Shown piece after piece: positions 1 to 27,754 of a DNA stretch of 27,754 bases. Source of the DNA: a virus; IMG/VR virus record IMGVR_UViG_3300025112_000142, positions 1 to 27,754 of that record; one strand, written 5' to 3'. A program made the position numbers and the translations under genes. The notes beneath the pieces were generated by a model. The model had not been told where the DNA came from, did no database searches, and saw only the letters and a list, made by a program, of their open reading frames with translations. The first letter of the stretch is position 1. Every line of letters begins with the position of its first letter.

Positions 1-153
1 TCAGATTCCGCCTCACGACGAACACCCTTGCTGTTCAGCTAACGGTTCCCGCTATCAGGGTCCGTAGGGGACTTTCACCCCCAAGTCATCCGGCCAACCA
101 CCACGGCGGACCGGATAGCGCCTAATTGGCGCTGCGCGCCATGCCTGGCGCAC
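1..153 (-). mobile_element. Group II intron, 5' part (partial, probably class C)
   Basis: Read on the minus strand, a group II intron begins at 153 with the canonical 5' end GTGCG and runs off the left edge. Downstream come domain I landmarks typical of bacterial group II introns: GGGGGTGAAAGTCCCC, GGGAACCGTTAGCTGAA, CAAGGGTGTTCG and GTGAGGCGGAATCTGA. The insertion point lies immediately after the U-tract of an intrinsic terminator (157-182), the usual target of class C introns. The reverse transcriptase/maturase ORF and the 3' half would lie outside the window. The family call is from remembered consensus sequence, not an alignment. Confidence 0.82.
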
Positions 154-156
154 CAT

Positions 157-182
157 AAAAAAACCGCCCGGTGAGGGGCGGC
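157..182 (-). terminator. Intrinsic terminator at the left end
   Basis: On the minus strand, a CCGCCC/GGGCGG stem (176-181 and 164-169) with a 6-nt loop is followed by seven U residues (157-163). It would end transcripts reading leftward from int or from the small promoter at 253-281. The group II intron sits four bases beyond the U-tract. Confidence 0.85.
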
Positions 183-246
183 ATGTCTAAGCAGAGAACA
201 TTAAAGGGCTTGCTGCGGGGCTAAGGGAACGGAAATACCCCACATG
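157..246 (-). ncRNA. Predicted short CI-repressed transcript
   Basis: A minus-strand promoter can be read as -35 TTGCAT (276-281), a 17-bp spacer and -10 TATCGT (253-258). The transcript would start near 246 and stop at the terminator at 157, giving about 90 nt with no convincing ORF. A repressor-type operator overlaps the -35 box, so the RNA would be made only when CI is absent. This is inferred from promoter, operator and terminator geometry; the function is unknown. Confidence 0.35.
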
Positions 247-277
247 CCATAAACGATAGATCAAAGTGCCACCGGAT

Positions 278-296
278 GCAACACGTTGAGTGTTAA
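278..296. promoter_or_regulatory. CI-type operator, left end
   Basis: ACAC at 281-284, five bases, GTGT at 290-293, flanked by CA and TAA. It shares the ACAC-N5-GTGT design with the sites at 4598, 4664, 5502, 5522 and 16624. It overlaps the -35 box of the predicted leftward small transcript. Confidence 0.55.
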
Positions 297-379
297 ATGC
301 CCCTCAAGAGTGTTACACACCAGCATGCCAACCACCATCGCGGCAGGTGCTGGATACTCTTAACAGATAGGTTTGCTCA

Positions 380-1648
380 TTACCCCGCCACCCCTTGCCA
401 CCACTGGGGCTGGTCGCTGTTGTGATAAAACGACAATCTTGGTTCTGTCTCGGTCAGAAACACGTTAAAACCGCGCTCACATAGCCAGGCATGCCAGCGC
501 TCCAACGCTTCGAGAATCTGACGCTCTGCATACGTGTGAATGTAGGTACGGTCGAGCTTCGATAGCGCATGGTTCAACAGCAGCTCACCGGCCAGATACT
601 CCACCCCCAAATCAGCCCACGTTGTACGGGCCAGCTTACGCAGGTCATGGGAATGCCACCGCGCACCGCTGGCACTCACCACTAGATCAAACACGGCTGA
701 ACGGGATAGCGGCTTACCCTTCGATGCACCTGGGAACAGATACACGCCCCGGTAACCATTGGCTTGCTGATAAGCGCGGTAACGGGTTAGCAGCGTCACG
801 GCCATGGGCGTTAACGGCAGGCGGTGTTGTCGCTTTGATTTTGTGTTGTCGGTGGGGATCGTCCAGGTGCGCGCTTCCAGATCGAACTGAGGCCACTTCG
901 CTAAACGTGTCTCCCCTATGCGGGTGCCAAACAGCAGCATTAACAACAGCAGGAAACACCCCGGCGGCTCGCACGAACGCAAGGCGCGTATCACCTCGGG
1001 CACATCAGCAGCGGTCAGCGCCCCCGCCTTAGCTGGGGTTTTCGCGTCGATGAAATCACCCACATTCACGCCTGCGAAGGGGTCAGCATCCAACAGGTTC
1101 AGCTTTCGGGCCTGCTTAAACGCGGCTTTGATCACCCCGAAAATCAGGCGAACGTACGCAACGGAATAATGCTCTTGCAGCGGCCATACCAACCCGCTAT
1201 CGATAGACGCAGGCGTAATGCCCGCCAGCGGCTGGGCACCGAACAGGGGCAATAGGTGCCGATTAACGGCGGTTTTGATCGATGATTTTCGAGTAGCGGA
1301 TAAACGGCCATGGGAAGCCGAACGGTCACGATACCAACACAGCAGGTCAGCCACGGTTTCCCACGCATCGACACCCACCGGCCCCGCCGGATCAAGCGCC
1401 AGCTTGGCCTCCAGCTCAGGCAACCGCGCCAGCAATGCGCGGGTGGTCAGCTCCGGGTAATTGCCCACCCGATGCCAATGGCCACGCCCACCCGCATAGC
1501 GCACCACGTACCAGCTGGCACGCTCACGGGAAGCATGAAAGCGCACCCGCACCGGGTAGCGCGGGTCGCGTAACTGGAAAATATCAGGGTCAGGCAGGTG
1601 CCGCTTAATCGCAGCATCAGACAGGGTAACAGCGAGGGTTTTAGGCAT
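380..1648 (-). CDS. int: Tyrosine recombinase (phage integrase)
   Basis: A 422-residue site-specific recombinase that would integrate and excise the element. The C-terminal catalytic domain shows the tyrosine-recombinase set: Arg in FGTRIGETR, the SHDLRK box (His-x-x-Arg), the second His in LLLNHALSK and the nucleophilic Tyr in RTYIHTY. The N-terminal half holds an arm-binding-like region and a SAM-like core-binding domain. I chose the ATG at 1648, which has GGAG 9 bases upstream; a TTG 15 bases further upstream would add five residues. A CCCCC/GGGGG hairpin (1674-1687) lies in the leader, and the 8-bp box array at 1710-1749 sits in the promoter region, so int is probably controlled by the box-binding protein. 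No attachment-site core was identified. Confidence 0.93.
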   Translation of the reverse strand: MPKTLAVTLSDAAIKRHLPDPDIFQLRDPRYPVRVRFHASRERASWYVVRYAGGRGHWHRVGNYPELTTRALLARLPELEAKLALDPAGPVGVDAWETVADLLCWYRDRSASHGRLSATRKSSIKTAVNRHLLPLFGAQPLAGITPASIDSGLVWPLQEHYSVAYVRLIFGVIKAAFKQARKLNLLDADPFAGVNVGDFIDAKTPAKAGALTAADVPEVIRALRSCEPPGCFLLLLMLLFGTRIGETRLAKWPQFDLEARTWTIPTDNTKSKRQHRLPLTPMAVTLLTRYRAYQQANGYRGVYLFPGASKGKPLSRSAVFDLVVSASGARWHSHDLRKLARTTWADLGVEYLAGELLLNHALSKLDRTYIHTYAERQILEALERWHAWLCERGFNVFLTETEPRLSFYHNSDQPQWWQGVAG

Positions 1649-1709
1649 TGGCTCAAACTCCAAGACAGCAACGCCCCCGCTCGGGGGTCAATGCGCCGGG
1701 CTGAGCCGT

Positions 1710-1749
1710 TGCGTTATTGCGTTATATCACGCTAGCGTTATAGCGTTTT
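1710..1749. repeat. 8-bp box array 1 (five units), upstream of int
   Basis: Five contiguous octamers: TGCGTTAT, TGCGTTAT, ATCACGCT, AGCGTTAT, AGCGTTTT. It lies between int and the acb2-like gene, in the promoter region of int. The octamer register without gaps matches operators of ribbon-helix-helix proteins such as MetJ. Binding by the ParG-like protein (12828-13070) is inference. Confidence 0.8.
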
Positions 1750-1785
1750 GAATTATTAACTTAAAGGCCGTCGTTTTCATCCATA

Positions 1786-2178
1786 CTAGCGGCCTCCTGC
1801 GTCACGCTCCCGCGTGCGATCTTTCAGCGCCTCTAGCGCCCGCTCAATCCCTAGCAGCGCCTCAGCGTTATAGAGGTTCGCATGCGGCCCATCTTGAAAA
1901 CGCTCAAGGCGGTCAGCACACACCGCCAGCAACGCTTCTATGCTCACCCCATTAGGCCCAACCTCTTGCGAGTTACCGTCTTGAAAACTGATACACCCCA
2001 GCACCTGAGCGCCACCGCTCATAAGCTCACACTCAGCGCCCACGCCAATGAGGTAATGGTTTTGGGCACCACCTGGGGAGTACGGCCCGTGAGCGATAAC
2101 CGCTTGGCCCATGTCACCGCGCCCGTTGCGGCTCACGGCATGCCCGGTCACTAACCGGGGCTTATCGAGATTAGGCAT
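1786..2178 (-). CDS. Acb2/Tad1 hairpin-domain protein (anti-CBASS candidate)
   Basis: 130 residues. The C-terminal 65 match the small phage family now called the Acb2/Tad1 hairpin domain: FQDG, EVGPNGVSIEALLAV, DRLERFQDGP, an Asn-Ala-x-Ala-Leu helix and a closing DRTRER. Acb2 proteins sequester cyclic oligonucleotide signals and so block CBASS (and for relatives Thoeris) immunity; that this copy does so is inference. The N-terminal half (VTGHAVSRNGRGDMGQ and what follows, a Gly-rich beta-like stretch) is not part of the core family as I know it. The start at 2178 follows AGGAGG with a 7-base spacer, better than an upstream TTG at 2217. The gene is flanked by 8-bp box arrays on both sides and sits beside int, a common place for accessory anti-defence genes. 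Confidence 0.7.
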   Translation of the reverse strand: MPNLDKPRLVTGHAVSRNGRGDMGQAVIAHGPYSPGGAQNHYLIGVGAECELMSGGAQVLGCISFQDGNSQEVGPNGVSIEALLAVCADRLERFQDGPHANLYNAEALLGIERALEALKDRTRERDAGGR

Positions 2179-2234
2179 TGCATGCCCTCCTACTGTCGGT
2201 TTTGAATAGCGCGCCAACGCTCATTGCCATTTGC

Positions 2235-2266
2235 TGCGTTATAGCGTGCTAGCGTTATTTCACGCT
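2235..2266. repeat. 8-bp box array 2 (four units), upstream of the acb2-like gene
   Basis: Contiguous octamers TGCGTTAT, AGCGTGCT, AGCGTTAT, TTCACGCT. It overlaps the 3' end of the small gene 2255-2416 and precedes the acb2-like gene on the minus strand. Confidence 0.78.
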
Positions 2267-2416
2267 CACCACTCGATGCGCCCCAAAGCGGGCGATAACG
2301 CTTATTCTTGCTGCCTTCTTGGTAGTGCTGGCAGGCACCACCATAGAAAACGTCTTAGGCTTCCTGCCTTCCAAAACGGTCACGCGGAATACACGGTTAA
2401 CCGCTTTGGAAGTCAC
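2255..2416 (-). CDS. Small basic phage protein, end of the early operon
   Basis: 53 residues, starting MTSKAVNRVFRVTVLEGRK and ending in an Arg/Val-rich strand (ARFGAHRVVSVK). The GTG start overlaps the TGA of the Q-like gene as GTGA, the same coupling used throughout this operon, which is the main argument that it is real. The reading is beta-strand rich (FRVTVLEG, FSMVVPAS) with a central Lys/Ala helix. Its stop lies inside box array 2. I do not recognise a family; phages often carry such short proteins after the antiterminator. Confidence 0.6.
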   Translation of the reverse strand: MTSKAVNRVFRVTVLEGRKPKTFSMVVPASTTKKAARISVIARFGAHRVVSVK

Positions 2417-2838
2417 AGCCCTAGCACCTGCTCAACATGCAAACGGGCCTTAGCCAACCGCCGCTTGTACGTTCTCACCCCCATTTCTAACGCGTGGGCC
2501 TTCTGCAGCTGCCCTATATTGCGGTGGTCATAGCCACGGAGCTTGCGGCGGCTCACCACCCGCGCCACGCCCGCGTTGTACTCCAGGCGCAGCACGTCGG
2601 CGGTCAACAGATCCTCACGCGCCAGCGATACCACCGCATACTCGATGCGCTCTTCGAGCGGGTACGACTCCGCGCCCATAGGGACCGACCCGCCCACGGT
2701 CGAACGGCTCACTACCCCGCCGTTATCGATCAACACGCCCAGCAGCGACGTGCCCAGCGCAGCACCGCCACCGTGCAGGCACCAGCGCGCCCAGCGCTCT
2801 AACAGATCATCCAGATCATTTGCCGCCCGACGCCCCAC
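2413..2838 (-). CDS. Q-like antiterminator / phage HTH protein
   Basis: 141 residues. The N-terminus has a DDLLERWARW helix. The C-terminus reads as a sigma-region-4-like helix-turn-helix: a helix ending in LRLEYNAG, then a helix pair around QLQKAHALEMGVRTYKRRL, closed by LHVEQVL. This architecture is typical of small phage antiterminators of the Q type that act late in the early operon. The GTG at 2838 was chosen because GGAG lies about 8 bases upstream and it starts just after the stop of the DUF1064 gene; longer versions overlap that gene by about 100 bases. Position as the second-to-last gene of the leftward operon supports a late-gene regulator. It could instead be another HTH regulator. 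Confidence 0.6.
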   Translation of the reverse strand: MGRRAANDLDDLLERWARWCLHGGGAALGTSLLGVLIDNGGVVSRSTVGGSVPMGAESYPLEERIEYAVVSLAREDLLTADVLRLEYNAGVARVVSRRKLRGYDHRNIGQLQKAHALEMGVRTYKRRLAKARLHVEQVLGL

Positions 2839-2840
2839 CG

Positions 2841-3173
2841 CTACGCCTCCACAATCGTCAGCGGGTACAGCTCCTCGACCTGCCGCTTTTTGAGCCTGTA
2901 CATATCGGTACGCATGCCCTTCACGTCGATCCACTCCACCGAGCCATCAGCGCGGAACACCACAAAATCAACGATGTATTTCACCCCACCCGGTAGGGCG
3001 ATAGGCACTTGCATTAGGAACATCGTCACGCGGTCGGCTTGCTGCTCGCTCAGCAGGTAGAGGTAGTAATTCGCCTCTTTTTTCGAGTCGAACGTATGGC
3101 CGTGAATGGTCACTTTCTTGTTGTTGTACTTAGCCGCATTGGGCGCACGGCGGCGCATGTTATGCCGTTGCAT
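2841..3173 (-). CDS. DUF1064 phage nuclease (PD-(D/E)xK-like)
   Basis: 110 residues matching DUF1064: KYNNKK, an HTFDSKKEANYY helix with the active-site Glu, then KYIVDFVVF and EWIDVKG, which supply the Asp and Asp-x-Lys of a PD-(D/E)xK fold. Such proteins are found in phage replication/recombination operons and are thought to process branched or damaged DNA; the substrate here is unknown. The ATG at 3173 follows GGAGG with a 5-base spacer and overlaps the 3' end of the preceding gene by 14 bases. The C-terminus ends at LTIVEA, two bases before the next start. Confidence 0.78.
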   Translation of the reverse strand: MQRHNMRRRAPNAAKYNNKKVTIHGHTFDSKKEANYYLYLLSEQQADRVTMFLMQVPIALPGGVKYIVDFVVFRADGSVEWIDVKGMRTDMYRLKKRQVEELYPLTIVEA

Positions 3174-3399
3174 GCTGCCTCCCCACCCAGCGGTTAAAAT
3201 CACTCACTAGTGCCAAATAGGCGCGCCCAGCGTCGAGATTCCCGTCTAGCTCACGGCGGCTAAGCACCCCACACGCCAGCCGCACCTCTGCCGCCGCCGT
3301 GGCGGCATCCGGCACTGCGCGCCCAGTGGTAGCCGTGAGATAGTCACGAAATAGCGGGTTATTGCACAGCATCGCCGCGCCTTTTGCGTAACGGCTCAC
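3160..3399 (-). CDS. Small phage protein of unknown function
   Basis: 79 residues, mostly helical, with RLACGVLSRRELD and a C-terminal DFNRWVGRQ helix. The GTG start overlaps the stop of the upstream kinase-like gene as GTGA, and its own end overlaps the DUF1064 start, so it is translationally coupled on both sides. I see no catalytic motif or membrane segment. The SRREL-D pattern recurs in small proteins of replication operons, but I cannot name a family. Confidence 0.65.
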   Translation of the reverse strand: MSRYAKGAAMLCNNPLFRDYLTATTGRAVPDAATAAAEVRLACGVLSRRELDGNLDAGRAYLALVSDFNRWVGRQHATA

Positions 3400-3806
3400 G
3401 CAACACCCCGCTTAGCCCACAGCTCAGACAGCGCCGCCTCACCATCGATAAAATGGCGGTGGCCATCCTTGGTGGCCGTCGCCAGCAGATCCCCGCGCAC
3501 AATGGGCACCTCGTCGCTGGGCACGCCTTCCACATGCACCACGTGCCCGCCCAGCTTACGGATGCGGTCAGCCTCTACCCGATGCACCACGTGGGCCACC
3601 ACCAAGCACTCCGCGCCCTTGGCCGGGGTCGCGCTAATCATCCCCTCAAGGCGCTGCATGCGGCGGGCCACTTCGGCATGAGAGCCAAAGCGCTGCGCGG
3701 GCGCATCGGTGTAGACCGACACGGTACAAATCTGCGCATCACGCATTGCCCGCGCCACGCGCTCGCGTGCCGTCGCGTTAGCGCCAGCAATTCCAATCAA
3801 TAGCAT
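3396..3806 (-). CDS. Phage dNMP-kinase-like protein with degenerate P-loop
   Basis: 136 residues. The start LLIGIAGANATARERVARAM has the strand-loop-helix layout of phage deoxynucleoside monophosphate kinases, but the Walker A signature is broken: GANATAR stands where G-x-G-K-[ST] is expected, so the nucleotide-binding Lys is absent. The middle (AECLVVAHVVHRVEADRIRKLGG) looks like a Rossmann-type strand-helix with a regulated partner loop. It may bind a nucleotide without phosphorylating it, or be an inactive relative. The ATG at 3806 has AGAGG upstream and overlaps the preceding stop by 10 bases; longer reading frames have no ribosome binding site. Confidence 0.55.
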   Translation of the reverse strand: MLLIGIAGANATARERVARAMRDAQICTVSVYTDAPAQRFGSHAEVARRMQRLEGMISATPAKGAECLVVAHVVHRVEADRIRKLGGHVVHVEGVPSDEVPIVRGDLLATATKDGHRHFIDGEAALSELWAKRGVA

Positions 3807-4363
3807 TCGACGGCCTCTCTGAGTCGTTGGGCGCGATGCGCCTGCAAAATGTCGTGCAACACGGTCACCTTGGCTGCATCGCCCTGACGTAACGCCGCCT
3901 CGACTGCCGCGCTCATATCCCCCACGGTCACGCGGGAAACGCACCAGCGGGCGAAATAGCGCAGGTTATCGGGGTGGTTCGCCACGTGGGGCGGGTAAGC
4001 CAGATCATTGATAAACCACGCCGCCCACTGCTCGGCGCGGTGATAAAGGGTGTCATCGGTGGGTGCCTGGGCAGGGTCTGCGCGTTCAAGCGTCGGGCAA
4101 TGCACCGTCAGCGCTTCGCCGTCGTCCTCAACGATCAGCAGCCCCTGCTCCTGATAGAACGCCATAAACTCACGGGCGCTATCGTCGTCGGCCTGCATCA
4201 AATCGCCCCACGCCACGTAGGTTTTTTGTACCGGCCCGGTAGCGGCGGCTAGGGTTTCCAGCACAAGCAAATAACGGGCATAGCCAATCAACCCATACTC
4301 AGCCGCCACGGTGGCCACGCCCTCACTGTGCGCCAACCCGGCAGGATGAACGAACGCGCTCAC
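3797..4363 (-). CDS. DnaT/O-like phage replication protein
   Basis: 188 residues. The N-terminal 75 residues resemble the winged-helix of phage replisome organisers (AAEYGLIGYARYLLVLE, then WGDLMQADDDSAREFMAFYQEQGLL). The C-terminal part (EQWAAWFINDLAYPPHVANHPDNLRYFARWC) is a helical segment reminiscent of the DnaT/DnaB-loader type. It would recruit host helicase to phage DNA. The GTG at 4361-4363 overlaps the Cro-like stop as GTGA. The role is inferred from fold pattern and from its place right after the Cro-like gene, as in lambdoid O/P operons; a purely regulatory winged-helix protein cannot be excluded. Confidence 0.5.
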   Translation of the reverse strand: MSAFVHPAGLAHSEGVATVAAEYGLIGYARYLLVLETLAAATGPVQKTYVAWGDLMQADDDSAREFMAFYQEQGLLIVEDDGEALTVHCPTLERADPAQAPTDDTLYHRAEQWAAWFINDLAYPPHVANHPDNLRYFARWCVSRVTVGDMSAAVEAALRQGDAAKVTVLHDILQAHRAQRLREAVECY

Positions 4364-4584
4364 GCCGCCACCCCGTCGCGCTCAGCCAGCACCGCCGCCC
4401 AAGGGCCATAGATGCCGTTATAATCCACCGCGCCAGCGGTCAACCGCACGATGCGCCCAGCGGTGCGTAAACTCGGGGCACGATCAAAGCGATACCAGCT
4501 CATCACCGTACGAGGCTTCTCGCTGAGCAGCGCGCCCGCACAGTCCGGCCCGCCCACTTGATCAATCCAATCATTTAGCAACAC
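4360..4584 (-). CDS. Cro/YdaS-like early repressor
   Basis: 74 residues with a compact helix-turn-helix: GALLSEKPRTVMSWYRFDRAP followed by AGRIVRLTAG. It is divergent from cI and first in the leftward early operon, so a Cro-type role is expected. A longer frame (94 residues) exists, but its 5' part would code straight through the predicted promoter and the palindromic operator 4598-4616. I therefore place the start at GTG 4582-4584, although the ribosome site there (GGTG) is weak. Followed by GTGA coupling to the replication gene. Confidence 0.6.
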   Translation of the reverse strand: MLLNDWIDQVGGPDCAGALLSEKPRTVMSWYRFDRAPSLRTAGRIVRLTAGAVDYNGIYGPWAAVLAERDGVAA

Positions 4585-4597
4585 TTTAGCGCACCAT

Positions 4598-4644
4598 TTA
4601 ACACGAAGTGTGTTAAGCCTAGCGCGAAGATTGCCCACGTACAA
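4598..4644 (-). promoter_or_regulatory. Early leftward promoter (PR-like) with CI operator 1
   Basis: On the minus strand, -35 TTGTAC (4639-4644), a 17-bp spacer and -10 TAGGCT (4616-4621). The operator TTAACAC-GAAGT-GTGTTAA (4598-4616) is a perfect 7-bp-arm palindrome covering the start point, so bound repressor would block the early operon. Confidence 0.65.
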
Positions 4645-4663
4645 AGGTTTTTTTATTCCACAC

Positions 4664-4680
4664 TTACACGCTTTGTGTAT
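4664..4680. promoter_or_regulatory. CI operator 2, upstream of cI
   Basis: TTACAC-GCTTT-GTGTAT, 65 bp from operator 1 (centre to centre). A TAATAT element near 4698 could be the -10 box of the cI promoter, which would place this operator near its -35 region and allow autoregulation. Confidence 0.6.
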
Positions 4681-4775
4681 TACTATTGCCTAAGAGGTAA
4701 TATTTACCCGAAAATTAATCACCGAAGGCGCACACGGACGGCATCAACGGCGGGATAGATAACGGGAAGCGGAAA

Positions 4776-5429
4776 ATGTCACAGCAAAGCGACAGGCAGG
4801 ACAAAAAAGAACTCATCGCGCAGCGCCTTGTAGAAGTGCGCAAGCACCTGGGGTGGTCGATCCGCGATGCAGTGGAAGCCCTCGGCTACGTGCGTTCCCG
4901 CTATACGAACTGGGAACTCGGCATACGCATGCCCGGCTATCAGGAATTAGAAGACATTGGCAACGTAACCGGCTGCAACCCCGGCTATTTTGTCGGCTGG
5001 ACAAACCGCATGATCGACAGCAGCTACGTCGTGCTAGACCGCACCACGGTTAAAACCCGTGGCGGCTCGATCACCGTGCAAAACGCCACCGATGTAGCCG
5101 CCTACCGCGACGACTACCTAGCCGAAAAAGGGCTAAAGCCCAGCAGTATTATCACCGTCAAAGCCGAAGATGACGCCATGGAAGGGGTCATTAGCAAGGG
5201 CGATTTAGCCCTGATCGACATGAGCCGCAAGCCCGATGCCGTGCGCGACCTGTTCGCCATCCTCGTGGGTGATCGTATCTGGCTGCGCTGGATACGCCCG
5301 GAAATCAACGGCAGCTACACCATGAGCGCCGAAAACAGCCACCAATACCCGGATGAAACCCTCACCACCGAGCAGCTACAACAGCTCAACATCATCGGAC
5401 GCGTCGCCATCATCGAGCACGAACGCTAA
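4776..5429 (+). CDS. CI-type repressor with inactive S24 domain
   Basis: 217 residues. A helix-turn-helix occupies about 12-65 (RDAVEALGYVRSRYTNWELG) and a LexA/CI-type C-terminal domain about 105-217 (VISKGDLALID, ILVGDRIWLRW, YTMSAEN, IIGRVAI). It should maintain lysogeny by binding the ACAC-N5-GTGT operators around it. The autoproteolytic dyad is missing: where the family has Asp-Ser-Met-Glu this protein has DDAME (Ala134), and at the LexA Ser-to-Lys spacing of 37 residues there is Arg171. No Ala-Gly cleavage pair is evident in the linker. It should therefore not self-cleave upon RecA activation, and induction probably relies on an antirepressor such as the ORF6N protein at 9322. A purine-rich ribosome site precedes the ATG. 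Confidence 0.9.
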   Translation: MSQQSDRQDKKELIAQRLVEVRKHLGWSIRDAVEALGYVRSRYTNWELGIRMPGYQELEDIGNVTGCNPGYFVGWTNRMIDSSYVVLDRTTVKTRGGSITVQNATDVAAYRDDYLAEKGLKPSSIITVKAEDDAMEGVISKGDLALIDMSRKPDAVRDLFAILVGDRIWLRWIRPEINGSYTMSAENSHQYPDETLTTEQLQQLNIIGRVAIIEHER

Positions 5430-5462
5430 CCCCCGCCCAGCGGAAAAACACCCCACTCCTAG

Positions 5463-5490
5463 AACGGCACCCACAAAGTGCCGTTTTTTT
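5463..5490 (+). terminator. Intrinsic terminator after cI
   Basis: AACGGCAC/GTGCCGTT stem (5463-5470, 5478-5485), 7-nt loop, then a run of seven T. It separates cI from the repressed operon that follows. Confidence 0.9.
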
Positions 5491-5501
5491 AGCTTGCCGA
5501 A

Positions 5502-5539
5502 TAACACAATTAGTGTCACTCTTACACAGACTGTGTAAT
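5502..5539 (+). promoter_or_regulatory. Twin CI operators and promoter of the 5556 operon
   Basis: Two palindromes, TAACAC-AATTA-GTGTCA (5502-5518) and TTACAC-AGACT-GTGTAA (5522-5538), have centres 20 bp apart, about two helical turns, which suits cooperative repressor binding. A promoter -35 TTAGTG (5510-5515), 18 bp, -10 TGTAAT (5534-5539) lies inside them, so the operon would be off in the lysogen. Confidence 0.65.
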
Positions 5540-5555
5540 CAAGAGGGTTTCACTA

Positions 5556-5813
5556 ATGACCACGCAAGCGCTAGCCACCGTTACCGCCTCGCCCCCCATC
5601 GCCTGCACGCCCCAAGCGCTACACCAAGCCTTGCGCGAAAGCGTGGCTATCGCCTGCGGCCTCGAAAAAATGGCCCAATGCGCGCTAGATGAAGGCGAGT
5701 ACCCAGCGGAAGAACTCGACAACCTTTTTGCTCTCATTAACCGCCACCGCCGCGATTTAGAAGAGATCAAGGCCGCGCTAGCCGAACTCGCCACGGGTGG
5801 CCACTATGACTAA
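5556..5813 (+). CDS. Small phage protein, first gene of a CI-controlled operon
   Basis: 85 residues, helical: an ALHQALRESVAIACGLEKMA helix, an acidic DEGEYPAEELDNLF linker and a basic-acidic helix NRHRRDLEEIKAAL. No family recognised; short helical proteins of this build are common at the head of phage early operons. The ATG has GAGGG upstream. It overlaps the next gene by 8 bases. Confidence 0.65.
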   Translation: MTTQALATVTASPPIACTPQALHQALRESVAIACGLEKMAQCALDEGEYPAEELDNLFALINRHRRDLEEIKAALAELATGGHYD

Positions 5814-6207
5814 CACCACCCCATGGCGCGACGACGACGCCCTAACCCAGCCCGGCCAAGCCCTCAGCGAGCAAGAGCTAGCCCACCTGCTCGCCCTCGC
5901 CAACGGCAACGCCCCCAGCGCCATTGCCGCCATCAACGGCACCAGCCGCGCCCAACAGCAGCAGCTAGAAAGCAGCCTGCGGGCCAAGCTCGGCGCGTTC
6001 AGCAAAGCGCACATCATCACCCGCGCGTTCGTGCTGGGCGTGCTGCTGCCTCGCTGCCTCACCGTGCTACTGATCGTCGCCACACTCGGCAATGGAGCCC
6101 AACAAGATGCCATCGCCCAGCGCCTACCCCGCCGCCCCACGCAAACCGCCAGCGCCCGCCTAATGCGTACTCAGCGGGGCAGTAGCGCAGGGGGTCGCCG
6201 CACATGA
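5806..6207 (+). CDS. LuxR-type HTH phage regulator
   Basis: 133 residues. Residues 18-80 match the LuxR/GerE helix-turn-helix: ALSEQELAHLLALANG, AIAAINGTSRAQQQQLESSL, then RAKLGAFSKAHIITRAFVLG, which follow the LS-x-x-E, recognition-helix and KLG-x-x-S-R-A pattern of that fold. The tail holds a short hydrophobic segment (CLTVLLIVATLG) and a basic end. It probably regulates phage genes; its target is unknown. The ATG at 5806 overlaps the previous stop, and the gene ends in an ATGA overlap with the next. Confidence 0.7.
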   Translation: MTNTTPWRDDDALTQPGQALSEQELAHLLALANGNAPSAIAAINGTSRAQQQQLESSLRAKLGAFSKAHIITRAFVLGVLLPRCLTVLLIVATLGNGAQQDAIAQRLPRRPTQTASARLMRTQRGSSAGGRRT

Positions 6208-6506
6208 AACCGCACATCCTCACAGGCCCGCGCCGCAGGCACTGCCGCTGCCGCGTCTGTCGCGGGCGGCAAGTGAAAGCGAAACACCCGGACGACTACC
6301 AGCGCCGCATCCGCTGCAAACACTGCGGCCAATTCAACACGCTGGCAGTAGACAAATGGGCCGATAACCGGGGCTGGCGAAAGTACACATGCTACTGCGA
6401 CGGCTACCACTTCCCGCACCGCATCCGCTCGGAATTCTGTTTTGAAAACCCACACTACGGCGACCACGAAGAACGCCGGTTAACCGCTTACGGGGTGATG
6501 GCATGA
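6204..6506 (+). CDS. Zinc-ribbon phage protein
   Basis: 100 residues with eight Cys in a metal-binding layout: HCRCRVC near the start, CKHC in the middle, then CYC and a late Cys, with two nearby His. Basic N-terminus (GPRRRH). Such two-zinc ribbons usually bind nucleic acid or act as adaptor domains. Coupled to both neighbours by ATGA overlaps. Confidence 0.65.
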   Translation: MKPHILTGPRRRHCRCRVCRGRQVKAKHPDDYQRRIRCKHCGQFNTLAVDKWADNRGWRKYTCYCDGYHFPHRIRSEFCFENPHYGDHEERRLTAYGVMA

Positions 6507-7018
6507 AAATTATGGCGACCGACCTACCACTAAGCCACTGGCAGCGCATTGCCGAACAAAACGGCATTCAGCGCAGAACGTTTCTCTATCGCCTGAAAAC
6601 CATGGACGCGAAAAAAGCCGCCACCAAGCCACTCAAAAAAGGCGGCATAAAGCCCATCGCCACCAGCAAGCGCCAAAAAAGCCTAGCCGCCGGGCTAGAT
6701 GAATGCGCCCTAAGCCGCTACCGCCGCGAACACCCCGAAAGCCAGCTAAGCGACGACGACGCCCTAGCCCTACTGCAAGCGCGCAAAGCCAAGCTGCAAA
6801 ACACCCTACGCGAACGCGCCCTTGCAGCAGGGCTAAGCCCCCAGCTGGTGTATCACCGCATTAGCCGCAACTGGCCGCTAGATAAAGCACTCAACACCCC
6901 GCCCATGCCCACCAGCCACGCGGCCCGCATCGGCGGCAAAGCCCGCGCCCAGCAAAAGCGCGAACGCCGCCAGCAGCGCCTCCAGCAGGCAGCGTTAAAT
7001 AACGCTAGCACGCTATAA
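6503..7018 (+). CDS. HTH-rich basic phage protein
   Basis: 171 residues. Two helix-turn-helix-like segments: HWQRIAEQNGIQRRTFLYRL near the N-terminus and ERALAAGLSPQLVYHRISRN at about 105-125, the latter followed by WPLDKALNTP, a pattern seen in phage HTH proteins. The C-terminus is strongly basic (KARAQQKRERRQQRL). Likely a DNA-binding regulator or nucleoid-like protein. Starts in an ATGA overlap with the zinc-ribbon gene; its stop codon lies inside box array 3. Confidence 0.6.
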   Translation: MKIMATDLPLSHWQRIAEQNGIQRRTFLYRLKTMDAKKAATKPLKKGGIKPIATSKRQKSLAAGLDECALSRYRREHPESQLSDDDALALLQARKAKLQNTLRERALAAGLSPQLVYHRISRNWPLDKALNTPPMPTSHAARIGGKARAQQKRERRQQRLQQAALNNASTL

Positions 7019-7022
7019 CGCC
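6991..7022. repeat. 8-bp box array 3 (four units), upstream of rdgC
   Basis: AGCGTTAA, ATAACGCT, AGCACGCT, ATAACGCC in perfect octamer register, ending 27 bases before the rdgC start and overlapping the end of the previous gene. Confidence 0.8.
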
Positions 7023-7049
7023 ACCAAAACCAACACAGGAAGCCCCGCC

Positions 7050-8198
7050 ATGTGGTTTACCAACATCACCATTTACCAGCTCCACAACGCCCCAGCGATC
7101 GACAGCATAACGCTGCATGAAACGCTGCAAGCAGAAGCCGCCAAGCCGTTAGGCAATACCGATGCCAAGCGCCACGGCTGGACACCCCCAGCAGGCCGCG
7201 CCAGCAACGCCTATCTGCACGAAAGCCAAGGCCACCGCCTGCTCAGCATGCTCAAACAGCAACGCATGCTGCCACCCAAAGTGGTGAAAGCAGCGGTAGA
7301 GGAAAAGGCAGCGGAGGTCGAAGCCAACGAAGGCCGCAAGGTCACGCGCAAAGAAAAAACCGCCTTCAAAGAACAGATCACCGAGGAGCTGCTACCCCGC
7401 GCCTTTATCGATAGCATCAAAATCGACGCATGGTGGGACGTAGAAAAAAACCGCATCATCATCAACAGCGGCAGCCGCGCCCGCTGCGAAGAGCTGTTAG
7501 ACCTGCTACGCGCAACCCTCGGCAGCCTCAAAGCCACCCCGCTCAGCACCCAAACGCTACCCATCCGCGCCATGACCACCTGGGTAAGCGACGCCCAAAG
7601 CCGACCCGCCAACCTGCAGCTAGGCGACAAAGCCACGCTCAAAGCCAAAGGCGACGACGGCAAAATAGCCGCCACGCAAGTGGATCTCGACAGCGACGAA
7701 ATACAGCAGCTACTCGAAAGCGGGCGGCAAGCCACCAACCTCGCCATCACCATCGATGACCGCGTCAGCGGCGTACTCACCGACACCCTACAGCTCAAAA
7801 GCCTGCGCTTTAGCGACCAGCTGATCGAGCAAGCCGACCACGCCGACGATGTCGACGACGCCATCGCCCGGCTGGAAAGCGACTTTTTCCTCATGGCCCA
7901 CGCCCTAAGCGACACGCTGGACAGCCTCATTCACATGCTGGGCGGTGAAACCCAGCGCAGCGAAACCGGCACCCGCCCCGACGACAGCCACCCCGGCGAA
8001 CAGATCGGCAGCTTCGAAGAAACCGACCCGCTACTGAAAGAAGCCATCGCGCTGGTAAAACGAACCGCAAACGGCAAACCCACCGTCAACACTCTGCAGC
8101 GGGCTCTAAAAATCGGCTACAACCGCGCCACACGACTACAAGGGCTGCTCATGGAACAAGGACACATTGCCAACCCCTACGGGCAGCCCACCCCATGA
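7050..8198 (+). CDS. rdgC: RdgC fused to an FtsK-gamma DNA-reading domain
   Basis: 382 residues. The first 300 or so are RdgC, a toroidal double-strand DNA-binding protein that restrains RecA: MWFTNITIYQL start, LPRAFIDSIKIDAWWD, LPIRAMTTW, IDDRVSGVLTDTLQLKSLRFSD. After an acidic linker (about 295-325) comes a winged helix from residue 326 that matches FtsK gamma: DPLLKEAIALV, LQRALKIGYNRATRL, MEQGHIANPYG, including the YNRAxR motif that contacts KOPS sequences. E. coli RdgC is about 300 residues with no such tail. The fusion could load RdgC at KOPS-like or phage-specific sites. It sits behind an 8-bp box array and is followed by a coupled zinc-ribbon gene. Confidence 0.88.
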   Translation: MWFTNITIYQLHNAPAIDSITLHETLQAEAAKPLGNTDAKRHGWTPPAGRASNAYLHESQGHRLLSMLKQQRMLPPKVVKAAVEEKAAEVEANEGRKVTRKEKTAFKEQITEELLPRAFIDSIKIDAWWDVEKNRIIINSGSRARCEELLDLLRATLGSLKATPLSTQTLPIRAMTTWVSDAQSRPANLQLGDKATLKAKGDDGKIAATQVDLDSDEIQQLLESGRQATNLAITIDDRVSGVLTDTLQLKSLRFSDQLIEQADHADDVDDAIARLESDFFLMAHALSDTLDSLIHMLGGETQRSETGTRPDDSHPGEQIGSFEETDPLLKEAIALVKRTANGKPTVNTLQRALKIGYNRATRLQGLLMEQGHIANPYGQPTP

Positions 8199-8335
8199 AC
8201 TACCGCTGCTACAACCCCAAATGCGACCAGGGCAATACCCCCGGCTGGATGCTAGGCGCTAACGCCATTTGCCCCCGGTGCGGCCACTGGCTCACCCGCC
8301 AGCCCAACGAAAACGCCAGCGTTAAAAAACGCTAG
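8195..8335 (+). CDS. 46-residue zinc-ribbon protein
   Basis: Starts MNYRCYNPKCDQG and contains a second pair ICPRCGHW, giving a four-Cys zinc ribbon (C-x4-C and C-x2-C). Coupled to rdgC by ATGA. The stop lies within box array 4. Likely a small nucleic-acid or protein adaptor; no named family. Confidence 0.65.
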   Translation: MNYRCYNPKCDQGNTPGWMLGANAICPRCGHWLTRQPNENASVKKR

Positions 8336-8349
8336 AACGCTATAACGCA
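8318..8349. repeat. 8-bp box array 4 (four units)
   Basis: AGCGTTAA, AAAACGCT, AGAACGCT, ATAACGCA, contiguous. It lies just before the ribosome site (CAGGAG) of the small membrane-protein gene at 8364. Confidence 0.8.
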
Positions 8350-8363
8350 GGAGACACAACCCC

Positions 8364-8495
8364 ATGCCCACCCCGCTAATACTACTCATCGGCCTAGCCG
8401 TTGCCGCCGTCGCCTACGCCGGGTGGCAGTGCAAGTGCGAAATAGAACAGCTCGACCAGAACGGCGACCCCATCGACCAGGACGAGCAGCCATGA
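8364..8495 (+). CDS. Single-pass small membrane protein
   Basis: 43 residues: MPTPLILLIGLAVAAVAYAG forms one transmembrane helix, followed by a Cys-containing, acidic cytoplasmic-type tail (CKCEIEQLDQNGD). GGAG precedes the ATG. Ends in an ATGA overlap with the next gene. Could be an inner-membrane phage exclusion or regulatory peptide; function unknown. Confidence 0.6.
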   Translation: MPTPLILLIGLAVAAVAYAGWQCKCEIEQLDQNGDPIDQDEQP

Positions 8496-8737
8496 TCATC
8501 GACAACCGCGCCAAAAACGCCCAACGCATCCCCTGCAAAGAGTTTCAAGGCGAATGCCGCATGTGCCAAAGCGGGTTTATTGCCCGCAGCGGGGTATGCT
8601 CGGGCGTCAACCCTGACACCGCCAGCCCGCCCGACTGCCTGCGGGACGAACTGCCAGAACACCTCTGCCAGCCCAACGGCCTACCGCTGGGATGGGGTAA
8701 ATTCACGCAGGACAGCGCCAGCGAGGCCAGCCAATGA
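8492..8737 (+). CDS. Cys-rich small protein
   Basis: 81 residues with six Cys (15, 22, 25, 36, 49, 59): PCKEFQGECRMC, GVCSG, PPDCL, HLCQ. The spacing suggests a metal-binding or disulphide-rich fold. Start chosen at 8492 (ATGA overlap with the membrane-protein gene) instead of an upstream ATG that would read through that gene. Unknown function. Confidence 0.6.
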   Translation: MIIDNRAKNAQRIPCKEFQGECRMCQSGFIARSGVCSGVNPDTASPPDCLRDELPEHLCQPNGLPLGWGKFTQDSASEASQ

Positions 8738-9162
8738 GCGCCACATTCTGCACGTCCGAAAATCGGACGCACAAAAGCGACGACGAAAAACGTTGCCACC
8801 TAGCAGCACCAACCCAAGCCATTGATTTTAAAAGGTGGCACGAAATTCGTGCTACCGAAAAACAGACGCATCTTATTGATATTAAGAGATTGTCCGAAAT
8901 CCGGACAAACGCATCAATAGGCTATGTTACTGATTTAATTAGATTGGACGTATTGCGTCCAAACAAACTATCGATGCAACCCATTGATAATAAAAGCGAG
9001 TCCGAAATTCGGACTCGCTTCAAAACACCCTTACGCCAACGTAATGCACCATTGACCCCCACCCGCCCTAGCGCTACTCTGCCCGAAGTCGCTGCAAAAT
9101 CAGCGACCGGGTTTAGCAGCTCAACGGACATTGGCGCACAAGCGCCCCCAATCATCGTGTAG
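8734..9162 (+). CDS. Repeat protein encoded by a 54-bp hairpin array
   Basis: 142 residues if translated. It starts in an ATGA overlap with the previous gene. Residues 30-101 are four 18-residue repeats built on [I/T]D-x-x-[R/S]-x3-[I/L]R (for example IDFKRWHEIRAT, IDIKRLSEIRTN, TDLIRLDVLRPN, IDNKSESEIRTR), preceded by a partial copy CTSENRT. Each repeat contains a DNA palindrome coding for the E-I-R core. Downstream sequence resembles the ash/C4 leader of phage antirepressor operons, so this may be the phage ash-type reading frame. Because 54 is divisible by three, an open frame is less persuasive than usual; the array may function as DNA or RNA instead. Confidence 0.45.
   Translation: MSATFCTSENRTHKSDDEKRCHLAAPTQAIDFKRWHEIRATEKQTHLIDIKRLSEIRTNASIGYVTDLIRLDVLRPNKLSMQPIDNKSESEIRTRFKTPLRQRNAPLTPTRPSATLPEVAAKSATGFSSSTDIGAQAPPIIV
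8753..9018. repeat. Array of five palindromes, 54-bp period
   Basis: Palindromes at 8753-8769, 8834-8856, 8890-8908, 8944-8962 and 8996-9018. The last four have centres exactly 54 bp apart (8845, 8899, 8953, 9007). Arms differ in sequence (GCACGAA, TTGTCCG, TTGGACG, GCGAGTCCGAA) yet each matches its own partner, so structure is kept by paired changes. Units also share a spacer motif ATTGATWWTAA starting at 8821, 8875, 8929 (ACTGAT) and 8983. Confidence 0.85.
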
Positions 9163-9164
9163 GC

Positions 9165-9321
9165 GCTATTTTTGTGCCCGCGTGATGCACTATGGCGGGC
9201 CGTGCGTGGGGCGCTTCGGCGCGCCGGGTTTCCAATGTCCCCGGTCTGCTAACCCGCGTACGGTTCGCCTCCATCGTTTAGCAGCGGTAGGCGAACTCCA
9301 ACAGACTTGGAGAATCGCAAC
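9165..9321 (+). ncRNA. C4-antisense-RNA-like leader of the antirepressor gene
   Basis: A GC-rich, structured leader between the repeat gene and the antirepressor. It has the hallmark block CACTATGGCGGGCCGTGCG, a UUCG-capped hairpin and CCGGG/CCCGG pairing, similar to leaders upstream of ash/ant genes in enterobacterial prophages and to the P1/P4 C4 RNA. Two mutually exclusive pairings are visible: CTGCTAA (9246-9252) with TTAGCAG (9278-9284), and GTTCGCCT (9263-9270) with AGGCGAAC (9289-9296), the latter close to the ribosome site GGAG. In P1/P4 the C4 RNA is cotranscribed with ant and shuts off its expression. Assignment is from memory of the motif. Confidence 0.55.
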
Positions 9322-10104
9322 ATGAAAACACCCACCATTTCAGTTTCTGGCGTTACCCTTCCCTATATCGAGTATCAGCAGCAGCCTGTTGTCACTTTTG
9401 CCATGATCGACGGCGTACATTCAAAGTCTAAAGCAACAGCACGGCGCTCTTTTCAGCGCAACAAAAAGCATTTTATTGAGGGTGAAGACTTCTATGCCCT
9501 TGATTCTGAAAGGTTGGGACAAATTGTCACTACCTATCCTGACCTGTTTCCGGCGGCTACTACACGCCTAACGCTCTTCACCGAAACCGGCTACCTCATG
9601 CTGGTCAAATCGTTTACCGACGACCTCGCTTGGCAAGTGCAGCGCCAGCTCGTCAAAAGCTATTTCCGCGTAAAAGGGGCGATGCAGCCCACCGCCGCCG
9701 AGCCCATCCCCACGCCCATCGACCACCGCCAGCGCGAACAGCTCACCAACGCGGCTAACGCCGTGTTTCGCAATTTCCACGGCATGCGCCAAAGCGCCAC
9801 CGGCTGGTTTTACAACGGCGTGCGAACCGACTACTGCCTAAAACGCATCGAAGATTTAAGCCAGGACGACTTCCCGGCAGTCATGGAACGCCTGCAAGCC
9901 CTACGCCCCAAGGTGCGCCAATACGAAGATTTTAGGTATGACTTTCAACAGTCGTTTTTAAAAGAGGTCGTAGGCGAAGGCCAGCCGTACACGGCATGGA
10001 TCAGCAAGCTCGCCGGTGGCCAACACCACATCGGCCAACGCCCCAACTGGAAAGCCATCGCCAAGCAAGTGCTAATCCACAACGGCCTACTCACCAAACA
10101 GTAA
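9322..10104 (+). CDS. ORF6N-domain phage antirepressor
   Basis: 260 residues. The N-terminal 110 match the ORF6N/Rha-type DNA-binding domain of phage antirepressors: VVTFAMIDGVHSKSKATARR, FIEGEDFYAL, LFTETGYLMLVKSFTDDLAW, VQRQLVKSYFRV. The C-terminal part (about 140-260) is a helical effector region with QRPNWKAIAKQVLIHNGL. It should relieve CI repression, which matters here because CI lacks the self-cleavage dyad. It follows a C4-like leader RNA, as Ant does in P1 and P4. The start at 9322 follows GGAG. Confidence 0.85.
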   Translation: MKTPTISVSGVTLPYIEYQQQPVVTFAMIDGVHSKSKATARRSFQRNKKHFIEGEDFYALDSERLGQIVTTYPDLFPAATTRLTLFTETGYLMLVKSFTDDLAWQVQRQLVKSYFRVKGAMQPTAAEPIPTPIDHRQREQLTNAANAVFRNFHGMRQSATGWFYNGVRTDYCLKRIEDLSQDDFPAVMERLQALRPKVRQYEDFRYDFQQSFLKEVVGEGQPYTAWISKLAGGQHHIGQRPNWKAIAKQVLIHNGLLTKQ

Positions 10105-10127
10105 GCCCACCCGCGCCAGCACTGCCC

Positions 10128-10152
10128 AAGCCCGCCACCGTGCGGGCTTTTT
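10128..10152 (+). terminator. Intrinsic terminator after the antirepressor
   Basis: AAGCCCGC/GCGGGCTT stem (10128-10135, 10142-10149) with a 6-nt loop, then T residues to 10152. Confidence 0.88.
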
Positions 10153-10166
10153 GCTGCCTGAACGCC

Positions 10167-10198
10167 TGCGTTATAAAACGCTAGAACGCTAGCGTTAT
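10167..10198. repeat. 8-bp box array 5 (four units)
   Basis: TGCGTTAT, AAAACGCT, AGAACGCT, AGCGTTAT, contiguous, located between the terminator and the 10310 operon. Confidence 0.8.
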
Positions 10199-10233
10199 AA
10201 AAACAGGTGGATTTTCTCTTGCTTGTCCCTTGC

Positions 10234-10258
10234 AATATAGCTCCATTGGAGCTATATT
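10234..10258. promoter_or_regulatory. Perfect 12-bp-arm palindrome before the 10310 operon
   Basis: AATATAGCTCCA, one T, then TGGAGCTATATT. The arms are exactly complementary and the site is about 50 bp upstream of the ATG at 10310. There is no T-run, so this is more likely an operator than a terminator. The binding protein is unknown. Confidence 0.65.
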
Positions 10259-10309
10259 AAACACATCAGGACGGCACACCGCCAGCCCTGAACCTATAAG
10301 GAGACGACC

Positions 10310-10723
10310 ATGAACAAGCAAGCCCTTTTCACCAACGCCCACCGCATCGCTCGCAGCATCGCCGCTGCCGTTGGTAACTACATGGTGGCCTTCAAGCTAG
10401 CCCTTAAACAAGCATGGAGCGACTTAAAAATTACCGTTACCTTTGGCATCGCGCAAAACAATACCCGCTTCGTTGAAGCAGAAGCAGGCACCGTTAACAT
10501 CGGTGACACCTTTACCAAAGAGTTCAGCGTTGAAGCCTTTGAGCCCAACAAGCGCCAGCAGCGCATCGGCATGAAAGCCACCCCCGCCGCCACCGTTACC
10601 CGTACCTACACTGTTACCGGCGCTGGCCAGACGTTCCCGCAAGGCAACCCAGATACAGGCTTCAAGCAAATGCAACGCTTCTACTGCGAGACGCAAGAGC
10701 AACGCACCGAGAAGGGAGAATAA
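10310..10723 (+). CDS. Conserved phage/plasmid protein of unknown function
   Basis: 137 residues. The N-terminal 40 form a helical segment (ALFTNAHRIARSIAAAVGNYMVAFKLALKQAW, quoted here only as a region: residues 5-36) seen at the start of many small phage and plasmid proteins. The rest is beta-rich (FVEAEAGTVNIGDTFTKEFSV, VTRTYTVTGAG) with a Cys near the end. GGAG precedes the ATG. First gene of an operon with array 5 and a palindrome in its promoter region. Confidence 0.65.
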   Translation: MNKQALFTNAHRIARSIAAAVGNYMVAFKLALKQAWSDLKITVTFGIAQNNTRFVEAEAGTVNIGDTFTKEFSVEAFEPNKRQQRIGMKATPAATVTRTYTVTGAGQTFPQGNPDTGFKQMQRFYCETQEQRTEKGE

Positions 10724-10728
10724 GCATT

Positions 10729-11412
10729 ATGCTAAAACAAGAATTCACCATTGGCCCGTTCACTATCGCCCCCATCGGGGCGGTAGGCCCGCACCGCCAG
10801 CGCTTTAGCGTGAGCTATAACCACCAGTACAGCGCCGAGATTGTCACAGAAGCGAAAAGCCAGCGTGATGTAACAGAAGCCGTAGAAGACACAATGGCTC
10901 AGCTGCGCCGCGATCTAAAAGCCGACCACGAAAGCCGGAACCTTATCCGCTTAACCGATGGCCACGACCAAACGCTCAGCAAGTTTTATGCAGCGGGCGT
11001 GCTACCGGATATGACGCCGGGCTTAGTGGATGATCGGTTTGATTATTGGCTGAAAGATGAAAGCGGCAAGTATTCTCAGGTCGTCACCCTGGGCGAGTTT
11101 GCCACCCTTAAATGCCGGCATCAGCTAAGCGACTACGCCTGGATAGCCGATCTGCTGGCCGATGATGTACTAACCACCAACGCGGACGAATGGCGCGCCC
11201 CCACGCCCTGGGAGATCCGCCACATTGTCGGGGTAGGTAGCTTCACCGGCATCAGCGGGGCGAAAGCGGCCGAAATGGTAGGCGTTAACGCTAGCAGCTT
11301 CCGCAAATACACCGCCCAGGAAGGGGCCAAGTCTCGGCAAAACATGAGCTATGCCATGTGGCACCTGTTGCTGCACAAGCTAGGCGTTCAAAAGCTGAGG
11401 GTCAGCGTATGA
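10729..11412 (+). CDS. HTH-containing accessory protein
   Basis: 227 residues. The first 110 are a beta-rich region of unknown type (EFTIGPFTIAPIGAVGP). The last 70 contain a helix-turn-helix-like segment: WEIRHIVGVGSFTGISGAKA, then AEMVGVNASSFRKYTAQEG and a long helix SYAMWHLLLHKLGV. It resembles plasmid-borne regulators in which a small HTH is appended to an unknown domain. Five bases after the previous stop; ends in an ATGA overlap with the next gene. Confidence 0.6.
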   Translation: MLKQEFTIGPFTIAPIGAVGPHRQRFSVSYNHQYSAEIVTEAKSQRDVTEAVEDTMAQLRRDLKADHESRNLIRLTDGHDQTLSKFYAAGVLPDMTPGLVDDRFDYWLKDESGKYSQVVTLGEFATLKCRHQLSDYAWIADLLADDVLTTNADEWRAPTPWEIRHIVGVGSFTGISGAKAAEMVGVNASSFRKYTAQEGAKSRQNMSYAMWHLLLHKLGVQKLRVSV

Positions 11413-11759
11413 ACCTTTCCACAATGAACGATGCCGAGCTAATCGATCTGATTCAAAAGGCCAGCGCAGAGCTAGCCGAACGGGCCGCAAGGCCCGAAAT
11501 CAAACGCGTGGCCGCGCCCAAGCAAATGATCATCATGCGCGAGCCGCCCGAGCATCAAAAAGAGTTCTGCCTGCGTATCAAAACCATGCTGACCAAGGGC
11601 GCATACATCAAAGCCAGCGAGCGCCAGCAAGTGGCAGAGATCGCGGAAAGCTACGGCGAATGGGTAAAGCGACAAGGACTACCCACAGAAAAAGGCACCA
11701 GAGTGTGGAATCAGGCCAAGCAAAACGCCACGTTATACAAGCCCGCAGACGAACGTTAA
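11409..11759 (+). CDS. Small accessory protein, end of the operon
   Basis: 116 residues. The N-terminal helix (MNDAELIDLIQKASAELAER) recalls the oligomerisation helix of H-NS-like proteins, and the C-terminus is basic (EWVKRQGLPTEKGTRVWNQ), but no H-NS AT-hook motif is visible, so I do not assign that family. The start at 11409 uses an ATGA overlap with the upstream gene; an upstream ATG would overlap it by over 50 bases. A strong terminator follows. Confidence 0.6.
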   Translation: MNLSTMNDAELIDLIQKASAELAERAARPEIKRVAAPKQMIIMREPPEHQKEFCLRIKTMLTKGAYIKASERQQVAEIAESYGEWVKRQGLPTEKGTRVWNQAKQNATLYKPADER

Positions 11760-11764
11760 ACACG

Positions 11765-11791
11765 AAAAAGCCCGCACTTGGCGGGCTTTTT
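11765..11791 (+). terminator. Intrinsic terminator after the 10310 operon
   Basis: An 11-bp stem AAAAAGCCCGC/GCGGGCTTTTT (11765-11775, 11781-11791) with a 5-nt loop. The A-rich 5' arm makes it usable from both directions. Confidence 0.9.
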
Positions 11792-11900
11792 GCTACTTAT
11801 TCAGTAGCAAATCACGTCTATGCAGACTATTTTCTGAGCTGTCTGCTCGACAGCCATTTTTCAGCATGTGCTGCTATTTCTAAGCTACTTTTTCAGTAGC
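11792..11900. repeat. Pair of GCTACT hairpin repeats
   Basis: GCTACT-TATTC-AGTAGC (11792-11808) and GCTACT-TTTTC-AGTAGC (11884-11900), two nearly identical palindromes 92 bp apart. They lie between the terminator and the parA leader in a stretch with no gene. They might be binding sites or remnants of an element. The rest of 11796-11996 shows nothing I can name. Confidence 0.6.
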
Positions 11901-11996
11901 AAAACATTGCAGCGCATTAATTTTGCTAAGCCACCTACTCGGCGGCACACATGCAGAATAGCGCCACTCTCCTACGCCTTCAAGCCCCTTCAACCC

Positions 11997-12028
11997 AGCG
12001 TTATATAACGCTAGCGTTATAGCGTTTT
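11997..12028. repeat. 8-bp box array 6 (four units), parA leader, distal
   Basis: AGCGTTAT, ATAACGCT, AGCGTTAT, AGCGTTTT, contiguous. It lies 112 bp before the parA start. Confidence 0.85.
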
Positions 12029-12060
12029 AACTTGCACCCCTAGCGGCGCTTTTCTATACT

Positions 12061-12116
12061 AGCGTTATTGCGCGCTAGCGTTATTTCACGCTGTAACGCC
12101 AGCACGCAAAAACGCA
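12061..12116. repeat. 8-bp box array 7 (seven units), parA leader, proximal
   Basis: AGCGTTAT, TGCGCGCT, AGCGTTAT, TTCACGCT, GTAACGCC, AGCACGCA, AAAACGCA, in unbroken octamer register. Longest array in the window and directly upstream of the partition operon, so it is the best centromere/operator candidate (compare the parFG operator of TP228, which also repeats on an 8-bp spacing). Confidence 0.85.
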
Positions 12117-12139
12117 ACGTTAGCCAAGGGGAAACACCA

Positions 12140-12784
12140 ATGGGATACAAGATTGCCTTCGTGAGCCAAAAGGGCGGCGTCAGCAAAAGCACCCTAAGCC
12201 GGGCGCTGGGCACCACCTACGCCGCCGCTGGCTGGAATGTAAAAATAGCGGATCTCGACATTAACCAATCCACCTCTTTCACCTGGTTACAGCGCCGCCT
12301 CAAAAGCGGCGTAACGCCAGAGGTGGCCGTAGAGACGTTCGGCACGGTGGCCAGCGCTCTAAAGGTGGCCGACACCTACGACCTAATGATTTTCGACGGT
12401 GCGCCCCACGCCACCAAAGCCACCGCCGAAGTGGCCCGGCTTGCGGATCTCGTCGTTCTACCCACCGCGTTAAGCGTTGACGACCTTGAACCCACCGTAA
12501 GGCTGGCCAACACACTCACCGGCCAAGAAGGCGTGCCCATTGAGCGTATCGCCATCGCGCTGAGCAAAGTGGGCAAGAGTAAAACGCAGCTGCAGGATGC
12601 CCGCGCCTACCTCAGCCACACGCCCTATTTTGTACTCGATGGCCAAGTACCCGAGCGCGACGCGTTTGTATTAGCCCAAGATAAAGGGCTGTCGATTGTT
12701 GAAACCCCATTCAAAGGCCCGAAGGCCCAAGCGGATGAACTGATACAAAACATCATCAACCGCTTTGAATCGCTTGTTAATTAA
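12140..12784 (+). CDS. parA: ParF-type ParA partition ATPase
   Basis: 214 residues, the size of short class Ib ParA proteins. Residues 11-18 are the deviant Walker A KGGVSKST (a Ser replaces the usual second Gly); Walker A' is ADLDINQST and Walker B-like DLMIFDGAP follows at about residues 85-93. It would form a dynamic ATPase layer on the nucleoid that moves plasmid copies apart with the ParG-like protein. The ATG at 12140 has AAGGGG 8 bases upstream; an upstream ATG at 12068 would read through the box array and has no ribosome site. It is followed by array 8 and the RHH gene. Confidence 0.88.
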   Translation: MGYKIAFVSQKGGVSKSTLSRALGTTYAAAGWNVKIADLDINQSTSFTWLQRRLKSGVTPEVAVETFGTVASALKVADTYDLMIFDGAPHATKATAEVARLADLVVLPTALSVDDLEPTVRLANTLTGQEGVPIERIAIALSKVGKSKTQLQDARAYLSHTPYFVLDGQVPERDAFVLAQDKGLSIVETPFKGPKAQADELIQNIINRFESLVN

Positions 12785-12815
12785 GCGTTATATAACGCTA
12801 GCACGCTAAAACGCA
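12784..12815. repeat. 8-bp box array 8 (four units), between parA and parG-like gene
   Basis: AGCGTTAT, ATAACGCT, AGCACGCT, AAAACGCA. It begins on the last base of the parA stop codon and ends before the ribosome site of the RHH gene. Confidence 0.85.
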
Positions 12816-12827
12816 GGAGCTAACACC

Positions 12828-13070
12828 ATGGCAAAGCCAAGCATGAAACCCAGCAGCAAAGGCGCACCGCCCACAGCAGCCACCCCCGGCCCGGTAGTAG
12901 GCAACAACACCAGCAAGCCGGAAAGCGGCGAAAAGGTTCCGCTTAACTTTCGCGTTGATCCTGAAATGCGCCGTGAATTTAAAGCCTTCGCCGTAGAGCA
13001 TGACATGCAGATGGTGGACGTGCTCAAAGAAGCCTGGGCGGCGTACAAGCGGGAAAAAGGGAAGGGCTAG
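12828..13070 (+). CDS. ParG-like ribbon-helix-helix centromere binder
   Basis: 80 residues. Residues 1-35 are a disordered Pro/Ser/Lys tail (starting MAKPSMKPSSKGAPP); residues 37-75 are a ribbon-helix-helix: VPLNFRVDPEMRREF as strand plus helix A, then MQMVDVLKEAWAAYK as helix B. Tail plus RHH is the ParG design; ParG tails stimulate the ParF ATPase and modulate DNA binding. The gene follows parA by 43 bp with AGGAG before the ATG. It is the best candidate to bind the eight arrays of 8-bp boxes in this window. Confidence 0.82.
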   Translation: MAKPSMKPSSKGAPPTAATPGPVVGNNTSKPESGEKVPLNFRVDPEMRREFKAFAVEHDMQMVDVLKEAWAAYKREKGKG

Positions 13071-13072
13071 CC

Positions 13073-13432
13073 GTGAATAATGAGATCCAGCAGTTTGACC
13101 GCCTGATACCTAGCTATGAGCTTGCACTGTGCGCCATTGCTGAACTTATGTCGCACCACTATAAGAGCGTGCTAGAAAGCACCTCGATAGGCCCATGCGA
13201 GGGTGGCTATACCGTCGCGGTCAACTGCGAAACCGGCACTGACACGGTGGGCTTCACCCTGCAGGAAGCGCCGTACAAAAGCTATCAGGAAGCGCTAAGC
13301 GCCTTCGGCGCGATGCTAGACGACATTACCGCCCGCTACGAAGGCCGGGCATCATGGAAAGATGAGGAGTGGTGGGACCAGCACCACGAAGACCTCAAAG
13401 CCCGCTACGGCTTTGAGCTGGTGAGCTTCTGA
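13073..13432 (+). CDS. Accessory protein downstream of parG
   Basis: 119 residues, acidic and aromatic-rich: an N-terminal helix (SYELALCAIAELMSHHYKS), a beta-like region (GGYTVAVNCETGTDTVGFTL) and a C-terminal helix with DEEWWDQHHEDLK. It starts with GTG two bases after the parG stop with AAGGG upstream, so it belongs to the partition operon. No family recognised. Confidence 0.65.
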   Translation: MNNEIQQFDRLIPSYELALCAIAELMSHHYKSVLESTSIGPCEGGYTVAVNCETGTDTVGFTLQEAPYKSYQEALSAFGAMLDDITARYEGRASWKDEEWWDQHHEDLKARYGFELVSF

Positions 13433-13448
13433 AAGTGAGCCACACTAA

Positions 13449-13482
13449 AACGCCCACCCGGTGGCTAGACCGGGCGGGCGTT
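13449..13482. other. Long imperfect hairpin after the partition operon
   Basis: AACGCCC-A-CCCGG, 8-nt loop, CCGGG-C-GGGCGTT: 12 pairs with one A/C mismatch. No T-run follows, so it may be a Rho-independent terminator remnant, an mRNA 3' stabiliser or a protein-binding site. Confidence 0.55.
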
Positions 13483-13517
13483 ACGCAACGACATAATACC
13501 AATGGGGATTAGCTATC

Positions 13518-13673
13518 ATGTCAGCAACAGAATATACCACGATTGCACGCACACCGTTAAACCAGCTGCATACGCTGCCGCTGCACCTGCTGTGCGCCTA
13601 CCTATACCAATGCCCAGCCATCAGCCGCCGTGCGCTAGAACGCATCGTGCGTATCCATGAGGAGGTCGTATGA
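13518..13673 (+). CDS. 51-residue small protein
   Basis: Starts MSATEYTTIARTPLNQLHTL and ends with a basic helix (RRALERIVRIHEEVV) that includes the Cys-x-Tyr-x-Tyr-x-Cys stretch LLCAYLYQCPA. GGGGA precedes the ATG, and its stop overlaps the next start as ATGA after a GGAGG box, so the two genes are coupled. Function unknown. Confidence 0.6.
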   Translation: MSATEYTTIARTPLNQLHTLPLHLLCAYLYQCPAISRRALERIVRIHEEVV

Positions 13674-13969
13674 TTAATTACTTCCAAGACAACCCAATGG
13701 AGGCGCTAACGCGCCTCATTAAAGCGGCCCAAGGAGACAGCCACCAAAGCCACCACGTGCGTCGATTCCTGCTTGGTTTGTACAACGCTGAAGAATGGCC
13801 CTTTGAAATGAATCGCCTCAGGGCGCTGGATCGTCAGCTGCAAATGGCCTGCTTTCGGGTGTTAGAGCTTGATGTCGTGACATGTGAGCGTGATATACAC
13901 GAGTACCTGGAAAATGGCGGCACTATTTTTCAGCAATTCTGGCAGCAGGAAAGCGCCAGCAGTGATTGA
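13670..13969 (+). CDS. DUF7673-like protein
   Basis: 99 residues. Residues 12-60 match a small family seen on plasmids and phages: LIKAAQGDSHQSHHVRRFLL, then LYNAEEWPFEMNRLRALDRQ and the MACFRVLELD helix. No enzymatic motif. Follows a GGAGG ribosome site and an ATGA overlap; a terminator follows. The family match is from memory. Confidence 0.6.
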   Translation: MINYFQDNPMEALTRLIKAAQGDSHQSHHVRRFLLGLYNAEEWPFEMNRLRALDRQLQMACFRVLELDVVTCERDIHEYLENGGTIFQQFWQQESASSD

Positions 13970-13988
13970 CCTTTTAGCGGCAAGCAAT

Positions 13989-14014
13989 AGCCCGGCCAAT
14001 GTGCCGGGCTTTTT
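13989..14014 (+). terminator. Intrinsic terminator
   Basis: AGCCCGGC/GCCGGGCT stem (13989-13996, 14003-14010), 6-nt loop, then TTTT. It ends the rightward 12140-13969 block. Confidence 0.9.
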
Positions 14015-14029
14015 CGTCGCAATCAATCA

Positions 14030-14180
14030 GGTTAATGACCTGGCTGTTATCCGAAGGATTTAGATAACGGTATATAAATAACCTGCAACACTGAATGTAT
14101 AAAACTCAAGATAATGACAATAATCTTGAATTTATTACAATAACCGGGAATTTATCACGCTTATCCACCTGCACGACTAA
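14030..14180. other. AT-rich intergenic region with inverted repeat and DnaA-like box
   Basis: No gene. It holds the inverted repeat TCAAGAT...ATCTTGA (14106-14129), a direct repeat GAATTTAT(T/C)A and a near-consensus DnaA box TTATCCACC (14161-14169). It separates converging operons and may be an accessory origin or regulatory element. Confidence 0.4.
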
Positions 14181-14186
14181 CCATCA

Positions 14187-14468
14187 TTAGCCAAGCGATG
14201 ACGCACGTGAACGCCGCTTTCTTACCCGGCCTTGCAGCCGTTCCCACCATTCACCGGGTAGCCAGATCGACACCCAGCGCAATAGCAATTCAGCCCGGCG
14301 TGTGTCCGGGTAATCATCGGGGTAGTGGGTGAAGTCGCTGGCCAGCGCCAGCAGTTGCGCTTTGCCTTGCTGTTCTACGGCATCGTGGGCGGGGTCAAAC
14401 GCGGCATCCAGCAGCACGGCCAACCAAGTGGCCACTTCATCGGCGTTCATTTTGCGGGGGCGGGGCAT
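14187..14468 (-). CDS. Small plasmid/phage protein
   Basis: 93 residues: basic start MPRPRKMNADEVATWLAVLL, a long helix and a WLPGEWWERLQGRVRKRR tail. AGG lies 8 bases before the ATG at 14468; a GTG nine bases upstream is possible. Tryptophan-rich basic ends often mark nucleic-acid binders, but no family is recognised. It lies in the replication region, reading away from the candidate origin. Confidence 0.5.
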   Translation of the reverse strand: MPRPRKMNADEVATWLAVLLDAAFDPAHDAVEQQGKAQLLALASDFTHYPDDYPDTRRAELLLRWVSIWLPGEWWERLQGRVRKRRSRASSLG

Positions 14469-14512
14469 GGCGGGCACCTATTAGCGTGACATATTCCCCA
14501 ATATAGCAGCCG

Positions 14513-14797
14513 CTAATCGCCCCGGAAATTGTTTTTGAGTATCCAATTATCCGGCGTGCCGGTGTTGTCGCGCCGGGCGGCCGCCGCTGCCTGTCGAGAT
14601 CGAGCACGAGCGATCACGCCAATGGCCAAGCGATCCAAGCGGCGGTGGCCAGGGTGTTGCACATAGCCCACCTCGCCACACGTCGCGCAGGCGAAGCGGT
14701 GAAATAGCCCGTTCGTGTAGCCGTGGCCGTGGCAGTCGCGGCAAGCGACGGCCTGCAGCTGGGCGAGCGTTCGGGGGTGGGGTGGCGGTAACCTCAT
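14513..14797 (-). CDS. DnaJ-type zinc-ribbon small protein
   Basis: 94 residues with a CRDCHGHGYTNG and CATCGEVGYV pair (C-x2-C-x-G-x-G followed by C-x2-C), like one half of a DnaJ zinc domain and similar to zinc motifs of some phage Q-family proteins. The C-terminal half is Arg/Ala-rich. The ribosome site is weak. It could be an antiterminator-like or plasmid maintenance protein. Confidence 0.5.
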   Translation of the reverse strand: MRLPPPHPRTLAQLQAVACRDCHGHGYTNGLFHRFACATCGEVGYVQHPGHRRLDRLAIGVIARARSRQAAAAARRDNTGTPDNWILKNNFRGD

Positions 14798-14825
14798 GAG
14801 CTTAGTGTACTGGGGGTTGGGGGTT

Positions 14826-15240
14826 ATGTCGCGGTAGCGACATGCAAGCCGCCCACTGAACTATAAGTAGCAATTATAGCAGCGCGGCGAACGGGCGTTA
14901 GCCCGCCCAGCTATGCGGCACCCCCTCGCCACTGCCAAACGGGGTGTTGGGGTTTAGCGGGGTCCAGGGGTGCAACCCCTGGGACAACCAGCCCGGTAGG
15001 GCTGGGCGTCAGTGTAGAGCGGTTCTGCGCTTGCGCAGGCATTTAAAGCCCTTGACCTTGTGCTCTTAAGAGAGTTTCCGCGCTTGCGCGGGCATTGTGG
15101 ATAAACCCCGCGCTAGTGGGGGTTAGCTGAACCTATTTAATTACATAAGAAGAGCATATTAACGGTGTACAGCTAATTTATTGCCATATCACCTAACTTT
15201 TATTTCAAATCACTTAATTTTACATCTTCAAAGGGGAATC
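14826..15240. other. Candidate replication origin: hairpin cluster, DnaA box, AT-rich tract
   Basis: No convincing gene between 14798 and 15414. Six inverted repeats occur in 266 bp: ATGTCGC/GCGACAT (14826-14843), CTATAA/TTATAG (14861-14879), CCAGGGGT/ACCCCTGG (14964-14982), CCAGCCC/GGGCTGG (14988-15005), CTGCGC/GCGCAG (15025-15038) and CCGCGC/GCGCGG (15078-15091). A perfect DnaA box (TTATCCACA on the minus strand, 15096-15104) follows, then an AT-rich tract (about 15125-15235). Placement downstream of the rep gene matches the IncFII oriR arrangement. An open frame at 15181-15438 on the plus strand has no ribosome site and was not called. Confidence 0.55.
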
Positions 15241-15414
15241 GAATCAGCCGCGAGGGTTTGGCTTTTCGGGGGTGGCGGTGGGCTTAGATCGGGGGGATTT
15301 TGCGCCAGCGGGGCGCTAAAACAGGCGGGGAAACGGGGAAAGGGTAGCACTCAGCCACGGGCTAAGCGCCCGGCGTGGGGCGCTGTGTGGCGTTTTGGGC
15401 GGGGTTGGAGCGGG

Positions 15415-16380
15415 CTAGTGTCGTCGCTGCCGGTCTAACCACTCTTCATACGGCGGGTATTTGATGCGTACCAGCTTGTTAACCTCGGCATAGCTGGCAC
15501 CGGGGTTATTCGTCACTATCTCGGCAAAATACGCGGCGGCTTCGCGGTTATAGCGCCGCTGCAGCTCTTTCTCGTCGTTAACGTCCGGCAGATCCGCTTT
15601 ACCTCGGCGCTGCTTCTGCATCGCCTTGGGGCCGCTGCCTGCCATCGCCAAGCGGCGTCGGGCTTCGGCGGCGTCGTGTGCCTTGGGGTACTGTTCGCGG
15701 TATTTGCGGCGGGCCTTCTTAATGCGGTTGCTGCACCAGTCGCGGAACTCCTTAAACTTCTGGTAGCCCACACGCCCCAGCGCCAGCAGAAAATCGGGGT
15801 TGAGCAGCTTCACGGCAGGCCGCGCTCGCTTCGTGCCGTCGGCTTTCACTTCATGCTGCAAATGCACAGTAAACGCGCCCGCCAGCTTTAAGCGCCGGAA
15901 GGCCCGCCAAAAGCGTTGGCTGGGCTCCGGGGCGTCGGGGGTGCTGCCGGGGGCCAGCAGGCCCGCCACGCGGGCAATTTCCGCACAGCTGCGATGTTTA
16001 AAACCACCATCCGCTAGCGGGGTGCCCACGCGCAGGCTGGCGAACTCGGTAAACTGGATAATCGCAGAAAGCACCAGCGACTCAGCGGCGCGGGCCTCAG
16101 ATCGGTTACAACGGGGGTTGCCGTCAGCGTTGGCCTTGCCGTTCAAATTCGCCAGCGTGGGCAATAGGCCGGGGCTGGTGTAGTAGGCTTTGGCACCGTC
16201 TACCAGCGCTTGCAGTGTGGCGGGTAGCCGCCCCTTTTTAACGGGCTGGCAATAGCGCTCAAACTCGCCTTTAGCGGGGTTATGCCCGCACCGGTTACCG
16301 GTGCCCCACCACTTGCCGTGGTGTTCGTATGGCACGCGCCCCCACGTGAGGGGCTGCGCGTTCTCTGCTGCAGCATCCAT
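15415..16380 (-). CDS. repA: IncFII-type RepA-like replication initiator
   Basis: 321 residues. The middle has the layout of IncFII/IncB-type RepA proteins: a helical SLVLSAIIQFTEFASLRVG, a winged-helix-like HRSCAEIARVAGLL followed by RFWRAFRRLKLAGAFTVHLQ, then LNPDFLLALGRVGYQKFKEF and a very basic helix RIKKARRKYREQ. It would start replication at the origin that lies downstream. The N-terminus (WGRVPYEHHGKWWGTGNRCG) has Cys/His but I do not recognise it. ATG at 16380 chosen; the ribosome site is weak (GAG), consistent with leader-controlled translation. Expression is probably limited by the antisense RNA at 16437-16517 and by a CI operator on its promoter. Confidence 0.55.
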   Translation of the reverse strand: MDAAAENAQPLTWGRVPYEHHGKWWGTGNRCGHNPAKGEFERYCQPVKKGRLPATLQALVDGAKAYYTSPGLLPTLANLNGKANADGNPRCNRSEARAAESLVLSAIIQFTEFASLRVGTPLADGGFKHRSCAEIARVAGLLAPGSTPDAPEPSQRFWRAFRRLKLAGAFTVHLQHEVKADGTKRARPAVKLLNPDFLLALGRVGYQKFKEFRDWCSNRIKKARRKYREQYPKAHDAAEARRRLAMAGSGPKAMQKQRRGKADLPDVNDEKELQRRYNREAAAYFAEIVTNNPGASYAEVNKLVRIKYPPYEEWLDRQRRH

Positions 16381-16436
16381 TTGCAAAATCTCGCTTGAGA
16401 CTTGCCCGCGCCTTGTGCAGCAGTTAAACTCTGAGG

Positions 16437-16517
16437 AGTCGGTTTTGTGCCCCAGCCTTTAAGGTTTGCTGCCCAAAACATCCGAGAAGCCCCAGCGCCA
16501 ACTGGGGCTTTTCTTTT
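16437..16517 (+). ncRNA. CopA/RNAI-like antisense RNA against the rep leader
   Basis: Plus-strand promoter -35 TTGCCC (16402-16407), 17 bp, -10 TAAACT (16425-16430), predicted start near 16437. It ends at a hairpin AAGCCCCAG-CGCCAA-CTGGGGCTT (16487-16510) with T-rich tail. The loop CGCCAA in the antisense and TTGGCG in the rep mRNA is the loop pair known from IncFII/IncB/IncI antisense control. About 80 nt, the size of RNAI/CopA. Antisense to the leader of repA, 107-137 bases upstream of its start. No CGCCAA copy is seen upstream of repA, so IncB-type pseudoknot activation is not supported. Confidence 0.6.
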
Positions 16518-16601
16518 GGGTGTCTATCTAGTTAATTTGTATGTCTTTTTTGCCTTCCAACCAACGCCGTCCGGCGGTGGTCATCAACTCACTGTTTGCC
16601 A

Positions 16602-16642
16602 ATCCTAGCATCCCAAAAGCGTTTTGACACGAACTGTGTTAA
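16602..16642 (-). promoter_or_regulatory. Predicted rep promoter under a CI operator
   Basis: Minus strand: -35 GTGTCA (16625-16630), 17 bp, extended -10 TGC-TAGGAT (-10 at 16602-16607). Operator TTGACAC-GAACT-GTGTTAA (16624-16642) overlaps the -35 box. Bound CI should block rep transcription; start near 16595 gives a leader of about 215 nt carrying the CopA target. Confidence 0.55.
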
Positions 16643-16685
16643 AAAAATTTTTCTCAAAACGCTCCGGGCCTGAGTGAATGCGGGG

Positions 16686-16898
16686 CTAGTGGGGGCCGTG
16701 CTTGCCCGCGCGCTGCAGCTCATGCCCCAGCGCATCGCGCACCATCGCTAGAATCATGTGATTGCCCGCGTGCGGCTCTTCGCCAGTCACCTGCATAAAT
16801 TCCATCATCACATCAATGTTTTGCAGCGTATCGCGCTGGTTAATGCCCACCAGTACGTTAGTGTTATATCGCTGCGTCGTTCCCTGCTGCTCGCTCAT
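16686..16898 (-). CDS. Small protein upstream of rep
   Basis: 70 residues starting MSEQQGTTQRYNTNVLVG with a predicted amphipathic helix (LQNIDVMMEFMQ) and a His/Lys-rich end. GGGAGG lies 8 bases before the ATG, a strong site. Its position upstream of rep is like copB/repA2 in IncFII plasmids, so a copy-number regulator is a guess from context only; I see no helix-turn-helix. Confidence 0.6.
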   Translation of the reverse strand: MSEQQGTTQRYNTNVLVGINQRDTLQNIDVMMEFMQVTGEEPHAGNHMILAMVRDALGHELQRAGKHGPH

Positions 16899-16944
16899 TG
16901 TGTCGCCTCCCCGGCGCGCGTTTGCGCACACCTAAAAACTGTGT

Positions 16945-17213
16945 ATACATACAGCATCATACTACACCGCATGACGCTAATGGAAAATTGCTAAGCGGGT
17001 TTATGCGCCTAAGCGATATGCTCATGGGTTAGTTTACAGAGTTGCGCCATTTGCCAAAATTAAAGGCAGTAGTGTGCTTTTCCTCTCTATAAAACCACGT
17101 TTTCAGCTGAGCGCAAGCATAAATAACCCATTGATATTTATGCAAAAGGGTTAAAAAGCATTGTTATTTTATGGGAAATGATTAGCGCGCAAGCTAATGC
17201 CTTGTTTCAAGCC
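16945..17213. other. AT-rich intergenic region between replication and DGR modules
   Basis: No gene recognised. It has TAACCC (17125-17130) facing GGGTTA (17148-17153) as an inverted repeat, several further GGGTTA elements and low GC content. It could hold promoters or a secondary replication site. Confidence 0.35.
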
Positions 17214-17241
17214 AAAAAAAGCCCCGGCGTTGGCCGGGGCT
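17214..17241 (-). terminator. Intrinsic terminator of the tail/DGR operon
   Basis: On the minus strand, AGCCCCGGC/GCCGGGGCT (17233-17241 and 17220-17228), 4-nt loop, then seven U (17214-17220). Lies just after the stop of the 17265 gene. Confidence 0.92.
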
Positions 17242-17264
17242 ATCTTCGGGCACAAAAAAACCAC

Positions 17265-17900
17265 TCAATCCCACTCAGTCGACCAGTCCAGCGTAAGCGG
17301 ATCAGTCCCCGCCGCTACCGCGTCAACGTGCTGCCCTTCCAGCTCGATCAGCGCGGCGCGGCGTTGGCCGATTTGGCGTAGCGCGGTTTCTACATCCGAT
17401 ACCGGGTGCTGGGCGTGGTGTTTGCCTGCGCTGTCTTTCCAGCTCGCAAACGTGGTCATGCCTGCGTCAGCGGCGGCGGTGAGCGCTTCTTGCATTGCTT
17501 GCCGATTGTCCGCGCTGCCGTCGTAATGTACGCCGTTGAGGGTGACGCCAAGAGCCTCAGCGGCCTTGCGCTGGGCCTTTACCTGCGGCTCCACCTGGGC
17601 GCGGTGGTAGTCGAGCAATTTAGCGGCATCGAAAAACGCGGTGTCGTCGCTTTCAGTTGTGCCGTGCTGCACGTAAACGGCTGCGTCATGGGTGCTCAGG
17701 CCTGCATCTTTAATCGCGTCTAGCCGCTGTTGCTGCTCTGGCGTTAGCGTTAACGGCTCTATCTGCAAATCAGACAAATGCCCGTGCTGGGCAATTAGTT
17801 GCTCAAAGTAGCGGCGGTCGTCTGCGTAGTGTGTGCGCTCAACATCGTTATCGTAAAAGCGTACTTTGTACTGCTTGGGGGTCATATCGTCGCGTAGCAT
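17265..17900 (-). CDS. Tail-fibre-associated protein with DUF4376-like C-terminus
   Basis: 211 residues. The N-terminus (MTPKQYKVRFYDNDVERTHY) resembles short phage tail proteins; the C-terminal 100 residues have the DUF4376 pattern seen in tail-fibre assembly or tail-fibre-linked proteins: LGVTLNGVHYDGSADNRQAM, LTAAADAG, WKDSAGKHH, VSDVETALRQIGQRR, LIELEGQHVDAV. The start at 17900 has GAGG 6 bases upstream and overlaps the 3' end of the reverse transcriptase. It is the last gene of the tail/DGR operon and may help fold or attach the variable tail protein. Confidence 0.65.
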   Translation of the reverse strand: MLRDDMTPKQYKVRFYDNDVERTHYADDRRYFEQLIAQHGHLSDLQIEPLTLTPEQQQRLDAIKDAGLSTHDAAVYVQHGTTESDDTAFFDAAKLLDYHRAQVEPQVKAQRKAAEALGVTLNGVHYDGSADNRQAMQEALTAAADAGMTTFASWKDSAGKHHAQHPVSDVETALRQIGQRRAALIELEGQHVDAVAAGTDPLTLDWSTEWD

Positions 17901-18940
17901 AGTGGCCTCACGTGGAAACGTTGGTTGGTGAAATATATGTAGCGGGTGCGCTGGCAGGCGGTGGTAATGAATCGCTCGCACTCTGCGAGCTGGGCATAGC
18001 TGTACCAGCTGTTAAGCGACTGCAGCGCCTCGTTGGGCGTTAAGCGAAACGCGTGCAGCAGCCGATCAAACGCGCCTAGGCGCTTAATGATCCGGGATTT
18101 AGCTTTAGAGGTTAGCGTGATGCGTGCCGGGGTGATGCGATACCCCAGCGCTTCCAGCCCTTGCTGCGGGCGCAGTGGGCGGATAAAGCATTTGCGGTCT
18201 GGAAAAGTCAGGCGTATTACGTCGCGCCCAAAGGCGCGGACAGCCGCCAGCACATCGCCCGCATGGGCTTTGCCGTCAACGATCATTATGAGATCGTCGG
18301 CATAGCGCACGTAATGCCGCACGCCAAGCCGTCGCTTTATATGCTGATCAATTTCGTTCATTAGCACATTGGCTAACAGTTGAGACGTTAAATTACCCAG
18401 CGGCAAGCCAATATCATTAGGCGAGCTATCGATAATCTTGTCTAAGAGCGCAAGCGTTTTAGCGCAAGTTATCTTTTTCCTTATAATGCCTTTAACAACA
18501 TCGTGATTAATGCTGTAAAAGAACTTTTGAACGTCGGCCTTTATAATCCAGGGGTCGGCGTAATGTCTTGACGCGCTGCGCATGTGCCGCTGAACTTGCC
18601 TTACCGCTTTATGATTGCCTTTGTTTCTTATGCAGGCGTAGCTGTCGTGTATAAACTTGGGCTCGTAAAAATCGCGAAGCGTTTCGTTAATGGCATGCTG
18701 AACAATCTTGTCTCGATACCTGGGGGCATATATCACGCGCTCTTTAGGCTCAAACACCACGAACTCTTCGTAATCTTCGGGCGTGTAATGGCCGGAGGCT
18801 ACTTCACGCCTTAGCCTCTCCAGGTTTTCTGTTTCGTTGGCAGCAAAGCGTATAGCGGCGGCTTTGAATTTCGGGCTAGCGGTTTGGGTTTTGCGGTACG
18901 CGGCGTAAAAATTGGCTTCTGAAACAATGCGCTTAAACAT
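17882..18940 (-). CDS. DGR reverse transcriptase
   Basis: 352 residues. Group-II-like reverse transcriptase with the features of the DGR clade: ERVIYAPRYRDKIVQHAI (motifs 1-2), KADVQKFF with catalytic Asp (about residue 136), IGLPLGNLTSQLLANVLMNE (about 177-196; the GNLTSQ form is characteristic of DGR enzymes) and HYVRYADDLI with the YADD catalytic box (about 213-216). No maturase or endonuclease domain, and a length normal for DGRs. It copies the template-repeat RNA with adenine mutagenesis and delivers the cDNA to the variable repeat. ATG at 18940 chosen because AAGG lies at good distance; an ATG six bases upstream is too close to it. A terminator lies between template repeat and this gene. 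Confidence 0.95.
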   Translation of the reverse strand: MFKRIVSEANFYAAYRKTQTASPKFKAAAIRFAANETENLERLRREVASGHYTPEDYEEFVVFEPKERVIYAPRYRDKIVQHAINETLRDFYEPKFIHDSYACIRNKGNHKAVRQVQRHMRSASRHYADPWIIKADVQKFFYSINHDVVKGIIRKKITCAKTLALLDKIIDSSPNDIGLPLGNLTSQLLANVLMNEIDQHIKRRLGVRHYVRYADDLIMIVDGKAHAGDVLAAVRAFGRDVIRLTFPDRKCFIRPLRPQQGLEALGYRITPARITLTSKAKSRIIKRLGAFDRLLHAFRLTPNEALQSLNSWYSYAQLAECERFITTACQRTRYIYFTNQRFHVRPLCYATI

Positions 18941-18950
18941 TGCCATCCTT

Positions 18951-18988
18951 AAAAAAAGCGAGGGCGCTAATACGATGAGTAGCGCCCT
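18951..18988 (-). terminator. Terminator/attenuator between the template repeat and the RT gene
   Basis: Minus strand: AGGGCGCTA/TAGCGCCCT stem (18980-18988 and 18961-18969), 10-nt loop, then CGC and seven U (18951-18957). It ends 11 bases before the RT start and would give a TR-containing RNA distinct from RT mRNA. Confidence 0.85.
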
Positions 18989-19107
18989 CTTACGGTTTTC
19001 TGCCGAATGAACTTAATCACTGGCAGCAGACAAACACCCCCTTGCAGTGTGTTAAACACCAACATCATCTCTTGCAAGCCGTAACCGACAAGATGGAAAA
19101 ACAGCAG

Positions 19108-19206
19108 GGCGGGCCGCCAACCGATATTGCTATTCGCATTCGACGCGGTATTGCGATCGAAGTTCGCCAAGTCGTCATTGCCACGGTTAGCGCGATTGGA
19201 GGAGTT
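19108..19206 (-). repeat. DGR template repeat (TR)
   Basis: 99 bp, aligned without gaps to the variable repeat at 19640-19738 (constant offset 532). 24 adenines in the sense strand; 11 of them differ in VR and none of the other positions do. The sense strand carries nine Asn codons (AAC/AAT), the classical design that yields many amino acids by A mutagenesis. Its 3' side is the GC-rich GGTTGGCGGCCCGCC. The TR 5' end overlaps the stop codon of the accessory gene. Confidence 0.97.
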
Positions 19207-19564
19207 ACGGCGCTTGCCTGGGCCTGCTAGCAGACTTCATAAATCCTACCAGAATTTTCTTAAGCTCGGTAATTTTTAGATCAATCTGGGAAAAGAACCC
19301 GGCGCTGATATAGCGCTCGTTCCTGCTGAGTCGAAAAAGCGTCACTAAATTATTCATATAAGCTGCCGCCTCTTGAAGCGCCGTCTTGCGTTTACTGGGC
19401 ACCATTTTAGCCAACCCTAGCCGCTCTAACAGATTTACAAAGCAGCCCTTAATATGCGCACAAAGCGCGAACTTTTCGGACTTAGGGTAGTTTTTAAACG
19501 CTGGGTAGACCTGGAAAAATAGCGCTTCTGCTTTCGCATAAAGAATGAGGCTATCACGTTCCAC
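19205..19564 (-). CDS. avd: DGR accessory variability determinant (Avd)
   Basis: 119 residues, basic, four-helix-bundle type: ERDSLILYAKAEALFFQVYP, FALCAHIKGCFVNLLERLGLA (region), TALQEAAAYMNNLVTLFRLSR and FSQIDLKITELKKILVGFMK. This is the Avd family, which forms a barrel that binds the reverse transcriptase and TR RNA. Start chosen at GTG 19562-19564 (AAGGA 8 bases upstream); a longer frame would begin with TTG inside a hairpin. The stop overlaps the TR. It lies between the variable gene and RT, the usual DGR order. Confidence 0.85.
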   Translation of the reverse strand: MERDSLILYAKAEALFFQVYPAFKNYPKSEKFALCAHIKGCFVNLLERLGLAKMVPSKRKTALQEAAAYMNNLVTLFRLSRNERYISAGFFSQIDLKITELKKILVGFMKSASRPRQAP

Positions 19565-19588
19565 TGTGCTTATCCTTACGCTACACGT

Positions 19589-19614
19589 GCGGGTCAAGCC
19601 CGCCCGCTTCGCGG
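19589..19614 (-). other. Hairpins just downstream of VR
   Basis: In sense orientation, CCGC-GAA-GCGG (19614-19604) and GCGGG-CTTGA-CCCGC (19603-19589) follow the target stop codon by 2-12 bases. DGRs such as BPP-1 need a hairpin/cruciform shortly after VR with a GA-rich loop for efficient retrohoming. The first hairpin, 26 bases from VR with a GAA loop, fits that role; its short stem makes this tentative. Confidence 0.55.
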
Positions 19615-19615
19615 A

Positions 19616-20665
19616 TTAGTTATTAGGGATTAGTTCCAAGGCGGGCCGCCAACCGAGACCGCTATTCGCAGTCGACGCGGTAGTGCGAACGAAGTACGCC
19701 AAGTCGTCAGAGCCACGGTAAGCGCGAGTGGAGGAGTTTGCGTCACTCGCCTCTTGCGTCCAGCAGGCGCGGCCATTGCCGCTGATATTCAGCTCAGCAT
19801 TGCTGAAGCCTGCCCAGTTCGCTCCCACCTGGGGGCCGCCGTGGCGGTCGAGTCGCATGCCATCAGTGCCGTCATCGGTCGGCACACCGGTATGCACGCG
19901 GTACATCAGCTCGTTCCACTCTGAACCGCCGCCGATATTCATCTGAGGCATGTCATCGGTAAAAAATAGCGGATCTGATTCGGGGAACGGATCAGCGCCA
20001 GCCCCGGTTAGTAGCCGCACGATAAAGCGGTTGCCGCCGTGCTCTACCGTCGTATATTGATTCGTGGGCGTGCCGCGTGGGCTCTTGCCGTCGTCGTTCG
20101 TGCCGTACACGATGCCGCGTGCATACAAATGATCCCAGCTCACGGTGTGCATAAACGACTGTTTTGCCACAAACAACACTTTGCCGTGGCGCGCGAATTT
20201 CAGCCAGCCCGCGCTGCTGTTTTGCAGCACGCCTTCGGTGACGCCCAGCTCAAACGCCAAACGGTCACCGGAATAAAACTCCCCCGCCGACACTTCGCCG
20301 AAGTAGCCAGCACTCATGTCGCCCGCGATCAGTTCTTGCGGCCCTGGGCCGTAGGCCAGCACGGCGCTGCCTGCGTTGCTGCCCACGTAGTAGACCGACA
20401 CAAACAGCTGCAAGCCGCTGCCGCTGGCAATGAACTGGTCGCCCGCTTCTAAATTAAAGCTCTTTTCAAGCGCCACTTCGTCCGCTACGGCTTTGCTGCT
20501 GAACACGGTGTGGGTGGTGTTCGCTGCCGCGTTGAAATACTTGAGCGTTAGATTGCCGCTGCCGGTGCATAAAATGCTGTGCGCGGTGGCTTCCGTGCCC
20601 TGCGGTACTGTGAAAATCGTTTGATCACTACCCGTGAGGGCTTTTGCGTGTGTGCGTAAGGCCAT
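19616..20665 (-). CDS. DGR variable tail protein (C-type-lectin-like target)
   Basis: 349 residues. The N-terminal 105 are a beta-rich region (FTVPQGTEATAHSILCTGSG, LYVSVYYVG-like strands); residues 115-349 look like a C-type-lectin/formylglycine-enzyme-like fold: GWLKFARHGKVLFVAKQSF, FIVRLLTG, SEWNELMYRVH, ACWTQEASD, and the end GWRPALELI, typical of DGR targets. The last 33 codons or so are the variable repeat. As a receptor-facing tail protein it would let the phage change host binding. AGGAAA precedes the ATG. It is the last tail gene before the DGR machinery. Confidence 0.9.
   Translation of the reverse strand: MALRTHAKALTGSDQTIFTVPQGTEATAHSILCTGSGNLTLKYFNAAANTTHTVFSSKAVADEVALEKSFNLEAGDQFIASGSGLQLFVSVYYVGSNAGSAVLAYGPGPQELIAGDMSAGYFGEVSAGEFYSGDRLAFELGVTEGVLQNSSAGWLKFARHGKVLFVAKQSFMHTVSWDHLYARGIVYGTNDDGKSPRGTPTNQYTTVEHGGNRFIVRLLTGAGADPFPESDPLFFTDDMPQMNIGGGSEWNELMYRVHTGVPTDDGTDGMRLDRHGGPQVGANWAGFSNAELNISGNGRACWTQEASDANSSTRAYRGSDDLAYFVRTTASTANSGLGWRPALELIPNN
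19640..19738 (-). repeat. DGR variable repeat (VR)
   Basis: 99 bp at the 3' end of the target gene. Compared with TR: 11 substitutions, all at TR adenines (sense), at plus positions 19657, 19659, 19660, 19671, 19683, 19689, 19696, 19710, 19711, 19720 and 19728. Nine codons change: Asn to Thr, Tyr, Ser, Tyr, Thr, Thr and Gly, Asp to Val, and Ile to Leu. The 3' GC-rich end matches TR; beyond it the sequences part, so this side acts as the mutagenic homing start site. Confidence 0.97.
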
Positions 20666-20674
20666 GTTGTTTCC

Positions 20675-21172
20675 TCAAAAAATTAACGATGTAAGCAGCG
20701 GATCGGGGCGGGCGTTGAACTTCACTAGCTCTTCTTGAGACGCCAGCTTGAATATCGGCTCTGCCGCGCCGTTGCTGTTGCGGTATAGCTGCAGATAGCC
20801 ACCTTCCGGCACTTTGAAAAACTGGTCGGCGGATGTTGCGCCCAGCCCCTGGGCAACGCTTAGGTAAGTGCCCGCTGCCTCCTGCGCCGATGCGGTGGCC
20901 GCCGTTGCGGCCTGGGTAGCGGTTTGCGCGGCTTTTTCTGCTGTACCTCTTGCGCTCACCGCTTGAGCGGCGGCGCTTGTTGCAGTCAGGCGGTGAGCGC
21001 GTGCCTGCTGGGCGTTTTGCACCACTACACCCATCATTGGTGGCAGATTCATTAGACACGGCACAAAGCGCTGGCGGTGCCCGTCATTGCCCAGTCCTGT
21101 GTTGGGGTTGTCGTCGTCTGAGTAAGTGTTGCCATCACCCCCCAGCTCTACCGGAAATGTAACGCTAGCCAT
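20675..21172 (-). CDS. Tail-associated protein with Ala-rich coiled region
   Basis: 165 residues. N-terminus VTFPVELGGDGNTYSDDDNP and a central Ala/Gln/Thr-rich helix (residues about 55-100, AAAQAVSARGTAEKAAQTAT) that reads as a coiled coil, as in trimeric tail-fibre shafts. C-terminal head ends ARPDPLLTSLIF, a motif shared with the next protein (SRPDPLLMHFL). Nine bases separate it from the DGR target gene. Likely part of the tail-fibre complex. Confidence 0.65.
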   Translation of the reverse strand: MASVTFPVELGGDGNTYSDDDNPNTGLGNDGHRQRFVPCLMNLPPMMGVVVQNAQQARAHRLTATSAAAQAVSARGTAEKAAQTATQAATAATASAQEAAGTYLSVAQGLGATSADQFFKVPEGGYLQLYRNSNGAAEPIFKLASQEELVKFNARPDPLLTSLIF

Positions 21173-21180
21173 GGCGGCTC

Positions 21181-21705
21181 CTATAGAAAGTGCATCAACA
21201 GTGGATCGGGACGGCTATCGACGTATCGGCGAACGGAATACGCCTCGCTTGCCGCCGTGCCCGCCGGGTCAAAATCCGCAACGTCAGCACCAGCGGCGGT
21301 GCCTGCGTCGGTTATCTCGCTGAGCGCGTGGGTATGCGCGCTGGCCGGGTATGTCGCGGGTTTGTCGCTCACCTCAGCAAACGATGGCCAGCGGGTGGCG
21401 GTTGCGGGCTTGCTGCCGATTGCCTGCCATTCGTGACCATGCGTCGCCGGTGGGTAGGTGCTGGGCTTTTCGTCGATATCGTCCCACGTGTGCGTGTGCT
21501 GAGCGGCGGCCTTGCCTGCCAGCAGCTGCTCTATCTGGGCACGGGTGTAGGTGTCGGTGATGTCGCGTATCTGCTCACCGAAGCGGGCATAAATCCGCTC
21601 GCTGGCGAGGTTAAACGCCAGCTCGCCTTCGCCCATGTCGTTAATCGTTGGTACAGCCTGGGCATCGTTTGAGATACGCAGGCCCACGTATTGACGGGCA
21701 GGCAT
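21181..21705 (-). CDS. Tail fibre protein with HTH-type short repeats
   Basis: 174 residues. Residues 70-130 repeat a tail-fibre motif around H-x-H and KPATYP: AQHTHTWDDIDEKPSTYPP, HGHEWQAIGSKPA, EVSDKPATYPASAHTHALSE. These repeats occur in lambda-like side tail fibres. C-terminus SRPDPLLMHFL. TAATG links its start to the upstream stop. Likely forms the fibre stem on which the variable tip sits. Confidence 0.72.
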   Translation of the reverse strand: MPARQYVGLRISNDAQAVPTINDMGEGELAFNLASERIYARFGEQIRDITDTYTRAQIEQLLAGKAAAQHTHTWDDIDEKPSTYPPATHGHEWQAIGSKPATATRWPSFAEVSDKPATYPASAHTHALSEITDAGTAAGADVADFDPAGTAASEAYSVRRYVDSRPDPLLMHFL

Positions 21706-22577
21706 TACAGGATCTCCCGCAAATTAATCGCGTTGGTGTAGTTGGCGTAATACGGATTAGCCAGCGGGTTAACGCTGGCAAAGCGGCCCACGAACGATTT
21801 AGCGAACGATTGCGGGCCAACCGCGTTGCGGTCTTCTGTATAAAACACCTCTTTATGCAGCCCCTGGCGTCGCATCATCGCGTGAATTTGCGAGAACCCC
21901 TCTCCCTCCGATAGATGCCCCAGCTCCAGCGAAACCGTGCGGCGCGGCCGCTTGGGGTCGGCATATTCGGTTTCGTCTTCGTTGTCCGCCGTCTCGAACT
22001 CGGTGCCAATGTCCAGCCCGTACTGGATGTTCCAGTTGAAGTTGTATTCCGGCTGCCAGGCATTAGCGATAAACGCCCGCCCGATGCGCACCGCGCCATC
22101 GGGGTTGTTGGGGTTATCAATCTCAACGCGCACCCGGCGGCACACCTGCGGGGCGTCGGCAAACACCCACGTTAGCGGGGTAAAATCCTCGCGATCTTCT
22201 TCAAACGGCACGCCGCTCCAAAAGTTCGAGTCTTCCCAATTAAGTTCTGAGCTTGAGTAAACAGCGGGCCACGCCTGCCGCCAGCCGCTGTCCCACGCTT
22301 CGTTCGTCGCCTCGGCATCGCGGAAAATACGCACCCGCCAGCGGGCGTCTACGCTCAAATTGTGTGCCGCCAACAGCACTAGCGCGACGGTACGAAAGCG
22401 AGAAAACGTCACGTCATACTGCGTGCTGGCCGGGCTTAGGTCGGCGCTTTCCGCCACCTCCGCAAAAATCGGCGTTTGCAGGTGGCGGCGGGGTAGCTCG
22501 TTACTCCACGCGCCGCCGCTTAGCGCGCCCTCATCGACATAGTTGGGCCAACAGAACGTGCCCCATCGTTGATCCAT
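21705..22577 (-). CDS. Phage tail structural protein
   Basis: 290 residues. Beta-rich, with WGTFCWPNYVDEGALSGGAW at the start and NIQYGLDIGTEFETADNEDE in the middle; many Asp/Trp strands. Its position between the baseplate-hub-like gene and the fibre genes fits a distal tail protein, but I cannot name a family. One base separates it from the 22579 gene. Its last codon overlaps the next ATG as TAATG. Confidence 0.6.
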   Translation of the reverse strand: MDQRWGTFCWPNYVDEGALSGGAWSNELPRRHLQTPIFAEVAESADLSPASTQYDVTFSRFRTVALVLLAAHNLSVDARWRVRIFRDAEATNEAWDSGWRQAWPAVYSSSELNWEDSNFWSGVPFEEDREDFTPLTWVFADAPQVCRRVRVEIDNPNNPDGAVRIGRAFIANAWQPEYNFNWNIQYGLDIGTEFETADNEDETEYADPKRPRRTVSLELGHLSEGEGFSQIHAMMRRQGLHKEVFYTEDRNAVGPQSFAKSFVGRFASVNPLANPYYANYTNAINLREIL

Positions 22578-22578
22578 A

Positions 22579-24060
22579 TCAGCCCCACAGCGTTAGCGTT
22601 AGTTTGTTGCGGGACGTGTCCGGCTTGCGTCCCACTACCAGAAAATCACGCCCGGCGGCATAGCCCAGACGCGGCGTAATAATGCGGACGGAATCCCCTA
22701 AGCGCAGCGTTGGGGCCGCTGTTACACGGGCCTCAACGCTCACGCTATCGCGCCGGGGCGACAGCAGTTCCAGTACGCGATCAGCCACTGCTTGCCCCTG
22801 CCCGCGCGTACCCAGCCGTGATGCAATGCGCAGGGTATCCGCTAGCGGGTGCCGGTCCTTGGTCGCTTCGCTGGTGGCCACTGCCTCGCGCACCGCTTTT
22901 TCCAGCCGGGCGGCGCGGCCATCGCTCACCACGCCCGCCAGATCGGTTTGCGTGGTTTCGATGGGGTCGGCTTCAACGATCACTTCGCCCACGGGCAGGC
23001 CGTTACTGCCCCCGCCCGAGGCGTCGCGAGTGATCGTGAGTATTTGATAATCGCGCAGCGTCAGCACCGGGGCAGCGGGTGCTGCAATAACACCCGCCCG
23101 GAAACTGCCCGCTGCATCAATGCGGCAGTAGCCGCCAATGCTGGTGGCAATGCGCTCCAGCAGCTCCAGCGTTGATGCCTCATCGGTTAGCAGTAGGCGT
23201 ATATCACCCACTGCGTTTAGCGCGGCAACGTCATCACTGTGCATGTGCTGCCCGGCATCGCTCGCTATCGCCGCCATCACATCGCCTGCGCGGGTTTGTG
23301 GGGCGTCCGCATCCACCGTTAATTGGCCGACAGGCGATACACCCAGACGGATATAGCCGTTGATACGCCGCCACTTGCCGCGTGGCGGCTGCCATTCGCT
23401 CCACTGGCCAGCGCTCGGCCCCTCGTTTTCCAACGCCTCTAGGCTGCTGTAGTCGCCGTCAAACTCCAGCGGTACGCCGTTGTCGTAAACGGCGCTAACC
23501 GTGCAATCCGCATCACTGATTTGATAAATCAGTTTTTGGCTATTGACCTGCACCGGGGGCGCATTGCGCGCCTGCCCGTACAGCCGGGGTTTTACCGTGC
23601 CGCCTATATCATCATCGGTACCCTCCAGCCCATCGGGGGCGACGTTTGTGCCTGCATAGCGGGTGTTTGGGTGGGGTTGCTGCAACGTTTCTGCCGGGTC
23701 GCGCAGTTTGATCGACACCAACCGACGATCAAACCCGACCCGCGCCACTGCGCCCCGCCACAGCTCGGAAACGCCGCTATCATCAGCCAGCGATAACACC
23801 GCCAGCCGCCCATCCATGGCGTAGTCAGCAAGGTAATCAAAGCGGCCCTCCGTGTTGATTAACGTGGTTTCGCCGTACCCCGAACGCGCTGCGTTGCGGA
23901 TAATATCGCCCGCAAACATGCCCGCCTGATACAGCCCGGCTTGCTGAATCCCCACCCGCCAGCCGTGGCCCGCCGGGTCGCGGTAAGCGTCGGACGCAAA
24001 GCGCAGCGTCACCGCTGCGCCCGCCGGGTCCAGGGCGTCTATGCGCATTAGCCAAATCAT
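22579..24060 (-). CDS. Tail hub-like protein
   Basis: 493 residues, the length of siphovirus tail-hub or baseplate proteins that follow the tape measure gene. Repeated beta-strand pairs with conserved Gly/Asp turns (LRFASDAYRDPAGHGWRVG, LYGQARNAPPVQVNSQ), and a C-terminal domain (LRLGDSVRIITPRLGYAAGRDFL) typical of ring-forming hubs. It overlaps the tape-measure stop by four bases. The assignment is by gene order and general character. Confidence 0.55.
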   Translation of the reverse strand: MIWLMRIDALDPAGAAVTLRFASDAYRDPAGHGWRVGIQQAGLYQAGMFAGDIIRNAARSGYGETTLINTEGRFDYLADYAMDGRLAVLSLADDSGVSELWRGAVARVGFDRRLVSIKLRDPAETLQQPHPNTRYAGTNVAPDGLEGTDDDIGGTVKPRLYGQARNAPPVQVNSQKLIYQISDADCTVSAVYDNGVPLEFDGDYSSLEALENEGPSAGQWSEWQPPRGKWRRINGYIRLGVSPVGQLTVDADAPQTRAGDVMAAIASDAGQHMHSDDVAALNAVGDIRLLLTDEASTLELLERIATSIGGYCRIDAAGSFRAGVIAAPAAPVLTLRDYQILTITRDASGGGSNGLPVGEVIVEADPIETTQTDLAGVVSDGRAARLEKAVREAVATSEATKDRHPLADTLRIASRLGTRGQGQAVADRVLELLSPRRDSVSVEARVTAAPTLRLGDSVRIITPRLGYAAGRDFLVVGRKPDTSRNKLTLTLWG

Positions 24061-27000
24061 AAAGCCCCCCTTAGGCGCGACTCACTCGCCATATCCTCCA
24101 GCGCACGACTGCTTTTCTTGGCCTCGCTGATTTGCCCGTTAAATCCTGCCTGCTGAACAGCGACAGCGGCGGCAGCGTGACGGTTATTTTCTTCCTGCAA
24201 GCGCTTGTTTTCCTTGCGTGATTCTTGCAATTCGCGCTTAACGTCTTGCAGCACCTGCAGCACGTCATTACTACCAAGCGCGGGAAATTGCGGCAGGGGC
24301 ACATTAGGCATGGGTAGCTCTAGCGGGCCATCAGGGATGCGCATCAATCCAGTGGCGTCAACGCCCAATCGCCCGCCATCGCCGCGAGACAGAGGAACTA
24401 TCGCTTCGGGATCTGCTTCGCCCATCAATCCCATGTCGAACAGCGTTGGGCTTGAGACGATAGAGTTAGTCGCTACTCTGCCCATCTCGAAGACGCCGCC
24501 CTTCGCAAACGGCGCGGCTTTTCCTGTTACGTTTTTGTACTGCCTGCGCAGAGATTCCAGCTCGCTAGTCGTTGATGCGGGAGGTTTAGCGCGAATATCC
24601 CTTAGCTCGCGCTTCACTCGATCAAGCTCTCGCCGGGCCTTTTCAAGATCCGACGATACCTGCAGCTGCTTTTCGACTTGATCAAGCACGGCATACGCGC
24701 GGGTATCACGAATACGGCCCGCCCCTGCAATGTTGATCCACCCGTCAGTGTCCTTTGCAACAATTTTTCTGACGCGATCAAGATCGGCTTTAGTGGGGTT
24801 ATCGCCCATCAGGTCTTTGAATAGCTTTCGCTCGCTAGCATCCCTGCCAAAGCTGTTTTTTTGCTGCCTGCCTAATGATGAGATCTGCTTTTCTAGACGC
24901 GACTCATCGGACTTGCTAGCCGTTAGGCGGCGGTTGTACTCGCCCCTAGCATGCCCTACCCGTGAAGCCTCAAGGCGACCTTTCCCTTCTATATCAGCCG
25001 CCTTTTTCTCACGCTCAATACGCGCAACTTCCGCTTGAGCTACGCCCAGCGCGTTGATCGATTGGGTCAGGCTTTTAATGCCGCTGTTCAGCCCTACGAA
25101 CTGGTCTGTCGTTAGCGTCATCTCGCGCACTAGACTATTCAGCTCTTTCAGCTGATCGTTCGCACGCTCTTCTAGGCTCTTGGTGTTGTCTTCTGTCCCT
25201 TCTCCCGTTCGCGCCAACGCTTCTAACCGACTAATCGTCCCGCTTCCATCCTCGTCTAGCTTCCCGAAAATGTTGCGCAACTCTTTATCAGTCGCCATGC
25301 CGCTAAACGCTTTGCTGAACTCCTTGTAATCAATCAGACCATCAAGGCTTGTATCAATGTCGCTAAACATCGGCGAAAGCGCGCTTCCGATGCCTTTAGC
25401 AAGCCCCGCCAAGCGGCTGTTAGTCGCGCCCTGTCGGCTCCATATGCGGCGCCCGTTCACGTCCGTTTTATTCAGTAGCGAGTTGATTTGTCCGTCAGTT
25501 GCCAGCCCTCTTAACGCGGCCCGAACCTCTGCCTGAGTCAACTGCTCTTTGCCCAGCCGCTTCGACTCTTTTGTTAGCACTCCCGCTAAAATGCTGTCGG
25601 TGGGCATGCCCGCAATGATGACACTCTCTAAGCCGCTGATAACGCCGTCGGCATTTAGATCCACCGCGCGCACAATCCTGCGCAGCTGTTGATCGGTCGC
25701 GATGCCATCTAGGCCTTTTGACAGCTCGGAAAACGTTAATTTGCCGTCTAAATTGCCGTCGAGCATGTCAAACGCAGGGTTTAAGCTCTTAGCAATGCCA
25801 CCTGCCAAGCTGCCCACACGGGCGGCGGTCAGCTCTTGGCGAGTGATAATGCCATCACCGTTCACATCAACTTCACGAATCAAACGGCTAATTTCGGCAT
25901 CCGTTGCGATGGGGGATAGCGCGCTGCGAACCTGTGCATGCGTGAGCTGGTTTTTATCCAGCTCATTCATTTTGTTACGCAGCAGCGTACCCAGCACCGC
26001 ATCTGTAGGTAGTGACTGAATGATGACGCTCTCTAAGCCATCCATCACGCCGTCACCGTTGAGGTCTACTGCACGCATAATCGCGCGCAGTTCGGCGTCA
26101 GTGGCTTTGCCGCTCATCACGATGGCCAGCTGCTCACGGGTTAGCACGCCGTCGATACCGCCCGCCAGGGTGGCAAAGTGACCCGCTAAATTACTGGCGA
26201 TGTTGCTGGGGTTATCACCGCGCAGCACGTCACTAAGCTGGCTGCTAATGCCCTGGGTTTGCTCGCGTAGTGCCTGTTTCACCTCCTCGGCTATGTACTC
26301 TTCGGCGCTAATCTGATCAGGCAAATCCTTCAACGCGTCTAACACATCGCCCTGAATGCGCTGGAACGCGCCACCGCTGGCGTACATCGCTTCCCCTGCA
26401 GCCAGGTATTGCTCGGCGTACTGGGTAATGCTTTGTAGCGCGTTGCGGTCGCCTGATTGGGCAAGCACCAGCTGCCGGGCGAACTGGTCGCCTGCTTCGG
26501 TTAGGTTCATGCCTGGGGTGCCAGCGGTCGCATTTTGCTGGTCTACCCACTGGCTAATGCCGTTAAACGTGCTGCTGAGCTGGTCGTTCACCTGGGCGAG
26601 CGAACGGGCATACTCCTGCCCAGCCCGCGTAGCGTCCTGCTGTGCGGCGGCTTCGTCTTCCATGGCCCAAATGCGGCGTTGGGTTTCCTGCAACAGCGGG
26701 TCGAAGCCTTGCAGCTCTCGCTCACGCTGCAGCGCTAAGGCGGTTTGCTCGTCACCCAGCAGCCCTAAGAGCTGTAGCTGCTGGTCGAATGACTGCTTTT
26801 CAAACGCGGCGTAGGCGTTACGCACCTCGTTTTCTAGCGTGCTGATCTCGCCGTTTAGCTGGCTGAGGCGGTCGGCAAACACATCAACGCCGTTGCCAGT
26901 TTGCTCAAGCAGGGTTTGCAACCGGTCGAACGGGCCCGCTAGCTGCAGCAGCTGCACATAGTTACGCTGACCCGACTCGGTTAAGCGGTTTTGCTGCTCC

Positions 27001-27754
27001 ACCAGCTGCCGGAAACCCTCACGGGTAGACGGCAGCGCTAGGCCCATGGCACGCAGGCTAGCGGCAACGTCCTGCTGTAAATCAGCGGCGCGCTCGGCAT
27101 CGCTGAAAAACGCCGTGTAATAGCTGTTCTGCAAGCTGGCGAGCTGATCCACGCCGCCAGCCATCTGCGCGATGCTATCAGCGGCGCGCAATGCGCCAGC
27201 GGCTGAGGCGTCAAACTGCAGGTTGAGGCGGTCGCTACTGGCATCTAACAACTGCATGGCGTTAGCTGCCTGCACCACACGACCGGTCAACTGTTCGGCA
27301 TCCAGCCCTAGCCCGCGTAGGGAAGCGGAAAAATCACCATCTAACACATCGACCACGGCAAGCGTACGCGTGGCGAGCTGGTTAGCGATCCCGGCGGCGT
27401 CGCTGGCGTTCAAACGCACAGCCTGGGCGGCGTTGGCCATGGCCTGCGTTTTCTCTGCGCCGTTGTCTAGGTTGGCGACCGCCCCCACCATGGCGTTATC
27501 TAGCGCGGTGATGCCGTCTAAAAACGCCTTGGCGTTATCAAAGCCGTCGAACGTTTCTTCCAAGCGGGCCGTGTTAGGGTCATAAAACCCTACGGTGCCC
27601 AGCGCCCCACGGCTGTAAACACCCTCCCCGTAGTTTTCAAACAGGCCGCGACGCCCTGGGTCTACGTCCTGACCTACGGTGGCTAGCTCGAATTTAGGGG
27701 CGGTTTTGCCGCCACCAAACAGGCTGCTAATACCCTTAACGATGCCGTCAGCAA
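24057..27754 (-). CDS. Tape-measure-like tail protein with EF-hand array (partial)
   Basis: At least 1231 residues; the frame is open to the right edge, so the N-terminus is missing and the TTG at 27563 is not a true start. Long helical, Gln/Ala-rich stretches over the N-terminal half and a C-terminal coiled coil (ELQESRKENKRLQEENNR) fit a tape measure protein. Between plus 25210 and 26140 it carries tandem EF-hand calcium-binding loops: DLNGDGVMDGLE, DVNGDGIITRQE, DGNLDGKLTFSE, DLNADGVISGLE, DTSLDGLIDYKE and DEDGSGTISRLE, plus degenerate ones (DVNGRRIWSRQ). They form two copies of a module of about 134 residues. Unusual for a tape measure; could make tail assembly or DNA release calcium dependent. 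Confidence 0.75.
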   Translation of the reverse strand, partial: ADGIVKGISSLFGGGKTAPKFELATVGQDVDPGRRGLFENYGEGVYSRGALGTVGFYDPNTARLEETFDGFDNAKAFLDGITALDNAMVGAVANLDNGAEKTQAMANAAQAVRLNASDAAGIANQLATRTLAVVDVLDGDFSASLRGLGLDAEQLTGRVVQAANAMQLLDASSDRLNLQFDASAAGALRAADSIAQMAGGVDQLASLQNSYYTAFFSDAERAADLQQDVAASLRAMGLALPSTREGFRQLVEQQNRLTESGQRNYVQLLQLAGPFDRLQTLLEQTGNGVDVFADRLSQLNGEISTLENEVRNAYAAFEKQSFDQQLQLLGLLGDEQTALALQRERELQGFDPLLQETQRRIWAMEDEAAAQQDATRAGQEYARSLAQVNDQLSSTFNGISQWVDQQNATAGTPGMNLTEAGDQFARQLVLAQSGDRNALQSITQYAEQYLAAGEAMYASGGAFQRIQGDVLDALKDLPDQISAEEYIAEEVKQALREQTQGISSQLSDVLRGDNPSNIASNLAGHFATLAGGIDGVLTREQLAIVMSGKATDAELRAIMRAVDLNGDGVMDGLESVIIQSLPTDAVLGTLLRNKMNELDKNQLTHAQVRSALSPIATDAEISRLIREVDVNGDGIITRQELTAARVGSLAGGIAKSLNPAFDMLDGNLDGKLTFSELSKGLDGIATDQQLRRIVRAVDLNADGVISGLESVIIAGMPTDSILAGVLTKESKRLGKEQLTQAEVRAALRGLATDGQINSLLNKTDVNGRRIWSRQGATNSRLAGLAKGIGSALSPMFSDIDTSLDGLIDYKEFSKAFSGMATDKELRNIFGKLDEDGSGTISRLEALARTGEGTEDNTKSLEERANDQLKELNSLVREMTLTTDQFVGLNSGIKSLTQSINALGVAQAEVARIEREKKAADIEGKGRLEASRVGHARGEYNRRLTASKSDESRLEKQISSLGRQQKNSFGRDASERKLFKDLMGDNPTKADLDRVRKIVAKDTDGWINIAGAGRIRDTRAYAVLDQVEKQLQVSSDLEKARRELDRVKRELRDIRAKPPASTTSELESLRRQYKNVTGKAAPFAKGGVFEMGRVATNSIVSSPTLFDMGLMGEADPEAIVPLSRGDGGRLGVDATGLMRIPDGPLELPMPNVPLPQFPALGSNDVLQVLQDVKRELQESRKENKRLQEENNRHAAAAVAVQQAGFNGQISEAKKSSRALEDMASESRLRGAL

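Follow-up and report, generated by a model that had tools for sequence, protein, structure and literature searches.

Introduction

The role of the RecA antagonist RdgC is poorly understood; the gamma domain of FtsK is a well-studied sequence reader. In this study we focus on a viral gene that appears to join the two. It lies in a linear IMG/VR virus record of 27,754 bp, the whole of which was analysed and is called the window below. The original prediction, made from the letters of the DNA, held that a RecA-restraining protein carries here a C-terminal winged helix that keeps the KOPS-reading motif, and that RdgC is thereby directed to oriented sites on the phage or host chromosome. The locus thus raises two questions: whether the fusion is genuine, and what a gamma domain could bring to RdgC.

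An RdgC core and a gamma domain in one protein

The join between RdgC and FtsK gamma is real, and a single protein carries both. Residues 1-300 match the Pfam RdgC profile over its positions 1-298 of 298 (289.1 bits against a cut-off of 25, E 5.1e-86), an assignment matched by NCBIfam and PHROGs, and residues 323-377 match FtsK_gamma (39.7 bits against 30.6, E 4e-10), so that both predicted domains, the second expected at residues 326-378, lie above their cut-offs. Against the sequences of the PDB, the protein found RdgC (2owl/2owy) and then FtsK gamma (2j5p, E 6.4e-5, and 2ve8). The Pfam search of the 382 residues gave RdgC and gamma only, and no motor domain of an FtsK/SpoIIIE translocase. 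The window has a single copy of the IGYNRA codon pattern, which 0 of 100 shuffles produced.

The AlphaFold2 model (38-row alignment, mean pLDDT 89.6) displays the RdgC fold, an unstructured linker, and gamma helices at residues 329-338, 346-353 and 357-369; it contains no strand past residue 369, and the beta-wing of the winged helix is therefore missing. With Foldseek, the best match of the model was E. coli RdgC (TM 0.94 by target), and the XerD-FtsK gamma structure 5dcf came at rank 17 (E 0.03, probability 1.00). The predicted GYNRAxR is found within QRALKIGYNRATR (Table 1). As for its being a KOPS-reading motif, the claim stands in part: GYNRAxR is kept together with R362, the equivalent of the KOPS-specific R1300 of E. 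coli FtsK, but G365 and M368 stand in place of E1303 and E1306, and the domain has a shortened wing.

Table 1. Features of the window discussed in the text; L007 is a near-identical phage contig.
Feature	Coordinates	Strand	Basis or details
Tyrosine integrase	380..1663	-	
CI/S24-like repressor	4776..5429	+	
100-aa protein (phrog_17384), two genes upstream of rdgC-gamma	6204..6506	+	
rdgC-gamma gene	7050..8198	+	one open frame, ATG 7050, stop 8198, 382 aa
RdgC core, residues 1-300	7050..7949	+	Pfam PF04381; model vs 2owl TM 0.94 by target
Linker, residues 301-322	7950..8015	+	pLDDT <50 at 307-323
FtsK-gamma type helix-turn-helix domain, residues 323-377, wing shortened	8016..8180	+	Pfam PF09397; AlphaFold2 helices
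Recognition motif QRALKIGYNRATR, residues 350-362	8097..8135	+	sequence; alignment to FtsK gamma
Hypervariable gamma cassette	8001..8200	+	64%, 75% identity to L007 in two 100-bp intervals, within 93.0% and 97.2% blocks
C4 antisense RNA	9188..9275	+	Rfam RF01695, 66.7 bits
ORF6N antirepressor gene, directly after C4 RNA	9307-10104		
ParA-like partition ATPase, phage-plasmid marker	12068..12784	+	
Reverse transcriptase (RVT_1; PADLOC RT)	17882-18946	-	

The element that carries the gene

The phage context expected for the fusion was borne out by the integrase, repressor, antirepressor and C4 RNA of the window, and a partition gene, parA, stands alongside these phage genes. The order of C4 RNA and ORF6N is like that in the immI region of P1/P7. 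Long genes occupy the minus strand. No near DNA match to positions 1-25000 was found in the phage collection. The nearest named relative is the Halomonas qaidamensis 'plasmid' NZ_CP080628, complete, circular and 45,853 bp long, whose RdgC-gamma is 71% identical to that of the window and which has common blocks with it in the same order. Since this circular plasmid encodes capsid, portal and terminase as well as the shared blocks, the lineage of the window is probably a phage-plasmid.

Two further observations concern this region. Positions 8745-9030, overlapping an ORF at 8734-9162 just upstream of the C4 RNA, hold about five palindromes that can form hairpins, arrayed with a repeat period of 54 bp; their stems vary yet stay symmetric (folding z -8.3, equalled by 0 of 200 shuffles). 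The array is present in the related contig L008 and has no match in L007 and L016; a tie to gamma type was not seen, as the window and L008 have the array in common and differ in gamma. Furthermore, a four-helix-bundle gene adjoins the reverse transcriptase in the H. qaidamensis relative, which makes it possible that the reverse transcriptase of the window is part of a diversity-generating retroelement.

Recurrence of the fusion

The RdgC-gamma fusion recurs in many phages and plasmids. Full-length matches were found in phages of Pseudomonas, Vibrio and Achromobacter, and on plasmids of Pseudomonas, Vogesella, Burkholderia, Variovorax and Chromobacterium, and gamma was read directly in loci L004-L006 and L011-L013. 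Two RdgC-driven scans, with RdgC-only alignments built mostly from gamma-bearing members, gave gamma on 15 of 55 and 20 of 73 distinct RdgC proteins. A scan of viral contigs with the fusion alignment confirmed 346 relatives, and among the best 80 of these 346 gamma was present on 71 of 72 distinct RdgC proteins, a figure selected for the motif because the fusion-alignment scans demanded IGYNR(A)-like codons. Several scans consist of the best 80 matches, and the three counts comprise RdgC matches of at least 200 positions. In cells, RdgC was found in 33 of 94 genomes of one class, and 31 of 33 RdgC frames examined stop 1-26 residues past the core; the remaining two, from Serratia and Janthinobacterium, carry gamma, and each of these genomes also has a gamma-less RdgC. 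A gut-phage match (H73) proved to be an ordinary FtsK and was rejected.

On the P. aeruginosa plasmid pF023 (L011:3001-4155), a 384-aa RdgC-gamma frame is annotated in its 3' part only (3904-4155), as 'DNA translocase FtsK'. The fusion had been regarded as uncharacterised, and indeed no published description of an RdgC-gamma fusion was found in the literature searched, which covers few subscription journals.

Exchange of gamma between close relatives

The window and L007 have a stretch of about 9 kb in common, in blocks 93.0% and 97.2% identical. Identity falls below 85% in 9 of 93 100-bp intervals, namely those at 7101, 7801, 8001 (64%) and 8101 (75%), four at 8701-9100, and 11801; it drops at gamma and then recovers. 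Among the window, L007 and L008, the RdgC cores are 93-94% identical in amino acids with dS of 0.22-0.29, and the gamma domains are 54-58% identical with dS of 0.8-1.3. This jump in synonymous change at gamma argues for replacement, and not only for fast change of the protein. In another lineage, L067 and L089 are 84-100% identical on both sides and 53-80% identical at the linker and gamma only.

Moreover, gamma types recur on different cores. That of L007 is also found on the core of L016, both with the motif QRHFKIGYNRAQRLQEYLI, and that of L008 is found on L181 and L183, with the common motif KIAYDRAQQLQA[LR]LE. The L016 core is 61-64% identical to the cores of the window, L007 and L008, and those of L181 and L183 are about 95% identical to it. 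Gamma thus behaves as a cassette, one and the same type being combined with different RdgC cores. The 130 distinct RdgC-gamma proteins include 15 pairs, from about six lineages, with cores more than 85% identical and gamma domains more than 20 points lower. In 72 pairs with cores 95-100% identical the median gamma identity is 96%; exchange is therefore occasional, gamma being as conserved as the core in most close pairs.

Mosaicism extends beyond gamma, to positions 8701-9100 against L007 and to the whole rdgC gene against L016, which is about 65-84% identical to that of the window, with an upstream backbone at about 87-100%. The window, L007, L008 and L016 are single contigs each. A locus co-varying with gamma type was sought in the 149 of 188 50-bp intervals comparable in the window, L007 and L016. 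In 2 of the 149, the identity between L007 and L016 exceeded that of either to the window by at least 12 points: gamma itself and 6251-6300, within the phrog_17384 gene, where L007 and L016 are 98% alike and the window 80-82%. The window stood near L007 in 35 of these intervals and near L016 in 5; the 35 are pooled over all places, and a swapped rdgC in L016 would yield such a pattern. Positions 6251-6300 offer a weak lead to a site that may change with gamma type.

Gain, loss and replacement of gamma

On a tree of 145 representative RdgC sequences, 82 of which carry gamma (matches of at least 270 positions), about 25 changes of gamma state are needed, at least 17 of them forced by well-supported branches. 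Pairs of RdgC that are 98.7%, 95.4% and 95.0% identical differ in the presence of gamma; in the first, where the figure refers to the core, phage BR228a (L004) has RdgC-gamma and L227 an RdgC without it. L229, which has gamma, is 97.7% identical to L227 up to its position 6913, and the match resumes at 7179 against 7961 in L227; between these matching flanks, the linker-gamma segment 6914-7179 of L229 faces the NA37/NdpA gene of L227. In L243, L244, L273 and L284, a gamma-less RdgC is followed by an NA37 gene that itself ends in gamma (by Pfam for L243). Thus, in F116/H66-like phages, gamma is replaced by, or located on, an adjacent gene for the NA37 nucleoid protein. RdgC and YejK are both listed among nucleoid fractions (PMC3082553).

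In the A4 scan, an adjacent NA37 gene on the same strand accompanies none of the 26 loci with gamma and 20 of the 54 without it (Fisher p 1.7e-4, relatedness ignored), and in three gamma-bearing loci NA37 lies on the opposite strand, 3.3-3.7 kb off. This and the other Fisher figures given here overstate the evidence, because related phages are not independent. Gamma was present elsewhere in 3 of 50 gamma-less records, each time on the adjacent NA37, and the other 47 had none at all, which indicates that the module is dispensable.

What gamma may bring to RdgC

The reading that we prefer, to which we give a probability of about one half, is that the RdgC ring bears an exchangeable targeting module, a helix-turn-helix, with gamma serving as an address to a DNA site or a nucleoprotein partner. 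RdgC-gamma would be the phage or phage-plasmid version of the ring-forming, DNA-encircling RdgC, tethered through a flexible linker to a helix-turn-helix of the FtsK-gamma type. Gamma would confer targeting, bringing an otherwise sequence-blind ring to a particular site or partner that would differ between alleles. By analogy with E. coli RdgC, as described in PMC11077077, the ring at its address might act on RecA and limit RecA-type recombination on the replicating phage-plasmid. A role of the module in nucleoid association of the phage's recombination proteins is possible, since NA37 can take its place.

A broader proposal, which we advance tentatively, is that gamma is a specificity cassette shuffled under diversifying selection, in a manner that can be likened to the recognition domains of type I restriction enzymes. 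The RdgC ring would be kept and gamma traded or swapped for NA37, alleles would address element-specific sites or partners, and the module would be traded among the many other phage DNA proteins that carry it. A DNA-pattern scan with IGYNRA codons returned 119 loci (L301-L419), 110 of them with a gamma frame at E <1e-5: 50 on RdgC and 60 on other proteins. These 60 fall into 16 partner clusters and four nearly bare gammas, with gamma at the N-terminus, in the middle or at the C-terminus. The largest partner family is phrog_6576 (32 loci), and among the partners that can be named are NA37, a beta-clamp-like protein (weak match), VapE-like helicases and a DUF1441 protein.

Alternatively, gamma could be a general DNA-affinity tail only, its divergence due to weak constraint and ordinary phage mosaicism. 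The shortened wing in the window, the frequent gain and loss of gamma and its absence from many relatives would agree with this. We nevertheless consider it unlikely: of 121 distinct RdgC-gamma domains, all retain Q1288 and 119 retain R1289, at columns outside the retrieval pattern of the viral scans, and a mere tail does not sit well with the synonymous jump at gamma and the recurrence of the same types on different cores.

The fusion had also been tentatively linked to recombination, dimer resolution or integration, and gamma could contact the host XerD and activate XerCD to either end on the phage-plasmid, like XafT of TLC-phi. Taking XerD contacts and KOPS-specific residues from PMC5052618 (Table 1 therein for the contacts) and PMC2680272, the contact set Q1288, R1289, R/K1292, I1293, G1294 and N1296 is kept in the window (Q350, R351, K354, I355, G356, N358) and in 95 of 121 RdgC-gamma domains, a conservation partly selected because parts of the set overlap the retrieval patterns. 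The nine residues RQFRIGYNR are enough in E. coli, and in FtsK gamma the residues that contact XerD are among those that contact DNA (PMC5052618), so that this conservation does not separate a XerD role from a DNA role. L008 and L181 carry A1294 and D1296. No dif-like site was found in the window at up to 3 mismatches; the best hits in the window, L007, L016, L008, L181, L183 and L010 have 6-8 mismatches to the dif consensus in 22 arm positions. No dif-like site was found in both pieces of the full H. qaidamensis plasmid either, nor any XerD-arm site in the window and the relatives scanned. The ParA of the window and the circular plasmid as its closest named relative would suit a role in dimer resolution, but ParA is not clearly commoner with gamma outside the RdgC clade of the window (8 of 17 loci with gamma against 9 of 25 without, A4 sets); inside it the counts are 5 of 14 against 0 of 25, from few lineages. 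An overall link between gamma and ParA was rejected (13 of 50 gamma against 9 of 50 gamma-less records). We therefore regard action through XerD as decidedly unlikely.

It is also improbable that gamma reads KOPS-like GGGNAGGG on host or phage DNA and thereby orients RdgC, as originally predicted. Apart from GYNRAxR and R362 in the window, what speaks for it is the full triad R1300, E/D1303 and E1306, kept in 75 of 121 distinct RdgC-gamma domains; among the FtsK matches listed, which were retrieved with QRx[LF][KRT]IGYNR, it is kept in 72 of 74. At single positions, R1300 is R in 73 of 74 listed FtsK matches against 86 of 121 RdgC-gamma domains (Fisher 1.9e-7, relatedness ignored), and E1306 is E in 73 of 74 against 99 of 121 (Fisher 1.6e-4, relatedness ignored); columns 1300, 1303 and 1306 lie outside all retrieval patterns. 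None of the window, L007, L008, L010, L016 and L181 has the whole triad, and L008 and L181 are without the N1296 and R1300 equivalents.

The DNA itself does not bear out direction to oriented KOPS sites. The window has 6 copies of GGGNAGGG, 2 on plus and 4 on minus, against a shuffle mean of 4.07 (at least as many in 23 of 100 shuffles); over 36 kb, the closest relative has 7 against 3.55 (at least as many in 7 of 100). Neither shows significant enrichment or polarity. Pooled observed/expected ratios are 1.12 in 92 gamma-bearing and 0.98 in 94 gamma-less RdgC loci. The G-rich strand is favoured in both sets, 181 to 51 with gamma and 175 to 30 without, and polarity is therefore not tied to gamma. 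For GGGCAGGG alone, the ratio of 1.23 in gamma-bearing against 0.80 in gamma-less loci favours the KOPS reading. A search of the window and its relatives for a gamma site gave no outstanding 8-mer, the largest z being 3.4. As an observation in its own right, GGGNAGGG shows a strong strand bias in RdgC phages whether or not they carry gamma, more than a first-order model accounts for.

Finally, that gamma mimics FtsK gamma and interferes with host chromosome segregation or division during infection is highly improbable, since, despite its presence on 16 clusters of other phage proteins and in four nearly bare copies, several of the nameable partners are DNA-metabolism proteins and the window gamma differs from FtsK gamma at E1303 and E1306.

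Comparison with known systems

Natural pairs that differ mainly in gamma (BR228a-like against H66-like P. aeruginosa phages, the window against L007, and L067 against L089) make testable both the use of RdgC to a phage and gamma specificities other than KOPS. The fusion also matters for annotation, as several plasmid and phage copies are called 'DNA translocase FtsK' or 'DNA translocase' though they have no motor.

E. coli RdgC (2owl, 2owy) has the same whole core and fold, without the linker and gamma. Phage-borne RdgC is known as HrdC of P1/P7 and as the RdgC of Halomonas phage QHHSV-1; in both, the match to the window protein ends with the core, which is 56% identical in QHHSV-1, whose gamma-less protein has 310 residues. 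Conversely, FtsK gamma (2j5p, 2ve8, 5dcf) has QR...IGYNRAxR in common with the window gamma, which scores above the Pfam cut-off, but the window protein has no motor, E1303 and E1306 are replaced, the wing is shortened and RdgC is attached.

XafT of TLC-phi is gamma-like and is not known to be an RdgC fusion. It is a phage factor tied to XerD biology (named in PMC9765430); the window element differs in that no dif-like site was found in it. A phage fusion with gamma has been published, in contrast to RdgC-gamma, for which the search described above found no paper: the small terminase of Sam46/Sam112, from a Bacillus host, has an FtsK_gamma domain like the window protein, but at the N-terminus and with a terminase as partner, and its authors call the role of phage FtsK_gamma genes unknown (PMC8190038). 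Lastly, haloarchaeal and Bacillus 'RdgC histone' operons contain an RdgC-like gene with only 18% stated identity to RdgC (PMC11390915); there, as here, the RdgC fold is coupled to a second DNA-binding protein, but through separate genes and with a histone as the partner.

Follow-up and report, generated by a model that had tools for sequence, protein, structure and literature searches.

In plasmid R1, the recognition loop lies in the 3' terminator hairpin of the antisense RNA CopA, and a leader frame, repA and a DnaA box follow. The REx-C modules of Pseudomonas replicons, which comprise RepA-PFP, RepJ, RepA-RA2 and RepA-Pa, are a second point of reference: a few base changes in their putative antisense stem-loop overcame incompatibility, chimeras argue against a pseudoknot and some of the modules are without a leader peptide (PMC5304414). 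Our literature search found no direct report of antisense control in phage-plasmids, which is not proof of absence. Here we describe a locus from a virus record of 27,754 nucleotides (the whole stretch is referred to as the window) that very likely encodes the copy-number switch of a phage-plasmid, in which an antisense RNA would kiss a loop in the rep leader and block a leader frame, with no pseudoknot involved.

Carrier and replicon

The window is most likely derived from a Halomonas-type phage-plasmid with an IncFII-like replicon layout, since the relatives of its Rep are plasmid initiators and a DnaA box lies downstream. A circular 45,853-bp plasmid of Halomonas qaidamensis encodes a Rep that is 89% identical, together with terminase, portal, holin, integrase and ParA; circularity is known from this relative, the window itself being a 27.7-kb virus record that carries a ParA gene (12068-12784) as well as rep. 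Strain XH36 of H. qaidamensis holds the related plasmid NZ_CP080628.1. The rep gene is on the minus strand (15415-16380) and starts at ATG 16380, with TTG 16386 as a possible start (323 codons from 16386). Relatives were found by tblastn in 168 plasmid records, chiefly from Pseudomonas and Aeromonas, many of them annotated as plasmid replication protein RepA, and by this kinship the rep product is a plasmid initiator. The first-pass annotation had proposed a plasmid ancestry for the replicon, which the relatives on Aeromonas, Pseudomonas and Delftia plasmids bear out.

The window Rep has no direct match to a Pfam or NCBIfam family. In the window-rep family, 7 of 31 members match the NCBIfam model RepA_IncFII_LM (NF040977) at an E value of 0.01 or better (best 5.6e-7); the two matches that were scored fall below the curated cut-off, and the window Rep is not among the matching members. 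Judged by its family, Rep is a remote relative of IncFII/IncL-M RepA, and homology to ColIb-P9 RepZ was not detected (hhalign probability <1%). The AlphaFold model of Rep (pLDDT 80.7) has no useful PDB match and no significant match to a solved initiator fold, and its one strong match among viral models is an unnamed protein.

The only perfect DnaA box in the window (TTATCCACA, 15096-15104, minus strand) lies approximately 310 nt past the rep stop and adjoins an AT-rich stretch (approximately 15130-15230), the two together forming a candidate origin. A DnaA box is found at the same place in three related loci (L001, L008 and L012) and 81-190 nt after rep in other relatives, which amounts to 18 of 47 loci in all. 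Beside the box, we observe two 28-nt direct repeats (86%) with GCGCTTGCGC-type palindromes (15016-15096), which are perhaps part of the origin.

Elsewhere in the window, a C4 antisense RNA (9188-9275, plus strand; Rfam RF01695, 66.7 bits) lies just upstream of an antirepressor-like gene with an ORF6N domain (9307-10104), so that this phage-plasmid would have a second layer of antisense RNA control. A gene on the plus strand (7050-8198) encodes an RdgC-like protein whose C-terminus carries an FtsK gamma domain. A diversity-generating retroelement (17882-20665) consists of a reverse transcriptase (17882-18946, minus strand), an accessory four-helix gene (19205-19597, minus strand), a template repeat (19105-19206) and a variable repeat (19637-19738) within the target gene (19616-20665), with 11 of the 12 differences between the repeats being changes of a template A to another base.

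Predicted antisense RNA opposite the rep leader

Across from the leader of rep, the window carries an antisense promoter (16402-16430, plus strand), with the -35 element TTGCCC (16402-16407), a 17-nt spacer and the -10 element TAAACT (16425-16430). A hairpin that would serve both as terminator and for recognition follows 53 nt past TAAACT (16484-16513, plus strand): its sequence is GAGAAGCCCCAG-CGCCAA-CTGGGGCTTTTC, with a 12-bp stem (16484-16495/16502-16513), the loop CGCCAA (16496-16501) and then TTTT as the U tract; read on the mRNA strand, the loop of this hairpin is UUGGCG. The predicted antisense RNA measures approximately 80 nt (16437-16518, plus strand), a length set by the conserved -10 element and the U tract with a putative start at about 16437; its 5' part is complementary to leader stem-loop 2, and its 3' part is the recognition and terminator hairpin. 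By these predictions, the RNA has a promoter and a terminator of its own, encoded antisense to the rep leader, as a CopA-like mechanism requires. The first-pass annotation had placed the promoter, the hairpin and the CGCCAA loop within 16402-16517 and had likened the loop to that of IncFII/IncB/IncI plasmids; the positions hold, and the loop pair is that of IncI/IncB plasmids.

The terminator scan detects the hairpin, with 4 terminator-like sites in 1 kb against 1.4 expected in shuffles, and the promoter scan misses the antisense promoter, which has only 8 of 12 consensus bases. Since this promoter is weak and the hexamer CGCCAA occurs in the window at chance (35 observed versus 34.6 expected), a single sequence is insufficient, and the case for the hairpin and the antisense promoter, as for the loop variation and the absent pseudoknot partner, rests on comparison among related loci.

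We scanned the 450 nt that precede rep in loci drawn from collections of plasmids, phages, viral contigs and genomes; in the genome scan for rep relatives, a single-protein query found nothing and an alignment query did. In the leaders of rep relatives, a strong hairpin comes after an A-rich tract and usually lies 110-210 nt ahead of rep, and the loci bearing it come from Halomonas, Kushneria, Aeromonas, Pseudomonas, Delftia and others. Two Aeromonas phages, Ahp2 (L027) and AhyVDH1 (L028), have a rep homologue and no antisense-type hairpin within 450 nt upstream.

Pairs in the hairpin were counted with the loop as anchor, because a MAFFT alignment of the hairpins broke register. Across 25 distinct stems, 94% of pairs are kept and two-sided changes are seen at 12 of 12 pair positions, compared with 38-65% when the partner was slid by one or two bases and 64% in the best of 500 shuffles. 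Most mismatches within the stem are A.C when read on the mRNA and hence G.U on the antisense strand (12 versus 2, P = 0.013). The hairpin also folds more stably on the antisense strand in 34 of 36, which suggests that folding and termination are required of this strand. Furthermore, a TTGC-N17 antisense promoter is present at the matching place in 34 of 38 hairpin-bearing loci, and in 3.1% of shuffled leaders. These loci are related rather than independent, so that a P value for this contrast should not be read literally, although Rep identity among them falls below 35%. The -10 element of this antisense promoter is of the TAAACT, TACACT or CATAAT type, and the 17 spacer bases vary. Three loci have another -35 element at the same 17-nt spacing (TTGAAC in L021, TTGAAA in L024 and TTGATA in L025), and one hairpin-bearing locus (L018) has no antisense promoter at the matching place. 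The antisense RNAs predicted in relatives are 77-106 nt long. For the window-like group, folding of leader segments places the 5' end of the antisense RNA in the loop of the second leader stem-loop. Stem covariation and promoter conservation both uphold the first-pass proposal of a CopA-like antisense RNA; its description as an unusual layer in a phage does not hold within this group, in which many related phage-plasmid contigs carry the RNA.

Leader elements and proposed mechanism

The probable promoter of the rep mRNA (16602-16630, minus strand), assigned by consensus match only, has the -35 element GTGTCA (16625-16630), a 17-nt spacer and the -10 element TAGGAT (16602-16607); GTGTCA or GTGGCA followed by TAGGAT is kept in Halomonas relatives despite different surrounding sequence. 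An inverted repeat, AGCGTTTTGA...TCAAAACGCT (16618-16663), overlaps the -35 region and is perhaps an operator. Upstream of rep lies a small conserved ORF (16689-16898, minus strand), which is 70% identical in L001, 30% in L002 and weaker in L006, and which matches the upstream position that copB occupies in IncFII replicons such as R1.

With respect to the leader itself, folding of the window and of relative leaders gives a stem-loop 2 (16422-16475, minus strand), CUGGGG-CACAAAACCGA-CUCCUCAG within GCAGC/GCUGC arms, whose loop lies opposite the antisense RNA's 5' end. A further hairpin, GCAAGUCUC-AAGC-GAGAUUUUGC (16382-16405, minus strand), immediately precedes the rep start; it is kept in L001, recurs with a changed loop in L010, is seen in several leaders and may hide the ribosome site of rep. 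A possible leader reading frame (16200-16481, minus strand) begins with ATG 16481 directly past the recognition hairpin and overlaps rep in another frame. This frame varies among relatives, those in Halomonas included: in L009 and L012, the ATG that follows the hairpin shares the reading frame of rep, in the window it does not, no leader frame with ATG, GTG or TTG reaches rep in L002 and L006, and the frame is clear in L014/L049 and the RA2-like group. The frame from ATG 16481 is a plausible leader frame with a putative function.

We infer a mechanism from this layout. An antisense RNA of approximately 80 nt would be made from the TTGCCC/TAAACT promoter and end at its own hairpin; its loop CGCCAA would kiss UUGGCG, the loop of the counterpart hairpin in the leader of the rep mRNA, and pairing would then spread. 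The duplex would cover the sequence just past the hairpin, including the start of the leader frame, and keep ribosomes out of the leader, in which case the hairpin before the rep start would stay closed and little Rep would be made. More plasmid copies would give more antisense RNA and less Rep, a negative feedback on copy number, and plasmids sharing the same loop would be incompatible.

The least secure step is the block on leader translation, because the leader frame is not constant among relatives. The same lack of conservation would suit a direct action on rep without a leader peptide, through attenuation, RNase III cleavage or a closed ribosome site, as would the RepJ replicon, in which most of the repI leader gene was deleted with no visible effect on replication (PMC5304414). 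Against such direct action, which we consider rather unlikely, the mRNA strand has no terminator between the recognition hairpin and rep apart from a weak 5-pair stem, and the antisense RNA stops approximately 57 nt before the rep start, which it leaves uncovered.

Absence of a pseudoknot partner

Control of the IncI/IncB type, in which translation would be activated by a pseudoknot between the mRNA loop UUGGCG and a complementary stretch ahead of rep, with the antisense RNA as competitor, would explain why the loop sequence is the same as in ColIb-P9, and the window loop can indeed pair with GGCGCGGGCA 32 nt before rep (-11.2 kcal/mol). This pairing, however, is reached by 12.5% of shuffles and is not common to L001 or to other loop types. 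In the ColIb-P9 control, the partner UCCGCCA forms 7 contiguous pairs, whereas the best exact loop complement before rep in the window is 4 nt. The first-pass annotation had found no second CGCCAA with which a pseudoknot could form, and there is indeed none nearby on the mRNA strand; exact CGCCAA is absent in ColIb-P9 too, as its partner is UCCGCCA. Across leaders with several loop types, the longest exact loop complements are 4-5 nt and lie at scattered places. Loop duplex energies stay inside those of shuffles in all 26 leaders, a single-sequence test of limited power given that even the ColIb-P9 control is reached by 4.5% of shuffles, and the argument is therefore based on the lack of a shared or covarying partner across loop types rather than on these energies.

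The Rfam models agree on this point. The covariance search proposed in the first-pass annotation as a check did not recover the RNA, with CopA (RF00042), PK-repZ and PK-repBA showing no match up to an E value of 10 in 16300-16700. The ColIb-P9 control gave 194.5 bits for PK-repZ, far above the gathering score, and 38.2 bits for CopA, with CopA and PK-repBA just below their gathering scores. Matches of suhB, BjrC68 and ctRNA_p42d in the window are generic, terminator-like and below gathering scores, and were set aside. With neither a loop complement nor an Rfam match, the window RNA is, by sequence comparison, outside the pseudoknot-controlled replicons of the IncI/IncB/IncL-M kind (RF01087 and RF01089), and we regard IncI/IncB-type control as highly improbable. 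The reading as a CopA-like RNA without a pseudoknot is preferred because there is no covarying partner here, whereas the ColIb-P9 control shows one.

Loop variation and compatibility

The mRNA loop UUGGCG is found in Halomonas and Aeromonas phage-plasmids and several Pseudomonas loci, its complement CGCCAA in L006, L047, L049 and the Kushneria locus L057, and CUGCAA, CGGCAA, CUGGCA, CUGGUAA and CUACCAA in other relatives. The loop sequence is thus not diagnostic, contrary to the weight that had been placed on it, since CUGCAA, CGGCAA, CUGGCA, CUGGUAA and CGCCAA occur in relatives of the same architecture. The simplest reading is that the window-rep family uses a handful of loops, that the UUGGCG/CGCCAA pair is one of them and that it is not evidence of IncI descent. 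The UUGGCG motif also recurs in a different hairpin, as the second leader stem-loop of the RA2-like group (L016, L020, L062 and L064) has UUGGCGG in its loop.

Close pairs of loci differ preferentially in the loop. A Delftia plasmid (L014) and a viral contig (L049) are identical over approximately 225 nt (190 nt before the rep start and approximately 35 nt after it) except for two adjacent loop bases. Between L040 and L041, 5 of 6 loop bases differ versus 13% elsewhere (P = 3e-4), and between L006 and L059 all 6 of 6 differ versus 52/276 (19%) elsewhere (P = 6e-5). The variable loop within constant stems in these alignments fits the pattern expected of an incompatibility determinant. A plain terminator between rep and the upstream small ORF, with a loop match due to chance, would account for a hairpin with a U tract and for the chance frequency of the hexamer in the window, but it can practically be dismissed, as it would lead one to expect neither a conserved antisense promoter, nor a loop that varies while the stems stay constant, nor a position ahead of rep that is the same from genus to genus.

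We tentatively suggest, as something that is possible though less than even, that phage-plasmids use the loop as a compatibility code that switches rapidly. If so, a two-base change (CUGCAA to CGCCAA) or a complement loop would let a near-identical phage-plasmid coexist with its relative, and a loop switch would let a phage-plasmid enter a cell that already holds that relative. Nature supplies pairs whose sole difference lies in the recognition loop, which makes phage-plasmid incompatibility testable by two-base swaps, and superinfection exclusion between phage-plasmids is perhaps testable likewise. More generally, a CopA-like antisense RNA that falls outside the Rfam families very probably controls prophage copy number in phage-plasmids of Halomonas, Kushneria, Aeromonas, Pseudomonas and Delftia.

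Comparison with known systems

CopA/CopT of the IncFII plasmids R1/R100 (RF00042) resembles the window in having the recognition loop in the 3' terminator hairpin, followed by a leader frame and then repA, and in the DnaA box after repA, as after the window rep. The window differs in having no match to the CopA model, a shorter and simple stem, no detectable tap homologue and a remote Rep. The Inc RNA/repYZ system of IncI1 ColIb-P9 and the RNAI of IncB and IncL/M share with it the UUGGCG/CGCCAA loop pair and an antisense promoter downstream of the hairpin, and ColIb-P9 has a DnaA box 167 nt past the repZ stop; here, in contrast, there is no pseudoknot partner or Rfam match, and Rep is not detectably related to RepZ. 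The window thus adds a case in which the loop pair known from pseudoknot-controlled IncI plasmids occurs with no pseudoknot.

The switch in the window appears nearest to the REx-C control modules. Both have a stem-loop that ends a putative antisense RNA, an antisense promoter near the rep start and a variable loop in otherwise constant stem-loops with no pseudoknot; the short overlapping leader frame of the modules has a possible counterpart in the window, and the Rep family of the window also takes in the RepA/RepB plasmid Drgb7 (L017) and pP27494_2 (L005). Unlike REx-C, the window group is found in phage-plasmids, its variable loop sits in the terminator hairpin itself, its Rep is of a different branch and its leader peptide is not clearly conserved. 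As far as sequence can tell, it is comparatively well supported that the window RNA belongs with the replication-control antisense RNAs already known and, among these, with the CopA/REx-C kind that has no pseudoknot.

Follow-up and report, generated by a model that had tools for sequence, protein, structure and literature searches.

A BPP-1-type diversity-generating retroelement on a Halomonas-type phage-plasmid, and its slot in related elements

The window, by which we mean the whole 27,754-nucleotide stretch analyzed here (an IMG/VR record that is a 27.7-kb linear fragment with an integrase), almost certainly carries a complete BPP-1-type diversity-generating retroelement (DGR) on a Halomonas-type temperate phage with partition genes, that is, a phage-plasmid. 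Judging from its sequence and those of its relatives, this DGR is complete and of the usual kind, and it is probably active. The DGR itself is ordinary, and the part worth following is the slot that it occupies between the target gene and a DUF4376 gene.

Components of the cassette

The initial annotation had placed a complete DGR at positions 17882 to 20665, with a target gene containing VR, Avd, TR, and a reverse transcriptase (RT) in this order on one strand. These parts and their coordinates proved correct, and all of them are encoded by the minus strand:

19616 to 20665, minus strand: target gene (349 aa), with an N-terminal beta domain (residues ~1 to 95) and a VR-carrying C-terminal domain predicted to be C-type-lectin-like
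19640 to 19738, minus strand: VR, 99 nt, within the 3' end of the target gene
19640 to 19654, minus strand: IMH-like GC-rich 3' end of VR, GGTTGGCGGCCCGCC, the same as the 3' end of TR (19122 to 19108), as in an IMH/IMH* pair
19589 to 19603, minus strand: predicted stem-loop GCGGG-CTTGA-CCCGC, ~36 nt beyond the IMH
19205 to 19597, minus strand: avd (accessory variability determinant), identified by Pfam and PHROG matches
19108 to 19206, minus strand: TR (template repeat), 99 nt, beginning at the avd stop codon
18947 to 19104, minus strand: spacer RNA in the TR-RT interval, with covarying secondary structure
18951 to 18989, minus strand: terminator-like 10-bp stem plus T-run, the last spacer helix, just before the RT start and covarying in relatives
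17882 to 18946, minus strand: DGR reverse transcriptase (354 aa) with LGNLTSQ and YADD, identified by Pfam and PHROG matches
17265 to 17903, minus strand: DUF4376 gene, directly downstream of the RT, with tail-fiber-like PHROG matches; bounds the cassette slot on the right

As also proposed initially, TR and VR align without gaps. Over the 99 nt of this alignment, all mismatches (11/11) are located at TR adenines, and VR is free of non-adenine drift; extension to 102 nt adds a single C-to-T difference just beyond the IMH. The pair received a scan score of 88, whereas 20 Markov-shuffled versions of the region scored 18 at most, and the same scan recovered the annotated TR/VR pair of BPP-1 as a control. 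The 24 adenines of the window TR occupy first and second codon positions of the VR frame (12 each) and never third ones, and nine codons are AAY. A stop can be reached from no codon by adenine mutation. Because the adenines are confined to these two codon positions, about 1e14 stop-free protein variants (calculated as about 1.6e14) would be accessible. Neither the window nor the Halomonas plasmid described below contained a further VR with the window IMH.

The RT carries both DGR-type motifs named by the initial annotation, GNLTSQ and YADD, and matches Pfam RVT_1 (1e-22) and the PHROG ‘Reverse transcriptase’. Its best PDB match is 8ub7 (E 5e-47), which is labeled ‘Reverse transcriptase’ alone in the match table and which we take to be the BPP-1 DGR RT. 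A tree was built from the window RT and 22 others (18 labeled DGR and 4 non-DGR), with BPP-1, ANMV-1, VP58.5, ACA1, and YPCBV-1 among its members. A position outside the DGR clade had been set beforehand as the outcome that would speak against a DGR. The window RT instead grouped within the DGR set with support of 100/100, in a tree with a small outgroup (three group II intron RTs and one unclassified RT) and a warning of long branches joining between the DGR and non-DGR groups.

The likelier start of avd is the GTG at 19564, which matches the Halomonas qaidamensis annotation and the ATG of two related virus contigs (L005 and L007). Window Avd matches Pfam bAvd above the cut-off (3e-15) and PHROG 3206 (‘Avd protein of DGR’), whereas its NCBIfam Avd match is under the cut-off, and a search of PDB sequences with the Avd profile gave no match. 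Pfam and PHROGs thus each identify both Avd and the RT on their own.

For the target protein, a lectin-like fold ending in GWRPALE had been proposed. The C-terminus reads GWRPALELIPNN, and the predicted fold is supported by a confident model. A model based on six close homologues had a poor C-terminal part (pLDDT <40), whereas modeling of the C-terminal domain from a 33-sequence alignment yielded a pLDDT of 93.9. Comparison of this domain using VIA-align gave Z values of 7.5 for Lcl, 7.4 for PvdO, 7.2 for TvpA, and 5.9 for Mtd, all of which are moderate (<8); the top rows are mostly C-type-lectin-like folds, and EgtB/FGE-type proteins are also listed. Foldseek alone ranked TvpA first with a weak E of 2e-3, and the target profile had no match among PDB sequences. 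VR falls within a domain that is modeled as C-type-lectin-like.

Among viral models, the domain matches large-phage virion structural proteins (E to 2.5e-21), which are matched by sequence as well. Such proteins of PhiPA3, Noxifer, PhiEaH1, and SCTP-2 share the C-terminal domain of the window target at 30-40% identity and have a GWRP-type end. Unlike the window target, they are present in several copies per genome, and most of the loci that we fetched lack an RT or Avd match. Because of these fold and virion-protein matches and the position of the gene in the tail operon, we infer receptor binding by the target. The protein would be a variable lectin-like tail tip that probably selects the host receptor.

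The cassette also has predicted DNA and RNA elements. VR and TR share a 15-nt GC-rich end resembling an IMH/IMH* pair, and the stem-loop after VR is retained in relatives with altered outer pairs. This stem-loop is predicted in 5/5 folded sequences and beats nearly all shuffles in three of them; L005 and L007 show it less strongly. Between TR and RT, the spacer is predicted to form five helices, with 97.6% of pair cells kept among seven sequences (L050 and L051 were too divergent for this alignment) and nine pairs changed on both sides. Its covariation score exceeds those of all 500 shuffles and all slid versions, in a test that is biased in its favor because the structure was derived from the very alignment that was scored. 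The last helix (18951 to 18989) is missing from the terminator prediction list and exceeds the loop limit of that method; it might be where the TR RNA terminates. A promoter search of the window revealed no clear promoter.

The BPP-1 cassette (mtd-avd-TR-brt) is the same as that of the window in gene order, strand, adenine-only TR/VR differences, and Avd, and likewise in its IMH-type 3' end, post-VR stem-loop, and C-type-lectin tail-tip target (PMC12875486). The BPP-1 system has also been rebuilt in laboratory E. coli (PMC12875486). The two systems differ in several respects. The RTs are ~32% identical over 92%, the window stem-loop lies ~36 nt past the IMH whereas that of BPP-1 is described as directly after it, and the target of the window has a different N-terminal region and matches no solved structure by sequence. 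In the mechanism that we propose, a transcript spanning avd, TR, and the spacer would be reverse-transcribed by the RT together with Avd, and TR adenines would be misread by the RT. The mutated cDNA would then replace the VR segment in the 3'-terminal part of the tail-tip gene, with replacement anchored by the GC-rich IMH and aided by the post-VR stem-loop. Priming, the retrohoming route, and receptor binding are presumed from BPP-1.

Adenine-specific variation among relatives

We compared nine TR/VR loci, comprising the window, the H. qaidamensis plasmid, and seven virus contigs. Of the 133 TR-VR mismatches in this set, 132 are located at TR adenines. Although up to 22 bases separate the TRs of different loci, each VR is the same as its own TR at non-adenine positions, with one exception in L007. 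This tracking of each VR with its own TR points to repeated TR-to-VR copying rather than a one-time duplication.

Comparisons between individual loci give the same picture of VR variation. The window and L002 have identical TRs and spacers, and their VRs differ at 14 of the 22 A positions, while the 74 other positions are all the same. The H. qaidamensis XH36 plasmid is the same type of element with its own DGR TR/VR pair (14/14 mismatches at A), although its record lacks a DGR label and lists a ‘reverse transcriptase/maturase’ and a ‘four helix bundle protein’; of the 22 A positions that it shares with the window, 15 differ between the two VRs. For L005 and L010, which are possibly from related samples, an 8,443-nt alignment has two differences, both at VR sites opposite TR adenines (chance 7e-6 if the two substitutions were random). 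The initial annotation had suggested looking for adenine-position diversity of VR and had named identical VRs in all isolates as an outcome against its proposal; the VRs of relatives are not identical and differ almost solely at TR-adenine positions. The L005/L010 pair provides strong indirect evidence that the DGR has been recently active in the family of the window, where activity is judged at the population level and the window VR is a single snapshot.

Target-domain relatives with a DGR are also present on 94-150-kb contigs (L050:3001-6702, L051:243-3585, and L052:3001-6343). Their RTs are 44-46% identical to the window RT, and all of their TR/VR mismatches are at A. Pattern scans for extra VRs or TRs returned no new contigs. 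In L007 (L007:6001-7018), the RT is split into two frames by a frameshift, which may be genuine or may stem from the assembly.

Other explanations for these observations are less probable. The window DGR might have been active formerly and now be silent, such that its parts look intact and no longer work. We have only one snapshot of the window VR, and the L007 frameshift together with L039, L049, and L038, in which the cassette was lost or is absent, indicates that decay does occur in this family. Nevertheless, we consider a silent DGR unlikely, given that the RT, Avd, TR, and IMH of the window are intact, the 99-nt core lacks the drift noted above, and L002 has the TR of the window with another VR. 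It is far harder to believe that the RT is of the group II intron, retron, or Abi type and that the repeats reflect ordinary gene duplication. Although the NCBIfam group II intron RT model matches the protein, it does so at 127 bits against a curated cut-off of 300 bits, the tree places the RT with DGR RTs, and a duplication would not concentrate nearly all differences at one base.

Yet another explanation concerns the role of the diversified protein rather than the existence of the DGR. C-type-lectin DGR targets are also found on bacterial surfaces, as with Treponema TvpA, and the window target might serve a purpose besides receptor choice, such as surface display or adhesion in a lysogen. 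This seems quite improbable for a target gene in a tail operon whose domain is common to virion structural proteins of large phages.

The slot between the target and DUF4376 genes

A DGR occupies the slot in the window, L002-L007, L009, L010, and L014, where L006 is cut before the target, which shares a contig with L043. In L008, the RT and DUF4376 genes are seen, and the contig begins inside the RT. The slot of two other relatives (L038:4138-4839 and L049:3879-4565) contains a gene for a 228-233-aa protein that matches PHROG 953 (‘HNH endonuclease’) and, weakly, AP2. In a third (L039:4050-4072), the slot is empty. There is no RT anywhere in the records of L039 (45 kb) and L049 (44 kb).

L038, which carries the endonuclease gene in place of the DGR, nonetheless retains a frozen VR. 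This VR has 15 differences from the window TR, of which 12 fall at adenines (p 3e-7). This bias suggests that the L038 VR was once diversified or was acquired from a phage that was. The endonuclease genes of L038 and L049 are 64% identical and their targets are 61% identical, which argues that this arrangement is not recent in both.

One possible, though doubtful, reading is that the slot hosts interchangeable diversifying devices, namely a DGR, an HNH/AP2-type endonuclease gene, or nothing; the cassette-less loci are only three, and L038 is a 6.4-kb contig. If so, the DGR would rewrite the tip gene base by base, and the endonuclease could spread or exchange the tip gene by homing. In open-access text, we found no report of a DGR replaced by a homing endonuclease.

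The carrier element

The initial annotation had described a phage with plasmid features, and the gene content of the window and its closest named record agrees with this description. That record is the H. qaidamensis XH36 plasmid (NZ_CP080628.1; circular, 45,853 bp), which covers 71% of the first 25 kb of the window at 81% identity. It encodes a capsid, portal, terminase, ParA, integrase, tail genes, and the DGR. Phage structural and plasmid partition genes thus occur on one element, and the window itself has the tape measure, ParA, and ribbon-helix-helix (RHH) genes, whereas the capsid, portal, and terminase are seen in the plasmid relative only. A megablast search of a phage collection gave no DNA match to the window. 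The following features of the window are located outside of the cassette:

380 to 1663, minus strand: integrase
9188 to 9275, plus strand: C4 antisense RNA, followed at 9307 to 10104 by an ORF6N antirepressor
12068 to 13070, plus strand: ParA-like partition ATPase and small ribbon-helix-helix gene
24060 to 22579, 22577 to 21705, 21705 to 21181, and 21172 to 20675, minus strand: four genes upstream of the target
24057 to 27563, minus strand: tail tape measure gene, probably cut short by the end of the window, whose product has EF-hand repeats (Pfam EF-hand_7, 2e-27)

The order of the four upstream genes is conserved in H. qaidamensis and L003, and the gene at 21705 to 21181 has tail-fiber matches. 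The H. qaidamensis tape measure homologue is annotated as an ‘EF-hand domain-containing protein’. The window also has an S24-type repressor, and its C4 antisense RNA and antirepressor are arranged in a manner resembling P1/P7-type immunity. A gene at 7050 to 8198 (plus strand) encodes a fusion of RdgC with an FtsK gamma domain. With an integrase and partition genes on one element, both integrated and plasmid states could be possible. From its position, our guess for the replication gene is 15418 to 16386, and no clear iteron array was seen near it.

Neither the ParA nor the replication gene candidate of the window has a match in L009, L010, L039, L049, or L050. The H. qaidamensis plasmid retains both, and L002 retains the replication candidate. 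This distribution suggests that the tail/DGR module resides on several backbones. We infer a Halomonas-type host from the one plasmid relative.

DGRs on temperate phages are also carried by Vibrio phage VP58.5, a linear plasmid prophage, and Pseudoalteromonas phage ACA1, which differ from the window in having a separate RT branch and another target. Because VP58.5 is a plasmid-like prophage (cited in the reference list of PMC6199706), it provides a precedent for the combination of a DGR with a phage-plasmid.

The value of the present analysis lies in a family of DGRs that resides on Halomonas-type phage-plasmids and has a cultured relative, H. qaidamensis XH36. With this strain, experiments could address DGR activity, host range, and how being maintained as a plasmid affects diversification. 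Furthermore, the covarying spacer RNA can be compared with the TR-RNA of BPP-1, and the close relatives with and without the cassette make it possible to study how a DGR is gained, lost, or replaced.

Follow-up and report, generated by a model that had tools for sequence, protein, structure and literature searches.

Genes of the locus and their phage-plasmid setting

We analysed a linear fragment of 27,754 nucleotides from the IMG/VR virus record IMGVR_UViG_3300025112_000142, hereafter called the window. Along its minus strand, a target gene ending in a variable repeat (VR) is followed by avd, a template repeat (TR), a spacer (Sp), the gene of a reverse transcriptase (RT) of the diversity-generating retroelement (DGR) type and a DUF4376/tail-fibre-assembly-like gene. 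The target gene (19616-20665, minus strand) encodes a virion/tail-type protein of 349 aa, which falls into PHROG virion structural protein families. An N-terminal beta domain of about 100 aa precedes a C-terminal domain (19616-20356) terminating in the VR, which encodes residues 309-341 of 349. The C-terminal 246 residues belong to a phage virion protein family.

Searching solved structures with the target sequence gave no useful match, and a model of the whole protein built from 9 sequences (pLDDT 43) was unreliable beyond residue 95. The C-terminal domain was remodelled using an alignment of 42 sequences, which yielded a pLDDT of 95. The top PDB match of this model in Foldseek was the DGR variable protein TvpA (2y3c, E 4.4e-3), and VIA-align placed TvpA (Z 7.3), Mtd (Z 6.0) and TaqVP (Z 5.8) among formylglycine-generating-enzyme folds, all of them moderate scores with Z < 8. 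At scores of this order, a C-type-lectin fold is likely rather than proven for this domain. The same domain recurs in L048-L088, which are mostly long phage records, often as several tandem copies; a DGR RT was detected in 3 of the 43 records carrying the domain, while most lack one.

The next gene, avd (accessory variability determinant; 19205-19597, minus strand), encodes 130 aa matching Pfam bAvd (PF22296) above its cutoff (E 3e-15) and the PHROG family ‘Avd protein of DGR’, and also NCBIfam DivGenRetAVD at 7.6e-14, which is below the cutoff of that model. The RT (17882-18946, minus strand; 354 aa) matches RVT_1 of Pfam and the PHROG RT family, and its best PDB match, spanning nearly the full length, is the 8ub7 series (Reverse transcriptase; E 2e-41), with LPLGNLTSQ aligned to IPIGSLTSQ and YADD to YMDD. 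Thus, the xGxxxSQ motif typical of DGR RTs is present, as LGNLTSQ, in the RT adjoining the TR. A retron or defence RT was considered and rejected, as no retron or DRT model exceeded its cutoff. Scanning bacterial genomes with the RT returned a single distant match (30%, Brocadiia), and the host was therefore assigned by way of plasmid sequences. The end of the RT gene is overlapped by the DUF4376/tail-fibre-assembly-like gene (17265-17900, minus strand). In a scan for sigma-70 promoters, nothing scored above shuffled sequences.

Besides phage genes, including a tape measure gene and tail genes recognized by PHROG, the window encodes ParA, a ribbon-helix-helix protein and a RepA-like protein (12068-13070, plus strand; 15415-16386, minus strand), as well as an integrase (380-1663). 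The RepA-like protein is related to annotated plasmid RepA and is 89% identical to a protein on NZ_CP080628.1, a circular 45.8-kb plasmid of Halomonas qaidamensis XH36 that carries capsid, portal and terminase genes. The combination of the RepA-like protein, ParA and tail genes therefore marks the window, judged by its gene content, as part of a Halomonas phage-plasmid which also keeps an integrase. Two further features were observed in the window. The tape measure protein (24057-27752, minus strand) contains EF-hand-like DxNxDG repeats, and its relative on the plasmid is annotated as EF-hand domain-containing. Further, a C4 antisense RNA (9188-9275, plus strand; Rfam RF01695, 66.7 bits) lies directly before an ORF6N-domain gene (9307-10104, plus strand), an arrangement resembling P1-type antirepressor control.

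Adenine-specific differences in the window and its relatives

The TR (19108-19206, minus strand) lies between avd and the RT, and the VR (19640-19738, minus strand) forms the 3′ end of the target gene. An earlier note on this DNA had claimed that the two repeats differ solely at TR adenines and had named any change at G, C or T of the TR as evidence to the contrary. Realigned base by base with the minus strand as the sense strand, the repeats form 99 gap-free columns (TR composition A24 C31 G25 T19) with 11 mismatches, which fall on 11 of the 24 TR adenines and on none of the 75 other bases, exactly as claimed. A hypergeometric test of this pattern gave p = 2.0e-8, or 7.9e-8 after correcting for the choice of base. 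The changes comprise five A>C, four A>T and two A>G, and they alter nine codons, all nonsynonymously: seven Asn (to T, Y, S, Y, T, T and G), one Asp (to V) and one Ile (to L), again in agreement with the earlier reading. An independent repeat search recovered the same 99-bp pair at a spacing of 532, and the first mismatches outside the repeats concern non-adenines (C>T within 19105-19107, T>A at 19207); therefore, the boundaries of TR and VR are correct. Stop codons cannot arise from any A>N change in the TR codons, and about 1.6e14 protein variants are encodable through the TR adenines.

IMG/VR contains close relatives of the window, and the comparison of VRs across related phages suggested in the earlier note was carried out. 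The same TR layout is found in L002, L013, L004, L005/L010, L007, L009 and L029. Pooled over eight loci (the window, L002, L013, L004, L010, L007, L009 and L029), 116 of 184 TR adenines are changed in the VR, as opposed to 1 of 592 other bases; hence, the adenine-specific pattern recurs outside the window. Adenine was replaced by T in 52 cases, by C in 45 and by G in 19. The rarity of A>G agrees with the reconstituted BPP-1 system, in which G is disfavoured in most contexts (PMC12875486).

Two comparisons bear on the time scale of these changes. L002 is 92% identical to the window overall and its 97-nt TR shows 0 differences, whereas the two VRs differ at 14 positions, every one of them at a TR adenine. 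L005 (record G001) and L010 (record G002), which come from different metagenomes, differ by just 2 substitutions in 15,710 bp, and both are located at TR adenines within the VR (5204-5300 in both loci); the chance of both falling there by random placement is about 2e-6. Of all the comparisons, this pair indicates most clearly that elements of this type are at work over short periods. However, 21 of the 23 adenine sites are identical between the two VRs, and the two differing sites lie near the 5′ end. Under one full-length homing event, the probability that the 21 other sites stay unchanged is about 2e-12. To account for the two-site change, one therefore has to assume that a short patch was converted, that variants recombined or that sequences were mixed during assembly.

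Two other relatives show peculiarities at the locus. In L020 (record G006), the assembly contains a run of ten N exactly inside the VR, perhaps as expected for a mixed VR population in the sample, although this is not proven. In L047 (3001-4571, record G017), a single DGR has two neighbouring target-domain genes on its upstream side, and the record contains another RT match elsewhere.

Spacer RNA, IMH-like motif and loci without the cassette

The spacer (18947-19107, minus strand), about 160 nt between TR and RT, is a conserved structured RNA which pairs back onto the 3′ end of the TR. Across eight loci, the spacer and TR 3′ end share a fold of 53 consensus pairs with 98% of cells paired, and 9 pairs are changed on both sides; 0 of 500 shuffles were equally high on these measures, and slid versions of the fold used as a control were only 40-49% paired. 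The last spacer helix is a terminator-like hairpin (18960-18989) with a T-tract (18951-18957), together covering 18951-18989 on the minus strand immediately before the RT start codon. In its 10-bp stem, two pairs have changed in a compensatory manner among the relatives. The helix could mark the end of the template RNA and restrain expression of the RT.

At its 3′ end, the VR carries GGTTGGCGGCCCGCC (19640-19654, minus strand), followed by the IMH-like TTGGAACT; the TR copy of this end, at 19108-19122, is followed by CTGCTGTT. Two hairpins on the minus strand follow the VR. The first, CCGC-GAA-GCGG (19604-19614), starts 25 bp after the VR and has a 4-bp stem and a loop varying between GAA, GTA and GCA across relatives. 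The second, GCGGG-CTTGA-CCCGC (19589-19603), starts 36 bp after the VR; its stem measures 5 bp in the window and, judged by eye, up to 8 bp in L002 and L004. In phage DGRs, a hairpin or cruciform with a GC-rich stem of 7-10 bp and a GRNA loop has been described 4-34 bp after the VR (PMC3240598). The first hairpin fits this range in position, but its stem is short, and neither the GAA triloop nor CTTGA matches the GRNA tetraloop. A fold of nine sequences revealed no compensatory change in either post-VR hairpin, and in the window their stability does not differ significantly from shuffles (z -1.7).

In close relatives bearing the DGR, the 3′ end GCCCGCC-TTGGAACT (RPALEL) is near-invariant; L010 and L009 show single-base deviations. 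In contrast, it is altered to RPCLEL or RPVLEL/RPVLQL in the relatives in which the cassette was not seen, L033, L034, L037, L041 and L043; L037 and L041 extend just a few hundred bases beyond the gene, and L039 is too short to judge. In L034, taken from a 45-kb record without an RT match, the site (3742-3765) is empty: the target gene, 18 bases and a tail-fibre-assembly-like gene follow directly on one another. In L014 and L033, the cassette is replaced by a gene of 235 aa that weakly matches AP2 (L014 4747-5454), and a similar gene lies at the receptor locus of L043. The VR-equivalent ends of the DGR-less relatives are divergent, and the distant DGR-bearing L045 and L046/L047 have different 3′ sequences. 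The association between 3′ motif and cassette is, consequently, a feature of the close group, uncorrected for shared ancestry.

A bolder reading of these loci may be ventured, albeit one we hold to be doubtful. At the junction of the receptor and chaperone genes, the DGR could be a module open to exchange, its place being taken in some relatives by an AP2-domain mobile-type gene and left empty in others. Retention of the 3′ homing motif would depend on the presence of the cassette, gain or removal of which would thereby turn receptor diversification on or off, and the VR might be renewed in short patches and not only by full replacement.

Interpretation and comparison with known systems

We observe the complete set of parts, an adenine-specific difference that is repeated in relatives, each time with an outcome of its own, and a conserved RNA structure, and we consider it highly probable (about 0.96) that the locus is a complete, canonical phage-type DGR introducing random codon changes into the C-terminal domain of a tail-associated protein. 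Past adenine-specific retrohoming in the lineage is well supported by the compared sequences. The earlier view that the element has been active, and not just inherited, thus holds for past activity in the lineage, based on the adenine-only pattern, the full DGR parts, L002 and the L005/L010 pair. In this contig, the signs are likewise those of past activity, and present activity is inferred.

Three other explanations were weighed. The repeats might be an ordinary duplication under positive selection, with the adenine bias stemming from Asn codons at exposed loop positions, which would suit nine changes that are all nonsynonymous. Yet non-adenines are untouched even inside changed codons (1/592 over the eight loci), RT and Avd adjoin the repeats, and L005 and L010 differ solely at VR adenine sites; given the adenine-only pattern in the window and the pooled loci, this explanation has next to no chance and was rejected. 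Rather improbable, but the least so of the three, is a cassette once active in the lineage and now inert in this contig, its VR being the fossil of an old homing event. A single VR sequence is at hand for this contig and some close relatives are devoid of the cassette, as would be expected in that case. On the other hand, RT, Avd, TR, spacer structure and 3′ motif are all intact, and L002 shares the TR yet has another VR. Further, because TR and VR match perfectly at all 75 non-adenine positions, there is no visible decay since the last homing.

Slightly less probable again is a spread of VR variants chiefly via recombination between co-circulating phages, with DGR events being rare. Such exchange would be in line with the 21 of 23 adenine sites shared by L005 and L010, where the two differing sites near the 5′ end suggest a short tract, and with the divergent VR-equivalent ends retained by DGR-less relatives, but it leaves the origin of adenine-only differences from the local TR unexplained. 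A canonical DGR remains the preferred reading.

Its biochemistry can be sketched by analogy. In the BPP-1 system, it is the folded spacer that recruits the RT-Avd complex and from which the cDNA is primed (PMC12875486). Likewise, the TR-spacer RNA of the window would fold and recruit RT-Avd, the spacer would prime cDNA into the TR 3′ end, and misincorporation would occur at bases opposite TR adenines. The cDNA might then replace the VR, anchored at the GGTTGGCGGCCCGCC/IMH end and helped by the post-VR hairpins. Random codon changes in the target C-terminal domain would be the outcome; if the target is a receptor binder, as we suppose, they would alter the binding partners of the phage-plasmid.

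This kind of DGR is already well known, and the locus adds a member to it. What is modestly new is that the cassette is present in some genomes and absent from others at the same receptor locus, and that one VR change is restricted to a short patch, which a single full-length homing event does not explain. This DGR is clean and complete, the H. qaidamensis XH36 plasmid provides a relative in culture, and both occur together with natural cassette-present, -replaced and -absent versions of one receptor locus; therefore, it offers a good system for studying DGR gain and loss and the fate of the receptor once diversification stops. DGRs are broadly active in metagenomes (PMC8144416). A limited literature search, which does not speak for the wider literature or the large DGR catalogues, turned up no publication describing a DGR on a phage-plasmid of Halomonas.

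The C-terminal domain of the target is shared, by sequence and predicted fold, with virion structural proteins of the jumbo phages PhiPA3, Noxifer, PhiEaH1 and Rebecca. In contrast to the window, these have several paralogues per genome, and most long records with the domain have no DGR RT. In the DGR of Chromohalobacter phage YPCBV-1, target, avd and RT follow in the same order, and the host of this phage is related, Halomonas and Chromohalobacter both belonging to the Halomonadaceae, but its target is annotated as SUMF1/EgtB type and its RT is just 38% identical. The DGR of Bordetella phage BPP-1 (mtd-avd-TR-brt) resembles the locus in the order target(VR)-avd-TR-RT on one strand, in a DGR-type RT (31.6% identity, tblastn) and an Avd, in adenine-only VR changes, in hairpins, here putative ones, after the VR and in a structured spacer between TR and RT. 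Nevertheless, the target described here has no detectable sequence relation to a solved Mtd, the loops of the post-VR hairpins differ, the TR measures about 99 bp, and the element is carried on a phage-plasmid. On the XH36 plasmid NZ_CP080628.1, the DGR is unnamed and annotated just as RT, four helix bundle and hypothetical proteins. It has a different VR and about 6% divergence in the RT protein, but it is the same cassette at 90% DNA identity, with the same target family and synteny across much of the window.
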